Assembly: GCA_947503285.1 (NCBI GenBank)
Contig: CANNDD010000002.1
Coordinates: 1-64,000 of the forward strand
Origin: an uncultured Croceitalea sp.
Lineage (GTDB): Bacteria > Bacteroidota > Bacteroidia > Flavobacteriales > Flavobacteriaceae
DNA length: 64,000 nt
Reading direction: 5' to 3'
A model generated the notes under the pieces. The model searched no databases. It worked only from the letters and a program-made list of their open reading frames with translations, and was not told where the DNA came from. Below are positions 1 to 64,000 of the stretch, piece after piece; the stretch's first letter is position 1; every line of letters starts with the position of its first letter. Position numbers and translations under genes: made by a program.

Positions 1-400
1 ACATCCTCATCAGCCGTATCGATGCCATCGCCGTCATCGTCCGGGTCCAAATAGTCCGGTATGCCGTCACCATCGGTGTCGTCGTTGTTGGGATCACCGT
101 CACCGTCAAGATCTTCATCGCTATCGTTGATACCATCCCCATCGGAATCCATATCACTATCATCGGTAGGGTCAAGATAATCGGGTATCCCGTCGTTGTC
201 CGTATCGTCATTAATAGGGTCACCGTCACCATTGACATCCTCATCTGCCGTATCGATGCCATCCCCGTCATCGTCCGGGTCCAAGTAGTCCGGTATGCCG
301 TCACCATCGGTATCGTCGTTGTTGGGATCACCATCACCGTCAAGATCCTCGTCGCTATCGTTGATGCCATCACCATCGGAGTCAAAGGGGGTAAAGACGA
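1..400 (-). repeat. 234-bp repeats encoding DxDxDG calcium-binding motifs
   Basis: Sequence beginning at 1 recurs at 235, and sequence beginning at 61 recurs at 295, giving a 234-base (78-codon) period with only scattered substitutions. Each unit encodes several DSDGDG/DDDGDG loops and a GIPDYLDP segment, typical of thrombospondin type 3-like repeats. The array continues beyond the left edge. Confidence 0.85.
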
Positions 401-3400
401 CAGTTTCTGGACTACCATTGGTTACTGTTACCTGTGGCGTGCCCACATCATTGTCATCATCTAGGGTGGCGGTAATAGTTGCTGTGCCTGATATGAGACT
501 TGACAACAGCACCGTGGCCGTTCCATTGGCGTTGGTCAATACGGACACCGTATTAAAGGTTCCCAAATCGGTATCGAATGTGACTGCCACACCGGCCAGA
601 AGAATGTCATTGCCATTGGCGTCCCGTAGTTGGACAGTTAGGCTTGCTTGATCTACACCATTAGCTTGGCGTATGGTATTCGTTCCACTTAATAAAGATC
701 CGGAATTTCCCACACTGATACCGTCAGCTATAAAATCGATGGTAGCCGTATCTGCTATAGTGCTTCCATTCAAAGACCCACTTACCGTTACGGTCTCAGC
801 TACGGTATTGGTTGCTGTTGCACTATAGGTACCGTCACCGTTGTCGGTCAAAGTGCTAAGTACTGCACTTCCCGTGATGTTGAGCACCACCGTACCACCA
901 CTGTTGGTCAACAGGTTGCCGTTCGTATCCGCGAGCTGTACGGTAATGGTACTGGTCGATATGCCATCGGCTATCACAGGGCTTGTGGCCGTAATGGTCG
1001 TATTGGCGTTGTTGGGGTCGGCATTTCCAGTGATGAAGGTCACCTGTGCACCGTCTGTGATGTCCGCGCCATCAAGGGTACCGGTGACCGTCACGGTCTC
1101 GGCAACGGTATTGGTCGCGGTGGCGGTATAGGTACCGTCACCGTTGTCGGTCACGGCACTCAGCACGGCGTTTCCCGTTATGTTCAGTACCACCGTACCA
1201 CTACTGTTGGTCAATAGGTTGCCGTTTGTATCCGCGAGCTGTACGGTAATGGTACTGGTCGATATGCCATCGGCCCTTACCGGGCTGGTGGCCGTTATCG
1301 TGGTGTTGGCGTTGTTGGGGTCGGCATTTCCACTGATGAAGGTCACCTGTGCGCTGTCTGCAATGTCCGCACCATCAAGGGTACCGGTGATCGTCACCGT
1401 CTCGGCCACGGTATTGGTGGCCGTCGCAGTATAGGTGCCGTCACCGTTGTCGGTCACAACACTCAGTACGGCGCTTCCCGTTATGTTCAGTACTACCGTA
1501 CCACCACTGTTGGTCAATAGGTTGCCGTTCATATCCGCAAGCTGTACGGTAATGGTACTGGTCGATATGCCATCGGCTATCACCGGGCTTGTGGCCGTTA
1601 TCGTCGTGTTGGCGTTGTTGGGGTCGGCGGCACCAGGGACAAAGGTTACTTGTGCAGGGCTACCGTTAACAACGACGACCTCTGGGGTTGCTCCATCATC
1701 ATCGCCATCTACCGTTGCGGTAACGTCAACGGTTTCCGCTACATTATTTGTTATAGTAATAATTGCCCTACCATTGGTATCGGTAACCGCGGTATTATTG
1801 GAAAGTATTGCGCTGCCCGTCACGGCGAAACTGACCGAAATGTCTGAAATAGGGAGTTCATTACCAGAAGCGTCCCTTAACTGTACGGTGATAGTCTCGG
1901 TATCCGAACCGTCTGCAATCGCCGTTCCATCCGCAGCGCTTATTGAGGTTCCTGTGCTGGATACATCAATACGGTCATCATCGGTTATCCTAACCGTTCT
2001 TGTACTTGTTCGTATACTTCCAAAAGATACATTCGAAATAACGGCGGTAATAGTTTCGTTACCTTCTATCAAAAAATCTTCGATAACCCTGAGAACTACA
2101 GATGCACCTATGCCTCCTCCAACATCCCCTGCTGATGCAATGGAAAAACTTGTAGGCCCCGTATTATAATCCACCCCTTCAAGTGCGGTACCTGAAAAAT
2201 GGATATCCCCGGTAATGGGCGAACCTGAGGCATTGGCCAAACCACCCCTAATCGCCACATTAAAAGAAGCGTTACCGGGGGTGCCAAAATTTCTTTCAAA
2301 ACCGTTCCCTCCGATAAGTATGGAGATTTCGGGGATGTCATCATTTGTGATGGTGTATATGTGATCGGCTATCATCCCACCTCCTGCAACTTCACGTAAC
2401 ACCAATGCTCCTGTCGGATTGGATAATGTAAGGGCTATGGTCTCATCCTGTTCTACTAATAAATCAGGGAGAATAGCGAAATCAAGAGGGGTCACCCCGT
2501 CTGAAAGGTGAAGACTATTCAAGGGAACGGGTGTCCCTGCCGTATAGGTACCGGCCGGAACAATTACCGAAATGGTCTGGGGCAACGTTCCGGTGGCCCC
2601 TCCCAAGGTATAATCGGTGGCAACGGCCGCCGTTCCGGTATTATTGATTACAATATCTATGGTAGCATCGGTCGGCAATGTACCTTCAATCAATAGATTG
2701 GGTAGGTTGCCTCCGCTGGTTTCTTGATCGCTTGCGGCTGCCAATTCAAATTCTATGCCGACCTCGATCTTAAATGCCAAAGTGAAAATGATATCGTCTG
2801 CAAGGGTTATCCCGGTAATTTCGCCTGTAGATGATAATCTGCCCAGCTCTGTAGTACCGCTGCTGAAGTCACCGGTGGTACTGGTCAAAACGACATAGTC
2901 ATCGTCATAACCTTCAAATTTCAGGTTTGCATTGGACACATTTCCCGTGTTTTCGGCTTTCCATTCCCTTGATACCCTGTCTCGATATCTTGAAATGTCC
3001 AATTCCGTAGTCTGTAGGGAAGTAGGTTCACCATTGTTCCCGATTACCAAAAATTGTCCATCTGACAACGAAGTATGCGAACCATTGGTGTCCGTAAAAT
3101 TGGGATCTGTAGAAAGGGTAACGATACTTCCTTCGTTTATCGATTTGGAAATTTGTTGGTCCAATGCTTGTGCGGTCTCATTACCGACACCAAAAACATC
3201 TTGCCAATCTGCCGTACCATCATCTGCAGTGCCCCCATTGGCCCCGTCGTCCAAATCGAATATAGATGTACCGGCCGCATTAAGATAATTGTTTACCGAG
3301 CCGTCTAGTGTTACTCCATACTTTAAGGCCAAATAGGATTCTATTTTTTGCCTGGCATTGGATGAAACGGCATCTATATCATCATTGTACACAATAACTT

Positions 3401-5744
3401 CTGCAATGGCACCGATATAATTGGCCCTGGCGTCTTCAAAAGGTAGTCCCCCTATGGTCAAAGGGCCTGAATCCGCTCCCTTAACAGCAGCTTCATTTAT
3501 TTCATCTGCCGTAATCTGCGATAGCGTTATGGGTACTTCCCCTGATTTTTTTCCCTGTACATAAATGGATTGATCGGATTGAAAATCTAGAATGCCCGAC
3601 ATGATAAAGGGATTGCCCAATGCATTAAAGGTAGCTGGAAGGGGGGAGTTTGTGGCTGTACTAAATGTTCCTCCGTGATCGGCAGGGGATTCCAAAAGGG
3701 TTTGTGTTCTAGAATTCCTAAGGGCGTATCGGTTCTGCCGATTTCCACCACCAAAACCAAGGACTCCCCGAATGGTAGTAGATCTTGAGCGAGTAACCGC
3801 AATCAAGGAAAGCCCCTCTTTATGGGCAAAGAGATAGTCATCACCCAAAGTAAGGGTATTTTGGGTGGTATTGCTGAAGGTCATTACCGGATTAAAGTTG
3901 ATGTTTTGTGAAGCATTGTTATAGTACACAGTTCCGTTTGATGTAGGATCAACACTTGTGGCATCATTGGTGCGTACGCCCGAAAAATCTTTCCAAGAAT
4001 GTGCCAGATCACCATCAGAAGCAAGAGTGTTACCCGAAATACTACCGTTACGATCTGCAAACACCCCTTCATTTGCCTTTAACCATAACGAAAGGCTATT
4101 TGAAACCCCACCCGGAGCTGCACCCCCTGAAATAAAGGTGATTTGGGCTGGACTGCCATTTACGATGGCTACTTGAGGCGTACCCGAATTATTGTCATGG
4201 TCTACGGTTGCTGTAATGGAAACGGTTTCCAATACAGTATTACTAATCGCCACGGTAGCGATGCCCGATGCGTTGGTAAACACGGTTGCCGGTCCGGAAA
4301 TGACCGCGTTGCCGGAGACCGTAAAGGTAACAGGTACACCAGGGGTATGCCGGTCATTCCCTAGATTATCCTTTAGCTGTATTTGTACCAATTGGGTATC
4401 TCCATTGGTGATACGGGCAAATTCCCCTACGGAATAAATACGTGTACCGTTACTACCCGTATCCACACTGCTGAAATCAATACCGATATCACTGTTGAAA
4501 GGCACGATACTACCAGAATTCAAGACCTGGGCAGCTGTACCGTTTACAAAGGCATTGTCAGTAAAGGAAAATTGTAAGTTGCCAACATCGTGGAAATCCC
4601 TATGGTCCGGAGCCATCCCCGTAAAATTTAAGGTGGCCCAAGTATCGTTTTTGGACAAGGTAATCTGCGGAACGAGTCCCAAAGGTACATTAGGTAGGAT
4701 GACCTCGGTGCCGATATCCAATACATCATCATTATCCGCATCTTGAAAGGTATTTCCGGAAAGGAAGATGACCATGGGCGAACCATCATCCAGCAGAGTT
4801 CCATTGTCCAAGCTTACATCTTCATGATAATCGTCCAAGGATATGGTATATCGGTCTATACCGTCACCGTTCGAATTCATGAAAAATACGGCATCACCGT
4901 TTTCACTAAAGTTCATTCCCGAAGAAAAAGGGGTGTCTGGGGTGATATCGATATCCGCCGATACATCCCTTGTGGCCGATGCAAGCTGATAGGGCACGGA
5001 CAGGTTGTAGACCAACACTTTCGAAATACTGGAAGCAGATGAAGTATCGATACCAAGTATGTATAATTGGTCGCCCGTAATATTGAACATTATTTTGCGG
5101 CTCGCAAAATTATTCGGTAACGTCATCCTACGGATAAAGGTATTACTACGGACATCATACGGGGCTGAAAGATCATATTCTGCAACACCGCTGTCGCTGC
5201 CGGACCTGCCCAATAAAAAGAGTTTAGATCCATCTAAACTAAACGTAAGGTCCCCCAGGGAAGATACGTCACTAAAACTCGTAGATCGTGTTATTGTACT
5301 GATTGTTGCGATATCGAAAGGTGTCACTAGGGTGTAGATCCGAATACGTTCATTGGAGCTGCGTGTAGAAGTGACCAATAAAGTGCGCCCATCAGCACTA
5401 AATTCCAATCCCGTAGGGACACCAAAGTTTGCCCTGGTATCTACAGCGTAGGTTCCTGTACGTGTCGAAAAAGCTATTTGCGAAACATCGTAGGGTGTGG
5501 TCAGGTCATATTGGTTGATACGGTGACCACTACCTGATATGATGTAGACCCTGAGGCCACCATTACTGAAATTGAATCCTTGGGGAGATCTGTTTCTAAA
5601 GAACGAATACTCCGTATCGTATTGCATTCTAGGCAGTTCAAACGCATCTTGGCCACTATATGATAAGGTTCCTGATTGGGAGTACCCAAGATGGAATATG
5701 GAAAGGCATAGAAAAAGAAGCAGTTGTAGATTTCTGGTTTTCAT
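1..5744 (-). CDS. Giant secreted multi-domain repeat protein (C-terminus outside window)
   Basis: One uninterrupted frame of about 1,914 codons runs from ATG 5744 off the left edge. It opens with a signal peptide (LLLFLCLSIFHLGYSQ). Residues about 20-300 repeat YDLT.PYDVS-type blades, like the beta-propeller of other flavobacterial surface proteins. Around 590-720 lies a ConA/LamG-like segment (SLWLKANEG), followed by a DUF8202-like part (QKIESYLALKYG). Calx-beta-like units with ITNDD and ITDDD ends follow, then tandem Ig-like (Big_1/invasin-like) domains of 101 residues. The last visible part is Asp-rich DxDxDG thrombospondin-type-3-like repeats that should bind calcium. The family is usually exported by the type IX system and surface-anchored through a C-terminal sorting domain, but that end is not in the window. 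Adhesion or polymer binding is an inference; the architecture is clear. Confidence 0.9.
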   Translation of the reverse strand, partial: MKTRNLQLLLFLCLSIFHLGYSQSGTLSYSGQDAFELPRMQYDTEYSFFRNRSPQGFNFSNGGLRVYIISGSGHRINQYDLTTPYDVSQIAFSTRTGTYAVDTRANFGVPTGLEFSADGRTLLVTSTRSSNERIRIYTLVTPFDIATISTITRSTSFSDVSSLGDLTFSLDGSKLFLLGRSGSDSGVAEYDLSAPYDVRSNTFIRRMTLPNNFASRKIMFNITGDQLYILGIDTSSASSISKVLVYNLSVPYQLASATRDVSADIDITPDTPFSSGMNFSENGDAVFFMNSNGDGIDRYTISLDDYHEDVSLDNGTLLDDGSPMVIFLSGNTFQDADNDDVLDIGTEVILPNVPLGLVPQITLSKNDTWATLNFTGMAPDHRDFHDVGNLQFSFTDNAFVNGTAAQVLNSGSIVPFNSDIGIDFSSVDTGSNGTRIYSVGEFARITNGDTQLVQIQLKDNLGNDRHTPGVPVTFTVSGNAVISGPATVFTNASGIATVAISNTVLETVSITATVDHDNNSGTPQVAIVNGSPAQITFISGGAAPGGVSNSLSLWLKANEGVFADRNGSISGNTLASDGDLAHSWKDFSGVRTNDATSVDPTSNGTVYYNNASQNINFNPVMTFSNTTQNTLTLGDDYLFAHKEGLSLIAVTRSRSTTIRGVLGFGGGNRQNRYALRNSRTQTLLESPADHGGTFSTATNSPLPATFNALGNPFIMSGILDFQSDQSIYVQGKKSGEVPITLSQITADEINEAAVKGADSGPLTIGGLPFEDARANYIGAIAEVIVYNDDIDAVSSNARQKIESYLALKYGVTLDGSVNNYLNAAGTSIFDLDDGANGGTADDGTADWQDVFGVGNETAQALDQQISKSINEGSIVTLSTDPNFTDTNGSHTSLSDGQFLVIGNNGEPTSLQTTELDISRYRDRVSREWKAENTGNVSNANLKFEGYDDDYVVLTSTTGDFSSGTTELGRLSSTGEITGITLADDIIFTLAFKIEVGIEFELAAASDQETSGGNLPNLLIEGTLPTDATIDIVINNTGTAAVATDYTLGGATGTLPQTISVIVPAGTYTAGTPVPLNSLHLSDGVTPLDFAILPDLLVEQDETIALTLSNPTGALVLREVAGGGMIADHIYTITNDDIPEISILIGGNGFERNFGTPGNASFNVAIRGGLANASGSPITGDIHFSGTALEGVDYNTGPTSFSIASAGDVGGGIGASVVLRVIEDFLIEGNETITAVISNVSFGSIRTSTRTVRITDDDRIDVSSTGTSISAADGTAIADGSDTETITVQLRDASGNELPISDISVSFAVTGSAILSNNTAVTDTNGRAIITITNNVAETVDVTATVDGDDDGATPEVVVVNGSPAQVTFVPGAADPNNANTTITATSPVIADGISTSTITVQLADMNGNLLTNSGGTVVLNITGSAVLSVVTDNGDGTYTATATNTVAETVTITGTLDGADIADSAQVTFISGNADPNNANTTITATSPVRADGISTSTITVQLADTNGNLLTNSSGTVVLNITGNAVLSAVTDNGDGTYTATATNTVAETVTVTGTLDGADITDGAQVTFITGNADPNNANTTITATSPVIADGISTSTITVQLADTNGNLLTNSGGTVVLNITGSAVLSTLTDNGDGTYSATATNTVAETVTVSGSLNGSTIADTATIDFIADGISVGNSGSLLSGTNTIRQANGVDQASLTVQLRDANGNDILLAGVAVTFDTDLGTFNTVSVLTNANGTATVLLSSLISGTATITATLDDDNDVGTPQVTVTNGSPETVVFTPFDSDGDGINDSDEDLDGDGDPNNDDTDGDGIPDYLDPDDDGDGIDTADEDVNGDGDPINDDTDNDGIPDYLDPTDDSDMDSDGDGINDSDEDLDGDGDPNNDDTDGDGIPDYLDPDDDGDGIDTADED
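832..1740 (-). repeat. Three tandem 303-bp Ig-like domain repeats
   Basis: Three units starting at about 832, 1135 and 1438 repeat with an exact 303-base (101-codon) period and are nearly identical at the DNA level over most of their length. The third diverges after about 1630. Each encodes an Ig-like domain with the signature ISTSTITVQLAD and NGDGTYTATATNTVAETVT. A more diverged unit lies at 530-830. High DNA identity points to recent duplication or ongoing gene conversion. Confidence 0.85.
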
Positions 5745-6323
5745 TGAGGAAAAATTTAACATATCAACCACAAAATTAGATGGTTAACCAGTCTTGCTGC
5801 TAGGCACATCTATTATTCGGGGGCTGAATACCATTATTCGGGAAATCGTGCAGGTACCTTAGCACGATTTTCTTTTAATGGTAGGTAGGGCATCGTCAAT
5901 GGACAGTACGTTTCGAGAATAGACGGTGCGCTTTTAAAGGATTACAAAGGGCCTAGTATTTTAAGAAGTTCATCATATTTGATTTTAAGTTAAGTTCCTT
6001 TCTTGATTTTTTCACGTCATGAAACCAAGGAGGCAAGTGTTCTATGGATAGTATATCTTTCGTGGGTAACCCTTTCTGAGATTTCATCGCAAGACCTTGA
6101 ACGATATGGACGATTACCAATACAAAGTGGTTCTTCTCTCGTATCGGCAATTTTGAAATGGTCTTTCAGTGTTCAGCAAGTGATTCAGCTTTTTGTCAGG
6201 AATATTGCCTTTGATCAAAAAGATTGCAACGAGCATTTACGCAACTATTAAAAACACTTCGTATCTTTAGTATACTCTTGTTATTACTTGCTTTTTTACA
6301 TTTAACAAGCTATTTATCGTTCA
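5745..6323. other. Intergenic region with a 9-bp perfect inverted repeat
   Basis: No credible gene is present. AAATCGTGC at 5843-5851 and GCACGATTT at 5862-5870 form a perfect 9-bp stem whose loop contains the palindrome AGGTACCT. On the plus strand it is followed by a T-rich stretch. It could be a terminator-like or leader structure of the divergently oriented neighbours. The rest shows only short frames without recognisable features. Confidence 0.5.
5771..5778 (-). promoter_or_regulatory. Bacteroidota-type -7 box for the repeat-protein gene
   Basis: On the minus strand TAATTTTG matches the Bacteroidota TAnnTTTG -7 element and lies 27 bases before the ATG at 5744. No convincing TTTG -33 element is seen at the expected spacing, so this is only a candidate. 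Confidence 0.4.
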
Positions 6324-7067
6324 ATGGAATCCATACGATGTTTTATTATAGAAGATGACCTAATCGCCTTAAACTGGTTACGGATGAAGGTGGAAGAAGA
6401 GTTTCCTTCATTGTTGATAGTGGGTACTGCTTCGAATACAGACGAGGCCTTCAAGGGTATACAAAAAACTTTACCAGACCTTATTTTAACGGATATAGAG
6501 TTAGGTTCGGGCACCATATTCGATGTGTTGGACGATTTGGAAAATCTCGAATTTGGTATCATTTTCATTACTTCGTATGAGAAATATGCAATAAAGGCCA
6601 TACGATTGAGCGCGATAGATTATTTGGAAAAACCCATTGATTTAGACCAATTACGAACGGCAATACAAAAGTTTTCAAAAAATAATACTCAAAGTAATCA
6701 GATAAAAAACCTGCTGGCCCATCTAAATCTAAACAACAGTGTAAAAAAACTGGCCATACCAACTGAGAATTATGTTGAACTTATTGATGTGGACAGTATT
6801 ATCTATATCAAAGCCGATATTAATTATTGCCATGTATATGCAGAAGACCTAAAACCAATTCTTGTTTCTAAAACCCTTAAGGAATATGATTTGTTGCTTT
6901 CAGACAACCCTAGCTTTATTCGAATACATCAGTCTTTCTTGATCAATAAGAATAAAGTCCGCAAAATCATCAAGACCAAACTGCCCCAAGTCATTATGTC
7001 AAACGGAGATACGCTTAATGTATCGAGGGCCAAGAAAGCTGAATTTGACATCAAGATGTTTGGTTGA
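6324..7067 (+). CDS. LytTR-family response regulator
   Basis: A 247-residue two-domain regulator. Residues 1-120 form a CheY-like receiver with the acidic pocket E10-D11-D12, phospho-acceptor D57 in LTDIELG, the FITSYEKYA switch region and the conserved lysine in DYLEKPI. Residues about 140-247 are a LytTR DNA-binding domain (VELIDVDSIIYIKADINYCHVYA, then SFIRIHQSFLINKNKVRKI). In Bacteroidota such regulators are normally partnered with a sensor kinase of the LytS/YehU type. No such gene is adjacent; the histidine kinase at 8640-10790 is separated by another gene on the opposite strand. Target genes are unknown. Confidence 0.93.
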   Translation: MESIRCFIIEDDLIALNWLRMKVEEEFPSLLIVGTASNTDEAFKGIQKTLPDLILTDIELGSGTIFDVLDDLENLEFGIIFITSYEKYAIKAIRLSAIDYLEKPIDLDQLRTAIQKFSKNNTQSNQIKNLLAHLNLNNSVKKLAIPTENYVELIDVDSIIYIKADINYCHVYAEDLKPILVSKTLKEYDLLLSDNPSFIRIHQSFLINKNKVRKIIKTKLPQVIMSNGDTLNVSRAKKAEFDIKMFG

Positions 7068-7269
7068 CACTTTCGTAGTACATGTACCCATAGTTATCTT
7101 TTTGAAAACCCCCCGATGTATTGAAAACAGAATTACTGCATAGCATGATTTTCCCTTAAAGGTTTTGGCCAATTTTACGGGTATTCGGGCATGGTACGTA
7201 TTCTCGCTTGGAAAAATGGCGCGTAGTTTCATTTATTATACAATTAACTAATTTTATTCATGGGGTAAG

Positions 7270-7992
7270 TCAAAAGGTCGTTTTGCCCTTAAAGTTGGTT
7301 TTGGCATCCTTTGCCCATTCTTGTGATGTATAGGGTTCGTGCCCTAGCGCAGCGTTGATAGGATCATCTACCAGAACGACTTCTAGCACAGGATTCAGGG
7401 TAATATCGATATCTATACCCAAGAGGTGATCTATAAATGAATTCTTACCATTGGCCAAGTCTAAAAAAGTTAGGTTCCGGTTTTCTTTGACCCATATTTT
7501 GTTTAAGCCCGTGTTCTTGCTCAAATCCAATTCCCCTATACCGCTATTGATAATATCTACCGTAACCAGCCTAGTGTTTTTTGAGATATTCAATGTTTTT
7601 AACGATTGACAGTGTTTAAGATGAAGTACTTCCAGTTTTTGGTTCCCGTTAATAACAACTTTTTCAAGAGGCGTGTTTTGTACATCCAAAACCGAGAGCC
7701 TTTTCGCAAAATTAAGTCGTAACCTTCCTTTAAGCTTCGCACATTGTAACTCAAGGTATTGCAACTTTACAAATCCTTCTAGTCCTTTAATCGACTTGAT
7801 ACCATCATTCACAATTCGTAAGTTTTTTACTTTTTCGGCATCTTTTTTAAGAATATCACCAGTGATACCATTTGTATCGACACATAGCCTAATCAGTTCT
7901 TTTTCAAAAAAAGGATCTTTGATTTTTATACTTTGGGCGGGCAGTGCCAATGATACCGTCAGCACAATGAAAAAAAAGAATATAAATCGCAT
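7270..7992 (-). CDS. Secreted leucine-rich-repeat protein
   Basis: A 240-residue protein with a strong signal peptide (FIFFFFIVLTVSLALPAQS). Residues about 40-200 show irregular leucine-rich repeats (LQYLELQCAKL, LSVLDVQNTPL, LEVLHLKHCQSL, LTFLDLANG) of the type common in flavobacterial secreted proteins. The last 30 residues (TSQEWAKDAKTNFKGKTTF) lie outside the repeat. No lipobox or sorting domain is seen. It stands alone on the minus strand, convergent with the LytTR gene. A protein-binding role is the usual guess for the fold; the specific function is unknown. Confidence 0.75.
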   Translation of the reverse strand: MRFIFFFFIVLTVSLALPAQSIKIKDPFFEKELIRLCVDTNGITGDILKKDAEKVKNLRIVNDGIKSIKGLEGFVKLQYLELQCAKLKGRLRLNFAKRLSVLDVQNTPLEKVVINGNQKLEVLHLKHCQSLKTLNISKNTRLVTVDIINSGIGELDLSKNTGLNKIWVKENRNLTFLDLANGKNSFIDHLLGIDIDITLNPVLEVVLVDDPINAALGHEPYTSQEWAKDAKTNFKGKTTF

Positions 7993-8639
7993 ACTTTACC
8001 TTTTGAGGACAAATTCAAAAATGTTTATCAAGCTTCCTACATGAATACATTTTTCATTGGCAGTGGATTTAGAGGGTTTGGGTTCCCTCTAAATCTAAAT
8101 CCATTACTGTTTACGGTAATAGATTCTTTAACTGCCATGCCAGGGACCTTGGCAAGGTTTCAGAGTAGGTTAAGCCGATATGTTTTTGTACTTGTATTCT
8201 GTTACTGGGGGTAAATTTAGGTGACTGAGGCTGCCTTCTTAACCCCAATTTATTATACGGTACCCTTTTATAATTATTTGGTAGGATATGCGCTACACTA
8301 GCCCAATTAATAAGGTCAAGAAGTGGCGAGAAATCGTTAGCATACCCCCTTACCGTTTCATGGAAATGGACTTAGTACTTTTCTTTATCGAGTATCAAAG
8401 CGTCTTATGCCAATATGGCCTGATCAATACGGGCACAATCCGTAACTTCATCAGTGTCTAAAAAGATTAAGTGATGCAGGGATTATTTTGACCAATTAAG
8501 GGCAATTGTTTTCTAGAGTACTATATACCATCGATAGTATACGACGATTTAAAATACCCGAATCGCGCAAGGAAGTACGATGTTCAACTTTTGATATCGG
8601 TTTTTTGTAGAGCAATAGTATTGGAATGCCCAAACCAGC
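7993..8639. other. 650-base gene-free region with a hairpin
   Basis: I find no gene. GATTTAGAGGG at 8066-8076 and CCCTCTAAATC at 8085-8095 form a perfect 11-bp stem with an 8-base loop. There is no T-run, so it is not a classical terminator. Only very short frames exist in the remainder, which may be decayed sequence. Confidence 0.5.
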
Positions 8640-10790
8640 CTAACTGCTGAAAACAAGTTTAGTAGAGTAAAGGTTTTTTGTCTTACTAAACTGGTACTCT
8701 ATTTTTAACATGGAACACAACCTTTGTATAATCTTGTGACCGAGACCAAAACTAGGTGCCAGCCCACTTTTGGTATTTTTCCGTGATTCTAGTTGATGTA
8801 TGCTTTGAGAAAATTTATTTACAATCTCTAGAATAATCCCAGCCCTTGTTTCCGCCACCCTTAATTCGATTTTCTCCCCGGGCAGCCCATATTTTTTTAT
8901 ATTCTCAAAAAGGTTGTCAAGAATTATGGACAGTGACTCTTTATTACTTTGGGTGCACACCGTTTCCGCAATATTAATTTTAAATTGAATATTTGACTCT
9001 CTAAAATGAGTTTCAAAATACACCAGTCGTTCCATTATTAATTCACCTAGGTTTACTTTTGTAATCAAAATAGAGGAATTTTCCAAGCGATGTTTAATTA
9101 AGGTCAATATCATTTTGATCCTGTTGGAAAGCTCAGCGGTATCGTTCTTAATAACGCCTAGTACGAAGTTAAGGTCTTCATCGTTGAAGTGCTTTGTTTT
9201 TTCTATGATACCTTCAAAACTATAATGCAATTGATTAATGGGCTTCTTTACTTGGTGTCCTAAAATCATAAGTAAACTCTCATATTCTTCATAGTATTGT
9301 TCCAATTTTTCACTCTTGGCAGTAATCGAGGCGTTTAGTTTTCGTATTTTTTTTGCGTCATTATAAATTTTAAACAAAACGAATGAAATTATAAATAAGA
9401 TGCCGATAATTACAAAAATCACTTTTATCACATTGTTTGTACGAATCTTTTCTTGATGGATGATAAACTCTTTTTCATCCAAAAGCTTCTTGTTATCTGA
9501 TAATCTTTTTTCAAAGACATCATTATTTATGGATAAATAATTTTTCATCAACGTATTTACCCTTTCAGATTCATCTTTTTCTAATAGGTTTATTATTTTT
9601 TCAACTTCAGGTCTTCGATAAGTAATATCCTGGTCTTTGGTGAATTCGCGTAATAGTAACAGTGATTTTGATTTATGAATTTCAGGGTGTGATTGAATGT
9701 ATAGAAGCGCTTGATCGATTACTTTTTGCTTTTGTACCGATGAAGAAAAGGACCTGTATGCTACTATTTGTTCAATAATCGCCGCAGTAGGGGTATTGAC
9801 TAAGTATGTCGAAAAAAGTTTTTCATCTATTTTAGATGATAGATAATCCGGGGTCCAACGAGAACTATCCAATTGAAAAAAGTACTCTAAAACACTTTCT
9901 TGCAAGCCCATATCATTACTAAGTTTCAATGCAGTTGTATATTCTTTACGAGCCTCACTGAAATTGCCTGTCTTATGATAAATCAATCCATTAAAGAAGC
10001 GATAGAAACTTACTACAAGTGGATCATATTTTTCGGGATTTAAAAGTCCGATATCGATAATCTGTTTGGCTTTATCATAATCACCCATATCCATATGAAT
10101 GCCTATTACATTAATCAGGGCATACATCGTTTCCTTGTTATTAAAATCGGGATCACTTAATATCACATCCCAAATAATTTTCATTCCATCTTGAAACTCT
10201 TGGTTTTTTAAATGAATATTTGCTATCGCTAAAAGTACAGCAGTATGTGAACCCCCTAAAAGTTGCATTTTATTGATATAGAATGCAACTTTTTTTTCAT
10301 CATCAATATCATTATAAAGATTTAAAAGCCCGGTACCTGAATGGATTATCCAAGTTTTATTATTTATCGAATTTGCATATTCATATGATTTTAAAAGAAA
10401 TTTTTCCTCGTTGTCCGTATCATTGAGGTGTTTATAGTAAAGGGAGATACCATGGTAGGATATAGCAAGGTTAAGTTCATTTTCAGGTTGCGTCAAGTCC
10501 AGAGCTTTCTTGAAATATTCAAGGGAGGCTGAAAAATTATTTTTCTTCTGCTCAAATGATCCTTTAAACTGATAATATCGAATACGATTTTTATCATCAG
10601 CATATCTTAAATAATGCATTATTTTATTATCTATTTCATGAATCTCTTCGTTCTTGTTTGCACTTAATAAATTTTCAGCTTTTATCAAAAGTTTTTCTAT
10701 TGCAGGTATTTCCGATTCCTTTTTAGAACTTTGTGATGATTGAAAATTACCTAGTACTAAAAACAAGGATAGATAATAAAAAGGCTTCAT
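8640..10790 (-). CDS. TPR-containing membrane sensor histidine kinase
   Basis: A 716-residue protein with an N-terminal signal sequence (FYYLSLFLVLGNFQSS). About 300 residues of tetratricopeptide-like helical pairs follow (for example FSASLEYFKKALDL and GNFSEARKEYTTALKL). A coiled region precedes a single membrane segment (VIKVIFVIIGILFIISFVLF). The dimerisation helix carries H512 in LGHQVKKPINQL as probable phospho-acceptor. The C-terminal ATPase domain has a divergent N-box (LDNLFENIKKYG) and a glycine box (SFGLGHKIIQRL). This architecture, with periplasmic TPRs sensing and a cytoplasmic kinase, is common in Flavobacteria. No response regulator is fused or immediately adjacent; the partner is unknown. 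Confidence 0.88.
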   Translation of the reverse strand: MKPFYYLSLFLVLGNFQSSQSSKKESEIPAIEKLLIKAENLLSANKNEEIHEIDNKIMHYLRYADDKNRIRYYQFKGSFEQKKNNFSASLEYFKKALDLTQPENELNLAISYHGISLYYKHLNDTDNEEKFLLKSYEYANSINNKTWIIHSGTGLLNLYNDIDDEKKVAFYINKMQLLGGSHTAVLLAIANIHLKNQEFQDGMKIIWDVILSDPDFNNKETMYALINVIGIHMDMGDYDKAKQIIDIGLLNPEKYDPLVVSFYRFFNGLIYHKTGNFSEARKEYTTALKLSNDMGLQESVLEYFFQLDSSRWTPDYLSSKIDEKLFSTYLVNTPTAAIIEQIVAYRSFSSSVQKQKVIDQALLYIQSHPEIHKSKSLLLLREFTKDQDITYRRPEVEKIINLLEKDESERVNTLMKNYLSINNDVFEKRLSDNKKLLDEKEFIIHQEKIRTNNVIKVIFVIIGILFIISFVLFKIYNDAKKIRKLNASITAKSEKLEQYYEEYESLLMILGHQVKKPINQLHYSFEGIIEKTKHFNDEDLNFVLGVIKNDTAELSNRIKMILTLIKHRLENSSILITKVNLGELIMERLVYFETHFRESNIQFKINIAETVCTQSNKESLSIILDNLFENIKKYGLPGEKIELRVAETRAGIILEIVNKFSQSIHQLESRKNTKSGLAPSFGLGHKIIQRLCSMLKIEYQFSKTKNLYSTKLVFSS

Positions 10791-11138
10791 TTTTTGAGGG
10801 AATATGATACCAAGGGAAACTACACAACATGCTCAATTGAAGATAATTTTTGTTGTAAAAACAAGATGAGATGTAGTGTAGGGCAATTTTCTTTAATCGT
10901 GGAGAAACATTTTGAATAACCTCAAAACTTAAAAATCATGAAAAGTATTCATTCCCAGAATTTTATCTCGTATTTCTAAGATACTTTTTCTTTACCATTC
11001 TATTGAAACTTTAGATATCTCACTTGAATTTCAAATGCTACCTCAGAACTGGGTACTCATAAAAAATACGATTGGTTCAAGGTAAAATATATAGCGACTG
11101 TCCGACAAAAATTAATACCACTTTGATATTTATTTAGG
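10791..11138. other. Gene-free spacer
   Basis: About 350 AT-rich bases between two minus-strand genes. No frame longer than a few dozen codons, no strong hairpin and no recognisable promoter match were seen. Confidence 0.4.
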
Positions 11139-12011
11139 TTATCCTTTCCAACTCGCAATAGTATTTTTCAGTTTAGTTTCTCGATACGCAGTCGGGGACA
11201 TATCATATTGCTTTTTAAATGATTTGGTAAAGTACGCCGGGTCATTAAATCCGCAATCATAAGCAATTTCAGCTATGGTGGCTTTGGGTTTTCTGATGAG
11301 TGAATCACTTGCTTTCTCTAACCGTTTGGCCATTATGTATCTAGAAAACGTGGTATCAAACTCGGTTTTAAATTTTCGCTTGAACGTGGAAGCACTCATA
11401 TTGGCTATCGATGCCATTTCGTTGAGTGAAAGGTCTTCCAGTAAATTAGCATCCACAATCTGTTGTAAAGTGTATTTCTCTTTTCTAAAAAGCGAAGAGA
11501 GCAATTCGATAATCGGGTTGGGATTTCTGCTGTTAATTAGCAATAACGTAAGTTCTTTGATTTTAAGTCGTATTAATTCTTCGGTAGCTAATTCTTGGTT
11601 GTCAAAATAAAAGAAAAGACCATCTAAATATTTTGATAGCAATACATCTAGCTCTACGACGGCATTCATAGGTCCAGCTAGCTCTTTTTCATTCACAGTT
11701 GGCACTGGCGTAGACTCTAACACTTTTTGCATTACATCAGGATGAAGTCTTAATATGACGACCTCGCTTACTTTTTTTTCATCGATGCCTTCCCATTTGT
11801 TCACATAGGTACCACACTTCATAAGTACGCCTTGGTCACTCGACACCTCAGTTTTGCCATCTGCACGATAGAGACTGCCCTTGGTCTGAATGGGAAATAT
11901 AAAACAGGCCATATTATCTAAATCAGCAGCAGCAATCAATGGAGGCGTAAAGGTGAAATGGCTGATAACGGCCTTTCCACTTAATTCCAAATGTCGTTGT
12001 GTTAAAATCAC
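11139..12011 (-). CDS. AraC-family transcriptional regulator
   Basis: A regulator of about 290 residues. The C-terminal third has the two helix-turn-helix motifs of AraC/XylS proteins (LSLNEMASIANMSASTFKRKFK and IAEIAYDCGFNDPAYFTKSFKKQY followed by MSPTAYR). The N-terminal half resembles a cupin-like ligand-binding region. I place the start at GTG 12011, four bases after the stop of the upstream gene. A longer frame opens at 12137 but would overlap the upstream coding region by more than 120 bases. It is the last gene of the START/SRPBCC block and may regulate it; the ligand is unknown. Confidence 0.85.
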   Translation of the reverse strand: MILTQRHLELSGKAVISHFTFTPPLIAAADLDNMACFIFPIQTKGSLYRADGKTEVSSDQGVLMKCGTYVNKWEGIDEKKVSEVVILRLHPDVMQKVLESTPVPTVNEKELAGPMNAVVELDVLLSKYLDGLFFYFDNQELATEELIRLKIKELTLLLINSRNPNPIIELLSSLFRKEKYTLQQIVDANLLEDLSLNEMASIANMSASTFKRKFKTEFDTTFSRYIMAKRLEKASDSLIRKPKATIAEIAYDCGFNDPAYFTKSFKKQYDMSPTAYRETKLKNTIASWKG

Positions 12012-12015
12012 AGTC

Positions 12016-13152
12016 TTACTTATATAAATGCTTAATCTCCTTCCACTTTTCTTTGTCAATAACTTCGCCGGTCTTGGCGTGATAATCAATACCATAGGCA
12101 TATTTCTGGAATGCCTTTCGCATACTACCTTTGGCAAAACCCCTAAGAAAACGCGGTTTAGTAAGATAGTTAAAACGAATTTTTAAAAGTGTCTTATCCT
12201 TTGAAATTTCAACGGCGTCCATATTGACCCAGGTATATTCCACATTCAGGGGAAATCCTTCTTTGTTGACCACCTCAATGGTGATATGGTGGTTCTCTGG
12301 ATCGTATTTTGCTATCTCATCGACAAAGTATTTGTTATCGCGCTTATCCGTCATATACATGATACGCTTCGCACCAACTTCAGCAGTATCAAACCCTTCT
12401 GCCCATTCAGAATGGGGACAATCTGGATTACTATCAGAGATTTTAGCGAAGTCTTCCCCAATGATACTCCATACCTTATCAACCGGTGCCCCTATTTCTT
12501 GCTCAACTTCAACGGTGACCACTTTCTTGCGCATTCTGGCATCTTTCTTCGCAACTTTTTCATTTGACGCAATTTTATCAGGATGCAGTTCACCGGTCTC
12601 GACATAATGCTTCAGCTCCCGGGCCATACTTTCAAGTGCCTTTCGCGTGGCGCCTTTCATAATACCTTTCATCATACCACCCATAATGCCAGTGGCACGC
12701 ATCGTAGTTTTTCCTTTGATCAATGTGCCGTCAGCGGTTTCCTCCAATGTCCATACATTGATAGCGTCTTTTACAAAGCCAGGTAGACCATCGGCAAGCT
12801 CATAGCGTATCAAATGATTTTCAGCATCATACTCTAAGATTTGCTCTTTTGTGTCGTCAAAACCAGCGGCTGTAATTTCGCAAGCTCTTATAGTATAGTC
12901 TGAGCCACCTATGGGCTCTCCAAAGCCTTGCGAGTGCGATACACCCGACGACCATTTGCCAATACCTGCCCAGTCTTCTGCCAGTACGGCCCATACGTCA
13001 TTTATGGGCGCATTGATGACCGTTTCTGCCGTTGCAACGACATTAGGTTTTTTGTCTTTGTCTGCAGCTTGTACTGTGCCTATCTTTGGCACAAAAGCTG
13101 AAAATAAGATAAGTGCAAGGAGCAATGCCCCATTTTTTTTGATTTCTTTCAT
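12016..13152 (-). CDS. Exported protein with two tandem SRPBCC (START-like) domains
   Basis: 378 residues beginning with a signal peptide (GALLLALILFSAFVPKIGTVQA). Two SRPBCC/polyketide-cyclase-like domains follow at about 36-195 and 208-378, each opening with an INAPINDVWAVL- or IGAPVDKVWSII-type strand and helix. Such domains enclose a hydrophobic ligand cavity. The first domain closely resembles the single-domain protein encoded directly upstream (shared GLPGFVKDA, MRATGIMG and ELKHY segments), so duplication and fusion are likely. Twenty bases separate the two genes. A periplasmic carrier or binding role for a hydrophobic ligand is inferred; no enzyme activity can be claimed. Confidence 0.8.
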   Translation of the reverse strand: MKEIKKNGALLLALILFSAFVPKIGTVQAADKDKKPNVVATAETVINAPINDVWAVLAEDWAGIGKWSSGVSHSQGFGEPIGGSDYTIRACEITAAGFDDTKEQILEYDAENHLIRYELADGLPGFVKDAINVWTLEETADGTLIKGKTTMRATGIMGGMMKGIMKGATRKALESMARELKHYVETGELHPDKIASNEKVAKKDARMRKKVVTVEVEQEIGAPVDKVWSIIGEDFAKISDSNPDCPHSEWAEGFDTAEVGAKRIMYMTDKRDNKYFVDEIAKYDPENHHITIEVVNKEGFPLNVEYTWVNMDAVEISKDKTLLKIRFNYLTKPRFLRGFAKGSMRKAFQKYAYGIDYHAKTGEVIDKEKWKEIKHLYK

Positions 13153-13172
13153 TTCTATTTCTTTTGGGATTT

Positions 13173-13712
13173 TTACTTCTTCTTTTTTCTATTGTATTTC
13201 GCAATCGCCTTAACCTTATTTGGGTGCGGCTCTCCATTTTCAGCATAATGCTTTAGTTCTTCGCACATCGCAACGAGTACTTTTTGTGTGCTTCTGGTCA
13301 TAAAGCCTTTCATCATCGCGCCCATAATGCCCGTTGCCCGCATTTCGGTATGAGCTTTTACGAGGGTGGTAGTATCATTTTTCGGGAGTAATTGCCAAGT
13401 GTTGTAGGCATCTTTTACAAAACCGGGCAAACCGTGGAAAAGGGTGTATTTTAGAAGATAGCCCCCTTTGTCGTAAATAACGATGCGCTCTTTGGTATCG
13501 CTGAAACCCGTCGCGCTGATTTTACACGCTCTTTCAGAACAGGTACTTCCGTTAATAGGTGCGCCTGAACCCTCTGATGCATCAACCCCTGATGCCCATT
13601 TGCCAATGTCCGCGAATTCTACCGCCAGTAATTGCCATACACCATCTACGGGAACATCGATCACTATTTCAGTCGATGCATTTACATTTGGGATTTTATT
13701 ACTCATTTCCAC
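13173..13712 (-). CDS. SRPBCC-family (START-like) protein
   Basis: A 179-residue single SRPBCC domain without a signal peptide, so probably cytoplasmic. It starts with TEIVIDVPVDGVWQLLAVEFADIGKWASGV and ends with a basic tail (KYNRKKKK). It is a close paralogue of the first domain of the exported downstream protein. Together they suggest that the same ligand is bound on both sides of the inner membrane. The alternative start Met3 (MSNKIPNV) would remove two residues only. Confidence 0.8.
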   Translation of the reverse strand: MEMSNKIPNVNASTEIVIDVPVDGVWQLLAVEFADIGKWASGVDASEGSGAPINGSTCSERACKISATGFSDTKERIVIYDKGGYLLKYTLFHGLPGFVKDAYNTWQLLPKNDTTTLVKAHTEMRATGIMGAMMKGFMTRSTQKVLVAMCEELKHYAENGEPHPNKVKAIAKYNRKKKK

Positions 13713-13840
13713 TCTTGTTTATCTTTTTGAATAACTCAAAAGTAGATGTGCCTAAAACGAAACAATGTGACTATTGGGTCAATACCTTGTACGAAAAGAC
13801 CAATAAATCCTTTAGAAGTAATGCAATACCAACAATTGGA

Positions 13841-14938
13841 CTATGTTTTAAGTGTATGCCTATTTGCTATGAACCATTCTAGCTTATCCAATGAGGCAAT
13901 GAGCCCCTTCGTAAACTGACGTTTGCCTATGGTCGCCATCAATAATTTTTGCCAAATACTGCTAGTAATATAAAACTGTTCTACACGAAGTTTGGCAAGC
14001 CCTTCATTAATGGGTTCAATAATATAAAACTGATACAGCTTTTCAACCGGTGGGGGATCTGTGGTAAGTTCACCATAGACGAGTTGATGTATTGGCACAT
14101 CTTTTACGACGGTTGTAAAATTGAAGTGCTTTCCATTGATAACACATACGTGTGCCGTGCCCCCACGGGTAACTTCATTTTCATCGAAAACGAATTCCTC
14201 TACCCCTTCTACCCATAAATGTCGATATCGATAATTGGTGATCACTTCAAAAAGTTCGTATCCATCGACCTTCATTTCCCGTTCCGTAAAAAAATCGGGA
14301 GGTCTATTCGTGATAACGACTTCTGGGGTTTCAAAGCCGAGAAGACTTAACTTGGCCACTTCTATTTCGGCATAAAGAAAAGAGACTTTTTTACCATCGT
14401 ATCGCTCTTCGTCTTCGTAAAAATGGAATAATTTACTTTGATAGGATGATTTCAAACCTATCTCATCTGAAAGCGATTTACTTATCAGGATATAATTATC
14501 GCTTTTTATGGTATTCTTCAATAGTCGATGGGCCTGTATTACGGTTTCGCCAAAGGGTTTTCGATTGCCTTGCACGGTCATGAACTGAAGTTCCCCACAG
14601 TGCAATACGATCTTGAGCTCTAGATTGGGGGCCGAGGCACAGGCATTACACGGACAGATCCGATTGGTCTCCATCATTTTTAAATGACTGTAAAAGGCAG
14701 TGTACATGGTCTCTACTTGGGCCAAGAGTTTTTCTTGTGAGGGAATGTTTCCCTCTTTATAAAAAAACAAGGCATCCCCTTCAACTTCGGCAAGACGTAG
14801 AGACTGCGTATTGGCACTTATAAGTACTTCCAACAACTCTGCGATAACATGTTCACTATGCTCTTTTTCAGTGGTTTGTACGAAATGGGTGAATCCTGAA
14901 ATATCTGGAATAAAAAGCAATGATTTTGCTAAAGCCAT
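13841..14938 (-). CDS. Cyclase-like (DUF2652) protein with C-terminal START-like domain
   Basis: 365 residues. The first ~165 show the class III nucleotidyl-cyclase-like pattern of DUF2652 proteins (FIPDISGFTHFV, then EVEGDALFFY, then LHCGELQFM). A Cys cluster (CPCNAC) sits in the middle of that domain. From about 225 the sequence changes to a START/SRPBCC-like segment (YELFEVITNYRYRHLWVEGVEEF ... SSIWQKLLMATIGKRQFTKGLIASLDKLE). The pairing of a cyclase fold with a lipid-binding fold beside other SRPBCC genes suggests ligand sensing. Catalytic activity is not assured because the full metal and base-recognition set was not confirmed. Its start overlaps the preceding gene by 10 bases, indicating coupling. 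Confidence 0.8.
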   Translation of the reverse strand: MALAKSLLFIPDISGFTHFVQTTEKEHSEHVIAELLEVLISANTQSLRLAEVEGDALFFYKEGNIPSQEKLLAQVETMYTAFYSHLKMMETNRICPCNACASAPNLELKIVLHCGELQFMTVQGNRKPFGETVIQAHRLLKNTIKSDNYILISKSLSDEIGLKSSYQSKLFHFYEDEERYDGKKVSFLYAEIEVAKLSLLGFETPEVVITNRPPDFFTEREMKVDGYELFEVITNYRYRHLWVEGVEEFVFDENEVTRGGTAHVCVINGKHFNFTTVVKDVPIHQLVYGELTTDPPPVEKLYQFYIIEPINEGLAKLRVEQFYITSSIWQKLLMATIGKRQFTKGLIASLDKLEWFIANRHTLKT

Positions 14939-15309
14939 TTTTCTAACCGGTATTTGAATTCATGAAAACGCCTGGATGCCGCTGCGCGTATCTGTTTTTT
15001 TAGAACAATCTTCTGTGCTAATCCCCATAAAAAGAACTTTGTAGTCGTCTTATATTTTATGGTACTTCGTATAAATGTACGATTTCCCATGTTAGCAGTG
15101 CTATTTAGTTGAATGCTGAGGGAGATATGGGACAACTCTTTTGGCCAAGCCATCGTATTCAGTTCCGCATAGTGGAAATACCCATGCATCGAATGGGAAA
15201 AAACCGAAATAGCACCTTGATCTTTATAAACCAAAAAACCTTCCCTAATAGCATCTTGAACAATGTTCACAGGTCTTTCAACACTATTGAAAAGGGTAAT
15301 CGTACCCAT
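14929..15309 (-). CDS. Small conserved hypothetical protein of the SRPBCC block
   Basis: About 126 residues from ATG 15309, placed one base after the stop of the outer-membrane barrel gene and overlapping the next gene by 10 bases, so certainly part of this operon. An in-frame start at 15351 exists but would overlap the barrel gene by 41 bases. No signal peptide or membrane segment is seen. The order of strands with a C-terminal basic helix (KKQIRAAASRRFHEFKYRLEKWL) is compatible with another START-like domain, but I cannot assign a family from sequence alone. Confidence 0.65.
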   Translation of the reverse strand: MGTITLFNSVERPVNIVQDAIREGFLVYKDQGAISVFSHSMHGYFHYAELNTMAWPKELSHISLSIQLNSTANMGNRTFIRSTIKYKTTTKFFLWGLAQKIVLKKQIRAAASRRFHEFKYRLEKWL

Positions 15310-15310
15310 C

Positions 15311-16519
15311 TCAAAAGAACCTTGAAATTCGTAATCGTAGAAAACTATCATCCTGAAAATTGGATAGTATCAGTTCAGAGGTTTCAATATCACTGAAAAC
15401 CCTAGCCTCAATTTCGGCCGTCCAGCTGCTGCCAAAACGCCTTGAGGCCTCAACACTGAAAATGGTACTCGACTGTTTCAGGTCTTTTATGCCACCAAGA
15501 AGTATCGAAGTGTCTTGAATATCGTTAAAGGCTATTCTACTTCCGAAAAACACATCATTTTGAAGTGCCGTCAAAGCAAGTTCATCGCGTTCATCGTAGA
15601 GGTATTCCCCCAATAGGCCAATATCAAGTCCGTTGCCATCGATATTGCTGAAAGTGAATTCAAGACCCGCCACCATTGCCAAAAAGTCTTGTGCATCCGC
15701 ATTACGATAAATGGATTCCAATTTCCACAAAAAAGCATTGTGGGTTATTTGCACATCCAATCCGGTCTGATTGATTACCGGATAAAATGCATTGATCCCC
15801 CCGGTCGGTGTAAACACGAAAAGCGGTTCCCTGCCATTACCATAAAAATGTGACAGGCCAATGTCAAAAGCACCCAAGAAATATTTCCAACGTATGGCGA
15901 CATCTTGTCGCCACTGTTCCGCACCACTTTCATAGTTCAAATCATCATTGTCGATGACGGTTCCAAAACGCAATCGCCCTTCATCACCTGCAAAGGTACG
16001 TTTGCGATGATAGGGCAAATAAAAAAAGTCAAAGGTTCCCCAATCATCGGTTATCCAACTGAATTGTACCATAGGTTGCCCGAGCTTATCCTCACCATCA
16101 AAACTTTCTACGGCATCGGTTTGGTTGATGATATCGACAAGATGGTTACTTTCAGCAACGCCCCAATAGACTTTTCGGAGCCCTATGCTTAATTCCCAAT
16201 TATTTTTGGCTTTTTGATAGTATAATTCCCGAATATCCCAACGTGTTCTGGCCTCATCCCTATCTATACGGGCAAATCCTTTAAAGTTTATGCTTTCGTA
16301 ACCTTTATTCCATTCGGCGGAATACTCGGGTCTTATGGCAATTGATGGGTAATGGTCTTGCTGACCTTGAAACTGCCCCTTGTTGTAGAAATAGCGGTAT
16401 TCACCTTCCAATTCGACTTCGACATCGTGTATGACCTTTTGGGGTACTTCCGATTGTGCCCCTACGAAAGTATGGGCAACTAGCATGAATAAAACTAAAA
16501 TCGCATTTCTCATTGTCAT
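15311..16519 (-). CDS. Outer-membrane beta-barrel protein (DUF1302/porin-like)
   Basis: 402 residues with a signal peptide (ILVLFMLVAHTFVGAQ). The rest is alternating amphipathic strands rich in aromatic girdles (FDFFYLPYHRKRTF, LLGEYLYDERDELALTALQNDVFFGSRIAF). The C-terminus ends in RLRISRFF, with the terminal Phe expected for outer-membrane proteins. Similar barrels in Proteobacteria (DUF1302) occur next to MMPL pumps and LolA-like carriers, the same gene types found just upstream here. I infer that it is the outer-membrane exit or entry of that pathway. The substrate is unknown. Confidence 0.75.
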   Translation of the reverse strand: MTMRNAILVLFMLVAHTFVGAQSEVPQKVIHDVEVELEGEYRYFYNKGQFQGQQDHYPSIAIRPEYSAEWNKGYESINFKGFARIDRDEARTRWDIRELYYQKAKNNWELSIGLRKVYWGVAESNHLVDIINQTDAVESFDGEDKLGQPMVQFSWITDDWGTFDFFYLPYHRKRTFAGDEGRLRFGTVIDNDDLNYESGAEQWRQDVAIRWKYFLGAFDIGLSHFYGNGREPLFVFTPTGGINAFYPVINQTGLDVQITHNAFLWKLESIYRNADAQDFLAMVAGLEFTFSNIDGNGLDIGLLGEYLYDERDELALTALQNDVFFGSRIAFNDIQDTSILLGGIKDLKQSSTIFSVEASRRFGSSWTAEIEARVFSDIETSELILSNFQDDSFLRLRISRFF

Positions 16520-16635
16520 CGTTCTATCAAAGCATCATACCAAATACCCTATGATCGGCGGGTGAAGTTGTCTTTGATCTTTTTGGATTACCCCACTAAG
16601 TTTCACGGGGTGGCCGATACAATCTTAATCTTTGG

Positions 16636-16690
16636 TCAAAAAAACTGGCGATTCTCAAATCATCATTTATGCTACAACGATCGCCAGTTT
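16636..16690 (-). terminator. Rho-independent-type terminator after the LolA-like gene
   Basis: AAACTGGCGAT at 16642-16652 and ATCGCCAGTTT at 16680-16690 form a perfect 11-bp stem. Read on the minus strand, the stem is followed by a run of seven T. It separates the MMPL/LolA-like pair from the barrel gene downstream. Confidence 0.7.
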
Positions 16691-16719
16691 CCAACAACCA
16701 ATCATTAATCCGTCCAATT

Positions 16720-17493
16720 CTAATTTCCAGCCCTTTTGAGGGCCACCTGGGAAAAATCATCGTCGGTAAGGGAAACGTCGAAATCGTAATTGCTGAATTC
16801 TAAAATGGTTTCCTTATTGCTTTGATGATTTACCATATTGAAGGTATCTGCCCTCCAAAACTTGCCTTTATACAATTGATAGCCACTATAGGTCAATGTT
16901 TTGAGTAAGGCATTTTTGCGATCGTAAAATTCGATTTTTTCAATGCGGTATCCCTTGTCTTTATTGTAGGTCACCAATCGCCTGGTATACCCTGATTTAG
17001 GGTCTACCGGATCTTGTTCAACTATGAGGTTACTACCCTCTTCAGCTATGAATTTATAGGTGTACTTTTCAACTTCTTGCGAAGAAAGGTCTTCATAGGC
17101 GAATTCACTACCCACGAACGGACCTGACTTGTTGTTCGATGAAATACGTTTCACCCGTGCAATTGAAGGTAGGTACAGCCACTGGTCATCACTCCCTTCT
17201 TTATGCGTAAAGGTCAAGGTCGCCGTACCTTTTACATCTTTAGGACTATTGAACACAATAAGCGATTTATCACCATCTTCGGTCAACTCCAAAGTATTTG
17301 TTTCAAGAAAACGCTCACTGGTCTGACCGTTCTTATTTTTTAAGGTCATTTTTAGTTCTACAGTACTACTTCCAAATCCTAAATCAGCTTCTTCGGCCGC
17401 TTTGGCAATTTGCAGACCTCTTTCTTCTGCAGTTTGGCCAAAAGTCAAGGAAATCGTAAGTGCCAGTATACCTGTTATAATCTTTGTCTTCAT
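16720..17493 (-). CDS. LolA-like outer-membrane lipoprotein-sorting family protein
   Basis: 257 residues with a signal peptide cleaved after TISLTFGQ. It matches the LolA/LolB-fold family often annotated as outer-membrane lipoprotein-sorting protein: VELKMTLKNKNGQTSERFLE, DKSLIVFNSPKDVKGTATLTF, DDQWLYLPSIARVKRISSNNKSGPFVGSEFAYEDLSSQ. Such periplasmic half-barrels carry lipids or lipid-like molecules. It follows the MMPL pump by 29 bases and precedes a terminator, so the two form an operon. A carrier function between pump and outer membrane is inferred. Confidence 0.85.
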   Translation of the reverse strand: MKTKIITGILALTISLTFGQTAEERGLQIAKAAEEADLGFGSSTVELKMTLKNKNGQTSERFLETNTLELTEDGDKSLIVFNSPKDVKGTATLTFTHKEGSDDQWLYLPSIARVKRISSNNKSGPFVGSEFAYEDLSSQEVEKYTYKFIAEEGSNLIVEQDPVDPKSGYTRRLVTYNKDKGYRIEKIEFYDRKNALLKTLTYSGYQLYKGKFWRADTFNMVNHQSNKETILEFSNYDFDVSLTDDDFSQVALKRAGN

Positions 17494-17522
17494 TGTTCTA
17501 TTTATTTTATTGTTTTTCGTAT

Positions 17523-19880
17523 TCAGTTTTTTGCCTTTAATGGGGTGTCAGATTCTTTTTTGCTTACCAAAATGAGTAAAGAGGGAAGAAGGATAAAATC
17601 TATGACCAAGGCCGCTATGATGATGATCAAGGTGATCCTCGCCATATAGCTATTCAATGCAAAGGGTGATGTGGAAAGGATTCCGAAGCCGGCCACCAAT
17701 ACGATGGTGGTGGTAACCAATGCTTTACCAACAGTCTCGAAAGCGTAGACCACGGCCTCTTTTGCATCATACCCCAACTCCCTTCGCGCTCGTAAAAATT
17801 TGCTCATAAAGTGTACGGTATCATCTACGATAATCCCTAAGGTCATACCAAAAACAATGACCATACCGGTATTGATCTCTCCTTTGTAAAGCCACCAAAG
17901 TCCGAAACCTACTACCACAGGGGCAACATTCGGAATAATACTTAGTAGCCCTAATTTGAAATTACGTAACGCGATCATCAAGATTATTGAGATTAGTAGT
18001 AAGGCCACTATATTGCCATTGAACATACTATCGGCTTGACGAAACCCTAACTTCGAGAACATGAGGGTCGGACTCACCCCTATGGAATGCATGGGCTCTG
18101 GGGCATTTTCTTCAAGCCATTTCTCGGCCCTTTCGGTGAAAGCGATCATTTCAACACTAGAGGAGTTCTCTAAAGTGGCCGTAACCCGTGTTTCAGATTT
18201 ATCGACATTGATCTGGTTGTTCAAATCAAGGCCAAACGGTAATGATAGCTCATAGAGCAAAAGATACTGCGCGGCCTTATCCCTACTATCCGGAATACGG
18301 TAATAACTTTCATTATCACCGTGCATGGACCTATTCACCCTACGTGCCACTTCACTAAAGGCATTGGTATGCACTACTTCGGGTTGTTCGTTGAGCCAAT
18401 CTTCGAATTCATTAAGTTTATTGAGGTATTCCGGATTGTTTATACCTCCGCTTTCGCCACTGCCCACCGAGAATTCCACATTATAGAACCCAGTAAGGTT
18501 TTCGTTGATAAAGTCGCTATCTTGCCTGAACTTCACCGTTGTATCGAAGTACTCCACAAACTCATCGTTGAATACATTGAACGTAGCCAGATAGGTAAGA
18601 ACGCCTATAAGTGCCAAGGATATTACAGATAGCCTCACGGGTTGCCCTACCACCCAATGTCCGAAACGGGTGTACCAAGATATCCTTAAAGCTTTCGTAC
18701 TATTCCGAGCCTTTTTTCTTTTCCAAAGTGGTAAGATGGCCATAAGTGCCGGTAGAAAAGTAGTAGAGAACAAGAATGCCATCGTCATGCCAAAGGCAAC
18801 GATATTCCCTAGATCCCAGAAGGGGGGTACGTCACCAAAATTCATGGTCAAGAAGCCGATAACCGTGGTCAAACTGGTAATAAAGACAGGCATAAAATTG
18901 AGTCGGATACTCTCAACCAATGCTCCTTTTTTATCATAGCCTTCGTGCCTCGCTTTTTGCAGATAGGTAATGAGAATATGTATACTGTCTGCCACTGCCA
19001 AGGTCAGGATCATTGTGGGAAATACGGAGGAAGGTGGTGTCAATTTAATACCCATTAAACCGATAAATCCAAAAGCGGACATTGCCGAGAACATGAAAAC
19101 GAGCATTGTTGCCAGCATCGCAAAAATGTTTCGTGTAAGCAAAAAGGTCAGCAATAAGACCACGAGTACCATTAAGCCCACAAGGGCAAATCCTTTTTCG
19201 GAATATTCAAAAAAGGCGGTGTTCAAAGGCACTAAGCCTGTAGTATAAACATCGAAGTTCGGATGGTTTTCTTGAAAGTCCGCCACCATTTTTCGGGTCG
19301 CTGAGGTCACCTCAGGAATTTCCAATGCGCTATCTTCACCCGGTAACCTTACGGTAATATTGATTGCGGTAACACTACCTTCTTCATTGATAATGCGGTG
19401 CACAAGTAAGGGCTCTTTTAAAGCTTTTCTTCGAATATCGGCGATTTCGGCATCTGTTTTTGAAGCTGATTCATAAGACAGATCATCAACGTACAAATCA
19501 TCACCTACTGCACTGGTATGCTGAAAATTGGTGATGGCATCTACACGAGAGGAATAAGGGGTGTTCCAAGCTTCGGCAGTCAGCGCTTCAATGGCGACTA
19601 AATTTTCCCTAGTAAACACATTACCGTTTTTTGGAGCGAGAACTAGAACGATATTATCGTCTTTGGTATATTTATCTTGAAGGGCATCAAATGCCTCCAG
19701 TTCTGGATTGGTCTCACTGAAAAAGACGTGGTAATCACCGTCAAATTGCATTTTTCCCTGGGATGCAAGGCCCATGGCAAGAATAATCGATAAGACCAGA
19801 ACGGGCCATCTGAATCTTATGACGAACTTTGCCCATCGTGTGGCAAAAGTCGGTTTGTTATGAATATTTGTCTCTTTCAT
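17523..19880 (-). CDS. MMPL/RND-superfamily transporter
   Basis: 785 residues with the RND layout: one N-terminal helix (WPVLVLSIILAMGLAS), a large extracytoplasmic loop, five helices, then the same pattern repeated. The conserved acidic residues of helix 4/10 are visible in AVADSIHILITYL and GIIVDDTVHFMSKF. The size and the shared helix pattern match MMPL/sterol-sensing-domain-like exporters such as hopanoid (HpnN-type) and bacterial sterol transporters, rather than the ~1,050-residue multidrug RND pumps. No membrane-fusion or TolC gene is nearby. Partners appear to be the LolA-like protein and the barrel downstream. Confidence 0.88.
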   Translation of the reverse strand: MKETNIHNKPTFATRWAKFVIRFRWPVLVLSIILAMGLASQGKMQFDGDYHVFFSETNPELEAFDALQDKYTKDDNIVLVLAPKNGNVFTRENLVAIEALTAEAWNTPYSSRVDAITNFQHTSAVGDDLYVDDLSYESASKTDAEIADIRRKALKEPLLVHRIINEEGSVTAINITVRLPGEDSALEIPEVTSATRKMVADFQENHPNFDVYTTGLVPLNTAFFEYSEKGFALVGLMVLVVLLLTFLLTRNIFAMLATMLVFMFSAMSAFGFIGLMGIKLTPPSSVFPTMILTLAVADSIHILITYLQKARHEGYDKKGALVESIRLNFMPVFITSLTTVIGFLTMNFGDVPPFWDLGNIVAFGMTMAFLFSTTFLPALMAILPLWKRKKARNSTKALRISWYTRFGHWVVGQPVRLSVISLALIGVLTYLATFNVFNDEFVEYFDTTVKFRQDSDFINENLTGFYNVEFSVGSGESGGINNPEYLNKLNEFEDWLNEQPEVVHTNAFSEVARRVNRSMHGDNESYYRIPDSRDKAAQYLLLYELSLPFGLDLNNQINVDKSETRVTATLENSSSVEMIAFTERAEKWLEENAPEPMHSIGVSPTLMFSKLGFRQADSMFNGNIVALLLISIILMIALRNFKLGLLSIIPNVAPVVVGFGLWWLYKGEINTGMVIVFGMTLGIIVDDTVHFMSKFLRARRELGYDAKEAVVYAFETVGKALVTTTIVLVAGFGILSTSPFALNSYMARITLIIIIAALVIDFILLPSLLILVSKKESDTPLKAKN

Positions 19881-20066
19881 TTGATATTAGGTTAGATTAA
19901 TAATTTCCTTTTTCAAAGACACCCAAAAATGAAAATTAGGCGATGGTTTCTATTGGTGAAAAGGCTCAAATAGTTGAATTATTGGGTCTTAAAGACCATT
20001 TCTATCGTACGTTTTAGATTCAGAATTCGGTACGGTGTGACAACATGACCTCGAATATTCCATAGT

Positions 20067-21068
20067 TTAAATTTCAATTGTAATTTTTCCCTTCTGCAGG
20101 TTGGAAGCCATGTAAGTGTAAGCATCTTGCACCTGTTCCAAATGGAATGTCTTGTCTAACACAGGACGATATTCGTTGGATTCAAAACCTTGAAAAAGGT
20201 CTTTTCGCATTTGTTCAAATCGCCCTTCGATTTCCAGGGTCTGAAAAACATAGTGTAATCCTTGTATCGAAACCCCTTTAATGAGCAAAGGAAAAAGGGG
20301 GAACGAGGGGGTTGGATTAAGTGCCAAAGCCCCGTACACGACTATCTTCGCTTCGAAGCCTGCTGTTTCGATAAGTTGCCCCATAAAATCAGAATCTGCG
20401 ATAGCATCCATAGCGATGTGAAAGCCTTTTCCTTGAGTATACCCCTGTACAGCTTCAACAAAGTTTTCTTCTTCGGTCGCGATTACCAAATCTGCCCCAA
20501 GCCCTTTAAGAAACCCCTTTTTCTCACTTGTTCTAGTGGTTGCTATCACTTTCGCGCCATAGCGTTTTGCCATTTGAATACCAGCGGTACCCACACCCGA
20601 ACTGGCTGCTGAGATTACTACGGTTTGATTCATCCCTTTTTCGAGACCACCTCGAAGTACTAGATTGGCATAAGCCGTTCCATAGGTCATCCATACCGCT
20701 GCGGCTTCTTTAAACGAAAGGTTTTTAGGTTTCTTGATTACCGCCTTAATGGGGGCAAGTACGTATTCCCCTAAAAAGCCATATTCGGTCGGGGTAATGT
20801 TGGGTGTAAGGCAAACTTCATCCCCAACCTCAAAGCCCTTAACACCTGAACCTACTTTTTCTACCACACCCGAGGCTTCTAAGCCCAATAGTGAGGGGGA
20901 GTTGGGCTGAAACAGGTACTGTCCCTGAAAGAAGAGTTCTTCGGCGCGATTCAATCCTGCAAATTTTACTTTTACCACCAACTCATTTTCTTTAGGAATG
21001 GGAATCTCACGTTCCGCCAGATAAAGCACCTCGGCCCCACCTATCTCATTGAATTCCACTCTTTTCAT
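20067..21068 (-). CDS. Medium-chain dehydrogenase, quinone-oxidoreductase type
   Basis: 333 residues of the zinc-independent MDR branch: GLNRAEELFFQGQY replaces the Cys-containing zinc site of true alcohol dehydrogenases. The NAD(P)-binding glycine motif is SAASSGVGTAGIQMAKRYGAKVIATT. The gene overlaps the dehalogenase by four bases (ATGA), so translation is probably coupled. In that context it may oxidise or reduce the product of the dehalogenase or a related carbonyl, but the substrate is unknown. It is the last gene of the TetR-controlled operon. Confidence 0.87.
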   Translation of the reverse strand: MKRVEFNEIGGAEVLYLAEREIPIPKENELVVKVKFAGLNRAEELFFQGQYLFQPNSPSLLGLEASGVVEKVGSGVKGFEVGDEVCLTPNITPTEYGFLGEYVLAPIKAVIKKPKNLSFKEAAAVWMTYGTAYANLVLRGGLEKGMNQTVVISAASSGVGTAGIQMAKRYGAKVIATTRTSEKKGFLKGLGADLVIATEEENFVEAVQGYTQGKGFHIAMDAIADSDFMGQLIETAGFEAKIVVYGALALNPTPSFPLFPLLIKGVSIQGLHYVFQTLEIEGRFEQMRKDLFQGFESNEYRPVLDKTFHLEQVQDAYTYMASNLQKGKITIEI

Positions 21069-21976
21069 TTGTTGTTTTGATTGAAGGTTTTGATGTACCA
21101 GTTCGTTATGCCTTCACCTATCTCATGAGGATGTGTTTCTTGTATATAATGCTTCCCTTTTCCCAGGTCTATAGCCGTTAGGTTTTTCCAAGTAGCTTTG
21201 ATCTGTTTTGCCTCTTTTGGCTTGATGATCATACCGGGCTTCACATGAAACATTAGTTTTGGTACTTCTGAATCGGGTAGATAAGCATTGTAGGCATTAA
21301 TAATAGCCGTACTAGACTCAGGTACCCCGCTTATGGCAATTTGCGAAGGCCATACAAATAAGGGCTTGCGGTGTTCTTCTTTTAAATAGGGAGCACGATA
21401 GTGCTCCATTTCTTCTTTGGTTAATTTTCGACCGGTCATCATCGGTAAAAAACGATTGACAAAGAAGTGGTTTTTTACTATCATCTTATACCCCTTCTTA
21501 GGATGACGGAATCTTTTGAAGATAAAACGCTCGATCAAATTGGCATCACCCCACGTAATAGACCTAACGATAGCTTCTAAGAAAACGATGCCCGATACCT
21601 TTTCGCGAAAGCGATTCGCATAATGAAAACCAATGCCCGAACCCCAATCTTGAATGACAAAAATGATGTTCTTGAGTTGCTTTTTCTCAATAAAAGCATC
21701 CATATAAACAATATGGTCGATAAACGTGTAATCTATGTCAGGTTTTCCAGATTTACCCATACCTATGAGGTCAGGAGCAATGACACGTCCTAATGGCGAA
21801 AGATGGGGGATGATATTTCGCCATAAATATGAGGACGTGGGATTTCCGTGTAATAACAAGAAAGTGTGTTCTGCACTTTTATCACCTTCATCTACATAGT
21901 GGATTGAAGATTCTAAGACTTCCAAATGGTTGGATTTAAATGGAAAGTCTGCCGATATCCCTGTTTTCTTTGCCAT
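21065..21976 (-). CDS. Haloalkane dehalogenase (HLD-II type alpha/beta hydrolase)
   Basis: 303 residues. The full catalytic pentad of subfamily II dehalogenases (LinB/DhaA type) is visible: N45 in LLHGNPTSS and W111 as halide-stabilising residues, nucleophile D110 in VIQDWGSGIGF, acid E134 in VFLEAI, and base H276 in GKHYIQE. The D110-E134 spacing of 24 equals that of LinB. These enzymes hydrolyse carbon-halogen bonds to alcohol and halide without cofactor. No signal peptide, so cytoplasmic. It lies 3 bases after the lipoprotein gene and overlaps the oxidoreductase. Actual halogenated substrate not predictable; marine organohalides are plausible. Confidence 0.88.
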   Translation of the reverse strand: MAKKTGISADFPFKSNHLEVLESSIHYVDEGDKSAEHTFLLLHGNPTSSYLWRNIIPHLSPLGRVIAPDLIGMGKSGKPDIDYTFIDHIVYMDAFIEKKQLKNIIFVIQDWGSGIGFHYANRFREKVSGIVFLEAIVRSITWGDANLIERFIFKRFRHPKKGYKMIVKNHFFVNRFLPMMTGRKLTKEEMEHYRAPYLKEEHRKPLFVWPSQIAISGVPESSTAIINAYNAYLPDSEVPKLMFHVKPGMIIKPKEAKQIKATWKNLTAIDLGKGKHYIQETHPHEIGEGITNWYIKTFNQNNK

Positions 21977-21979
21977 GGT

Positions 21980-22873
21980 CTATTCCCCTAATTTGTTAAA
22001 CCCTATTGGTGCTACATCGTCAAGCGGATAGAGCAGTTCTTTATCGAAGGAATCAAACTTGTAATTGCTTAAGGCAAAACTGTACACTTTATTTTCTAGT
22101 TTTTTAGGGCCTTTGAGTTGTATCTGTACATTGCTCGGTAAGTAAGCCCCTATACTGGTTTTTTTACGTTCGTACCTTGCAGTAGCATGTTGCATTCCCT
22201 TTGGCATCGGCAGGAAAAAATCATTAATAGTGACTTCTAAAAGGTCAATATGTTTAGTGCTAGGATTGACGTACACCAAAAATCGATCAAACTGTTTATT
22301 GGGCTCCTCTGAACCCCAAGTGACATAGACGGTTTCATAAGTTTGCCCTTCTATTTCTTTCTGACCGGCATATCGTATAATTTCCGCATCGGGCAAATGC
22401 ATGGGGGCCTCCATTAGATAATGATAGGTAGCCAACCCCCAGATATAGCGGTCGTGTTCGTGTCTTTTGAGATAATCACTACCTACTTCTTGTTTATATC
22501 CCTCCCAAGATTGAACCCCTTGAATGACGCCTTCTTTTCTTCCTTCTTTATACTCAACCTGGCCATCAAAACTATTGGTTGCCAGGCGAAGCTTTAGCTC
22601 TTTATTGTTATTACCGGGAAAAGCATTCATGGGCATCAATAGCCAGATTCCCTTCCAATCGAATTCGGCATCGGCCTCATACACTTTGGTCGCTGAAAGT
22701 TTATCATAGCCCATCGCCGTTTTGGCTTCGATCAAGAGGTCTTTTCCTTTTTCTTCTGCGTTAGTGATGCTGTTTGTCTTTAAAGCATCTGTTCGCAAAT
22801 CAACTGATTTACAAGAAATAGCAGTGCTTCCAATCAATAGGGTGGTAACTAGTAAAAAGAGAATCTGTTTCAT
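21980..22873 (-). CDS. LolA-like lipoprotein
   Basis: 297 residues with a lipoprotein signal ending in TAISC (lipid-modified C21). The body is beta-rich (KVYEADAEFDWKGIWLLMPMNAF, YETVYVTWGSEEPNKQFDRFLVYVNPSTKHIDLLEVTI) and resembles LolA-fold proteins annotated as outer-membrane lipoprotein-sorting family, though more divergent than the 16720-17493 protein. It is the first gene of the operon with the dehalogenase and oxidoreductase and directly follows a TetR operator copy. A role in presenting or trapping a hydrophobic substrate is an inference. Confidence 0.65.
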   Translation of the reverse strand: MKQILFLLVTTLLIGSTAISCKSVDLRTDALKTNSITNAEEKGKDLLIEAKTAMGYDKLSATKVYEADAEFDWKGIWLLMPMNAFPGNNNKELKLRLATNSFDGQVEYKEGRKEGVIQGVQSWEGYKQEVGSDYLKRHEHDRYIWGLATYHYLMEAPMHLPDAEIIRYAGQKEIEGQTYETVYVTWGSEEPNKQFDRFLVYVNPSTKHIDLLEVTINDFFLPMPKGMQHATARYERKKTSIGAYLPSNVQIQLKGPKKLENKVYSFALSNYKFDSFDKELLYPLDDVAPIGFNKLGE

Positions 22874-22880
22874 AATAAAT

Positions 22881-22902
22881 AATTAGACTGTTCTGTTTAA
22901 TT
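22881..22902. promoter_or_regulatory. Putative TetR operator, copy 1
   Basis: AATTAGAC-N6-GTTTAATT, a 22-bp imperfect palindrome with one mismatch between arms. It lies 8 bases before the lipoprotein start codon. Both arms occur with the same spacing upstream of the tetR gene (23527-23548). Confidence 0.65.
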
Positions 22903-22917
22903 TAATTTTAAATTTTT

Positions 22918-23499
22918 TTAAGTTGAAATGAATTTGAAGGTAATCTCGAACCAGATATCCATATAAACCCTATTTCTAGTGACCTTCGTTCTTGAGAGAA
23001 CACCATAAAATCCAGCATGTAAATACTCCGCAAGTTCTAATGCAGAGAATTCAACGGTGATTTCATTTGCTTCTTGACCTTTTTCTATAACAGTGGCCAA
23101 TACGTTAAGCCATCCGACAAAATGTGTATTGGCCTCTGAACCGATGATATCGTTTTGGCGCCCAACCTCAACACTCATGTTATTGACCAAGCACCCTCCC
23201 GAATATTCATCTTCTTCATTGAGGTTCATCATCATGGCGTAAAACGATTTTAAACATTCAATAGGAGAAAGGGTACAATCTTCAAAGAAGTCCCTCATCC
23301 AACAGGTATTGGTCTCGCCATATTGGCGAATAACTTGTTGTGCAAAATCTTGTTTTGATTCAAAAAAATTATAAAAAGAGCCTTTAGGAATGCCTGATTC
23401 CTTTAAAATTTGATTGATCCCAACATTGTGGTAGCCGTTTCTTCTAAAAACGTCATATCCAACATTAAGAATATCTTCCCTGTTGTATTTATAACCCAT
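22918..23499 (-). CDS. TetR/AcrR-family transcriptional repressor
   Basis: About 193 residues. The N-terminal helix-turn-helix is clear (REDILNVGYDVFRRNGYHNVGINQILKESGIPKGSFYNFFESKQDFAQQVI). The C-terminal ligand domain resembles NemR-like TetR proteins (SGGCLVNNMSVEVG). ATG 23499 gives the family-typical start MGYKYNRE; an in-frame ATG six codons upstream at 23517 is possible. Matching 22-bp palindromes lie upstream of this gene and upstream of the next operon, which indicates autoregulation and control of the dehalogenase operon. The inducer is unknown, possibly an electrophile or the haloalkane itself. Confidence 0.9.
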   Translation of the reverse strand: MGYKYNREDILNVGYDVFRRNGYHNVGINQILKESGIPKGSFYNFFESKQDFAQQVIRQYGETNTCWMRDFFEDCTLSPIECLKSFYAMMMNLNEEDEYSGGCLVNNMSVEVGRQNDIIGSEANTHFVGWLNVLATVIEKGQEANEITVEFSALELAEYLHAGFYGVLSRTKVTRNRVYMDIWFEITFKFIST

Positions 23500-23526
23500 G
23501 ACAATGCGAATATACAAAAAATACTG

Positions 23527-23548
23527 AATTAGACTAATTGGTTTAATT
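23527..23548. promoter_or_regulatory. Putative TetR operator, copy 2
   Basis: AATTAGAC-N6-GTTTAATT, with arms identical to those of 22881-22902, located 28 bases upstream of tetR. Its left half also contains the small palindrome AATTAGACTAATT. Shared arms with different spacer bases suggest selection on the arms. Confidence 0.65.
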
Positions 23549-23798
23549 TTATTGCGATGAAATTTTACAAGTAGCCAAAATGGACAATCGTTATGCCCAT
23601 TATTATTTAAAACAACGCTGCTGCAACTTAAGATTTGTCTTTAATGGGGATAAGGATGCATGAATTCAATAGATACCATTTCTAATGAAAGGAAGTCCTC
23701 AAAAGCAAAGACGGTTTAAGGTCTTGGTGATGCCTATTCGCCGACAGGGCGGTGCAACCTAACGGTAATACACAAAAAGGTTAAAATCCAAGTAAAAC

Positions 23799-25268
23799 CT
23801 ATTTGTAATACAATGCATACGGTTCTTCGAAAGAGGTTTTCAAAAAAGCCTTCGGGTTGTCATGGGCAATTTTATAGAATAATTCTTCCCCTATATAGCC
23901 CCTTAAATCGGTAAAGAGCGATTTTTCCGTTTTCTTTTGGGTAACGACATAGTAATCTGTGCCGAACAAAATTTTGTCATTTACCTTATCATCGTTCAAA
24001 ATAAACTTCAATAGGGGAAACAACGTTTCATTGAATAAAATAAAACTGACATCTGAGTACAAATTGTCATATTTGATCATCAGGTCATAAATTACCGACA
24101 ACCAGCTGGCATCCCACCAAATAGTTCTTTTGCTGGCATGGTTCAAGGTATTTTTGACCCTATGATAGCCAGATAAGGTATCGTGGGTGATGTTTTTATT
24201 ATAGTTGTTCCATCCATCCGCTTCATATTTATGCCATTCATCACTCCCCCCAAAATGGGCTAGACATATTTTTAATTTACTCAGATCACATTCATATCCC
24301 AAATACTTTGATAATAATGTCGGATTTAGCAAACATTCATAGTTTAAGGGATGTGTGAAATTGGTCGTCCAATCATAATTCTTTGTTTGCGGAAGGGGTA
24401 TGGGGACCAATTCATGTTCAGCATTCTTGTATTCTAGAATAGGATGGGCATTCCATTCCTCCTTTTTCTTACCTCGATAAAAAACAGTGCCCTCGATACA
24501 ATGGGTCATTATCGGTATTTCGTGCTTCTGTGCAAACAGCCAAGTATCAATAAGTTCTTTATCAAAAGGATAGTAGCCAAGTGCAGGATAGATTTTAATT
24601 CCGGAAAACCCACCCTTATGCAAAGATGATTTTAGCAGATTGGAATAATTTTTCCTTCCTTTTTGTGCTTTGGTGGCTTTAATCCTTCTTGGGTCGGCAA
24701 ATATGAATGGAATCATATGGGGATTATTCCGTTTTACCTTCTTGATTTCCTCCAATTGTTCTAAATAGGGAATTTCCGGATCACCGGCACCCATATAGTC
24801 CATATCCATCGGCAATACCACGATCTTGGTACCGGTTTCATATGTTTTCTCAATTAAGTCATATATTTTGCCCTGTGTTTTGTAACGCATGGCATACCTG
24901 CCCATGGTCATAAAGCGATTGGTAACGGCCCGTAATTCTTTACTAAATAGATACTCGACTTTAAAGAAGTTTATGAAGATGTTGAATAACCACCTAAGCA
25001 CGAACTTTATAAGGTGATAGACAATGTTCAGTACAATGGTCCATCTAAAAAAATCAAGTATCGCGTATTTTACCTTCTTTATGGCATGCCTGAACCTTCT
25101 ATACTTTGCGCTACCACGAGAGGTAAGGTTGGTATAGTACCATTTCACCAATTTTATAGTCAGTATGCTGGCCAAAAAGTCAGGAACAAATGTCTTACCG
25201 AATTCATTTGGCACATGATCAATGGTAAAAATATGGGTGTGACAATTATATAGTTCTCTTTTCGGCAT
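23799..25268 (-). CDS. Amidohydrolase-family metal-dependent hydrolase with hydrophobic insertion
   Basis: About 489 residues from ATG 25268, giving MPKRELYNCHTHIF; an in-frame start at 25337 adds 23 unlikely residues. The TIM-barrel amidohydrolase signatures are CHTHIF (metal-binding HxH), PIMTHCIEG, LAHFGGSDEW and ILFGTDYY (final Asp). Between the HxH and the barrel lies an unusual strongly hydrophobic and basic stretch at about residues 67-100 (FFRWTIVLNIVYHLIKFVL, then RWLFNIFINFF) that could bind the membrane. The substrate is unknown. It stands alone, divergent from the phosphatase gene. Confidence 0.8.
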   Translation of the reverse strand: MPKRELYNCHTHIFTIDHVPNEFGKTFVPDFLASILTIKLVKWYYTNLTSRGSAKYRRFRHAIKKVKYAILDFFRWTIVLNIVYHLIKFVLRWLFNIFINFFKVEYLFSKELRAVTNRFMTMGRYAMRYKTQGKIYDLIEKTYETGTKIVVLPMDMDYMGAGDPEIPYLEQLEEIKKVKRNNPHMIPFIFADPRRIKATKAQKGRKNYSNLLKSSLHKGGFSGIKIYPALGYYPFDKELIDTWLFAQKHEIPIMTHCIEGTVFYRGKKKEEWNAHPILEYKNAEHELVPIPLPQTKNYDWTTNFTHPLNYECLLNPTLLSKYLGYECDLSKLKICLAHFGGSDEWHKYEADGWNNYNKNITHDTLSGYHRVKNTLNHASKRTIWWDASWLSVIYDLMIKYDNLYSDVSFILFNETLFPLLKFILNDDKVNDKILFGTDYYVVTQKKTEKSLFTDLRGYIGEELFYKIAHDNPKAFLKTSFEEPYALYYK

Positions 25269-25515
25269 TGGTAGTTTTATGGCTTTTAAATTAACTAAAT
25301 TATATTGGACTACGGATTTTGAGCATCCGTCTTCCACATTTACGTATTGGTAACAATAGGTTTATTCGGTCGGCGAAAGATGGTAGGTAATCCATTCATT
25401 GAAAACCGGTTTCAATATATTCGATGATTTGGAGTCATAACCTCTTACTAGTAGGGTACAATTAAAAAATAACACTTTCTTTAGGTTTTCAAAACATTAA
25501 CCAAGCTTACCTCCC

Positions 25516-25523
25516 TATTTTTG
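25516..25523 (+). promoter_or_regulatory. Candidate -7 box for the PhoD-like gene
   Basis: TATTTTTG matches TAnnTTTG and lies 40 bases before the start at 25564. No clear -33 partner was found. Confidence 0.35.
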
Positions 25524-25563
25524 TTCAGCTATAAACGTCCATATCCGCCAAAGTCGATTCACT

Positions 25564-26907
25564 ATGAAAAATACGCTGTTTGTTATAATCCTATTACTAG
25601 TTAATAGTCATTTCATTTTTTCACAAGATTTGGTCCAATCTGGGCCCATGGTCGGCTATTCTACCATGCGAGAAGCCCTTCTTTGGGTTCAAACGACTAC
25701 TTCTGCCGAAGTCCATTTTGAATATTTTGATAAGAAGAACCCCAACAAACGTTTCAAAACCGAAAAATATACTACGCAATCCAAATTGGGTTTCGTAGCA
25801 AAGTTAGTGGCAAATCAAATCATGCCCGGAAAGGAATATAACTACGAATTATTTGTCAATGGTGAAAAAACCCAAAGGGATTACCCCATGGAATTCCAAT
25901 CACAAACACTCTGGCAATGGAGAACCGATCCACCGGAAGTCAATTTTGCCATTGGAAGTTGCAATTATGTGAATGAAGCACGTTTCGACAGGCCGGGCAA
26001 GCCCTACGGAAGTGAGTTTGAAATATTTGAATCTATTCATGCGAAAAAGCCCGATTTTATGCTCTGGCTTGGAGATAACACCTATTTAAGGGAACCCGAC
26101 TGGAACTCGAGAACGGGTATTTTGCACCGCTACACCCATACACGTTCGTTGCCCGAACTGCAAGCACTACTGGCCTCCACACATCATTACGCCATTTGGG
26201 ACGATCATGATTTTGGCCCAAACAATGCCGATAGCGGTTTTTGGCAAAAAAGAACAACTTCTGAAATTTTTAAGCTTTTTTGGGGCAATCCCAACTACGA
26301 CGTCATCGATAAGGGCGGTATCACAGGTACCTTTCAGTGGGCAGATTTACAATTCTTCTTATTGGATAACCGCTATTTCAGGACATCGAACAACAATTTC
26401 ACCACAGAACGTGAAATTTTAGGAAGGGCACAAATTGATTGGCTCATCAATGCATTGGCCTCAAGTACTGCCCCATTTAAGTTTATTGCCATTGGAGGTC
26501 AGGTTTTGAGTACGGAAGCAGACTATGAAAATTATGCCATTTTTCCGAACGAAAGACAGTATTTACTAGACAAAATTAGGGAAGCCAGAATTGAAGGGGT
26601 CATCTTTTTAGATGGTGATAGGCATCATACGGTCTTAAGTCGTATGCAAGAAAATGATCGGGTTTATCCTATTTATGATTTGACCTGTTCTTCTTTAACT
26701 GCGGGGACTAATAACAATAAAGAAGAACTGAATACCTATAAGTTGGAAGAAACCGTGGTAGGCCAACATAACTTTGGTATTTTGAACGTAAGCGGCCCAC
26801 GTACTGATCGTGTGCTCCATATTACAATATTGGATAAAGACGGAAAAGAGCTTTGGCGTAAAGACATCAAAGCCCAAGATTTGAAGTATGAGACATACGA
26901 TAAGTAA
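25564..26907 (+). CDS. PhoD-like alkaline phosphatase family phosphoesterase
   Basis: 447 residues with a signal peptide (LFVIILLLVNSHFIFSQ). An N-terminal Fn3-like domain (VGYSTMREALLWVQTTTSAEVHFEYF) precedes the metallophosphatase core: FAIGSCNYV, FMLWLGDNTYLREPDW, HHYAIWDDHDFGPNNADSG and FLDGDRHHTV. These are the metal-binding motifs of the PhoD family, which cleave phosphomonoesters and diesters using calcium and iron. Secreted or periplasmic, probably for phosphate acquisition. No pho box was identified. It stands as a single-gene unit with a weak hairpin after the stop. Confidence 0.9.
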   Translation: MKNTLFVIILLLVNSHFIFSQDLVQSGPMVGYSTMREALLWVQTTTSAEVHFEYFDKKNPNKRFKTEKYTTQSKLGFVAKLVANQIMPGKEYNYELFVNGEKTQRDYPMEFQSQTLWQWRTDPPEVNFAIGSCNYVNEARFDRPGKPYGSEFEIFESIHAKKPDFMLWLGDNTYLREPDWNSRTGILHRYTHTRSLPELQALLASTHHYAIWDDHDFGPNNADSGFWQKRTTSEIFKLFWGNPNYDVIDKGGITGTFQWADLQFFLLDNRYFRTSNNNFTTEREILGRAQIDWLINALASSTAPFKFIAIGGQVLSTEADYENYAIFPNERQYLLDKIREARIEGVIFLDGDRHHTVLSRMQENDRVYPIYDLTCSSLTAGTNNNKEELNTYKLEETVVGQHNFGILNVSGPRTDRVLHITILDKDGKELWRKDIKAQDLKYETYDK

Positions 26908-26927
26908 ATACTTAAGGTATCGCCGGC

Positions 26928-26956
26928 TTTAGGGTGTTGTTATTCCCTAAAATTAG
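26928..26956 (+). terminator. Possible terminator after the PhoD-like gene
   Basis: TTTAGGG at 26928-26934 pairs with CCCTAAA at 26945-26951, followed by a T-rich stretch. The 7-bp stem is weak. The remaining bases up to 27257 contain no gene. Confidence 0.4.
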
Positions 26957-27257
26957 TTTTTAACAGTCCAAAGAATTCGATTCGAAAGCTATCTTCCTTA
27001 AACTTACCGCCATATTCAAGAATTGCGGTCAAACTATCTTTGTTCTTGATTCCCCTAGATAAACCGCAGAGGTGTTCTGAACGGACTGAGAAATAAGTTT
27101 TATCTACCGATTAAAAAAAAATAGCCCCTTTTCGAAACTACATGTCTTTTGAAGTAGTATGTAAAAACATGCAGCATGGGGTCAGATATTTATAGACGGA
27201 GCCGATTGAATTAGGGTGTTATCGATAAATTTTCTTACGCTAGTTTTGAGAACTCCA

Positions 27258-27839
27258 TCAAAACGCATTTTCTAGCATAGAGATAAGTGACATTCCTGCC
27301 GCGGCCCCCGAAATAAAAAGGTTCCATTCTCGGTGTTTTACCTTCATGAGATGCAGAAATAGAAAGGCGATTCCAACAATAAAGAAGACAATCAATAACT
27401 GGCCCAATTCAATACCTACATTAAAGCCCAATAAGGGCACCACAATATCTGAGGGATCCATAATAAGTGCTTTAAAATAGTTCGAAAAGTCCATACCATG
27501 GATCATTCCGAAAAAAAGGGCCATGGCGTAATTCCGTTTCATCTTTATTGATTTTACTGCCTGATCAGCACCTAACACGTTATGGACTGCAGTAGCAAAA
27601 ATCGTTAATGGAATAAGAAACTTAATGATGTTCGACGGAATTGAAAATAGTTCTAATGAAACCAGAACTAGGGTAATACTATGGCCGATGGTGAACGCGG
27701 TGACCAGAATAAGGATTTTTTTCCACTCCTCAATTCGGTACACAGCGCATAGTGCTACCAAAAAGAGAATATGATCATAGGCGGCAACGTCCGCAATGTG
27801 CTCAAAACCTAATTTCAGATAAAATTCAAATGGGTGCAT
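27258..27839 (-). CDS. HupE/UreJ-family membrane protein
   Basis: 193 residues with about six hydrophobic segments and the HupE/UreJ_2 pattern: FEHIADVAAYDHILFLVAL, TAFTIGHSITLVL, and GMIHGMDFSNYF. Histidine and aspartate residues in helices suggest metal (nickel or cobalt) or small-molecule transport in this family, though many Bacteroidota homologues have no proven function. It follows the DUF6702 gene by one base, a pairing common in Flavobacteria. No urease or hydrogenase genes are in the window. Confidence 0.82.
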   Translation of the reverse strand: MHPFEFYLKLGFEHIADVAAYDHILFLVALCAVYRIEEWKKILILVTAFTIGHSITLVLVSLELFSIPSNIIKFLIPLTIFATAVHNVLGADQAVKSIKMKRNYAMALFFGMIHGMDFSNYFKALIMDPSDIVVPLLGFNVGIELGQLLIVFFIVGIAFLFLHLMKVKHREWNLFISGAAAGMSLISMLENAF

Positions 27840-27840
27840 A

Positions 27841-28356
27841 TTAGAATTTGAGTTGGTGTACCGCTGTTTTCTTATTGAGCATCATACTTTTCGACTCTCC
27901 ATTGACGTGCACGTATACAATGTTGTTCTGGTCAAAGAATAAATCAGTAAAAACAGCATTCTTAATTTCTAACGAGCTCAAGGGGTTAGGCTGTCTGAAT
28001 TCAAAATACACCCACAATGCCGTATTATCACCTTCTCCACTAAGTCTCTTTCGCTTTATTTTCAAGTCTAAGGTCTTTCCGTTAGCTTTTACATAGAAAA
28101 ATCGGTTGACATAGTCCATGAGCATTTGGTTTGCCTTGCTTGACTCATTGGGTTGGCAAAAGGCCAATTCTTCGCTGTAGGGGTCAAAAACCAGTGCTTC
28201 GTTCACATCAGTCAGAAAGAGCTTTAGATTAATGGAGAGCGATTGCTTTTTCTGTGTATATTCAATTTCACATAGCGATAGTCGTAAGGGGTGGGCAACA
28301 AAAGATGTTGACAGCATCAAAACAGAAATACAAACGATCGATCGCAGTACCATCAT
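27841..28356 (-). CDS. DUF6702-family exported protein
   Basis: 171 residues with a signal peptide (IVCISVLMLSTSFVAHP). The sequence LRLSLCEIEYTQKKQSLSINLKLFLTDVNEAL fits the DUF6702 pattern of Bacteroidota, small periplasmic beta-rich proteins found beside HupE/UreJ-like or M1 peptidase genes. The gene sits between the dipeptidase and the HupE/UreJ-like gene with gaps of 13 and 1 bases, so co-transcription is likely. Function unknown. Confidence 0.72.
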   Translation of the reverse strand: MMVLRSIVCISVLMLSTSFVAHPLRLSLCEIEYTQKKQSLSINLKLFLTDVNEALVFDPYSEELAFCQPNESSKANQMLMDYVNRFFYVKANGKTLDLKIKRKRLSGEGDNTALWVYFEFRQPNPLSSLEIKNAVFTDLFFDQNNIVYVHVNGESKSMMLNKKTAVHQLKF

Positions 28357-28369
28357 ATTGTTTAGATGC

Positions 28370-29650
28370 TTAAGATGCCCCTTCAGATTGTAGCTGTTCT
28401 GCGATTGTCTGAACCTCTTTGAAAACCCGAATCAAATTACCACCCCAAATCTTTTCGATCGCCTCTTCGGTATAACCACGTCGCACCAATTCTATCGTAA
28501 TGTTCATGACCTCACTGGCATCAAAAACACCTTCGATTCCACCACCTCCGTCAAAGTCACATCCAATACCGACATGGTCGATACCTGCTATCTTTACAAT
28601 ATGGTCGATATGATCGACCACATGGGTAACCGTTGCTGGTGGATTCGGATACTTTTCATTGAGTTCTTGAAAAGACTTTCGAATTTCGGCACGTTCTTCA
28701 TCGGTCATTTCACTAATAGGTTTCATATTGGTGCGAAGTTCGGTCATTGCAGAATCACGAGCGGCATTCGGCGGGGCCGTGCGAAGGTAATCAGCGAGCA
28801 TGGTCAATTGAACGACACCCCCGTTTTCAGCCATAAGCTTTAACATGTCGTCGGTCATGTTGCGTTGGTGATCGGTCACCACTCTTGCATTGGAGTGGCT
28901 GGCGATAATCGGCGCCTTTGAGAGGCTTACGGTGTCATAAAACAGGCTATCGTTTCCGTGCGAAACATCCACCATGATCCCTAGGCGGTTCATTTCACCC
29001 ACAACCTTTTCACCAAACGTACTCAAACCGCCATGCTCCGTTCCATTTGAATCCGTAGCTGAATCGGCCAAATCGTTGTTCGATGAGTGTACCAAGGTGA
29101 TATAGCGCACACCCTTATTAAAATAGAGTTCAACATTAGAAAGATCATCCCCAATGGGATAGCCATTTTCAATACCAATATAAATAGCACGTTTCCCTTC
29201 TTTTTCCAAAGCATAGGCATCGTCTGGATTCAGCGCCAACCCTACGATATCCGAATTTCTATCGGTAGATGCAATAACGGAATCAATCATTTGAAGACAA
29301 AGCGCTTTTGCCCTAGTATTACCGTCATCATCGCGAATATCCTGGGCAACGAAAGCAGCAAAAAAGATAGCATCCAAATCGCCTTCTTTCATTCGCGGGT
29401 AATCTACTTTTGAACCCGTTTCGTTGGGGTCATGTCGTTCGGCCATATCGAACCCGGGTTCGATCATGCGCAATGGGGTATCTGCATGCGTATCCAGCGT
29501 AAGCACACGTTTATGGATCTCTAAGGCGCGTTGCACCAATTCTTCCTCAGTTTCGGTTTTTGAATCGGTAGCAGCAGGCTTTTCTTTGCAACTACTGGCA
29601 AAGAATACCAATATTACTACAAGAAGGCAATTGTGACGTAATGAAGACAT
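28370..29650 (-). CDS. M19-family membrane dipeptidase (lipoprotein)
   Basis: 426 residues with a lipoprotein signal (VVILVFFASSC, C21). The zinc-dependent renal-dipeptidase family motifs are present: TLDTHADTPLRM, IYIGIENGYPIG, MVDVSHGNDSLFYD, ASHSNARVVTDHQRNMTD and GIGCDFDGGGG. M19 enzymes hydrolyse dipeptides, including those with a D-amino acid at the C-terminus. Surface or periplasmic location is predicted. It precedes HupE/UreJ genes and follows a deacetylase and a YfcC transporter, all on the minus strand, consistent with peptide degradation and uptake. Confidence 0.92.
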   Translation of the reverse strand: MSSLRHNCLLVVILVFFASSCKEKPAATDSKTETEEELVQRALEIHKRVLTLDTHADTPLRMIEPGFDMAERHDPNETGSKVDYPRMKEGDLDAIFFAAFVAQDIRDDDGNTRAKALCLQMIDSVIASTDRNSDIVGLALNPDDAYALEKEGKRAIYIGIENGYPIGDDLSNVELYFNKGVRYITLVHSSNNDLADSATDSNGTEHGGLSTFGEKVVGEMNRLGIMVDVSHGNDSLFYDTVSLSKAPIIASHSNARVVTDHQRNMTDDMLKLMAENGGVVQLTMLADYLRTAPPNAARDSAMTELRTNMKPISEMTDEERAEIRKSFQELNEKYPNPPATVTHVVDHIDHIVKIAGIDHVGIGCDFDGGGGIEGVFDASEVMNITIELVRRGYTEEAIEKIWGGNLIRVFKEVQTIAEQLQSEGAS

Positions 29651-29706
29651 GATTTTGGTTTGACGGTTGAATTTGACTTAAAGATACAACATTAGCGACT
29701 TTGAAA

Positions 29707-30873
29707 CTAAGCAAAATTACCTGACGATAGTTCTTTAATCAGCTTATCCATCATTTCCATCCCTTTTGCCAATTGCTCTTTTGCAATAAATTCATCGGCC
29801 CTGTGGGCCTGTGCAATGGAACCGGGTCCGCAAATGGCTGAATGGAAACCTTCATTGGCAAATTGCCCCGCCTCAGCCGCATAAGAAACCGTATCCAGTT
29901 TTGAACTGCCCGAGATTCTTTTGATCAAAGCCACAATGGCATCATCAGCTTTGGTATCTAAATGCGGCACGGGAGGATGGTTTTCTACGGTTTTTATCGA
30001 AAAATCGGGGAAAATTCCCTGCAACTCGTTCTCACGCTGTCTACAATACGCTTCAAATTCAGCAACGATAGCCTGTATATCATCCATGGGAATAGTTCGT
30101 AAATCCCAATAAAAATGTGCTTTATCCGCTATGACATTCGGTGCGATCCCGCCGTTGACCAACCCGATATGGATAGAAGAGTGAGGGGGATGAAAACGGT
30201 CATCCAAACGCCCATCGGCAATCAAGCGATCCATTTTGTTTTCTAACCAGAGTATTAATCGCATAGCCTCATGAATCGCACTTACTTCTTGTTTTATACG
30301 ACTACTGTGTCCGGCAGAACCATTGACATAGGTTTCGAGAATGTAGATGCCCTTCTGGCCTACTATCGGTTCCATGAGCGAGGGCTCCCCTATAAGCGCA
30401 TATTTTGGTGTTTCGCCATACTGTGTCTTAATTGCCCGGGCCAATTCTGGTGCAGCCAAGCAACCGACTTCTTCATCATACGAAAAGGCGAAGTAAATCG
30501 GTTTTTTTAAATCGGCCTTTACCATTTCAGGTAGTGCCGCTAAACAACAGGCCAAAAAACCCTTCATATCACAAGAACCCCTGCCGTACAATTTACCGTC
30601 GCCCTTGTCGGTAAGTACAAAAGGATCCGTACTCCATTCTTGACCTACTACAGGTACGACATCCATATGTCCGGAAAGGATAATACCCCCATCGACCGCA
30701 GGCCCTATTCGGCAATGTAACGAGGCTTTGGTGCCTTCTTGGTTCGGAACCAAATTCACGGTGACGCCATACGTTGCTATGTAGTCTTTTATCCAATTAA
30801 GGATGCTCATGTTGCTTTCGCCCCCTAGAACAGGAAATGAGACGAGTTTTGCCAAGATTTTTTCTACGGTCAT
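29707..30873 (-). CDS. argE: Acetylornithine deacetylase (M20 family)
   Basis: 388 residues of the M20 ArgE/DapE family. The metal-binding motifs are LSGHMDVVPV, GRGSCDMKGFLAC and YDEEVGCLAAP, with a later AEAGQFANEGFHSAICGPGSIAQAH that fits ArgE (acetylornithine deacetylase) length and order. These enzymes release acetate from N-acetylornithine or related acyl amino acids. The gene is 5 bases from the YfcC transporter rather than beside other arg genes, so an acyl-amino-acid salvage role is as plausible as biosynthesis. Confidence 0.85.
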   Translation of the reverse strand: MTVEKILAKLVSFPVLGGESNMSILNWIKDYIATYGVTVNLVPNQEGTKASLHCRIGPAVDGGIILSGHMDVVPVVGQEWSTDPFVLTDKGDGKLYGRGSCDMKGFLACCLAALPEMVKADLKKPIYFAFSYDEEVGCLAAPELARAIKTQYGETPKYALIGEPSLMEPIVGQKGIYILETYVNGSAGHSSRIKQEVSAIHEAMRLILWLENKMDRLIADGRLDDRFHPPHSSIHIGLVNGGIAPNVIADKAHFYWDLRTIPMDDIQAIVAEFEAYCRQRENELQGIFPDFSIKTVENHPPVPHLDTKADDAIVALIKRISGSSKLDTVSYAAEAGQFANEGFHSAICGPGSIAQAHRADEFIAKEQLAKGMEMMDKLIKELSSGNFA

Positions 30874-30878
30874 AGGTA

Positions 30879-32282
30879 TTAACTATAATTTATTGCGACG
30901 GCTACTATCAATGCCAAAAAGGCAAGACAGAGCACACTTATCAATACAGGAAAAATAAAACGAATCCATCGGTCAATAGGCACCCTACACATACTAAGCA
31001 TAGCGATAAGCCCCCCTAAGGTCGGATTGACAAGGTTCGATAACCCATCACCTATTTGAAAGGCCAAAATCGTAATCTGTCTTGTCAGGCCCAAAGATTC
31101 CCCCAAGGGAAGCATAACGGGTAATGTGGCCAAAGCCTGTCCGCTTCCTGAAGGAATGAAAAAGTTGATTACCGATTGTGAAATGGTCATACAAATTGCT
31201 GAAACATATAAGGGCAACCCCTCTAAAAGGGTTGAAAGCTGATAGGATATGGTGTCGCCTATGTTCCCCAATTCCATAAGCACTTTAATGGATGTTGCAA
31301 AACCTACCATAAAGGCCCCGGGTGCTGCTAGGGCCACTGATTTCAAAACGGTCTCACTCATAGTGTTGGCACCCATTCGGGAAATGATACCGCAAAGCAG
31401 GGCAATCATCAAAAATACCGCCGAGAGCTCGTTGATGTACCAATGCAGCTTAAACACACCGTATAAAATAGCCAACAAGCCACCAATAAAAATCGCGATG
31501 ACCATCCAATTGTTCTTACTTAGACTATAGTCTTCAATTGGTTTTGAAAGGGCCAAATCATCAGTATTAAGTCCTTTTCCTAAACCTTTTGTTGGATCGG
31601 TAGAAATCTTTTTGAAATAACGTACGTTATAATAGGCCATTACACTTAATGCCACAAAACAAAGGACGCTACGTAAAATGGCCCCGGAAAACATTTGAAG
31701 TTCCGCCAATTTATGTCCGGTGCCAACGGTGTAGGCGTTTATTGGAGAAAGGCCGAACCCAATGGTCATGGCCCCCACTGAGATCCCCGCGGCCAAGATC
31801 AGATCCCCACCCAATGCCAAGCTCAGAACGGCTGCGATCGGTACCATAGCAATGTTATTTTCATAACCGACCGCAACACCCAAAATACCATACACAAAGG
31901 TCATGATTACGATAATGAGCTGTTTGTTTTGCAAACCCAGTTTCTTTACAAGGGTCCCTACACCATTCTCCACGGCCTTTGATTTTTCTAGAAAGCCAAA
32001 CATGATACCGCCTGCCAAAACAATGAATATGATTTCAATAGCCGCCTCAAAACCAAGCGGAATGGCTTTGAACATGTCCAATAAGCCTATTGGGGTCGAA
32101 TTGATCGTTCGGTACAAATTCGGAACGACGGTGTTTCGTCCATCCACTACAACACGCTCATAAGTTCCGGCCGGAATAATGTAGGTCAATACCGTGACCA
32201 GAACGATAATACCGAACAGCATACTTATGGCATGCGGAACACGGGTGGGGAATATTATATTCGTTGATGGTGATTTATCCAT
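30879..32282 (-). CDS. YfcC-family (DcuC superfamily) amino-acid or peptide transporter
   Basis: 467 residues with about 12 hydrophobic segments. The N-terminal motif RVPHAISMLFGIIVLVTVLTYIIPAGTYER and the hairpin segments (GYENNIAMVPIAAVLS, FIPSGSGQALATLPVMLPLGESLGLTRQ) match the YfcC/ArcD-like branch of the DcuC/IT superfamily. Members are predicted basic-amino-acid, dipeptide or short-chain acid carriers. First gene of the run with ArgE and probably the dipeptidase. The substrate is not deducible; ornithine or acylated amino acids would fit the context. Confidence 0.85.
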   Translation of the reverse strand: MDKSPSTNIIFPTRVPHAISMLFGIIVLVTVLTYIIPAGTYERVVVDGRNTVVPNLYRTINSTPIGLLDMFKAIPLGFEAAIEIIFIVLAGGIMFGFLEKSKAVENGVGTLVKKLGLQNKQLIIVIMTFVYGILGVAVGYENNIAMVPIAAVLSLALGGDLILAAGISVGAMTIGFGLSPINAYTVGTGHKLAELQMFSGAILRSVLCFVALSVMAYYNVRYFKKISTDPTKGLGKGLNTDDLALSKPIEDYSLSKNNWMVIAIFIGGLLAILYGVFKLHWYINELSAVFLMIALLCGIISRMGANTMSETVLKSVALAAPGAFMVGFATSIKVLMELGNIGDTISYQLSTLLEGLPLYVSAICMTISQSVINFFIPSGSGQALATLPVMLPLGESLGLTRQITILAFQIGDGLSNLVNPTLGGLIAMLSMCRVPIDRWIRFIFPVLISVLCLAFLALIVAVAINYS

Positions 32283-32517
32283 TGCGCTGTTGAGGAAAGC
32301 AACCGACCTTATATTCTTTAAACGACTTGCTATTTTTGTTCAATTTAAGTCAAAATAATGATATGAAAACGCCGATCTAATACAATTTAATTGCAGCGCC
32401 GACTTGTCGTCTCATGACCCTATTTTTAGGTTGGCACTTGTATTTTCAAAGAATAAGAGTAATTTCAAATCGTCTGTAATTCAACCTTGAAGATCATCTA
32501 GCTTTAAATTAAGACCC

Positions 32518-33903
32518 ATGCGTATCGCTTCGATGTTAGTATTCTTTTTTATTTCCTCTATTATTGGCTGCAAAAATGAGGGGGAAAAAGAATTGCCATT
32601 TCAAATCAAGACCTTTACCCTAAACGATCTTGATTATCCCATGGATACTATTGAAATTCCGAAGTCAAGACAAAAAGAATTCATTACGAATTTCTTCTTG
32701 CCATGGAATCAAAGTGCCCAAGTATTATTAGACTCCCTTGAAACTTTACCTGGTAGGGACCCGTCTTACTTAAAGGAATATTTGATTGACGACGGTTGGT
32801 ATGGCGAGAATAAGAAGCCCCACGAAAAATGGCAGCGTCAAGAGATTGTCGATAATGTAGACTTCACCAGCTTTCCCAATTTTTTAAAAAAGGGAATCGT
32901 AATCGCCCATACCAATTTGCGAAGGGTGCCAACCCATCGTCCGGGCTTCGATACCTATTCAAAAGCTGGAGAGGGCTACCCTTTCGATTATTTTCAAGAG
33001 ACCGGCCTTTGGGCCAATACACCGCTCTTACTGGTCCATACTACTGATGACAAACAGTGGTGTTATGTGATAAGTCCGTATTACAAAGGCTGGGTAGCCC
33101 TACGTGATGTTGCTATTGCCAATGAAGATTTTATTACGAAATGGTCTACTGAAAATTATGGCATGCCCTTATCGGATAAGGTCAATTTGCATAGCCCGGT
33201 TTCAAATTATGCCTTAAACGCTAAGATGGGGATGGTACTGCCTTATGAAGAAATGATAACCAAGCCAAATAAAGTTTTGGTGAACTACGTCAGCGCAGAT
33301 GAAAACCAAAATGCCCATCTATTAACGGCCGAAGTCGAGAAAAGCGAAATTGCACTTGGTAATTTTAAATTCAGTGGCAATACCCTTAAGCATTTGGTCT
33401 CCAATTTAATCGGAAGACCCTATGGCTGGGGAGGCCACTTAGAAAATAGGGATTGCTCGTCTATGATCCGTGATTTGTTGGGCACCTATAAACTATGGCT
33501 GCCCCGTGATTCAGGGGATCAAATGGCAATTGGTCGTAGATACGATTTTCCTGACGGTGCTGAAGAAAAAATCAAACTAATCAAAGAAAAAGGAATACCC
33601 TTTTTGACCATCCTGAGAAAGAAAGGCCATAATATGTTGTACGTAGGTAATTCCCCAAAGGGAGAACCTTTGATACTTCATGCCATTTGGGGATTGAAAA
33701 CATCTTACGCTGATACACAATTAGCCGATTTATTGGACACTTACCCGATAGAGGGTATCCATAAGGATGAAAATGGCACCTTGTATGGAAGGCACATTAT
33801 TGGAGAAGCGGTCATAACCACGGTCACTGTTGGTGAAGGAAATCGTGATATTACCTCTCCTTTAGATGAAATATATGCCATGAGCACTATACTTAAAGAT
33901 TGA
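32518..33903 (+). CDS. NlpC/P60 cell-wall peptidase lipoprotein with SH3-like domains
   Basis: 461 residues with a lipoprotein signal (VFFFISSIIGC). It follows the YkfC-type order: an N-terminal stabilising domain, two bacterial SH3 domains (about 120-270), and a C40 NlpC/P60 domain from about 290. The catalytic Cys lies in LENRDCSSMIRDLLG, the His in RKKGHNMLYVG, and a third polar residue in LILHAIWG. Such enzymes cleave gamma-D-Glu-diaminopimelate bonds in free murein peptides. It is divergent from the YfcC-ArgE-dipeptidase genes, which would suit a murein-peptide recycling route. Confidence 0.88.
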   Translation: MRIASMLVFFFISSIIGCKNEGEKELPFQIKTFTLNDLDYPMDTIEIPKSRQKEFITNFFLPWNQSAQVLLDSLETLPGRDPSYLKEYLIDDGWYGENKKPHEKWQRQEIVDNVDFTSFPNFLKKGIVIAHTNLRRVPTHRPGFDTYSKAGEGYPFDYFQETGLWANTPLLLVHTTDDKQWCYVISPYYKGWVALRDVAIANEDFITKWSTENYGMPLSDKVNLHSPVSNYALNAKMGMVLPYEEMITKPNKVLVNYVSADENQNAHLLTAEVEKSEIALGNFKFSGNTLKHLVSNLIGRPYGWGGHLENRDCSSMIRDLLGTYKLWLPRDSGDQMAIGRRYDFPDGAEEKIKLIKEKGIPFLTILRKKGHNMLYVGNSPKGEPLILHAIWGLKTSYADTQLADLLDTYPIEGIHKDENGTLYGRHIIGEAVITTVTVGEGNRDITSPLDEIYAMSTILKD

Positions 33904-34303
33904 ACGACCAGAAAAAAAGAGTAGCTGCTAGGCCTATTTTTGATAGTGATTTTCCAGTTTTTCGCAAAAATCGATGCACGGATTCTAAAACGAAGCTAAC
34001 TGAAAACCAAAAGGCAGTGCTACCCATCCTGACCTCTATACAAGATCAAATAGATTGGTCTATTGTTTTTTGTTACCCTATTGCTACAGTACACGTGTTT
34101 ACCCGAATTACCATATGAGCCCTTAACCTAGTGTGAGATATATTGTTTTGGTTATAGCAGTAGTGCCAAACCTTTAACCGGAAAAAAGACATAAAAGCCG
34201 AATCACCAAATTTCGGTATTTTTACCTTCTACGAATTAAGCAAAGATTACTTGTCTTTGTCTTTTAAATATAAAACATCACTATAGCTAGATATAATTTT
34301 GCG
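33904..34303. other. 400-base gene-free region upstream of the phosphoesterase/Omp85 gene
   Basis: No convincing gene. A 72-codon frame at 33900-34118 shows no domain and no conservation features. There is no ATG in any frame from 34111 to the downstream gene. TAATTTTG at 34294-34301 resembles a -7 box but would place transcription start inside the coding region. Confidence 0.4.
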
Positions 34304-37300
34304 GTGATTCTGGTGGTGCTTCTCATATCTGGATGCGCCACCAAAAATAGTGTGCAAAAATCAGGGTTACGCGAGGGGTCTGATAAAGCATTAATCGGTG
34401 AAAAGCAGCACACCAAATTCAGGAGTTATTTCCTTTTAGGGAATACGGGCTCAAAAAAATCAGGAATAGACAACGAGCTATTCCGTTTTTTAAAACAAAA
34501 ATTATCATCGGCGAAAGAAGATGATTACTTTATCCTTCTCGGCGATAATGTAACCAAAAACAATCTTTCAAGCCCAAAGGTATTGGGTCAATTGGATACC
34601 TTATCAAAATTGATTTTGGAATTCAAAGGGGAAGGTCTTGTGATTCCCGGTGAGAAGGAATGGAAGGCAAACGGCTTGGAAGGCCTTGATGATATTGAAG
34701 ATTATTTCGAAAAGGCGCTAGGGCGGGATAATACTTTTGAGCCAGAAAAGGGATGTCCCCTTGAGACCATAACCGTAGATGATCATGCCGAGATTATAAT
34801 CGTTGATTCGCAATGGTATATCGAGGATTGGGATAAGAGACCCAACATCAATGATAAGTGCGAGTTAAAGACACGAAAGCAATTTATCGTCAAACTGAAG
34901 GATAAGATAAAAAAGGCCCGACATAAAAATGTGCTATTGCTCATACACCACCCTTTATTGACAAATGGCATCCACGGCGGAAGATTGCCCTTTTCAATAG
35001 CGTATAGCCCTAGCAGACAGAACGGATTTATACCAGGAATTGGAACCATGTGGGCCCTACTTCGTTCTGAGGGAGGTATATCAAGACAAGACCGTTACAA
35101 CCCCCTTATGAATGAGCTCATGTCTGAAATTAAGATGTCGGCACTTGAGGTTCAGCGAATGTTCATCCTTTCGGCCCATGAGAATTCGTTGCAATATATC
35201 GAAGACGGTAACATAAGGCAAATAATCTCTGGAACAACAAGCAGTTCAGAAGCTGCATCCCTTGGCAGAAATGGCGTGTTTAGTTCTGGTAAGCCCGGCT
35301 TTGCAGAACTGAAACTCTATGAAAACGGCTTATCGGAAATCTATTTTTATACTATAGGACCAAAGAAAAGTGAGGTTGAGGTTTTTAAGGCGAAAACATT
35401 TCCAGAAAAAAAGCACTATCCAATCGATAGTCTTCCCAAACGCTTTCCCCCTACGTTCAAAGCATCGGTATACCCGCAAGAGCAGGTATTCGTCGATAAG
35501 AAATTCGAGAAGCGCTGGGGCAAGCACTACAGGTATGTCTATGGCGTACCGGTAGAGGCCCCAGTGGCGCTTCTAGATACGCTTTATGGGGGACTTACAC
35601 CCGAACGGGCCGGAGGTGGAAACCAAACCATTTCACTAAGGTTGATAGACAAAAAAGGTAGGGACTACAATCTTCGTGCTCTTGAAAAAAACCCATATTC
35701 TTATTTAAAGGCCTCAGGGTTCAATGACCTCAATGCGCAACAATACTTTTCTGAAACGCTTCCGGCAGAATTGATTGCGGATTTTTTTACCGCTGCACAC
35801 CCCTATGGCGCTTTTGTCATTGCCGATTTGGCACACCAAATCAAGATCAAACATACCCATCCGAAACTATTTTATGTTCCTAAACAAGCTGCTCTTGGAG
35901 ACTTCAATGATGCACATGGTGATAGGCTTTACATGCTCGAACGAAAACCGGATGGCGATTTTAAGGACTTTCACATGTTCGGAAATAGTGATGAGGTAAT
36001 CGACACCAAAGAGCTTTTTGAAGTCTTACGCGACGACGAGGCCAATCAAGTTGATGAGCAAGAATATATCAGGGCTCGAATATTTGACATGTTGATCGGC
36101 GATTGGGACCGACACGAAGGACAATGGAGTTGGTCTAAAAAATTACAAGGGGAAAAGAACATTTATACCCCAGTACCCCGAGATCGCGATCAGGTCTTTG
36201 CCAATTTTGACGGTAAGTACCTCGAATTTCTGCAAAAGGTTATCAGTGGTAGTCGTGTACTCGGTAAATATGGCCCTGATATCGAGTTCGTCAAAAATTT
36301 CAGTGAGAGTGCCATTAATCTAGATCGGGCAATCATTCAACGCTCAGGTCGAGACGTATGGAGGGAACAGGTTCAATTTATCCAAGACCAATTAAATAAG
36401 GAGACGGTATCAAAAGCGTTCGCCTCGGCACCAAAGGAAATTCAAGACGACGTTTGGAACAAAATTCAAGAGCATCTCCTCTTACGAAAGGGGAACCTTC
36501 GTAAAATTGTTGATAGGTATTTAGATTATTTTCTTCAATTTCAGACCTTAAAGGGAACCGATAAAGATGATCTATTTCATATGGACATCAAAAATAAGGA
36601 TACTTTGCGCATTTCGGCCTTTCGTATCAAAGATGGAAAAAAGGGAATAAAGCTATTCGATCGTACCTTCAATAAAGGTGAAACCCAAGAGTTGTGGGTA
36701 TATGGACTGGATGACAAGGATATTTTTGAGGTTTCAGGGGCATCAAAAACCAAGATTAAGGTTATTCTTGCCGGCGGTCTTGAAAAGGATACCTATGCCA
36801 TTGAAAACGGAAAGGGCATTTCAATCTTTGATCAAAGAAATCCCAACAATGAAACTGAAAATAGCGGAGCTGCCAAACTGAGAATAAGCGATAATTACGC
36901 CAATCATATCTACGATCCAGAGGTACGGCCTTCATCGGGCAAGTTTTTTGAGCCCAATCTAATTTTCAATCCAGACGAGGGTGTTGTACCACAGTTAAAA
37001 ATAGGACATAAAAACCTTGGGTTAGAGCGCAATCCCTTTACGTCAATGTGGGCTCTCAATACTCGCTATATCTCGTTGACCCAAGCAGTGGAGCTAATAC
37101 CTGAGGCCCACTTTGCCAACATTTTCGGAAGATGGAATTTTAAGGCAGAAGGTAGATTCACCAGTGCCAATTACACCGAAAACTTTTTTGGTTTCGGTAA
37201 TGGTTCGGAAAATGGGGACAATGGTCTCGATGCCAATAGAATTCCCGTACAATATCTACAAGGTGGCTTGGCGATTTACCGTAACGGATCTTATGGAAAT

Positions 37301-37948
37301 ACCCTAGAATTCGGGGTTTTCTACAAAAACGTATCCTCTAAACCTTCAGGGTTTGTTGATATAGGCAATGCTGCGAACACGCTAGAGTTCGTAAACCTTA
37401 AATTAAAATATGGTTTTAAGAGTGTGGACAACGAGAGTTTTCCTACCAGGGGGCTGATGTCAACGATCGAAGCGGGCATTTTTGATAATTTAGGGCCAGT
37501 GCCTACTACTTGGGCCTTAAACGCCGACTTGGAACTTTGGAATGCTTTGGAGCCGTCAGGTAACCTGATTTTGAAAAATAGATTCAAGGGGCAATTGCGA
37601 GAAGGGAATATGATTCCATTTTACCATTCGGCCCGTTTGGGTGGGGATTCAGGACTACGGGCGTATCGGCAGTACCGTTTTAGCGGCCAAACCGCTTTCA
37701 ATACCTCAGTGGACGTACTTTATCGATTCAAGCCAGTAAAGACCTTTCTCTTCCCAGCACGTCTGTACACTTTTATAGGTTATGACCTTGGTAGTGTTTG
37801 GCAACCCGGTTCAAGTTCAAACCGTTGGTATAACGGATACGGAGGTGGAATACGTATTTCCATGGCTTCACTTTTACAACTAAGGATGTCTTATTTTGAA
37901 GGATCGGAAAACGGCAGGTTTCAATTGGGTCTAAACTTTGGTCTTTGA
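34304..37948 (+). CDS. Large lipoprotein: metallophosphoesterase, kinase-like segment, Omp85-type barrel
   Basis: About 1,214 residues. A lipobox (LLISGC) opens the protein. Residues ~35-370 are a calcineurin-like phosphoesterase (FLLGNTGSKKSG, ILLGDNVTKN, LLIHHPLL, SAHENSLQY). The middle (~430-760) contains D600-W-D-R-H604 in MLIGDWDRHEGQW and R626-D-R-D629 in PVPRDRDQVF, a spacing resembling the catalytic and metal loops of atypical kinases (HipA, CotH, Fam20). The last ~270 residues are a BamA/TamA surface-antigen barrel (ARLGGDSGLRAYRQYRFSGQ, ending QLGLNFGL). GTG 34304 leaves an unusually short signal; upstream in-frame codons would give ARYNFAVILVVLLISGC but need a rare start. Function unknown. 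Confidence 0.85.
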   Translation: MILVVLLISGCATKNSVQKSGLREGSDKALIGEKQHTKFRSYFLLGNTGSKKSGIDNELFRFLKQKLSSAKEDDYFILLGDNVTKNNLSSPKVLGQLDTLSKLILEFKGEGLVIPGEKEWKANGLEGLDDIEDYFEKALGRDNTFEPEKGCPLETITVDDHAEIIIVDSQWYIEDWDKRPNINDKCELKTRKQFIVKLKDKIKKARHKNVLLLIHHPLLTNGIHGGRLPFSIAYSPSRQNGFIPGIGTMWALLRSEGGISRQDRYNPLMNELMSEIKMSALEVQRMFILSAHENSLQYIEDGNIRQIISGTTSSSEAASLGRNGVFSSGKPGFAELKLYENGLSEIYFYTIGPKKSEVEVFKAKTFPEKKHYPIDSLPKRFPPTFKASVYPQEQVFVDKKFEKRWGKHYRYVYGVPVEAPVALLDTLYGGLTPERAGGGNQTISLRLIDKKGRDYNLRALEKNPYSYLKASGFNDLNAQQYFSETLPAELIADFFTAAHPYGAFVIADLAHQIKIKHTHPKLFYVPKQAALGDFNDAHGDRLYMLERKPDGDFKDFHMFGNSDEVIDTKELFEVLRDDEANQVDEQEYIRARIFDMLIGDWDRHEGQWSWSKKLQGEKNIYTPVPRDRDQVFANFDGKYLEFLQKVISGSRVLGKYGPDIEFVKNFSESAINLDRAIIQRSGRDVWREQVQFIQDQLNKETVSKAFASAPKEIQDDVWNKIQEHLLLRKGNLRKIVDRYLDYFLQFQTLKGTDKDDLFHMDIKNKDTLRISAFRIKDGKKGIKLFDRTFNKGETQELWVYGLDDKDIFEVSGASKTKIKVILAGGLEKDTYAIENGKGISIFDQRNPNNETENSGAAKLRISDNYANHIYDPEVRPSSGKFFEPNLIFNPDEGVVPQLKIGHKNLGLERNPFTSMWALNTRYISLTQAVELIPEAHFANIFGRWNFKAEGRFTSANYTENFFGFGNGSENGDNGLDANRIPVQYLQGGLAIYRNGSYGNTLEFGVFYKNVSSKPSGFVDIGNAANTLEFVNLKLKYGFKSVDNESFPTRGLMSTIEAGIFDNLGPVPTTWALNADLELWNALEPSGNLILKNRFKGQLREGNMIPFYHSARLGGDSGLRAYRQYRFSGQTAFNTSVDVLYRFKPVKTFLFPARLYTFIGYDLGSVWQPGSSSNRWYNGYGGGIRISMASLLQLRMSYFEGSENGRFQLGLNFGL

Positions 37949-38216
37949 ATAAAAACTTAAAAAGTATATCAAGTAAGTTCAACGGCACTTCCGATCTCTA
38001 AGAAAATAGATACCATTAATACGCATAGCGATTACCCCCAGACATAGCCTACCCGATAAAGAAGCAGTCAAGGTCTTGAGAATGTAAACATATAAAGAGG
38101 TTTCTACTGCGCCTGTTTGTCAACGAAGCAGGCTCAACCCAGTGAAAGTACTTAAACCTTTAGAAGTTAAAAAACAATAGATTTTGTAGGTTGAATTCAC
38201 GCTAAATATCAAAAAG

Positions 38217-38288
38217 TAGCCCCGGCAAGAATCGAACTTGCATCTAAAGTTTAGGAAACTTCTATTCTATCCATTGAACTACGGGGCC
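38217..38288 (-). tRNA. tRNA-Arg (anticodon CCT)
   Basis: The minus strand folds into a cloverleaf: acceptor GGCCCCG pairs with CGGGGCT (one G-U), the anticodon loop TTCCTAA gives CCT, and the T arm is GCAAG-TTCGATT-CTTGC. CCA is not encoded. It decodes AGG. Confidence 0.93.
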
Positions 38289-38364
38289 ATGAAAATGGAA
38301 GCCAAAAATATACTTTTTTATAGTATTCTTAAAGAAATAGTTAAAAAGTAGCTGGTGTATCCTC

Positions 38365-38679
38365 TTAGAAAAAGCGTATGAACGTGCTCGATTGATAATA
38401 AAACCTTGAAGGTGCTTTGATAAAAGAATCATCGATCCTTTTTGCACAGTAAATACCGATGACTATAGCTACAACCACTATGGCGAACTGAATTTTCTTT
38501 AGTCTTCTATTGGGTTCATTATAAATGAAAATCAAAATGGCCAGAAATAACGCAAAAATCAGGGTAAATAGCACTTTATCCAAAAAAGGGGATATTCCTG
38601 ATATTAGTGTGGAATGGCTGGCAATATAGAGGGCTATTAAAATAGAAAATAAAGTCGTCAAGATGGTTCTAGCACCCAT
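38365..38679 (-). CDS. Small hypothetical membrane protein
   Basis: 104 residues with three predicted membrane helices (TTLFSILIALYIASHSTLI, FTLIFALFLAILIFIYN, FAIVVVAIVIGIYCA) and a polar C-terminus (SRFYYQSSTFIRFF). It follows the VOC-family gene by about 30 bases on the same strand, which supports expression as a pair. No family recognised. Confidence 0.55.
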   Translation of the reverse strand: MGARTILTTLFSILIALYIASHSTLISGISPFLDKVLFTLIFALFLAILIFIYNEPNRRLKKIQFAIVVVAIVIGIYCAKRIDDSFIKAPSRFYYQSSTFIRFF

Positions 38680-38708
38680 TTTATTAAAGTATGTAACGCT
38701 TTAAACCT

Positions 38709-39134
38709 TTACGTGTCAATTGTCGTTATTATTGGGCTTTCAGGACTTAGTTGCAACAAATCCCATAGATTTCCATACAAATCCTTAAAAACGGCAACGG
38801 TTCCATAAGAAGCTTCTTTGGGTTCTCTGACGAATTCTATTCCCATTGAGGACATTTCGTTATAATCCCTCCAAAAATCATCGGTATTCAAGAATAGAAA
38901 TACCCGTCCGCCCGTTTGATTACCGATAAAACTTTGTTGCTCTTCGCTAGAGGCCTTTGCCAATAAAATCGTAGTCCCTATTGAATTTGGGGGTGCTACC
39001 ACCACCCATCTTTTATCTTGTTCGGGTTGATAGGTGTCTTCAATCAAATCGAAATGTAATTTCTTGGTATAAAATGCTATTGCTTCATCATAGTCTTTTA
39101 CGACCAAGGCAATATGCACTATCGATTGTTTCAT
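38709..39134 (-). CDS. VOC-family (glyoxalase-like) protein
   Basis: 141 residues with the two beta-alpha-beta-beta-beta modules of the vicinal oxygen chelate fold: IVHIALVVKDYDEAIAFYTKKLHF at the N-terminus and FLFLNTDDFWRDYNEMSSMGIEFVREPKEASYGTVAVFKDLYGNLWDLLQ at the C-terminus. Metal ligand candidates are H7 in IVHIAL and a Glu or Asp near the end. Members include glyoxalases, dioxygenases and resistance proteins; the substrate cannot be read from the sequence. Cytoplasmic. Confidence 0.87.
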   Translation of the reverse strand: MKQSIVHIALVVKDYDEAIAFYTKKLHFDLIEDTYQPEQDKRWVVVAPPNSIGTTILLAKASSEEQQSFIGNQTGGRVFLFLNTDDFWRDYNEMSSMGIEFVREPKEASYGTVAVFKDLYGNLWDLLQLSPESPIITTIDT

Positions 39135-39298
39135 ATTTTGCTTATTTTAAAAATGCCAATGAAAATGCCAGTGCCACCCCGGCACCGTTGTAAATCATAT
39201 AATAATTTAACGAACTATGGTAAAGATAATTTATTGTAGTAGTCCCCAGGGGTCAAGGCATCCCTAATTATTGCGCGCCGAGCAGCACGCCTTACGTT

Positions 39299-39697
39299 CT
39301 ATGTTTTGGTCTTAGCCCCAAATATTCTGGAGAGGCTAATTCCCGTAAGGGGTTTATCAAAATACCCTGATACTTGTTTATGTTTTTTTGCAGTGGCCCT
39401 ATCTTTGGCATTCACAAATGCGGACAGTACGTATATTTTTGGGAACGCACTTTGTTTGGCTACTTTTTTGAGCTGCTCAATGAACTGCCATCCGTCCATA
39501 TCGTCCATCACTAAATCTAAAAAAATCAGCTTTGGTAAGGCTTGATTGTTTTTAATTAGGGTATTTGCAGCGGCGAGCCCTTCTTCTGCATTCGAAAAAG
39601 TCTCTATGGCCAAATTACCACCATATTGCTCAAGGCAATATCTGGTCGCAAATTGCGACACCATATCATCGTCAATAATCCAAGTTGTGGTCTGCAT
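39299..39697 (-). CDS. Single-domain response regulator (CheY-like)
   Basis: About 132 residues from ATG 39697 (MQTTTWIIDDDMVSQ); an upstream in-frame start at 39727 is less likely. It has the acidic cluster IIDDD, phospho-acceptor Asp in LIFLDLVMDDMDGW, the VLSAF switch serine and the KPL lysine. No output domain. Such stand-alone receivers act through protein-protein contacts or phosphorelay. No kinase is adjacent. Confidence 0.9.
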   Translation of the reverse strand: MQTTTWIIDDDMVSQFATRYCLEQYGGNLAIETFSNAEEGLAAANTLIKNNQALPKLIFLDLVMDDMDGWQFIEQLKKVAKQSAFPKIYVLSAFVNAKDRATAKKHKQVSGYFDKPLTGISLSRIFGAKTKT

Positions 39698-39838
39698 AAA
39701 TACCTCGCCCGTTTTTGGGCGGCACATTATAATTTGGGGTTAAATTTAAAGGTTAATCGCATTTTGAGCCACAAAACATCGTTTTATGACCTAAACCCTC
39801 TGCATAACGCCAAATTCATGCAATTATTGGCAAATGTT

Positions 39839-40252
39839 TTAGTGCGGAAGTCGATTTTTGAGCAATCCGTAAACAAATGTGCCTACCAGTGCACCGAAAA
39901 TAACAACCAAAATAGGTAGAAAGCCGGCTCCCAGCAAGGTATACATTGGTCCGGGGCATGCCCCTGCCAATGCCCAACCCAAACCGAACAAAACGCCTCC
40001 GATTGCATAACGTGCAAAAGATTTTTCTTTATCGGCAATGGTAATTTTTTCGCCATAAAACGATTTCTTGTTTCCCCTTTTTATCCATTGTGTAAATAAG
40101 GTGCCCAAAACCAATGCCGAACCAATGATACCGTACATATGAAAACTATCAAACTGAAACATTTCATATATACGGAACCATGAGGCAGCTTCTGATTTGA
40201 ACATTACAATTCCGAAAAAGATTCCGACCACTAAATAGCTACTACTTCTCAT
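39839..40252 (-). CDS. DUF6691/YeeE-YedE-family membrane protein (second half)
   Basis: 137 residues with four membrane segments and the sequence GGVLFGLGWALAGACPGPMYTLLGAG, the Cys-containing signature of the C-terminal half of YeeE/YedE sulfur-compound transporters (PmpB-like). It follows the partner half by 4 bases. Together they would form one thiosulfate- or sulfide-type channel split into two genes, as known for PmpA/PmpB. Confidence 0.85.
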   Translation of the reverse strand: MRSSSYLVVGIFFGIVMFKSEAASWFRIYEMFQFDSFHMYGIIGSALVLGTLFTQWIKRGNKKSFYGEKITIADKEKSFARYAIGGVLFGLGWALAGACPGPMYTLLGAGFLPILVVIFGALVGTFVYGLLKNRLPH

Positions 40253-40256
40253 TCAC

Positions 40257-40814
40257 CTAAAAAATTAAAGGGAAAATAAAATGCACCATGACCAATCCCC
40301 CAACAAAGAAGCCAATGACGGCTATCAACGATGGAAGTTGTAAATTACTTAAACCTGAGATTGCATGCCCAGAGGTGCATCCACCGGCGTATCGTGCCCC
40401 AAAACCCACTAGAAAACCCCCTACCAATAAAGCCACTATAGCCATTGGATCAAAAAAAGCCGTATTGGAAAAAAACTCAGCGGGCATATACCCGGTGCCG
40501 GCACTCTCGAAGCCCAATTGTCGTAGTTTTTCAATACTCTTGGCACTTATCGCAACGGTAGTATCAACAGTCAAAAAATTTGCGGCAATAACCCCACCGA
40601 TAACAGCACCTAATGCCACTATCAGGTTCCACCGTTGGGCCTTCCAATCGAACTTAAAAAATTCGGCCACTTTACCGCCTCCGGCAATCGTACATAGCGT
40701 TCTTAAATTTGAAGACATGCCAAACCGTTTACCAAGCAATATCAAGATTGCCATGATGACGGCAATCAATGGGCCTGAAACGTACCATGGCCAGGGTTGT
40801 AAAATAGCATTCAT
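40257..40814 (-). CDS. YeeE/YedE-family sulfur transporter (first half)
   Basis: 185 residues with about five membrane helices. The signature GFGARYAGGCTSGHAISGLSNLQLPSLIAV carries the conserved Cys of YeeE/YedE proteins, which import thiosulfate in characterised cases. The neighbouring downstream gene supplies the second half. Its position beside rhodanese and persulfide-dioxygenase-like genes supports a reduced-sulfur role. Confidence 0.88.
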   Translation of the reverse strand: MNAILQPWPWYVSGPLIAVIMAILILLGKRFGMSSNLRTLCTIAGGGKVAEFFKFDWKAQRWNLIVALGAVIGGVIAANFLTVDTTVAISAKSIEKLRQLGFESAGTGYMPAEFFSNTAFFDPMAIVALLVGGFLVGFGARYAGGCTSGHAISGLSNLQLPSLIAVIGFFVGGLVMVHFIFPLIF

Positions 40815-41016
40815 ACCTGAAAATTTTTACAAAGAAAATACAAATATCGATTTAGCCTTGTACTATTCATAGATGTCAAAATCAATAGGGACCGTGCTTT
40901 CTGCGACTATTCGTTTCTGTAATTATGACGATAATCATCATAATGATCCCCGCAAAAAATACCTATTTGAATAAAATGGCAATCAAAATAAGTTTCTTTA
41001 AGAGACCTAACCCCCA

Positions 41017-41229
41017 TTACACCCCAGTTTTGACCTTACAGGTACTAAGGCCAAAAATAGAATATAAGGGGCAGAAGCTTACAAAGCTGGTCAGTACAAA
41101 AATTACCGAAAGGGCCAATAACACATATGCTAAGGTTCCCCCGATAACTTCAAAATAGTACAATGCCAAAACAATCAATGCAATAACAAATCGAACAATG
41201 CGGTCCGTACCGCCCATATTTTTTTTCAT
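41017..41229 (-). CDS. DUF2892-family small membrane protein
   Basis: About 70 residues from ATG 41229 (MKKNMGGTDRIVRFVIAL); an upstream in-frame TTG at 41235 exists. The N-terminal MGxxDRxxR motif and two helices with FCPLYSIFGLSTCK are diagnostic of DUF2892 (YgaP-type membrane part). In other bacteria this domain is fused or next to rhodaneses, which agrees with the sulfur genes here. Stop and start of the preceding small frame nearly overlap. Confidence 0.85.
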   Translation of the reverse strand: MKKNMGGTDRIVRFVIALIVLALYYFEVIGGTLAYVLLALSVIFVLTSFVSFCPLYSIFGLSTCKVKTGV

Positions 41230-41231
41230 AA

Positions 41232-41330
41232 TCAATGATTTAATTTTTCAATTATTAGAACAATTGTGGTGACCGAAACCAAACAGCTTAGACAGACCAG
41301 TAGAAATTTGTGCCATTTCTTCAATTGCAT
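41232..41330 (-). CDS. Possible 32-residue membrane peptide
   Basis: ATG 41330 to TGA 41232 encodes 32 residues: a basic N-terminus (MQLKKWHK) and one hydrophobic helix (FLLVCLSCLVSVTTIVLII), ending EKLNH. The stop lies two bases before the DUF2892 start codon. A GTAAC-N4-GTTAC site lies 34 bases upstream of the ATG, the same relative position as at other operon starts of this group, which supports this frame being translated. No homologue recognised. Confidence 0.4.
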   Translation of the reverse strand: MQLKKWHKFLLVCLSCLVSVTTIVLIIEKLNH

Positions 41331-41363
41331 GGTCAAATATATCTGAATGACACAAAAAAGCCG

Positions 41364-41377
41364 GTAACTTAGGTTAC
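41364..41377. promoter_or_regulatory. GTAAC-N4-GTTAC palindrome, putative Crp/Fnr site
   Basis: GTAACTTAGGTTAC is an inverted repeat with perfect 5-bp arms, centred about 40 bases upstream of the small-peptide start at 41330. Related sequences precede the other sulfur-group genes at 42762, 44735 and 46512. Confidence 0.55.
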
Positions 41378-41874
41378 ACAGCATTTCATTTTTAGACCTA
41401 CTTTACATTTTAAGAATAAAAGAACCGCTTAAAAAAGATGGTTTCTAGCAAAGGTTCGTTATCGGTTGACTTCTATCAATTGACCTATCCAGATTTCATT
41501 ATTCCAATTTTCACCCAATTTGATTTTGTGCAATAGGTTACCTACGCATCCTTACACGGCCACAAACTTCTTTAGAAGTTCCACCCGGTGCCCCAAAGTG
41601 CTAAAAAATGGTTTTAGAGAAAAATTGTCATTCCGTGAATGCAACATAAACTTGAAGTATTTTATTTTTATTTTCAATGGTTTATGTTTTACTATCAGGT
41701 CAAGCCTACCTTGTCGGCAGACAAGCGCAATAGAGACCTTATACTGTTCTCGATTTTAAGGGCCTCTCGACTATGGTTTATACTGGGCGAAATCAAAGTA
41801 CTCGAGGTGACAGCTTTTGAATTTATTCGTCTTTACCTGTATTAAAGGACAGATTCTGGGTCGAACTCGTTTAA
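41378..41874. other. 500-base gene-free region
   Basis: Between the palindromic site and the next minus-strand gene no coding frame with recognisable features is present. The T-rich segment around 41660-41700 is the only compositional feature. Confidence 0.4.
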
Positions 41875-42723
41875 TTAATCCTTTAAACCCTCAAATTCGA
41901 CAAATTCAAATTGCGGTGAAGCTTCAAAAAGTTGTCTTAAGATGGCCGCATGGCCATTACCGATAACCAAAAGAATTCTATCTTCAGGACCTGAAGTCAA
42001 TTTCAGGATATTGGAAAATATCCTAACATTTCTGTTGTACCACCATATAGTGAGCTTATCGGCACCATCATAATCTTCAGTAGCCATTGCCCCGGTAAGG
42101 TATAAACCAAAATTTGCATTGTGCGATTCCCTCCGGTTCATTTTCTTAATGAAATCAAGTAAGTGCACCTGTTTCATCAAGCTATCACGGTGGTCAATCC
42201 ACTCAAAAGCCTTATCAAAATACGGGTCTTTTGCATCCCAATTGATTTTATTGGTCAAGGATTTGGTCAATAAGGAATCTTTCTCAAAAAGCTCACTTTC
42301 CAACGTAGGGGCATCAACGCTGAAAATACTATCGAAATCCAATTCGTGGGCAATACGCATCGCCACCTGATAGCGCTCATCCCTTTTATCTCGATATTCG
42401 CCTGTTCGATAGGCCTGATAACGGTCGTTCCAATCCGTTCTGGCTTCAATCAATATTTTATTCGGATTGAATTTTTTGATGTATTCCACCAATGCGGTTA
42501 CCTCACTTTTTTTGGGTTCTTTCAAGACATCAATCTTATTGGAATCTGAGGTTTTATGCGTATCCAAGCCCGGAAAATTAAAGTGAAAAGTACCCATAAT
42601 GAGTACTTTTGCCTTTTCTTTTGGGAAGAATTCCGAGGGTGATTTGATTTGGTCAGCAGTGTTCTGGCTTGAAGAAAATTGTACGGATAATAGGGCAAGG
42701 GTAATACTGATGGCTATTTTCAT
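41875..42723 (-). CDS. DUF5694-family (TraB/GumN-like) exported protein
   Basis: 282 residues with a signal peptide (ISITLALLSVQFSSSQ). It has the pattern of DUF5694 proteins, distantly related to the TraB/PrgY/GumN group: KVLIMGTFHFNFPGLD near residue 40, KILIEARTDW, and the C-terminal ILLVIGNGHAAILRQLFE. Conserved His and Glu residues suggest a metal-dependent enzyme fold, but no activity is established. It lies between sulfur genes, with a GTAAC-like site 39-52 bases upstream of its ATG. Confidence 0.75.
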   Translation of the reverse strand: MKIAISITLALLSVQFSSSQNTADQIKSPSEFFPKEKAKVLIMGTFHFNFPGLDTHKTSDSNKIDVLKEPKKSEVTALVEYIKKFNPNKILIEARTDWNDRYQAYRTGEYRDKRDERYQVAMRIAHELDFDSIFSVDAPTLESELFEKDSLLTKSLTNKINWDAKDPYFDKAFEWIDHRDSLMKQVHLLDFIKKMNRRESHNANFGLYLTGAMATEDYDGADKLTIWWYNRNVRIFSNILKLTSGPEDRILLVIGNGHAAILRQLFEASPQFEFVEFEGLKD

Positions 42724-42761
42724 GTTCTTGGTTTTTAAAAAGATGTGTATTTACATCAGAT

Positions 42762-42775
42762 GTTACACTGATTAC
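42762..42775. promoter_or_regulatory. GTTAC-N4-ATTAC motif, weak member of the shared site set
   Basis: GTTACACTGATTAC is centred 45 bases before the DUF5694 gene start. It keeps both TTAC half-sites as direct rather than inverted copies, so this is the least certain member. Confidence 0.35.
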
Positions 42776-42886
42776 AAGAAAACTTACCGAAGGGCCGGTC
42801 AACATACCTGTAAATTGTAATCGAGGCCCTATTCAAGATGTGGATACTACTTCGAAAACCATCATATGGATTAGGCCTTTGCTACT

Positions 42887-43270
42887 TTATTTTGATACCC
42901 AATCATTGTAGCCCCCTGAATAATCATAAATTTTGACAAATCCTTTTCCCTTCAGTAGTTCTGCAGCCCGATTACTTCTTCCACCCATCTTACAATAGAG
43001 GTATACCGGGGTCTCTTTATTCAGGTCCTCGATTTGTTTTAAAAAGGTCTCGCTATCGATAATGTTGTAGTTTACGGCATTATCGATATGCCCTGCATCG
43101 TATTCTTCGGGAGTTCGAACGTCAACCAACTGCACGTTTTTTCCAATGACCTCAGATTCTATTCGGGCTTTATCAATGATAATGATCGTCTTCGAATCGG
43201 GCTTGGTCTGGCAGCCAAAGACAGCAACCAAAAGGGTGAATACAAGACTATATTTAGATAGGCAATTCAT
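42887..43270 (-). CDS. Rhodanese-like lipoprotein
   Basis: 127 residues with a lipoprotein signal (VFTLLVAVFGC). A single rhodanese domain follows (VDVRTPEEYDAGHIDNAVNYN, VYLYCKMGGRSNRAAELLKGKGF, GGYNDWV). The active-site loop CKMGGRS retains the persulfide-forming cysteine. It should act as a sulfurtransferase in the periplasm, anchored to a membrane. It starts 7 bases after the MBL-rhodanese gene stop and is therefore co-transcribed with it. Confidence 0.92.
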   Translation of the reverse strand: MNCLSKYSLVFTLLVAVFGCQTKPDSKTIIIIDKARIESEVIGKNVQLVDVRTPEEYDAGHIDNAVNYNIIDSETFLKQIEDLNKETPVYLYCKMGGRSNRAAELLKGKGFVKIYDYSGGYNDWVSK

Positions 43271-43277
43271 GTTCGGT

Positions 43278-44687
43278 TTATTTGAAGGTGGTCGGACATT
43301 TGAAATCAGTAACAGGAATTCCAGCTTTCTTGATAGCGGCGAATCCCCCTGCCACGTCCACTAAGTTGTGTATGCCACGGCTCTTTAGAATAGAAGCTGC
43401 AATCATGCTACGATAGCCCCCGGCACAGTGAACATAGAAAGGTTCTTTCTCAGGAAATTCCGTCAAATGGTCATTTAAGAAATCAAGAGGTGCGAAGTGT
43501 GCATTTTCAATATGTTCAGCACTAAATTCGCTTTCTTTGCGCACATCAAACACCGGTACATGTTCATCTAGTCTACTTTTAAAGACCTCTGCGGTAATAC
43601 TTTCGACCGTATCGATTTCCTTACCCGCTTTTTTCCAAGCTTCGATACCCCCGTCTAAATATCCTAAGGTGCCATCAAAACCTACTCTTGACAATCTGGT
43701 GATGGCTTCTTCTTCTTTATTTTTATCGGTGACAAGTAATATGGGTTGTTTTACATCGGCTATCAAGGCACCCACCCATGGGGCAAAACTCCCTTTTAAT
43801 CCTATAAAGATGGAACGGGGTATATGGCCTTTGGCAAAATCATCTTGATGGCGCACGTCTAGTACTACGGCACCGGTTTCATTTGCGGCAACTTCAAAAG
43901 CTTGTGGAGAAAGTGCCCTAGCACCACGTTTCAATACCTCATGGATATCATCATATCCTTCCCTGTTCATCTTTACGTTCAATGGAAAATATTGTGGAGG
44001 TGGAAGAAGGCCATCGGTAACTTCGTTTACAAACTCTTCTTTGGTCATGCTTTCACGAAGCGCATAGTTCATTTTCTTTTGGTTGCCCAGTGTATCCACG
44101 GTTTCTTTCATCATGTTCTTACCACAAGCAGAGCCCGCACCATGGGCTGGGTATACGATTACGTCATCTGCAAGTGGCATTATTTTGGTTCGTAGGCTAT
44201 CGTAAAGCATACCCGCCAATTCTTCTTGTGTCATTGAAGCTGCTTTTTGTGCCAAATCAGGTCGCCCTACATCACCCAAAAACAGGGTGTCCCCACTAAA
44301 AATGGCATAATCTTTACCATGCTCGTCACGTAAAAGATATGTCGTACTCTCCATAGTGTGCCCTGGGGTATGCAATACCCTGAATGTTAGTTTACCCAGT
44401 TTGAATTCTTGCCCATCCTCAGCTATTAACACCTCATACGACGGGTCGGCATTTGGACCGTAAATAATAGTGGCACCCGTTTCTTTTGCCAAGGTCACAT
44501 GACCACTCACGAAATCTGCATGAAAATGGGTCTCAAAAATAAATTTGATTTCGGCCTTATCCCGTGCGGCCCTCTCCATATATGGTTTGACCTCCCTTAA
44601 GGGATCGATTATGGCCACTTCGCCCTCATTTTCAATATAATAGGCCCCTTGTGCCAAGCATCCTGTATATATCTGTTCAATGTTCAT
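43278..44687 (-). CDS. Persulfide-dioxygenase-like MBL protein fused to two rhodanese domains
   Basis: 469 residues. The N-terminal MBL domain has H54-x-H56-x-D58 and H63 in THFHADFVSGH and the ETHE1-type signature SGDTLFLGDVGRPDL, so non-haem iron persulfide dioxygenase activity (GSSH-like persulfide to sulfite) is likely. Two rhodanese domains follow. The first (about 265-360) has VTDKNKEEE where the active Cys loop should be and is therefore probably inactive. The second (to 460) keeps C421 in VHCAGGYRS. Cytoplasmic. Co-transcribed with the rhodanese lipoprotein. Confidence 0.92.
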   Translation of the reverse strand: MNIEQIYTGCLAQGAYYIENEGEVAIIDPLREVKPYMERAARDKAEIKFIFETHFHADFVSGHVTLAKETGATIIYGPNADPSYEVLIAEDGQEFKLGKLTFRVLHTPGHTMESTTYLLRDEHGKDYAIFSGDTLFLGDVGRPDLAQKAASMTQEELAGMLYDSLRTKIMPLADDVIVYPAHGAGSACGKNMMKETVDTLGNQKKMNYALRESMTKEEFVNEVTDGLLPPPQYFPLNVKMNREGYDDIHEVLKRGARALSPQAFEVAANETGAVVLDVRHQDDFAKGHIPRSIFIGLKGSFAPWVGALIADVKQPILLVTDKNKEEEAITRLSRVGFDGTLGYLDGGIEAWKKAGKEIDTVESITAEVFKSRLDEHVPVFDVRKESEFSAEHIENAHFAPLDFLNDHLTEFPEKEPFYVHCAGGYRSMIAASILKSRGIHNLVDVAGGFAAIKKAGIPVTDFKCPTTFK

Positions 44688-44734
44688 CTACTTTCATTTT
44701 ATAGCAAAGCTATATTCGATTTGATTCATGCAAA

Positions 44735-44748
44735 GTTACTTAAGTTAC
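44735..44748. promoter_or_regulatory. GTAAC-N4-GTAAC motif, putative Crp/Fnr site
   Basis: On the minus strand GTAACTTAAGTAAC, differing at two positions from the palindrome at 41364. Centred about 54 bases before the MBL-rhodanese start and overlapping the end of the SulP gene. Its core AACTTAAGT is itself nearly palindromic. Confidence 0.5.
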
Positions 44749-46476
44749 AGAGGTATTCTGTTTTGATTGCTGCGAAACTTTTGCTTGAATTGCCGTTTTT
44801 TCAGATAAGTTTTCACAATACTCAAAAGCATCACTTGTGCGTACGAAAAGATTTTCGGTACCCAATTTGGATATCAGTCCGCTAGAGAAAAGAATATCCC
44901 TGATAGGGCCTATGGCCCCTGCGATCAACAATTCAATATTCTTATTTTTCAAATCATCAACTACTTGGTTGAGTACATTGAGCGCGCTACTATCTATATA
45001 ATTTATGGCCTCTGCATTCAAAATAACGAACTTGAGTTCTTTCCCCTTATGTGCTATATTCTTATATAGCTCCGATTTAAAGTAATCCCTATTGGCGAAA
45101 AACAACTGCCCATCAAAACGAAGTACCAAGGTATCTTCAAATTGCTCAATATCATCACCAAACCGATTTACGTTCTTAAAATAATCCGTTCCTTTTATGC
45201 GACCGAGAATTGCAATATGAGGCCGCGAGGTTCTGTTGACCAACAATAATAAAGAGAACAGTACCCCAAAAATGATTCCTTGTGATATTCCTATTAAAAG
45301 CGTGGTCAAAAAGGTGACCAGCAACAGGAAAAACTCATCTTTTCGCTGTCTCCATAATTGTTTTGGATACTTCAAATCAATAAGACCATAAACTGCTACT
45401 AGAATAATCGCCCCCAACACCGACTTGGGTAGGTAGTAAAAAAACGGGGTCAAATAAAGAAGTGTTATGCCTACAACGATTACACTTACGAGTGAGGCAA
45501 CTCCTGTTTTAGCCCCTTCATTTACGTTCACTGCCGTTCGAGACAATCCAGCGTTTACGGGATAGGACTGAAATAGGGAACCTATGATATTTGAAGCCCC
45601 TAAGGCGCGTAGTTCTTGATTGGCATCGGTGTAGAATTCATTGTCTTTTTCCTCTACTGCCTTCGCAATGGTCATTGCCTCTGCAAAGGCTATAAACGCT
45701 AGCGCCATTGCCGTGGGAAAAGCACGTATTATCAAATTCGTATCCAATTGTGGTAACTGAAAAGCCGGTAATCCTTTAGGTACATGACCCACAATATGGA
45801 CATCCGTTTCGTTTACCATAAAAAAATAAATACCTACAATGGACAAAACCACCACGACCATAGCGGCCGGAAGCTTTCGATGTAACATCTTCAAACCCAA
45901 GATGACCAAGACTGCGGCAATACCGATGACGAGGTCATAAAAATTCGTTTCAGAAATTTGACTCCCTATGCTTTGAAGGGTTCTTAAGGTATTGTTGGTC
46001 GAAATCCGTAACCCAAAAAAATGTTTCAACTGGCTGATGGCAATCACTATTGCCGCCGCTGATGTAAAGCCACTGACCACTGGTCTCGATAAAAAATTGG
46101 AGAGAAATCCAAGACGCATAAACCCCATAATCAATTGTATGGCACCTACAAATAAGGCTAAAACGACTGCCATACCAATATAATCTTCCAAACTTGACAA
46201 CTTCATTGCGGCCAAGCTAGAAGCCACGATCAAAGAATCTAAAGCTACCGGGCCTACTGCCAGTTTTCTACTTGAGCCTGTAATCGCATAAATTAAATTC
46301 GGGACTAGGGCGGCGTATAAACCATATATGGGTGGCAAACCTGCTATTAAGGCATAGGCCATACCTTGTGGAATCAACATAATCCCCACCGTAATGCCCG
46401 CAGAAAAATCACCTGCTAGATAGCTCTTCTTATACTTTGGTAGCCAATCAAGTATCGGAAAATAACGTTTATACAT
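44740..46476 (-). CDS. SulP-family anion transporter with STAS domain
   Basis: About 578 residues from ATG 46476 (MYKRYFPILDWLPKYKK), the usual SulP beginning; an in-frame ATG at 46497 adds seven residues. The sulfate-transporter signature AGITVGIMLIPQGMAYALIAGLPPIYGLYAALVP is present, then about a dozen membrane helices and a C-terminal STAS domain (LRFDGQLFFANRDYFKSEL, VILNAEAINYIDSSALNVLNQ). Likely sulfate, sulfite or bicarbonate transport; the gene context favours export or uptake of the sulfur oxidation product. Confidence 0.92.
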   Translation of the reverse strand: MYKRYFPILDWLPKYKKSYLAGDFSAGITVGIMLIPQGMAYALIAGLPPIYGLYAALVPNLIYAITGSSRKLAVGPVALDSLIVASSLAAMKLSSLEDYIGMAVVLALFVGAIQLIMGFMRLGFLSNFLSRPVVSGFTSAAAIVIAISQLKHFFGLRISTNNTLRTLQSIGSQISETNFYDLVIGIAAVLVILGLKMLHRKLPAAMVVVVLSIVGIYFFMVNETDVHIVGHVPKGLPAFQLPQLDTNLIIRAFPTAMALAFIAFAEAMTIAKAVEEKDNEFYTDANQELRALGASNIIGSLFQSYPVNAGLSRTAVNVNEGAKTGVASLVSVIVVGITLLYLTPFFYYLPKSVLGAIILVAVYGLIDLKYPKQLWRQRKDEFFLLLVTFLTTLLIGISQGIIFGVLFSLLLLVNRTSRPHIAILGRIKGTDYFKNVNRFGDDIEQFEDTLVLRFDGQLFFANRDYFKSELYKNIAHKGKELKFVILNAEAINYIDSSALNVLNQVVDDLKNKNIELLIAGAIGPIRDILFSSGLISKLGTENLFVRTSDAFEYCENLSEKTAIQAKVSQQSKQNTSVT

Positions 46477-46511
46477 TACCGCAAAGGTACTATGCATTTA
46501 GAAGATAATCG

Positions 46512-46525
46512 GTAACACAGGTAGC
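46512..46525. promoter_or_regulatory. GTAAC-N4-GTAGC motif, putative Crp/Fnr site
   Basis: GTAACACAGGTAGC matches the 41364 palindrome at 10 of 14 positions and shares the flanking CGG and CA.AGC bases. Centred 42 bases upstream of ATG 46476, which favours that start over 46497. Confidence 0.45.
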
Positions 46526-46530
46526 AAAGC

Positions 46531-47163
46531 TCAAATATCAAATAGTTCAATTTGGTTTCTGTTCAACTTGATCTTGCCCATGACCTCTAGTTTTTTAAGC
46601 AATCTTGATATGACCACTCTTGAGCTATGAAGATCATAGGCAATTTCTTGGTGTGTACTTAGTATAACCTTTGAATTTGTAATTCGCGCTTTCTCTTTGA
46701 GATAACCTACAAGTCTTTCATCCATATTTTTGAAAGCAATACCATCGACTGTGGCCAATAATTCATTTAAACGATTATGATAACTATCAAAGACAAAATT
46801 GCGCCACGACCTGTAAACACTTATCCACTCCCCCATTTTTCGAACAGGCACCAGTACAAGTTCCACGTCGGTTTCAGCAATTGCCCTAATCTCACTTTGG
46901 GTATCGCCTAGACAACAGGCCATGGTCATGCTACAGGTATCACCGCGCTCGAGATAATAGAGCAACAGTTCATCACCATCATCATCTTCCCTAAGGATCT
47001 TGATCGCCCCAGATAGCAGTAAGGGCATACCTTTGATATATTCACCGATTTCAATGATTTTTTCCCCTTCAGATATTCGCAAATACTTGCCCGAGTCAGC
47101 AATCTCTTCTATCAAGGGCTTTTCAAATACGTTGCCAAAATTTTCTTCTAACTGATGCAACAT
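46531..47163 (-). CDS. Crp/Fnr-family transcriptional regulator
   Basis: 210 residues with an N-terminal cNMP-binding-like beta-roll (ISEGEKIIEIGEYIKGMPLLLSGAIKILRED) and a C-terminal winged HTH (STHQEIAYDLHSSRVVISRLLKKLEVMG). Two adjacent cysteines (MACCLGD) lie in the effector domain and could sense redox or sulfur species. The recognition helix has SRVVISR where Crp has SRETVGR, so a non-TGTGA site is expected. GTAAC-type motifs upstream of the adjacent sulfur genes are the best candidate targets. Confidence 0.9.
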   Translation of the reverse strand: MLHQLEENFGNVFEKPLIEEIADSGKYLRISEGEKIIEIGEYIKGMPLLLSGAIKILREDDDGDELLLYYLERGDTCSMTMACCLGDTQSEIRAIAETDVELVLVPVRKMGEWISVYRSWRNFVFDSYHNRLNELLATVDGIAFKNMDERLVGYLKEKARITNSKVILSTHQEIAYDLHSSRVVISRLLKKLEVMGKIKLNRNQIELFDI

Positions 47164-47186
47164 GATGTCTTACTTTCAGTGTTGTA

Positions 47187-49343
47187 TTAGGTTAAACTCA
47201 ACGGTAATTGCGTAAGCCGATTCCCTGTTATGCGAAAAACGGCATTTGCTATAGCAGCTGCAATTGGACCTAAAGGGGGTTCCCCCACGGCACCGGGTTT
47301 ATCACTACCTTGAAGCAGTACTACATCAATTTCTTTGGGTGCATGCTTCATTTGTGCCATTTCATATGGGCCATAGATTATCGGGGTCAATTCTCCATCT
47401 ACCAGCTCCATTTTTTCATATAATGAGGCGCTCATTCCCATGATTATTGCGCCTTCGCATTGTGCCCTTATTTGATCCGGGTTTATAGCCAGGCCTGGAT
47501 CCATTGCACAGGTCACTTTGTGTACCTTTATTTCATTATTGACAACGGAAACCTCAGCAACTTGTGCGCAGGGCGTACCCGCATCGGTAGATGCCGCGAT
47601 ACCCATTGCCCTTCCATTTACGGCCTTGTCTTTATAATTCGCTTTTTTAGCAGCAGCTTTAATTACCGCTTTTAACCGATTCCCCTTTTCATCATCTTGA
47701 ATATGTGCCAAGCGAAAAGCTACAGGGTTTTTACCAGCCCTTATCGCCAACTCATCCATAAAGCTTTCCCAGGCAAAGGTATTTGCCAGCAACCCTAAAC
47801 TACGCCACCAACTTGTGGCAAAGGGCAAATCTACGTGCCATGAAACCGTTCTAATATTGGGGATACCGCTATAATGACAGAAACCTCCCCTAATGGCACC
47901 AACATCAGTACCCAAAACCCCATGTAAAAAGCCCGGTAGCATTGCAGCATCTATGGCCACGTCACCGCTTGAAAAATCGTGTTGGATAAATGCTATATTT
48001 CCTTGGTCATCCAATTTTCCATGTAATTGATGATGTGTTGGTGGTCTGAACAAATCATGCTGAAACTCTTCCCTTCTAGAAAAGAAATACTTCACCGGTT
48101 TACCTACGGCTTTAGACATCACCGCTGCTTGAACTGCATGGGGCGTATGTAAACGTCTTCCAAAACCCCCTCCCAAATAGGTAGGAATGATATTGACCTT
48201 CTCTTCGTCAACGTCTAGTCGTTTTGCCACCTCTTTTCGGGTTAAGGCGACTACTTGCGTTGCCATTTTAAGGGTCACCTTATCCCCTTCAACGGAAGCC
48301 AAAACCCCATTTGGTTCTAACTGGGCATGGGCACCAATCGGGCTTGAAAACTCCATTGCAATAAGATTATCGTCGTCTTTCAAATTGTCGCCTTCTTTTT
48401 GAAGCAAAAAGGCTTTACCCTTACCCACCTTAACCATTTCACGAATGTCGTCTGTTTGCCAGTTTTCCGTAACTTCCCAAGTAACGTCAATGGCTTCTTT
48501 TGCCCTTTCAGCGGCAGTGAATGATTTTGCTACCACCCCAACGAAGTCCTCTTCTTCAATAATTTTTACGATATCGGGCATTGTCTGCGCCTTCGACACA
48601 TCAGCGCTTATAAATTTTGCCCCAACCTTATTAGGTCTGACCACGGCCCCATATAGCATCTCGGGCATCTCGGCATCCATCCCGAAAATAGGATCTCCAA
48701 AAACCTTTGAATTCAGATCCACCCTTGGTATGGGTTTCCCTATGAACTTATAATTCTTGATTGCTTTTAAAGCAGGGGTTTTAGGAACCTCCCATTTCGA
48801 GACCCCTTGAGCAATCTCAGTATAAGTTAGCTCCGTATCACCTACCCGTATTACCCCATTTTCTACTTTTATTGATGAGGCTTCGAATCCTAATCTCTTT
48901 ACTGCCTCTTGTTTTAGCATTTCCCGTAGGGTAGCCGCCAATTCGCGAAGTGGTTGCCATAAACTTGAAATGGACGTACTGCCCCCAGTGGCAAAACTGT
49001 CTAGGTTTCCTGATATGGAGGCCGCATGTACGACCGAAATCTGATTCATATCAACTTCCAGTTCGTCAGCTGCCATTTGCGCCAATCCCGTAAACGTTCC
49101 CTGCCCCATCTCTACTTTCGGGGAATGCAGCACCACCTTATTTTCTTTCGTGATCTCAAACCATAACATGGGTTCCATTCCGCTACCTAAATAGGGAGAT
49201 TCACCACTATCGGCTACAGCTAAGATTTTTCTTCGAATAGGGTTTCTGAAAAGATACGTCCCTATTGCCACAACCCCTAAAGTTCCTACACCGCCTCGAA
49301 TCAAAAACCTACGCCTCGAAATTTTCTTCTTATTGCCACCCAT
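47187..49343 (-). CDS. Molybdenum hydroxylase large subunit (isoquinoline-oxidoreductase/xanthine-dehydrogenase family)
   Basis: 718 residues with a twin-arginine signal (KKKISRRRFLIRGG) and hydrophobic stretch. Domain order follows IorB/aldehyde-oxidoreductase beta subunits: GSTSISSLWQPLRE, IGKPIPRVDLNSKVFGDPIFGMD, YLGGGFGRRLH (molybdopterin binding), and the C-terminal VGEPPLGPIAAAIANAVF, where the Glu of GEPP is catalytic. Together with the downstream 2Fe-2S subunit it would oxidise an aldehyde or N-heterocycle in the periplasm. It uses molybdopterin cytosine dinucleotide in known homologues. Substrate unknown. Confidence 0.9.
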   Translation of the reverse strand: MGGNKKKISRRRFLIRGGVGTLGVVAIGTYLFRNPIRRKILAVADSGESPYLGSGMEPMLWFEITKENKVVLHSPKVEMGQGTFTGLAQMAADELEVDMNQISVVHAASISGNLDSFATGGSTSISSLWQPLRELAATLREMLKQEAVKRLGFEASSIKVENGVIRVGDTELTYTEIAQGVSKWEVPKTPALKAIKNYKFIGKPIPRVDLNSKVFGDPIFGMDAEMPEMLYGAVVRPNKVGAKFISADVSKAQTMPDIVKIIEEEDFVGVVAKSFTAAERAKEAIDVTWEVTENWQTDDIREMVKVGKGKAFLLQKEGDNLKDDDNLIAMEFSSPIGAHAQLEPNGVLASVEGDKVTLKMATQVVALTRKEVAKRLDVDEEKVNIIPTYLGGGFGRRLHTPHAVQAAVMSKAVGKPVKYFFSRREEFQHDLFRPPTHHQLHGKLDDQGNIAFIQHDFSSGDVAIDAAMLPGFLHGVLGTDVGAIRGGFCHYSGIPNIRTVSWHVDLPFATSWWRSLGLLANTFAWESFMDELAIRAGKNPVAFRLAHIQDDEKGNRLKAVIKAAAKKANYKDKAVNGRAMGIAASTDAGTPCAQVAEVSVVNNEIKVHKVTCAMDPGLAINPDQIRAQCEGAIIMGMSASLYEKMELVDGELTPIIYGPYEMAQMKHAPKEIDVVLLQGSDKPGAVGEPPLGPIAAAIANAVFRITGNRLTQLPLSLT

Positions 49344-49345
49344 GC

Positions 49346-49840
49346 TTACGATTTTTGAGGTTCTGTTTCAGAAATTTCAGTTCCCTTCAGTTCAACTGCG
49401 CGATGAATCGCTTTTCGCATGCGATAGTAGGTGGCGCAACGACAGATGTTGGTGATGTTCTTATCAATATCATCATCGGTGGGGCTTTGATGTTTTTCAA
49501 GTAAAGCTGCGGTGGCCATCATAAATCCAGATTGGCAATACCCGCATTGTGGCACGATTTCCTCAATCCAAGCTTGTTGTATCGGGTGCGGATTCTCTTC
49601 TGTGCCTAAACCTTCTATGGTCGTAATCTGCTTTCCTTCAGCAAACTTTACCGGATATAGGCAAGAACGAACCGCTTCACCATCAATTACCAAGGTACAG
49701 GCCCCACAGGCCGCTTTTCCGCAACCAAACTTGGTCCCTTTTAAACCTAATACATCCCGTATGACCCATAACAGTGGGGTGGTATCATCGGTCAAATCGA
49801 TCTCGGTATCCGAATTGTTGAGCACAAAAGAAATTCGCAT
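49346..49840 (-). CDS. 2Fe-2S subunit of the molybdenum hydroxylase
   Basis: 164 residues. Plant-type ferredoxin cluster cysteines (KFGCGKAACGACTLVIDG...C) and the second cluster motif (CGYCQSGFMMATAALL ... NICRCATYYRMRKAI) define a CoxS/IorA-like small subunit. It carries two 2Fe-2S centres that pass electrons from the molybdenum site. Two bases separate it from the Tat-exported large subunit; the small subunit itself has no signal, so it is probably carried across as a complex (hitchhiker mechanism, as known for related enzymes). Confidence 0.93.
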   Translation of the reverse strand: MRISFVLNNSDTEIDLTDDTTPLLWVIRDVLGLKGTKFGCGKAACGACTLVIDGEAVRSCLYPVKFAEGKQITTIEGLGTEENPHPIQQAWIEEIVPQCGYCQSGFMMATAALLEKHQSPTDDDIDKNITNICRCATYYRMRKAIHRAVELKGTEISETEPQKS

Positions 49841-50000
49841 AGTGTTATTTTTAGCTACAACAAGATATTCAACTTTGACGATATTACAGTAAAAACAGGT
49901 TCTTATAAAAAGAATACTTATTTAAAACTTCGATCTAAACCTAGTAGTATCGTACCTTTTGTTTTGGAATAGCTACTTTTAAAAATCAATTTTTCAAGAA

Positions 50001-51089
50001 ATGGCCAAGGTCAATAATTATGGTTTGTTTAGGTACTTGCTCTTACTGTTTCTCTTGGCACAATGCAAAAATCAGGGAAACGAAGCAGTTGTGGTCACTA
50101 AAAAAGGGGAAAAGAACTATAGCAAGACCAAAGATACCGTACCTAAAGGCATGGTTTGGATTCCGGGTGGGCTTTTTATGCAAGGTGCCGTCAGCCATGA
50201 TGTTAATGCCATGGCCCATGAAAAACCCGTTCATAAGGTGCGGGTCGATGGTTTTTTTATGGACATCCACGAAGTTACCAATGCTGAATTTTCAGAGTTT
50301 GTTGCCCAGACCGATTATGTAACCTTGGCTGAAAGGGAAATTAATTGGGAGGAAATGAAAAAACAACTTCCTGAGGGAACCCCAAAACCTGCTGATTCAC
50401 TTTTACAAGCAGGTTCTTTGGTCTTTAAAAGCATTGCCACTACCAATTTATATGATTATTCGCAATGGTGGCAGTGGACCATTGGTGCGAACTGGAAACA
50501 CCCTCAGGGCCCGGATAGTTCTATCAAAGGAAAAGAAAACAATCCCGTAGTCCATATCGCCTACGAAGATGCGTTGGCCTATTGCAAATGGAAGGGCAGG
50601 CGCTTGCCAACGGAAGCAGAATGGGAATATGCTGCCCGAGGGGGTTCTGAGGCCACTATTCATTCGTGGGGAAATGAAGTCACTGCATTGGCTGAAATGG
50701 CGAATACCTGGACAGGGCAATTTCCCAAAGAGAATACCAAAAAAGATGGGTTTGAAGGCCTTTCACCCGTAAAAACCTATGCCCCAAATGGCTATGGGCT
50801 TTATGATATGGCGGGCAACGTGTGGGAATGGACCAATGATTGGTACAATTCAAACTATTATCATGAATTGGGATTAGAAAATAGAACGACATTAAATCCG
50901 GAAGGTGCCGCGAAACCGTTCAACAAAAATAATCCATATGCCCAAGAGCGAATTATCAAAGGGGGTTCCTTTCTTTGTAATGCGAGCTATTGTGCCAGTT
51001 ATCGCATATCATCAAGAATGGCATCATCACTTGACTCGGCCATGGAGCATTTGGGATTTAGAACGGTCAAGGGAGCATATCAAAAGTAG
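50001..51089 (+). CDS. Formylglycine-generating-enzyme-family lipoprotein
   Basis: 362 residues with a lipoprotein signal (YLLLLFLLAQC). The FGE-sulfatase domain runs from about 45 to the end: MVWIPGGLFMQG, GFFMDIHEVTNAEF, RLPTEAEWEYAARGG, GLYDMAGNVWEWTNDWY and RIIKGGSFLCNASYC. Both active-site cysteines of aerobic FGE are preserved as C326 and C331, unlike in many structural paralogues. FGE converts a sulfatase Cys to formylglycine. No sulfatase gene lies in the window, so the client is elsewhere. Lipidation suggests action outside the inner membrane. Confidence 0.88.
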   Translation: MAKVNNYGLFRYLLLLFLLAQCKNQGNEAVVVTKKGEKNYSKTKDTVPKGMVWIPGGLFMQGAVSHDVNAMAHEKPVHKVRVDGFFMDIHEVTNAEFSEFVAQTDYVTLAEREINWEEMKKQLPEGTPKPADSLLQAGSLVFKSIATTNLYDYSQWWQWTIGANWKHPQGPDSSIKGKENNPVVHIAYEDALAYCKWKGRRLPTEAEWEYAARGGSEATIHSWGNEVTALAEMANTWTGQFPKENTKKDGFEGLSPVKTYAPNGYGLYDMAGNVWEWTNDWYNSNYYHELGLENRTTLNPEGAAKPFNKNNPYAQERIIKGGSFLCNASYCASYRISSRMASSLDSAMEHLGFRTVKGAYQK

Positions 51090-51480
51090 TATTCCCAAAA
51101 TCAACTCCCTAGGAAGTCAAGAAAATACCCGAGGGTAATTTCCGTATAGGGTACAAAATGTTGCATTACCCAAATTAAATGATAATCATCAGTTTTTGGA
51201 AGGAAATTTTTCTTGAGAATATAGGGATGTTCCTCTTCAACAAGATGTTATAAAGTATATGCTAAATTTTTTAACCTAAATTTGTTTAAATTCAATCAAT
51301 GTTTAGGGTCCGTTTTATTTTGTTAAAAAGTAAGATGTTGTATTAGAATCAGATAGCGCGATTGGGGTTTTGATAAGTAACTGAAATAGCCGAAGTGAAT
51401 GCTTACTGATTTCTTTGAAAATAAGGTTTTATGACAACATGACTTTAAGACCATAACATATTCATAATCCGTTTGTCATT
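51090..51480. other. 390-base gene-free region
   Basis: Lies between two plus-strand genes. A small hairpin, TACCC-GA-GGGTA, sits around 51127-51138. No other feature or promoter match was recognised. Confidence 0.35.
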
Positions 51481-53511
51481 ATGAAACAACTACTTTCATG
51501 GCTTACCATTTTTTTTACGATTCTAAGCATTGCGCAAAAGTCAAAGAAAGATAGTATCCTACAACTGATCCAAAAGAATCCATCCACTGAGGAAACGGTT
51601 AGAAATTTAAATTTACTTTCAACAAAATACTATAAGAGACAACCTGACAGTAGCATCATCTTGGCGCAACGTTCGTTGCGTTTGGCTGAGGAATTACGAT
51701 ATAAGGATGGCATCTATAGTGCCAAGGCCAATATCGTCTTGGCTCGTTTTCGGCAAGGTGACTTTGAAGATGCCGATGTTAGATTGAAAGAACTTTTACA
51801 AGCAGGGGAACTTGATAACTATGCCCAAAAAAGTATTCTGTTCGCACTGGGTGAGGTATACTTCAAAAAGCAAATACTTGATTCTACCTTAAAATATTCC
51901 CTAGCTACCCTCAAAGCTTCAGAACGAAGCAATGACCCCCCAGAAAGACTCTTGGTATACCATAACAATCTGAGTATAGATTATGCTCAAAAGGGATATT
52001 TGGACAGAGCCATATTCCACAACCTCAGTGCCATCAAACTTGACGGGTTACTTCCCGAAGATTTGAACAGAAAAACGCAATTGTATATCAACGCGGGAAA
52101 CATGTACCGCTTGGTAGGAGGGTATAAAAACGCTTTAAAATATAGACAACTGGCTTATGAGACCGCAAAAAGGTTAGGGATCGACCGTATGATCGCATTG
52201 GCCGCGGTAAAACTGTCAGAATCACTGTTAGATGTCAACAAACCCAAAGAATCAAAAGAAAAACTCGATATCGCCTCAACATACATTTCAGGGTTTTCTG
52301 GACAAGGGGAAATCATAGAAAATTTTGTTTACGTTACCAGGGCCTATTATTACAAGACCATAGGTGACTACGATAAGGCAATCGATTATTATAAAAAGGG
52401 GATGGAAGTCGCCGAGAAGGCGGCCAACAAACAAGACCTGCTATTTATCTCGAATAACTTGGCTGAGTTACAAATAGAACTTGGTCTATACAATGAGGCG
52501 GAAAAAAATCTTGAAAGGGCTTTGCAAATACAAACTGGGGTCGGCGATTTGATCAGTGAAAAGGAAACCTATTTACTGAAGGCGCGTGTAGATTCCATTC
52601 AAGGGGATATCCATTCATACGTACAAAGCAATTGGAAATACAATCAATTAAAAGATAGTATCGCCTCTGAAAATACCGCAAAGGCCATTGCGCAGTTAGA
52701 GATTGAATACGAGACAAATTTAAAGGATAGGGAAATTGAACTTTTGAACCTAGAGAACGAAAACAAGGAAACGGACCAAAGGCGTATGCGTATTATTCAA
52801 ATTAGTCTTGCGACCATTGTCATACTCTTACTGATCCTGGCTTTTATCATGTATAAGAGCAATACTTCACAGAAAAAATCAATGGTCACCATTCGAAGGC
52901 AGAATAAGGAGAATAAGTTGTTGGTACAAGAGACCCATCATCGGGTTAAAAACAACCTACAGATTATTTTGAGTCTTCTCAACGTACAAGCTTCTAATTT
53001 GAATAGCCACCCAAAACTGGATATGGCATTGGCGGAAAGCAGGAATAGGATAAAATCATTGGCCCTTATCCACGAAGAGCTGTACCAGCACAAAACAATG
53101 AGTAGCGTGAACTCAAAATTCTATTTCTCTCGACTCATCAAGAATATTATGGATTCCATGGTGGATAGCTCAGGTAAGATCAATGTTGTCCATAACATAG
53201 ATGATGCTGAAATTAAAATGTCAATAGCCGTGCCCATGGGGCTGATCATAAACGAACTACTCACCAATGCGGTGAAGTATGCGTTTGAAGGGAAGGAAAG
53301 TGGTACAGTCAACGTCACCTACAGTACAAATGATGGGTACCATGAATTAATTGTGGGGGACGATGGTGTTGGTTTCAAGGATTGTTCAAAGAAGAACTAT
53401 TCGTTTGGGCTAAACTTGGTAGAAGGCTTGACAAAGCAGTATGGGGGAAGCTTTTCAATACATCCTGAAAAAGGGGAAACTAGCTTCACGGTTGTCCTTA
53501 AAGAAGTATAG
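51481..53511 (+). CDS. TPR-containing sensor histidine kinase (HisKA_2 type)
   Basis: 676 residues with a signal peptide (LLSWLTIFFTILSIAQ). Roughly ten TPR-like helical pairs (residues 30-390; for example YDKAIDYYKKGMEVAEKAAN) precede a coiled coil, a membrane helix (IIQISLATIVILLLILAFIMYK) and a HisKA_2 domain. The conserved ETHHRVKNNLQIILSLLNVQ places the phosphorylatable histidine at H487 (H486 is adjacent). The HATPase shows LLTNAVKYAFEGK, VGDDGVGF and FGLNLVEGLTKQYGG. No partner regulator is adjacent. Unlike the kinase at 8640, the catalytic boxes are canonical. Confidence 0.92.
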   Translation: MKQLLSWLTIFFTILSIAQKSKKDSILQLIQKNPSTEETVRNLNLLSTKYYKRQPDSSIILAQRSLRLAEELRYKDGIYSAKANIVLARFRQGDFEDADVRLKELLQAGELDNYAQKSILFALGEVYFKKQILDSTLKYSLATLKASERSNDPPERLLVYHNNLSIDYAQKGYLDRAIFHNLSAIKLDGLLPEDLNRKTQLYINAGNMYRLVGGYKNALKYRQLAYETAKRLGIDRMIALAAVKLSESLLDVNKPKESKEKLDIASTYISGFSGQGEIIENFVYVTRAYYYKTIGDYDKAIDYYKKGMEVAEKAANKQDLLFISNNLAELQIELGLYNEAEKNLERALQIQTGVGDLISEKETYLLKARVDSIQGDIHSYVQSNWKYNQLKDSIASENTAKAIAQLEIEYETNLKDREIELLNLENENKETDQRRMRIIQISLATIVILLLILAFIMYKSNTSQKKSMVTIRRQNKENKLLVQETHHRVKNNLQIILSLLNVQASNLNSHPKLDMALAESRNRIKSLALIHEELYQHKTMSSVNSKFYFSRLIKNIMDSMVDSSGKINVVHNIDDAEIKMSIAVPMGLIINELLTNAVKYAFEGKESGTVNVTYSTNDGYHELIVGDDGVGFKDCSKKNYSFGLNLVEGLTKQYGGSFSIHPEKGETSFTVVLKEV

Positions 53512-53784
53512 CAATACACGTAATCGCTTGGTATTTACATTGCCCACCGTATAGCTAAGCTTTGAATAGGAGGCTTTGAAAAACAACTGTGAATTAAAAT
53601 CGTAAAATAACGGATAGGGGATATGAGCACCTCCTTACTTAAGGAAATAGTGGCTTTTACCACAAAGAAAAAACGCTAAAGGTGGGTTGAAATAGGCCAT
53701 AGTTTGGCTTTGCTATTGCTTCCACGAGCTTGGCCCACCCTGACGACCCCCAGAATAAAAATTTCATTGTTAAAAAGGATAAAA

Positions 53785-53815
53785 AAACAAAAAACCTCTC
53801 GATTTCTCGAGAGGT
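53785..53815 (-). terminator. Original tRNA-Asn terminator, displaced at the island edge
   Basis: ACCTCTCGA at 53794-53802 pairs with TCGAGAGGT at 53807-53815. On the minus strand the stem is followed by TTTTTTG and further T-runs. It lies just beyond the displaced tRNA 3' fragment, as expected for the ancestral terminator of the tRNA. Confidence 0.8.
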
Positions 53816-53829
53816 CTCTTTTCTACTTA

Positions 53830-53873
53830 TGCTCCTCCTCTTGGGCTCGAACCAAGGACACTCTGATTAACAG
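53830..53873 (-). repeat. Left attachment repeat: 3' fragment of tRNA-Asn
   Basis: 44 bases identical, except for A/C at 53860, to 61477-61520, covering the anticodon loop, T arm and 3' acceptor of tRNA-Asn. There is no 5' half, so it is a pseudo-tRNA fragment left by integration. Confidence 0.92.
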
Positions 53874-53980
53874 CGTTGGCGAATGGGGTACAAGCAAATT
53901 TTAAAAATCACGTATTTTATTGAATGTCAGTGTTTTAATAATTTTTGTTGTCAAACAAAGTCAATTGAAACCAACTTTTT

Positions 53981-54001
53981 GCGTGCAAATTGCGTGCAAA
54001 T
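53981..54001. repeat. Tandem GCGTGCAAATT repeat, left copy
   Basis: Two direct copies of GCGTGCAAAT(T) just upstream of the integrase start. The same 21-base pair of units occurs at 61411-61431 at the other end of the island, in the same orientation. They resemble arm-type binding sites of a tyrosine recombinase. Confidence 0.7.
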
Positions 54002-54014
54002 TTTTTTATAACTT

Positions 54015-55241
54015 ATGTTCATGAACACGAGTATAAAGTTAAGTTTGGACACCCGTAGAATGACCCAAAATGGATGTTTCCCCATCATTTTGAGGCTGAC
54101 CCATTTTAGAAAAACCACTTCGATAAAAACAGGCCATTATGTGCCAGAGGAATATTGGGATAATCACAGATGCAAAGTAAAAAGAAATTTTCCAGATGTT
54201 GATTCGGTTCACTTGATGAATACCCTTTTATTAAAAAAACAACTCAAGGCACAAGAAGTAATTAATAGACTGGCCGATAATGACCAATTGGACAGACTTA
54301 CCGCAAAAGATATTGCGGATAAAATCGTCAATAGAAAAAGGTTAAACTCGTTCTATGAGTTCGGTCTTCAAAAGGCCGAAGAGCTTATAAGAGAAAAAAG
54401 GATTGGCACCGCCAGAAACTATTCCGGAATTATAGGAAGGCTTAAGATGTTTACCAACAACCGAGATTTAAAATTCAATGAACTCAATCTTGAATTCCTA
54501 AAACGGTTTGAAAGGCACCATTTATCAAAACCAGGCAATACCATGAATGGAATTGCATCATATATGAGAACGATAAAGGCAATTTACAACAAGGGCATCA
54601 GGGAAGGCATGGTGGATGAATCTCTATATCCTTTTAAATACTATACCATCAAAACCAAGCCGACTGAAAAAAGAGCCATTAAGATTGAAAGCATCAAGAA
54701 AATATTGGAAATGAAAACCGAGATAGGTTCCAATTATTTTCACTATCGTAATTATTTTATTCTTTCTTATCTTATGTTGGGTATGTCCTTTATTGATATG
54801 GCTTTTTTGAGAAGAGACAATTTTATCGATGGCCGTGTCAAATTTCAAAGACGAAAAACAGGAAAGCGCTATGATATAATTATAACGAATCAGATTGAAC
54901 CAATCATTGATTATTATCTAGGCAATCCTAACCCCTCTGGTTTTTTATTACCCATAATCAATAGAGACACGCTAGAGTTACAGTACAAAGATGCTCAATG
55001 GGAACTAAGAAGATATAATATTGGGCTGAAAGAAATAGCTAAAAAGTGTGGTATTGAAGAACGTTTGACCTCCTACGTATCCAGACATAGTTTTGCAACA
55101 CATGCTATGTTCAAAAAAGTTCCTTTAGAGGCAATTTCCGCTATGATGGGGCACAATAAATTAAGTACTACACAAATTTATCTTAAGTCCTTACCAAGCA
55201 ACATACTTGATTCCTATCAGTTAGAATTGAACTCCTTATGA
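54015..55241 (+). CDS. Tyrosine recombinase / integrase (IntDOT-like)
   Basis: 408 residues. N-terminal arm-binding domain (KLSLDTRRMTQNGCFPIILRLTHFRKTTSIKTGHYV), SAM-like core-binding domain (about 105-205), and catalytic domain from about 220. The site of the first catalytic Arg is S258 (LGMSFIDMAFLRR), as in IntDOT (S259). R357 lies in YVSRHSFAT, H380 in MMGHNKLSTT and the nucleophile is Y389. It faces inward 140 bases from the left attachment repeat. It should catalyse the tRNA-Asn site-specific integration. No excisionase gene was found. Confidence 0.93.
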   Translation: MFMNTSIKLSLDTRRMTQNGCFPIILRLTHFRKTTSIKTGHYVPEEYWDNHRCKVKRNFPDVDSVHLMNTLLLKKQLKAQEVINRLADNDQLDRLTAKDIADKIVNRKRLNSFYEFGLQKAEELIREKRIGTARNYSGIIGRLKMFTNNRDLKFNELNLEFLKRFERHHLSKPGNTMNGIASYMRTIKAIYNKGIREGMVDESLYPFKYYTIKTKPTEKRAIKIESIKKILEMKTEIGSNYFHYRNYFILSYLMLGMSFIDMAFLRRDNFIDGRVKFQRRKTGKRYDIIITNQIEPIIDYYLGNPNPSGFLLPIINRDTLELQYKDAQWELRRYNIGLKEIAKKCGIEERLTSYVSRHSFATHAMFKKVPLEAISAMMGHNKLSTTQIYLKSLPSNILDSYQLELNSL

Positions 55242-55348
55242 TTTGATTATAAATCTTTCTTCTAAATATCGATCAGTAATACGAAAAATAATATCTATTT
55301 TTTCATAGTTCAATAAAACGTTGAATTTACGGAATCAAAATAAACAAT

Positions 55349-56572
55349 TTAACACGAACAACAATCAGTATTTGATTCAGCTTCGTTAAATGAACAATCT
55401 ACACCTTTATCTAAGGCATTTTTTAACTGATGAAAAGCTTGTTGAATTTTGGACAATGGAGAAGCTACATTCATACGCATGAATTGTGTATGCGATTCTT
55501 CAAACCAATCACCTGGTGTTAAAGCCAATTTGGCCTGATTCACAACCAAGTGTTTTAAGGCCGCATCGGATAAATTTAGCTTACTAAATTCTAACCAAAC
55601 TTGGTAGGTGCCTTCTGGTTTGTATAGCGTTACCTCCGGCAATTCATTTGTAACAAAATCTTGAATCCAATTCATTGTTTTTTCAAGATACCTCAGCAAA
55701 TCATCTAACCACTCCTCGCCTTTTGTATATGCTGCTATTGTAGCATTTGCAGAATGTATGCTTCCGTGGTCTAAATATAAAGAACCAATAGTGTTTTTAA
55801 TTTGTTTGTATGTGTTTTGATTTGGAATATATAAATAGCCATTTGAAATGCTTTGCATACCAAATGTTTTGGCAGGCGAACCTATTACAGCAATGTGATT
55901 TTCAATATTATCCAATGAAGCTATACTATTAAATTTAGTCCTTGAATACACAATGTCTGAATGAATTTCATCACTAATAATGGTAACATCATATGTGTTT
56001 GCCAAATCTACTAGCTTTTGTAATTCTTCTTTTGTCCATACTCGCCCAATTGGATTATGAGGATTACAAAGTAAAATGGCTTTAATATTTAAAGTTTTGA
56101 GTTTACGTTCTATATCCTCAAAGTCCATTAAATAGCGTCCATCACTAACTTTTAGTTTATTATGAACCACTTTTCGTCCGGCGGATTCAATAACCTTAAA
56201 AAATTGATGGTATACAGGGGGTTGCACAAGTATTCCATCTCCTTTTTCAGACAGTTCACGAATCAATATACCTATTCCGGTGAGTACGCCAGAAACCTGT
56301 ACAAACGATTTAGGGTTTAATTGTAATTTATGACGTTTTAAATTCCAATCTGAAATGGCCTTAAAAACTTCACCAGTACTAAATTCATAAGCATAGATAT
56401 TTCTTGTTACTAGTTTTTGCAAGGATTCTTGGATGGGTTTTGCTATCTCAAAATCCATATCTGCAATCCATAATGGCATTACGTCGGTAGCTCCGAACAT
56501 GCCTTTTAGATAATTCGGATTACTCTTTGCAAAGTTGTGTTCTACGTTGTGTATTGTATCGAATTGATTCAT
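55349..56572 (-). CDS. PatB/MalY-type C-S lyase (PLP enzyme) with Cys-rich tail
   Basis: About 407 residues from ATG 56572 (MNQFDTIHNVEHNF), the family-typical start; an upstream in-frame ATG at 56608 overlaps the preceding gene by 10 bases. PLP fold-type I with MPLWIADMDFEIAKPIQE, AILLCNPHNPIGRVW, IISDEIHSDIVY and the Schiff-base lysine in GSPAKTFGMQS. Such enzymes cleave cystathionine or cysteine-type C-S bonds to pyruvate, ammonia and a thiol. The C-terminus is unusual: C393, then C404-C405-S-C407 as the final residues, matching the Cys-tail theme of the island. A thiol-supplying role in arsenic handling is inferred. Confidence 0.85.
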   Translation of the reverse strand: MNQFDTIHNVEHNFAKSNPNYLKGMFGATDVMPLWIADMDFEIAKPIQESLQKLVTRNIYAYEFSTGEVFKAISDWNLKRHKLQLNPKSFVQVSGVLTGIGILIRELSEKGDGILVQPPVYHQFFKVIESAGRKVVHNKLKVSDGRYLMDFEDIERKLKTLNIKAILLCNPHNPIGRVWTKEELQKLVDLANTYDVTIISDEIHSDIVYSRTKFNSIASLDNIENHIAVIGSPAKTFGMQSISNGYLYIPNQNTYKQIKNTIGSLYLDHGSIHSANATIAAYTKGEEWLDDLLRYLEKTMNWIQDFVTNELPEVTLYKPEGTYQVWLEFSKLNLSDAALKHLVVNQAKLALTPGDWFEESHTQFMRMNVASPLSKIQQAFHQLKNALDKGVDCSFNEAESNTDCCSC

Positions 56573-56598
56573 ATTAACTTCTTTAATAGGTTCGTTTA

Positions 56599-57504
56599 CT
56601 AGTTCCACTCATTCTTTGCAGCTTTAAAATCTTCTTGAAATTTTTCGGTATGCCACATTAGCATCAACATTTTATGCGCGATTTGTCTAGCCACCTCTTC
56701 ATCACTTGGAAAGTGGACTCCCATAATTTCTCTCGACAAGCCAATTTCATATGCCAACGCAATATATTCAGCTCTCTTTTCTGGTATCAATTCACTTAGG
56801 GTATATGCTTGAATATAAGCCCATAAGGTATGTCCACTGGCAAAAGATGGTGTTGGTATTTCTTGTAAGGGTTTAATATTCTTGTCTAGATGATACGGTC
56901 TAGCACGCAATAGGTTAAACTTTACTGCAAACTCGATTAATCGCATATCTTGCATTACTCCTTTTAACAAATCTGCTGTTTTTGGATAATTTTTTGCATT
57001 GTATTTTTCGCCGGAAACTTCCCTGACCATAAAGAACAAATCTTTTAAATTATCTTCATATCTATCGTCAGTTTTGGTATAATTTTTATGGGGCCAATAG
57101 CCAACTTTTGCAAGTTTCATTACACGCTCTGTTTGTTTATCGGTTCTCTTGTTCTGTAAATCGAGTAAAAAGTCTAGTTCAGCTCTTGTTTGTTCTGAGC
57201 TATTGGCCGGAAAGTTTAAGGAGTTTACAATAAAATCTACTTGAGTAGAACTTAAATAATATGGTTTGTTTGAAGCATAAACCAATATGAAATTCAAATA
57301 ATTATCGGTAGGATATACTATAGTATCCATAGGAGCGAATTCTACACGCTTTTCTGCATTTAGTCGTTTCAACTCTTTATAGTGATTGCTTATAGGTTCG
57401 ATGTCATGAATTGTTGTAAAAACAGACTGCTGGCTGCATACACTGACAGAGATACTAAATAGCACTAAACACAAGAAACCTCTCTTATAAATATTCATAG
57501 TCAA
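56599..57504 (-). CDS. PAP2-family acid phosphatase
   Basis: 301 residues with a signal peptide (FLCLVLFSISVSVCSQ). The class A acid phosphatase signature is complete: KFNLLRARPYHL (KxxxxxxRP), PSFASGHT and SREIMGVHFPSDEEVAR (SRxxxxxHxxxD). The enzyme should be periplasmic and hydrolyse phosphomonoesters using the His nucleophile. It lies between the C-S lyase and permease genes on the same strand. Its link to arsenic is not obvious; removal of phosphate from an arsenical or recycling of phosphate under arsenate competition are guesses. Confidence 0.88.
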   Translation of the reverse strand: MTMNIYKRGFLCLVLFSISVSVCSQQSVFTTIHDIEPISNHYKELKRLNAEKRVEFAPMDTIVYPTDNYLNFILVYASNKPYYLSSTQVDFIVNSLNFPANSSEQTRAELDFLLDLQNKRTDKQTERVMKLAKVGYWPHKNYTKTDDRYEDNLKDLFFMVREVSGEKYNAKNYPKTADLLKGVMQDMRLIEFAVKFNLLRARPYHLDKNIKPLQEIPTPSFASGHTLWAYIQAYTLSELIPEKRAEYIALAYEIGLSREIMGVHFPSDEEVARQIAHKMLMLMWHTEKFQEDFKAAKNEWN

Positions 57505-57528
57505 ATTGTTTAATAATAAAAATATATT

Positions 57529-58245
57529 TTAAAGCCAGCCAAATAACAACCCGAAACCCAGCACAACCAGTGCAACACCAGATACTTGACTTATGATTTG
57601 TTTGTTTTTTAATAGCTTATCTGAAAATTTATTGAATCCAATACCAAAACCAATTAATAAAGCTCCAAGAGGTATGCTATATCCAATGGCAAACACAAAT
57701 AATGTAAACCAACCTAAAAGCATACTACCTTGTAGATATGATGTTCCCAAAATGATCGGAAATATTGGGCTACACCCCACAGAGCAAGCGGTTGCAAAAC
57801 CACCTAGAAGCAAACCAAATAAAAAGCTCTTATTCGCTAATTTTGAAATTTTGGAAGATATATTAGAGCCAACATTAATTTTGAATGGCAACATATCTAA
57901 ACTCATCAGTCCTAAATAGACCATTAATATACCGGCCACTAAAATCCAATACTGTCCAACTATTTGACCAATGGATGCGCTGATTAAACCCGTTAAAGCC
58001 CCTACAATTGATAGTGAGATTATGTTTCCCAATAAAAACGAAAGTCCCGTTTTTAGATGAGACGCTTTGCTCTTAGAATTAGATTCAGAACCGGCATAAC
58101 TGGTAATCGCGGCCAGAACCCCAACATTACAAGCAGAACCAACTGCCGCTACAAGTCCTAAGATAAAAATTGAAATAAAAAATATAGGCGAATTTAATTG
58201 GCTTTCAACGAGATCGTTGGTCCACTGCTGTATACTCTCTAACAT
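57529..58245 (-). CDS. ArsG/CcdA-like membrane permease
   Basis: 238 residues with about six membrane helices (FFISIFILGLVAAVGSAC, LLGNIISLSIVGALTGLI, ILVAGILMVYLGLMSL and others). C39 (GSACNVG), C154 and C158 (TACSVGCSP) are the conserved cysteines of CcdA/DsbD-like proteins. Short CcdA-like permeases of this size occur in ars operons as ArsG, reported to export trivalent aromatic arsenicals. Here it follows a thioredoxin-like protein by 11 bases, as ArsG follows ArsF in such operons. Alternatively it passes electrons to a periplasmic thioredoxin. Either role needs the Cys pair. Confidence 0.75.
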   Translation of the reverse strand: MLESIQQWTNDLVESQLNSPIFFISIFILGLVAAVGSACNVGVLAAITSYAGSESNSKSKASHLKTGLSFLLGNIISLSIVGALTGLISASIGQIVGQYWILVAGILMVYLGLMSLDMLPFKINVGSNISSKISKLANKSFLFGLLLGGFATACSVGCSPIFPIILGTSYLQGSMLLGWFTLFVFAIGYSIPLGALLIGFGIGFNKFSDKLLKNKQIISQVSGVALVVLGFGLLFGWL

Positions 58246-58256
58246 GTTTGTTGGTT

Positions 58257-58922
58257 TTATTTAGAGCTAGAGCCGTCGCAAGTGGCTTTTTGTTCTGGGG
58301 AACATGTAGTTTTTGCCTTAGGGTCACAAGAAGCATTACTTTTTCCTGCACAAGTGGCTTTTTCTGCTGGGGAACATGAAGCCTTTGAGCTTAATGCTGC
58401 ATCATAGGCTCTAATTAATTTTGCCGAATTGACCTCTGCCCCGGCTATTGTTGAAACGCTTTTTCCCAGAATAGCGACATGAGGTGTTTCTTCTATTTTT
58501 AATTTTGACACTGTATCTTTATGGTGTTCATCACTTTCTTCTAAAGCAAGGAAATAGGCAGATTCACCTGTTTCATTTAACTCTTCAACAATACTTTCTA
58601 CTTTCGAAGTGATTTTCTGGTTCTTATTAGGATCATTACCTTTTAAAACTATATAAGCCACCTTTTTATCTGTTTTTATCCATTCAAAATCAGCAATAGA
58701 TAGTGTTGTGGAATCTGTGGTGCATGAAACTTCTGCCACAGCTGAGCCTTTAAAAGCAGTAGTTAAAGCAAGAACCAATGCCAGGCTAAGTATGCCTAGT
58801 CCAAATTTTTTCTTCATACCGGAATTCTTATTTATTGAACTATTGTTAGGTGTACAACAATCGGAATTAGTGTTAGATTCATTGTTTGGTGTACAGCAAT
58901 TTGTGTTGTTTGAATTATCCAT
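58257..58922 (-). CDS. Membrane-anchored thioredoxin-like protein with two Cys-rich tails
   Basis: About 221 residues from ATG 58922; an in-frame ATG at 58949 would lie at or before the predicted transcription start and is therefore unlikely. N-terminal cytoplasmic tail with two CCTPN repeats (C9-C10, C22-C23), a membrane helix (KKKFGLGILSLALVLALTT), then a thioredoxin-like domain that lacks CxxC (FEWIKTDKKVAYIVLKG, ETPHVAILGK). The C-terminal tail has five cysteines (CSP, TCA, SCD, TCS, TCD). Own SigZ-type promoter. Vicinal thiols on both membrane faces suggest As(III) capture and hand-over to the permease; this is inferred, not shown. Confidence 0.72.
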   Translation of the reverse strand: MDNSNNTNCCTPNNESNTNSDCCTPNNSSINKNSGMKKKFGLGILSLALVLALTTAFKGSAVAEVSCTTDSTTLSIADFEWIKTDKKVAYIVLKGNDPNKNQKITSKVESIVEELNETGESAYFLALEESDEHHKDTVSKLKIEETPHVAILGKSVSTIAGAEVNSAKLIRAYDAALSSKASCSPAEKATCAGKSNASCDPKAKTTCSPEQKATCDGSSSK

Positions 58923-58952
58923 TGTATTTATTTTACAGGTTATTTTCATTCC

Positions 58953-58980
58953 ATAGACGCGCCTTTAAAAAAAAGACGCA
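58953..58980 (-). promoter_or_regulatory. SigZ-type promoter of the thioredoxin-like gene
   Basis: On the minus strand TGCGTCTTTT (58980-58971) as -35 and GCGTCTAT (58960-58953) as -10. The two GCGTC cores are 19 bases apart, exactly as at the arsM and sigZ promoters. Predicted start near 58946, which places ATG 58922 as first codon. Confidence 0.8.
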
Positions 58981-58986
58981 AAAAAA

Positions 58987-59012
58987 ATTGCCTCACTTAA
59001 TTGTGAAGCAAT
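58987..59012 (-). terminator. arsM terminator
   Basis: ATTGCCTCAC at 58987-58996 and GTGAAGCAAT at 59003-59012 pair with one G-U. On the minus strand an eight-T run follows and directly abuts the -35 box of the next promoter. It separates arsM from the thioredoxin-like operon. Confidence 0.82.
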
Positions 59013-59037
59013 TTTTGCTATTAATCATCTGCTAAAA

Positions 59038-59829
59038 TTATTTTTCAGCGTAAACTCCAAGACTTACAACGTCGTTATCACTCGCCTTGAACTTTTCTAA
59101 TTCCTCTGGGCAGCATACATAATTTAGTAACACGTCATCAGGCATTTTTACAATACGTTCTTTAGTAATGGTAATATTTTTGAAACCAGCATCTTTTATA
59201 GCTTCAATATAATCTTCTTGTTGTAATGCTCCAGAAATACAGCCAGCATACATTTCGGCAGCTTCCATAATGCCATTTGGTAAATCACCTCTTAGTACTA
59301 TATCTGACATACTAAAATGCCCTCCAGGTTTTAGTACACGATATACTTCTTCGTAGGCTTTCTTTTTATCAGGAACCAAGTTCAATACGCAGTTGCTTAC
59401 AGATACATCAATGGAATTGTCTTTTAAGGGAAGAGCTTCGATTTCGCCCAAAACAAAATCTACGTTAGTATAGCCTAGTTTTTGTTTGTTTTCATTGGCT
59501 TTTTCAATCATGGCTTCGGTCATATCTACACCGATTACGTGACCAGACTCTCCTACGATTCTTCTTGCCACGAAAACGTCATTTCCGGCACCCGAACCTA
59601 AATCTAGCACCGTATCTCCTTCTTTGATTTTAGCATGTTCTGTAGGGATTCCACAGCCTAAGGCATAATCTGCATCAGCTTCGTAGCCATCTACCTTGGA
59701 ATAACTTTCAGCAAGAGTCCAATCTTGTGCTGGAGAACCGCATGATGTTGGTCCACAACCGCAGCCTGCACCCGAATTTGCGACTCTAGTATAAGCTTCT
59801 TTTACGTGTTCTTTAATTTCTTGTGACAT
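59038..59829 (-). CDS. arsM: Arsenite S-adenosylmethionine methyltransferase
   Basis: 263 residues. SAM-binding motif VLDLGSGAGNDVFVARRIVG with D102 in VIGVDMT. The three arsenic-binding cysteines of ArsM are C59 (YALGCGIP), C147 (VSNCVLN) and C197 (YAGCISG). An additional N-terminal Cys cluster (C23, C25, C30) and C239-C240 are typical of bacterial ArsM. It methylates As(III) to volatile or less retained methylarsenicals using AdoMet and thiols. Cytoplasmic. Own SigZ-type promoter 40 bases upstream and own terminator. Confidence 0.95.
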   Translation of the reverse strand: MSQEIKEHVKEAYTRVANSGAGCGCGPTSCGSPAQDWTLAESYSKVDGYEADADYALGCGIPTEHAKIKEGDTVLDLGSGAGNDVFVARRIVGESGHVIGVDMTEAMIEKANENKQKLGYTNVDFVLGEIEALPLKDNSIDVSVSNCVLNLVPDKKKAYEEVYRVLKPGGHFSMSDIVLRGDLPNGIMEAAEMYAGCISGALQQEDYIEAIKDAGFKNITITKERIVKMPDDVLLNYVCCPEELEKFKASDNDVVSLGVYAEK

Positions 59830-59868
59830 AATGTATCTATTTAAAGTGCTATAATTTAATTTTCACTC

Positions 59869-59897
59869 TATAGACGTCAGCTTAAAAAAAAGACGCA
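59869..59897 (-). promoter_or_regulatory. SigZ-type promoter of arsM
   Basis: TGCGTCT (59897-59891) and ACGTCTATA (59877-59869) on the minus strand, with the GCGTC/ACGTC cores 19 bases apart. Predicted transcript leader of about 33 bases. Confidence 0.8.
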
Positions 59898-59905
59898 AAA
59901 AATAG

Positions 59906-60451
59906 CTAATCACAAGATTGGTTGCAATTTTTTGTTTTGTAATCGATAACATCACCATATACATCTGTAGATATTGCACAGCATTGGTCGTAGGAAGATT
60001 TTAATAATTCTCTGCCTCGTTGTACCCTGGATTTTGCACCTGAATACGAAATATTCAATCGTTTCGCTATTTCTTTCTGTGGTACATTTTCAATATCAGC
60101 CATAATAACGGCCTGTTTGTACTTTTCAGGAAGTGAATCAATAAACGGACTAATACAATGCGTTAGTTCAGAGGTAAGCGAATCGTTAGAGCTTTCTTCG
60201 GAGACAATATTATCAGTGGGTGTATCAAATTTCAATTTTCTAAAATGGGAAATTATTTCGTTACGTGTAATCTGATAAATCCATGACACTAATTTTTCTT
60301 TATTCTTTAGCGTATCAAACTTGGTAAACGCTTTTAAAAAAACATCTTGAACAATGTCTTTTGTAAGTTCAGGATCCTTAACCTTACCAATAACAAAATT
60401 GGTTAATCGGTCATTCATATCATTCCAAACTTCACCTATATCTGTACTCAT
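59906..60451 (-). CDS. sigZ: ECF sigma factor, SigZ-like, with C-terminal Cys cluster
   Basis: 181 residues. Sigma region 2 (LTKDIVQDVFLKAFTKFDTLKNKEKLVSWIYQITRNEIISHFRK) and region 4 (SLPEKYKQAVIMADIENVPQKEIAKRLNISYSGAKSRVQRGRELL) are complete. The C-terminal extension has C157-C158 and C176-x3-C180 around a DVYGDVIDY segment, as in SigZ-like sigma factors. No anti-sigma gene is adjacent, so the Cys extension may sense metalloid or redox state directly. A promoter of the same type precedes its own gene, which implies autoregulation. Confidence 0.88.
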   Translation of the reverse strand: MSTDIGEVWNDMNDRLTNFVIGKVKDPELTKDIVQDVFLKAFTKFDTLKNKEKLVSWIYQITRNEIISHFRKLKFDTPTDNIVSEESSNDSLTSELTHCISPFIDSLPEKYKQAVIMADIENVPQKEIAKRLNISYSGAKSRVQRGRELLKSSYDQCCAISTDVYGDVIDYKTKNCNQSCD

Positions 60452-60479
60452 AATTGTAAAAATAAATCTTTGATTTATT

Positions 60480-60508
60480 TATAGACGCAGGGATGGGAAA
60501 AAGACGCA
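60480..60508 (-). promoter_or_regulatory. SigZ-type promoter of sigZ (autoregulatory)
   Basis: TGCGTCTT (60508-60501) and GCGTCTATA (60488-60480) on the minus strand, cores 19 bases apart. The start codon is about 22 bases after the predicted transcription start. Confidence 0.8.
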
Positions 60509-60971
60509 GAATACTTAGGTGTGATTTGTACGGGAAAACCAATTGCGTTAGCACCCATTCCAATAAAATTGTATTATTCTGATTATGTCTATCAAATGAT
60601 ATTCCCATTTACTATCAGTTTACGGAACCGAGTTGAGAAAAAGGGAAAGACTTATAAAACGACCGATTTAAGAGACAGTATTACAAAATCAATTTCCGGA
60701 TAATTGACGTGTCCTTTTATTGGTCTCTTTTAATAGTTTCGTTAATTCACCTTTTATGGGGTGATTCGATATGCATATTCTGTTTCTTATCATTTTTTGA
60801 TTTCAACTATTACTAAATAGGTTTATATATTATTTGTAATAATCTGATTTTCTCTAAATATTCTGAATCAATGAAATTTTGACTGTTTTGGTTCAATATG
60901 ATTGATGTGAAAGGCACTTTATGTTTACAGTTTTTGTCCTGCTTGCAGGACTAAGAATGTAAAGCAAGAGG

Positions 60972-61001
60972 GTAACACGCTAAAGCGATGTTACTTTTTT
61001 T
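60972..61001 (+). terminator. Terminator-like hairpin on the plus strand
   Basis: GTAACA-CGC and GCG-A-TGTTAC pair around TAAA, then seven T follow. No plus-strand gene is recognised upstream, so it may end an RNA or be a remnant of a lost gene. Confidence 0.5.
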
Positions 61002-61055
61002 AATTAATTGAATATCAAATTGTTATACTAATAGTAATTTATGATTTTTTAGTAA

Positions 61056-61107
61056 TTGCGACAAAAGGAGGGCAAGCCCCTGTAAACAATAGAGAATTTT
61101 GTCGCAA
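61056..61107. repeat. 11-bp perfect inverted repeat with inner hairpin
   Basis: TTGCGACAAAA at 61056-61066 and TTTTGTCGCAA at 61097-61107 enclose 30 bases containing GGGC-AA-GCCC. The structure is symmetrical at DNA level and could act as a protein-binding or transfer site, or be part of an RNA. Confidence 0.55.
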
Positions 61108-61410
61108 AAAATAATATTTGCAACTCTTTGTTGAATTTTGAACAGTGTTTTTTACTAAATAATTTTTGAACTCAATTGGTTCTTATTGGTACTCCTAAAA
61201 TATCAGTAAAGAGAAAAGTAATAAAACAAAAATTTATAGGAGCGCCCTATTTCAATTTTATTTTACGCTTATCTTCCCGAATACTATAAAATTGAAAAAG
61301 GATCCATGCGCTAAGTATTCAGGTAAGAAATGGGACCAATAGCAAATAATTCTGGGAAAATTTAGACTGAAATGTTAAAGTTTGACTCTAAATAAAAAAA
61401 ATCTCAATCT

Positions 61411-61431
61411 GCGTGCAAATTGCGTGCAAAT
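61411..61431. repeat. Tandem GCGTGCAAATT repeat, right copy
   Basis: Exact match to 53981-54001, same orientation, 46 bases inside the right attachment repeat. Candidate arm-type integrase sites. Confidence 0.7.
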
Positions 61432-61468
61432 AAAAAAGGCTCCAGAGTGTGTATTTCTCTGAAGCCTT
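61431..61468 (-). terminator. Element-supplied terminator of tRNA-Asn
   Basis: AAGGCTCCAGAG at 61436-61447 and CTCTGAAGCCTT at 61457-61468 pair with one mismatch; on the minus strand a T-run follows. It lies just after the tRNA 3' end and replaces the displaced terminator at 53794-53815. Confidence 0.75.
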
Positions 61469-61476
61469 GCTGTAAC

Positions 61477-61520
61477 TGCTCCTCCTCTTGGGCTCGAACC
61501 AAGGACCCTCTGATTAACAG
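61477..61520 (-). repeat. Right attachment repeat within tRNA-Asn
   Basis: Right copy of the 44-base repeat; here it completes a full-length tRNA-Asn. One mismatch to the left copy at 61507. Confidence 0.92.
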
Positions 61521-61552
61521 TCAGATGCTCTAACCAACTGAGCTAAGGAGGA
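61479..61552 (-). tRNA. tRNA-Asn (anticodon GTT)
   Basis: 74 bases on the minus strand. Acceptor TCCTCCT pairs with AGGAGGA, anticodon loop CTGTTAA gives GTT, T arm CTTGG-TTCGAGC-CCAAG. CCA is not encoded. Its 3' part has been supplied by the integrated island, leaving the tRNA intact. Confidence 0.97.
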
Positions 61553-61622
61553 ATGTTTTGCCTTAAGCGGCTGCAAATATAATTTTTTCTTTAAAAGACT
61601 ACAAAGAAAAAATCAATCATTT

Positions 61623-62981
61623 TTATTTAAAGACCGCTTTATAGAGATCATTTCCATTTGCAAAGAGCAATAAAGCTATCAAAATAAAGAAGCCGACCAT
61701 TTGGGCATATTCCAAAAACTTATCACTTGGTTTTTTGCCGGAGACCATTTCATATAACAAAAACATCACATGCCCGCCGTCTAATGCCGGTATGGGCAAT
61801 ATGTTCATAAAGGCCAAGATAATCGAGATCAGTGCCGTGGTAGACCAGAACGCAGGCCAGTTCCAAGTATCGGGGAACAATTTACCGATAGCCGCGAAAC
61901 CACCTACACCTTTGTATGCGCCAGTCGAGGGGTTAAATATTTTTTTAAGTTGTTTTACATAACTGCTCAAGGTCTCTACCCCCTTGTCAATACCTGCCGG
62001 AATCGCTTCGCCAAAAGAATATTCAGTGGTCTTACTCTCAAGAACACCTAGTTCGGCTAAATCCAAAAAGCTTTTTGGCATTCCCGGTAGTACCCCAACC
62101 GTGGCCGAATCACTTATTTGAACTGCAACTTTTCGGGCATTTCCATTTTTATCAATGACTTCCAAATCAATTTCTTGATTTGAGTATTGTTTCAAAAGCT
62201 GCCGAGCTTGATCAAAATAAGCGATATCGTCGTTTCCTATTTTAACGATTCGGTCCTGTACCTCCAAACCGGAATCCTTATTATGTGATTCATCAGGGAT
62301 TGCACCTACGATAAAAGGGACCCTAGGGTACAAAAATCTTACTTTCTCTTCATCTTCTAAAAGCGTGGCTATAAAATCTACGGGTAATTCTTTCTCGATG
62401 ATTTGTCCATCACGTTCTAAAGTAACCGTATTACCGTTGATCAATTCAATATATACGTTACTAAATTTCTCTACTTTATTGCCATCAACGGAAAGGATTT
62501 TATCCCCGGTCCGTATTCCCGCCTTTTCCCCGATGGCATCTTCAATGACCCAGATACCATCTTTGAGGCTTTCCATAGGAATATACTGATCCCCGTACTT
62601 ATAGGCCATACCTATATAGATGATTACGGCAAGTACAAAGTTTACGGTGACCCCACCCAACATGATTATCAATCGCTGCCATGCCGGCTTACTGCGAAAC
62701 TCCCATGGTTTAGGTTCTTCTTTCATGGCCTCGGTATCCATACTTTCGTCAATCATACCCGCAATCTTTACATAGCCCCCTAAAGGAAGCCAACCTATAC
62801 CGTAGACCGTTTCACCTATTTTCTTTTTGAAAAGCGAAAATTTTACATCAAAGAACAAGTAAAACTTTTCCACTCGTGTCTTGAAAAGTTTTGCGGGAAT
62901 AAAATGTCCGAGCTCGTGTAAAACGATTAACAGTGAGAGACTTAAAAAGAATTGGATGACTTGTATTACTATGGGGCTCAT
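61623..62981 (-). CDS. rseP: RIP-type zinc metalloprotease RseP
   Basis: 452 residues of the site-2 protease family. The zinc-binding HExxH is H22-E23-x-x-H26 in VLHELGHF inside the first helix, two PDZ domains lie in the middle (GAIPDESHNKDSGLEVQDRIVKIG), and the C-terminal NILPIPALDGGHVMFLL has the third metal ligand. It cleaves anti-sigma factors or signal-peptide remnants inside the inner membrane. The gene belongs to the core chromosome next to tRNA-Asn. The well-known neighbour dxr is not seen within the window. Confidence 0.96.
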   Translation of the reverse strand: MSPIVIQVIQFFLSLSLLIVLHELGHFIPAKLFKTRVEKFYLFFDVKFSLFKKKIGETVYGIGWLPLGGYVKIAGMIDESMDTEAMKEEPKPWEFRSKPAWQRLIIMLGGVTVNFVLAVIIYIGMAYKYGDQYIPMESLKDGIWVIEDAIGEKAGIRTGDKILSVDGNKVEKFSNVYIELINGNTVTLERDGQIIEKELPVDFIATLLEDEEKVRFLYPRVPFIVGAIPDESHNKDSGLEVQDRIVKIGNDDIAYFDQARQLLKQYSNQEIDLEVIDKNGNARKVAVQISDSATVGVLPGMPKSFLDLAELGVLESKTTEYSFGEAIPAGIDKGVETLSSYVKQLKKIFNPSTGAYKGVGGFAAIGKLFPDTWNWPAFWSTTALISIILAFMNILPIPALDGGHVMFLLYEMVSGKKPSDKFLEYAQMVGFFILIALLLFANGNDLYKAVFK

Positions 62982-63005
62982 TCGTATGCTTTACCTATAA
63001 GCGCA

Positions 63006-63013
63006 CAAAAGTA
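63006..63013 (-). promoter_or_regulatory. Candidate -7 box for rseP
   Basis: TACTTTTG on the minus strand fits TAnnTTTG; TTTTC lies 19 bases upstream as an imperfect -33 element. Start codon is 25 bases downstream. Confidence 0.45.
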
Positions 63014-63094
63014 AGTTTTTACCACTGCTTATGAAAACCCACACCTTTTAGGCTTCTATTTTTAAGAAACTTTTAGCAAGAAAAAAGCCCCATA

Positions 63095-63127
63095 TTTTGA
63101 GAAAAATGCTGGGCAGACGTATTTTTG
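63095..63127 (+). promoter_or_regulatory. Bacteroidota promoter of the SCO gene
   Basis: TTTTG (63095-63099), 20 bases, then TATTTTTG (63120-63127): both elements of the Bacteroidota consensus at the proper spacing. The ATG at 63134 is only 7 bases after the -7 box, so the mRNA should have almost no leader. Confidence 0.65.
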
Positions 63128-63133
63128 TGGGCT

Positions 63134-63805
63134 ATGCGAAACTTTTTTAGGCAGTTTAAATTTTTCGGGATTACCCTGGCAATCTTATCAGTGGTCATCA
63201 TCTATTTCATCTATGACGCCTTAAAACCTGAACCGCGATTACCCATATACACTCCTGCCATGGTCAATCCAGAACTGGTTGATAGCACTTTGCATTATCA
63301 AAAGAAAAAGGCCCAAATTGCCGATTTTAAACTTATCAATCAGAATGGTGACACCATAACCCAAAAAGAGTATGCGAATAAAATCTATATTGCTGATTTC
63401 TTCTTTACCACTTGCCCCAGTATTTGCCCTATTATGACCAAGAACATGGCTCAAATACAAGACCATATCTTAAAAGATGAAGATGTCTTATTACTTTCCC
63501 ACTCCGTAACACCCCTTATTGATTCTGTTGCGCAGTTGAAGAAATACGCTCTTGAAAAAGGGGTCATCGATACGAAATGGAACTTAGTGACAGGTGACAA
63601 AAAACAGATTTACGAACTGGCCAGAAAATCATACCTAGCGGTAAAGGATGATGGCGATGGGGGCCCGTTCGATATGATCCATACCGAAAATTTCATTTTG
63701 GTCGATAAAGAACGGCGTATACGTGGGTTTTATGATGGCACCAACACCGACGATATTGAAAAATTGTTGAACGATCTCGACATTTTAAGGGCTGCTTATG
63801 AATAA
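63134..63805 (+). CDS. SCO-family (SenC) copper-binding thioredoxin-fold protein
   Basis: About 223 residues from ATG 63134 (MRNFFRQFKFFG); an in-frame TTG at 63125 falls inside the -7 box and is rejected. One N-terminal membrane anchor (ITLAILSVVIIYFIYDAL), then the SCO domain with the copper ligands C94 and C98 (FTTCPSICPIM) and H183 (MIHTENF). SCO proteins deliver copper to the CuA centre of cytochrome oxidase or act in thiol redox balance. FeoA follows 71 bases downstream. Confidence 0.93.
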   Translation: MRNFFRQFKFFGITLAILSVVIIYFIYDALKPEPRLPIYTPAMVNPELVDSTLHYQKKKAQIADFKLINQNGDTITQKEYANKIYIADFFFTTCPSICPIMTKNMAQIQDHILKDEDVLLLSHSVTPLIDSVAQLKKYALEKGVIDTKWNLVTGDKKQIYELARKSYLAVKDDGDGGPFDMIHTENFILVDKERRIRGFYDGTNTDDIEKLLNDLDILRAAYE

Positions 63806-63834
63806 GGAGGCAACCGCGTTCCATTTTTTTGAAT

Positions 63835-63842
63835 TACATTTG
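63835..63842 (+). promoter_or_regulatory. Candidate -7 box for feoA
   Basis: TACATTTG matches TAnnTTTG and lies 34 bases before the GTG at 63877. No good -33 partner seen. Confidence 0.3.
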
Positions 63843-63876
63843 TTTTAATTAAAATCAATCTAAATAAGAATACGAG

Positions 63877-64000
63877 GTGACGGTCGCAGAACTAAAACTT
63901 GGTCAGAAAGGTATCATCAAAGATTTTACCTCATACCTTCTTCCCATCAAATTATTGGAGTTGGGTTGTCTACCAGGTAATGAGGTGGAACTGGTTCAAG
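63877..64000 (+). CDS. feoA: FeoA-domain protein (start only)
   Basis: 41 codons from GTG 63877 to the right edge encode MTVAELKLGQKGIIKDF and then LLELGCLPGNEVELVQ, the typical beginning of FeoA. FeoA is a small SH3-like cytoplasmic protein that assists the FeoB ferrous-iron transporter; feoB is expected just beyond the window. Too short for the first-pass frame list but convincing by sequence. Confidence 0.85.
   Translation, partial: MTVAELKLGQKGIIKDFTSYLLPIKLLELGCLPGNEVELVQ

Follow-up and report, generated by a model that had tools for sequence, protein, structure and literature searches.

Bacterial arsenic resistance is described mainly in terms of ArsR-type repressors. A gene for an arsenite methyltransferase (arsM) in an uncultured Croceitalea sp. 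raises the question of how such a gene is controlled when the regulator beside it is an extracytoplasmic function (ECF) sigma factor. The gene is found next to sigZ in the window, which is the whole stretch of 64,000 nucleotides of DNA that was analysed. A sequence-only reading of the window had proposed that three sites are read by the adjacent SigZ, giving an autoregulated arsenic regulon. The adjacent SigZ very probably uses the three sites as its promoters, in an autoregulated, cysteine-sensing switch that would turn on arsM and the thioredoxin-like operon under As(III) or thiophilic stress. The reading of the sites by SigZ, the As(III) signal and its binding by cysteines are inferred.

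The island and its genes

The tyrosine integrase, the tRNA-Asn and the near-identical direct repeats mark an integrative island of approximately 7.65 kb (Table 1). The ArsM protein matches solved arsenite methyltransferases. The cysteines of its GCG, SNCV and C-x2-GAL motifs align with those of 5evj and are presumably the catalytic ones. The protein called thioredoxin-like in the earlier reading has no Pfam, NCBIfam or PDB match; its Cys-rich ends and hydrophobic stretch were judged by eye. The DsbD_TM protein is weakly ArsG-like (NF040495, 38.3 bits, far under the cut-off of 200). From their close spacing, the thioredoxin-like, DsbD_TM, PAP2 and PatB genes are inferred to form one operon after the third site.

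Table 1. Features of the Croceitalea island, in positions of the window.
Feature	Position	Strand	Basis and remarks
att-like direct repeat, 44 nt	53830..53873	.	98% to 61477-61520
Tyrosine integrase of the island	54015..55241	+	PF00589, PF13102, PF17293
PatB-family C-S lyase, Cys-rich C-terminus	55349..56608	-	TIGR04350, 366.5 vs cut-off 340; presumed thioredoxin-like operon
PAP2-family protein	56599..57504	-	PF01569; presumed thioredoxin-like operon
DsbD_TM-type membrane protein	57529..58245	-	PF02683, 33.8 bits; presumed same operon as thioredoxin-like
Cys-rich protein with hydrophobic stretch (thioredoxin-like)	58257..58922	-	ORF open from 58949
Putative SigZ-type promoter of thioredoxin-like operon, TGCGTCTTTTTTTTAAAGGCGCGTCTA	58954..58980	-	Motif match
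arsM, arsenite methyltransferase, 263 aa	59038..59829	-	NF008823, 325.7 bits vs cut-off 263
Putative SigZ-type promoter of arsM, TGCGTCTTTTTTTTAAGCTGACGTCTA	59871..59897	-	Motif match; same placement in 11 of 13 other sigZ-arsM loci
sigZ, ECF sigma factor, 181 aa	59906..60451	-	TIGR02959; Sigma70_r2 and r4_2; conserved Cys; ECF fold
Putative SigZ-type promoter of sigZ, TGCGTCTTTTTCCCATCCCTGCGTCTA	60482..60508	-	Motif match; presumed autoregulation site
att-like direct repeat	61477..61520	.	Overlaps tRNA-Asn
tRNA-Asn, presumed island insertion site	61478..61552	-	tRNA call

The island had also been described as lacking an ArsR gene. This stands for the seven island proteins scanned, in which neither ArsR (HTH_5) nor anti-sigma families were recognised, small ORFs lying outside the scan. 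It does not extend to the genome, where three HTH_5 (PF01022) matches are found on other contigs. ACR3 has no match in the whole genome. An ArsR-regulated ars operon has its arsR gene inside it or adjoining it and, on the seven proteins scanned, the island does not fit this definition.

Three sites of identical spacing

The 27-nt motif TGCGTC-N15-CGTCTA is present three times in the window, each time on the minus strand and with a distance of exactly 19 nt between the CGTC cores. All three sites announced before sigZ, arsM and the thioredoxin-like gene are therefore in place. Shuffling of the window (100 shuffles) gave a mean of 0.02 motif copies and no shuffle with three. Across the genome of 4,341,352 bases, TGCGTC-N14-16-CGTCTA recovers only the three copies of the window, and the backwards-pattern control recovers none. 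The variant GCGTCT-N14-15-CGTCT also finds the same three sites only, so that the remainder of the 4.34 Mb, where further copies had been thought worth seeking, holds none.

The leader to the ATG is approximately 24 nt for sigZ, 35 nt for arsM and 24 nt for the thioredoxin-like gene (ATG at 58922), assuming a transcript start 7-8 nt beyond the -10. The longer form of the thioredoxin-like ORF would start adjoining the -10 itself. The arsM and thioredoxin-like promoters belong to two copies of a 44-nt repeat with 84% identity. They may therefore be products of one duplication and are not fully independent.

The SigZ protein and its cysteines

The SigZ of the window contains only the sigma2 and sigma4 domains and has the ECF fold, as is required of an ECF sigma factor. 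It narrowly meets the cut-off of TIGR02959 (169.1 against 168.65 bits) and fails that of the second SigZ model, PRK09637 (187.1 against 212 bits). In a structure model (mean pLDDT 85.7, pTM 0.48) the protein is an ECF in which region 4 is followed by a beta-hairpin, and the best PDB matches of the model are ECF sigma factors. The arrangement of the domains in this model is uncertain, as indicated by the pTM. The SigZ model has 38 other matches in the Croceitalea genome (E<=1e-3), all of which stay under the cut-off.

One cysteine of the protein, C99, is located in the linker between regions 2 and 4, and C157, C158, C176 and C180 are C-terminal. Conservation was recorded across 108 SigZ proteins, with C157 present in 102, C158 in 98 and the linker C99 in 80; position 158 lacks the cysteine in 10 and the linker in 28. 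Two tail columns hold cysteine in 87 and 86 proteins. The first of these, which is the better conserved, corresponds to Q178 in the SigZ of the window, and C176 aligns two columns earlier. The tail spacing is CC-x17-C-x3-C in the window, and the commonest in the family is CC-x19-C-x2-C (33/108). The linker cysteine, the CC pair and a tail cysteine are all present in 64 of the 108. Among 67 aligned SigZ, C157 and C158 belong to the 14 nearly invariant residues.

Recurrence of the motif in SigZ loci

Relatives of SigZ were gathered by protein similarity only, disregarding the DNA. The set comprises 110 loci with 108 distinct proteins: 30 from a family-wide search (including the window's own), 51 named loci from the top of a list of 80 and 29 from a phylum-wide search, with a few genomes represented twice. 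The strict pattern TGC[AG]TC[CT]TTT-N8-14-CGTC has 78 distinct sites in the 0.78 Mb of these loci, three of which are those of the window. Dinucleotide shuffles of the loci (n=20) have a mean of 0.45 sites and a maximum of 2. Measured from TC to TC, the cores are 19 apart at 21 sites and 20 apart at the other 57, and no other value occurs where 16-22 is permitted. The context is asymmetric in the SigZ loci, with a T run behind the first core and TATA behind the second. A chance origin of the motif was considered and is rejected on the shuffles of the window, the scan of the genome and the shuffles of the SigZ loci.

The recurrence in homologous loci, on which the proposal depended, is borne out by 66 of the 110 SigZ loci, which have at least one strict site; it is absent from the other 44 within the stretch examined. 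A site resembling that of the window precedes sigZ in L005, L010, L011, L063, L064, L065, L075 and others. Fixed -35/-10 spacing and a position before the sigma gene itself are the marks of an ECF-type promoter, and both are met, on the evidence of sequence only. The motif is also less frequent beside SigZ with few cysteines. A strict motif within 1.5 kb accompanies four of the 14 SigZ with fewer than three cysteines after residue 135, compared to 59 of the 94 with at least three; the remaining 35 of the 94 have no strict motif inside that distance.

Other ECF loci were used as controls, 36 in total, and were divided post hoc into 27 distant and nine low-identity loci when the sites were already known. 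The 27 distant loci, seven of which are from the Croceitalea genome itself, contain no strict site. The nine low-identity loci (by name, seven proteobacterial named groups or MAGs, one Kistimonas and one Bacteroidota) contain three strict sites, in L114, L132 and L139, and the genes that these precede encode two permeases and a thioredoxin of the ArsE type. This thioredoxin scores above the MTH895/ArsE cut-off. The permease of L114 scores under the cut-off of the efflux models SaoE and SO_0444.

Counted raw over 395 Bacteroidota genomes, the motif is near chance, because a backwards control is about as frequent: TGCRTCYTTTN9-13CGTCTWT has 20 sites outside the window, and the control has 22 by a count of the rows. 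Only the placement of the 20 is informative: 11 are within approximately 1 kb of sigZ or arsM (L143, L146, L148, L152, L154-L157 and L159-L161), seven are inside unrelated ORFs and two are elsewhere.

Genes behind the motif

Of the 51 named SigZ loci, 13 have arsM adjoining sigZ, and these are spread over several phyla. These belong to Aquimarina, a Proteobacteria MAG, Lentisphaerae, Ignavibacteriales, three gammaproteobacterial MAGs (one of Thiotrichaceae), Syntrophomonadaceae, Pedosphaera, Rhodospirillales, Ktedonobacter, Acidithiobacillus and Planctomycetota, with MAG contigs making up 10 of the 13. The sigZ-arsM neighbourhoods had been named as a place to look for the motif, and it lies directly 5′ of arsM in 11 of them in its strict form. 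The other two, L079 and L084, have one-letter variants, which were accepted post hoc. In L113 the site falls within the longest ORF call, just 5′ of an internal ATG.

The phylum-wide search found arsM in 179 of the 395 genomes. Among the best 30 of these 179 arsM loci a strict site is present in one, and that locus is beside sigZ. SigZ loci from that search set, compared over equal stretches, hold a strict site in 16 of 30 cases (15 of 29 when the window's own locus is left out) and a strict or relaxed one in 18 of 30. The motif therefore tracks SigZ and not arsM. A counter-example is L154 (genome G531), in which the site is approximately 300 nt upstream of arsM and no SigZ is listed at E<=1e-33.

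The genes that follow the motif extend beyond arsM. In 16 loci, mostly Flavobacteriaceae by name, a conserved Cys-rich peptide of 33-37 aa comes after the site and sigZ, where read, comes next. A terminator-like hairpin is present 5′ of sigZ in L101, the sole case scanned. Further Cys-rich peptides, 26-55 aa in length, are encoded behind the motif in eight loci: L011, L065, L066, L075, L217, L218, L220 and L225. The peptides are metallothionein-like, a description resting on composition; no NCBIfam model matches either of the two tested. ArsI/CadI is also found after the motif and is above the cut-off in both proteins tested (L019 and L216), being followed in L216 by ACR3 (365.9 against a cut-off of 282.8 bits). 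Two gene families of the island recur after SigZ-type motifs, namely PAP2 homologues (L063, L224, L232) and PatB-like genes (L064, L083, L111 and, by eye, L017). Some loci have non-arsenic neighbours of sigZ, encoding a flavin oxidoreductase, GST, an aldo/keto reductase and a PhzF-like protein. The term “thiophilic metal(loid)” may fit the regulon better than “arsenic” alone, because the motif also precedes the Cys-rich peptides and ArsI/CadI.

Relatives on plasmids

A SigZ-like ECF with 29% identity is encoded on enterobacterial plasmids. SigZ is its best model, at 142 bits and under the cut-off. Of 72,556 plasmid records, 1,363 contain a match to it (E<=1e-20), the neighbourhoods having been read for four regions only. 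The gene order arsR-arsH-ECF-arsD is found in three of these four (L239, L240 and L242), all three of which have a variant of the motif, GCATCTTTTTCCC-N8-9-CGTTTACC, with a spacing of 20, between the ECF gene and arsD. The fourth region, L241 of Citrobacter, has TGCATCCTTTTCTGTCAAACAGCGTCTTCC between the ECF gene and a permease-thioredoxin pair. At the positions of C99 and C158 the plasmid ECFs have also kept a cysteine, and a CC pair follows farther on. No annotated arsenic neighbours accompany SigZ on the three plasmids opened from Priestia, Vibrio and Rhodococcus. On the Priestia plasmid a relaxed site faces the aldo/keto reductase gene adjoining sigZ.

Proposed mechanism and alternatives

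In the mechanism proposed, SigZ would direct RNA polymerase to TGCGTC(T/C)TTTT-N~10-CGTCTATA, the two parts acting as -35 and -10. It would turn on its own gene, arsM and the thioredoxin-like/DsbD-type/PAP2/PatB operon, creating a self-amplifying detoxification switch. With no anti-sigma or ArsR recognised in the island, the likely sensor would be SigZ itself. The CC pair after region 4, the tail cysteines and the linker cysteine of most SigZ are the predicted ligands of As(III) or of some other thiophilic metal(loid), and such binding may release or stabilise the active sigma factor in the style of CorE. The proposal of an adjacent SigZ that reads the sites and regulates itself is thus supported by the exclusivity of the motif in the genome, its recurrence in the SigZ loci, its position before arsM and the difference between SigZ and arsM loci. 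Weighing against it are the narrow SigZ family score, the SigZ loci without a strict site, the Q178 of the window's protein, the proteins lacking the linker cysteine, the high share of MAG contigs, the plasmid SigZ without arsenic neighbours, L154, the strict sites in low-identity control loci and the near-chance raw counts in the Bacteroidota genomes. A wider claim would make SigZ a one-protein arsenite switch, in which As(III) on the linker and tail cysteines starts arsenic, metallothionein-like and sulfur-lyase genes in many phyla, with an overlooked second layer of control beside ArsR in the ars operons of enterobacterial plasmids. The chances for and against this wider claim are even.

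The sites could be promoters of a SigZ that acts as a broad thiol-stress sigma factor, its signal being thiol-reactive or metal stress in general (Cd, Cu, Zn, Hg, electrophiles) and arsenic just one inducer among several, which is plausible without being probable. The Cys-rich peptides and ArsI/CadI behind the motif agree with such a signal, as do those neighbours of sigZ that are not arsenic genes. It accounts less well for the arsM of the island itself, for the adjoining arsM in loci of several phyla and for the occurrence of ACR3 and of the plasmid arsR-arsH-ECF-arsD operons. It is also possible, if somewhat doubtful, that SigZ reads the sites under control from outside the island, through an unlinked anti-sigma factor or the transcription of sigZ alone, its cysteines being structural, as in zinc binding. 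There is no direct binding evidence for the cysteines of SigZ, and the proteins that lack the cysteine at position 158 or in the linker would be in keeping with a structural role. Against it are the absence of anti-sigma families from the seven scanned proteins, the place of C157 and C158 among few nearly invariant residues and the precedent of CorE, CorE2 and OrbS, which sense metals via C-terminal cysteines according to the accessible part of the source (PMC9023288).

Two further explanations dispute that SigZ reads the sites at all. The GCGTC word common to both half-sites resembles a direct repeat, as in tandem operators of a DNA-binding repressor or activator. This is very improbable given the asymmetric context of the cores, the placement closely 5′ of start codons, the fixed spacing of 19-20 expected for an ECF -35/-10 and the linkage of the motif to SigZ genes rather than arsM, and repressor operators were set aside as the main reading on these grounds. 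It can hardly be maintained either that the sites are read by another ECF of the Croceitalea genome or are functionless passengers of the island. The many weaker SigZ-model matches in the genome leave room for another reader, and the repeat shared by the arsM and thioredoxin-like promoters for passengers, but the motif is found nowhere else in the genome, is missing from the seven other ECF loci fetched from it and is observed to travel with SigZ across phyla.

Comparison with known systems

The best-matching sigma family, with a like domain layout, is SigZ (TIGR02959/PRK09637), which includes SigZ of Bacillus subtilis. The Bacillota relatives L078, L086 and L095 share the CC tail of the window's protein. 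The open-licence PMC literature searched yielded neither a regulon nor a signal or promoter for SigZ; the present analysis proposes a target motif along with its genes. Nor was any paper found there on SigZ control of arsenic genes or on an arsenic-responsive ECF, and an earlier prediction from motif or neighbourhood is not excluded. The two papers there that contain both words, SigZ and arsenic, are by their titles on a Bacillus genome and a review of cyanotoxins. The results suggest that what is new is SigZ as an ECF of the metal-responsive type with a large arsenic-linked regulon. If true, this poorly characterised family gains a regulon and a signal that can be tested.

CorE and CorE2 of Myxococcus xanthus (formerly ECF44, now ECF238) are ECFs activated by Cu(II) and by Cd/Zn, respectively. 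Like SigZ, they have a C-terminal Cys cluster and a linker cysteine, and control metal resistance. The accessible portions of the reports state that C-terminal cysteines can turn an ECF into a metal sensor in CorE, CorE2 and OrbS (PMC8999054, PMC9023288) and, as far as the available text goes, that a search for an anti-sigma factor of CorE came out negative (PMC3107203). The Cys-rich C-terminal extension is met by SigZ, in the window and in its relatives. The CXC in the sigma2-sigma4 linker, given as a CorE-like feature in the part of PMC8999054 that could be consulted, is not met, as SigZ has the single C99. SigZ is CorE-like in anatomy without this CXC and is therefore not filed as a member of the CorE type. 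The tail clusters of CorE are also denser than that of SigZ, so far as the partial sources show, and the genes behind the SigZ motif include arsenic genes, unlike those of CorE and CorE2. OrbS of Burkholderia cenocepacia is inhibited by iron, and its C-terminal cysteines are described in the accessible part of PMC9023288 as a built-in ‘anti-sigma factor’. It differs from SigZ in the metal sensed, in direction and in targets.

The ars operons controlled by ArsR have the same effector classes, namely arsM and, in relatives of SigZ, ACR3, ArsI/CadI, arsD and arsA. In contrast to their derepression, the SigZ island would be under positive control by a sigma factor, with no ArsR recognised. In the enterobacterial plasmid ars operons ArsR and the SigZ-like ECF are both present, and a possible role is offered for the ECF genes located there. 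If the proposal is true, arsM, ArsI/CadI-ACR3 and metallothionein-like genes have a second, positive mode of control that spans phyla. The recurrence of the motif beside sigZ in distant bacteria, close to arsenic and metal-binding genes, suggests that SigZ and its matching promoters constitute a widespread and little-studied form of arsenic resistance control.

Gene neighbourhoods of SigZ

The promoter of the L101 SigZ locus is followed by a gene for a Cys-rich peptide of about 33 aa and then by sigZ, an order found similarly in L097, L103, L105, L107, L021, L024 and L026. A terminator-like hairpin separates the peptide gene from sigZ in L101, the sole locus scanned for hairpins. This layout could allow high output of the peptide and low output of the sigma factor.

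A PatB-family C-S lyase is a recurrent neighbour of SigZ (window 55349-56608; L017, L063, L064, L083, L096, L111), with a SigZ-type motif upstream in most cases. It is possible that H2S or thiol conjugates have a part in metal(loid) defence.

The SigZ branch of L006, L007, L008, L067 and L069 has a single tail Cys, and a PhzF-like gene adjoins sigZ in those read. The strict motif (TGC[AG]TC[CT]TTT-N8-14-CGTC) is absent from these five loci, but at L148, which shares their layout, it stands immediately upstream of the PhzF-like gene.

Repeats

The 22-nt repeat TGCGTGCAAATTGCGTGCAAAT occurs exactly at 53980-54001 and 61410-61431 of the window, close to both island ends, and perhaps represents recombinase arm sites. 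Genome G127 gave 19 matches to the backwards control pattern, far more than any other genome, perhaps reflecting an unrelated repeat family.

Plasmid ars operons

SigZ-like ECF matches were found in 1,363 of 72,556 plasmid records (E<=1e-20), with gene neighbourhoods read only in four enterobacterial plasmid regions.

Coordinates of SigZ-associated arrangements
Feature	Locus	Position
Promoter, ~33-aa Cys-rich peptide, sigZ	L101	5770-6001
Plasmid ars operon with SigZ-like ECF	L239	1828-5732
Plasmid ars operon with SigZ-like ECF	L240	2956-4984
Plasmid ars operon with SigZ-like ECF	L242	2982-6759

The three enterobacterial plasmid operons share the gene order arsR-arsH-ECF-arsD, with arsA annotated in two. 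In each, arsD is preceded by what is, by sequence, a variant SigZ-type promoter.
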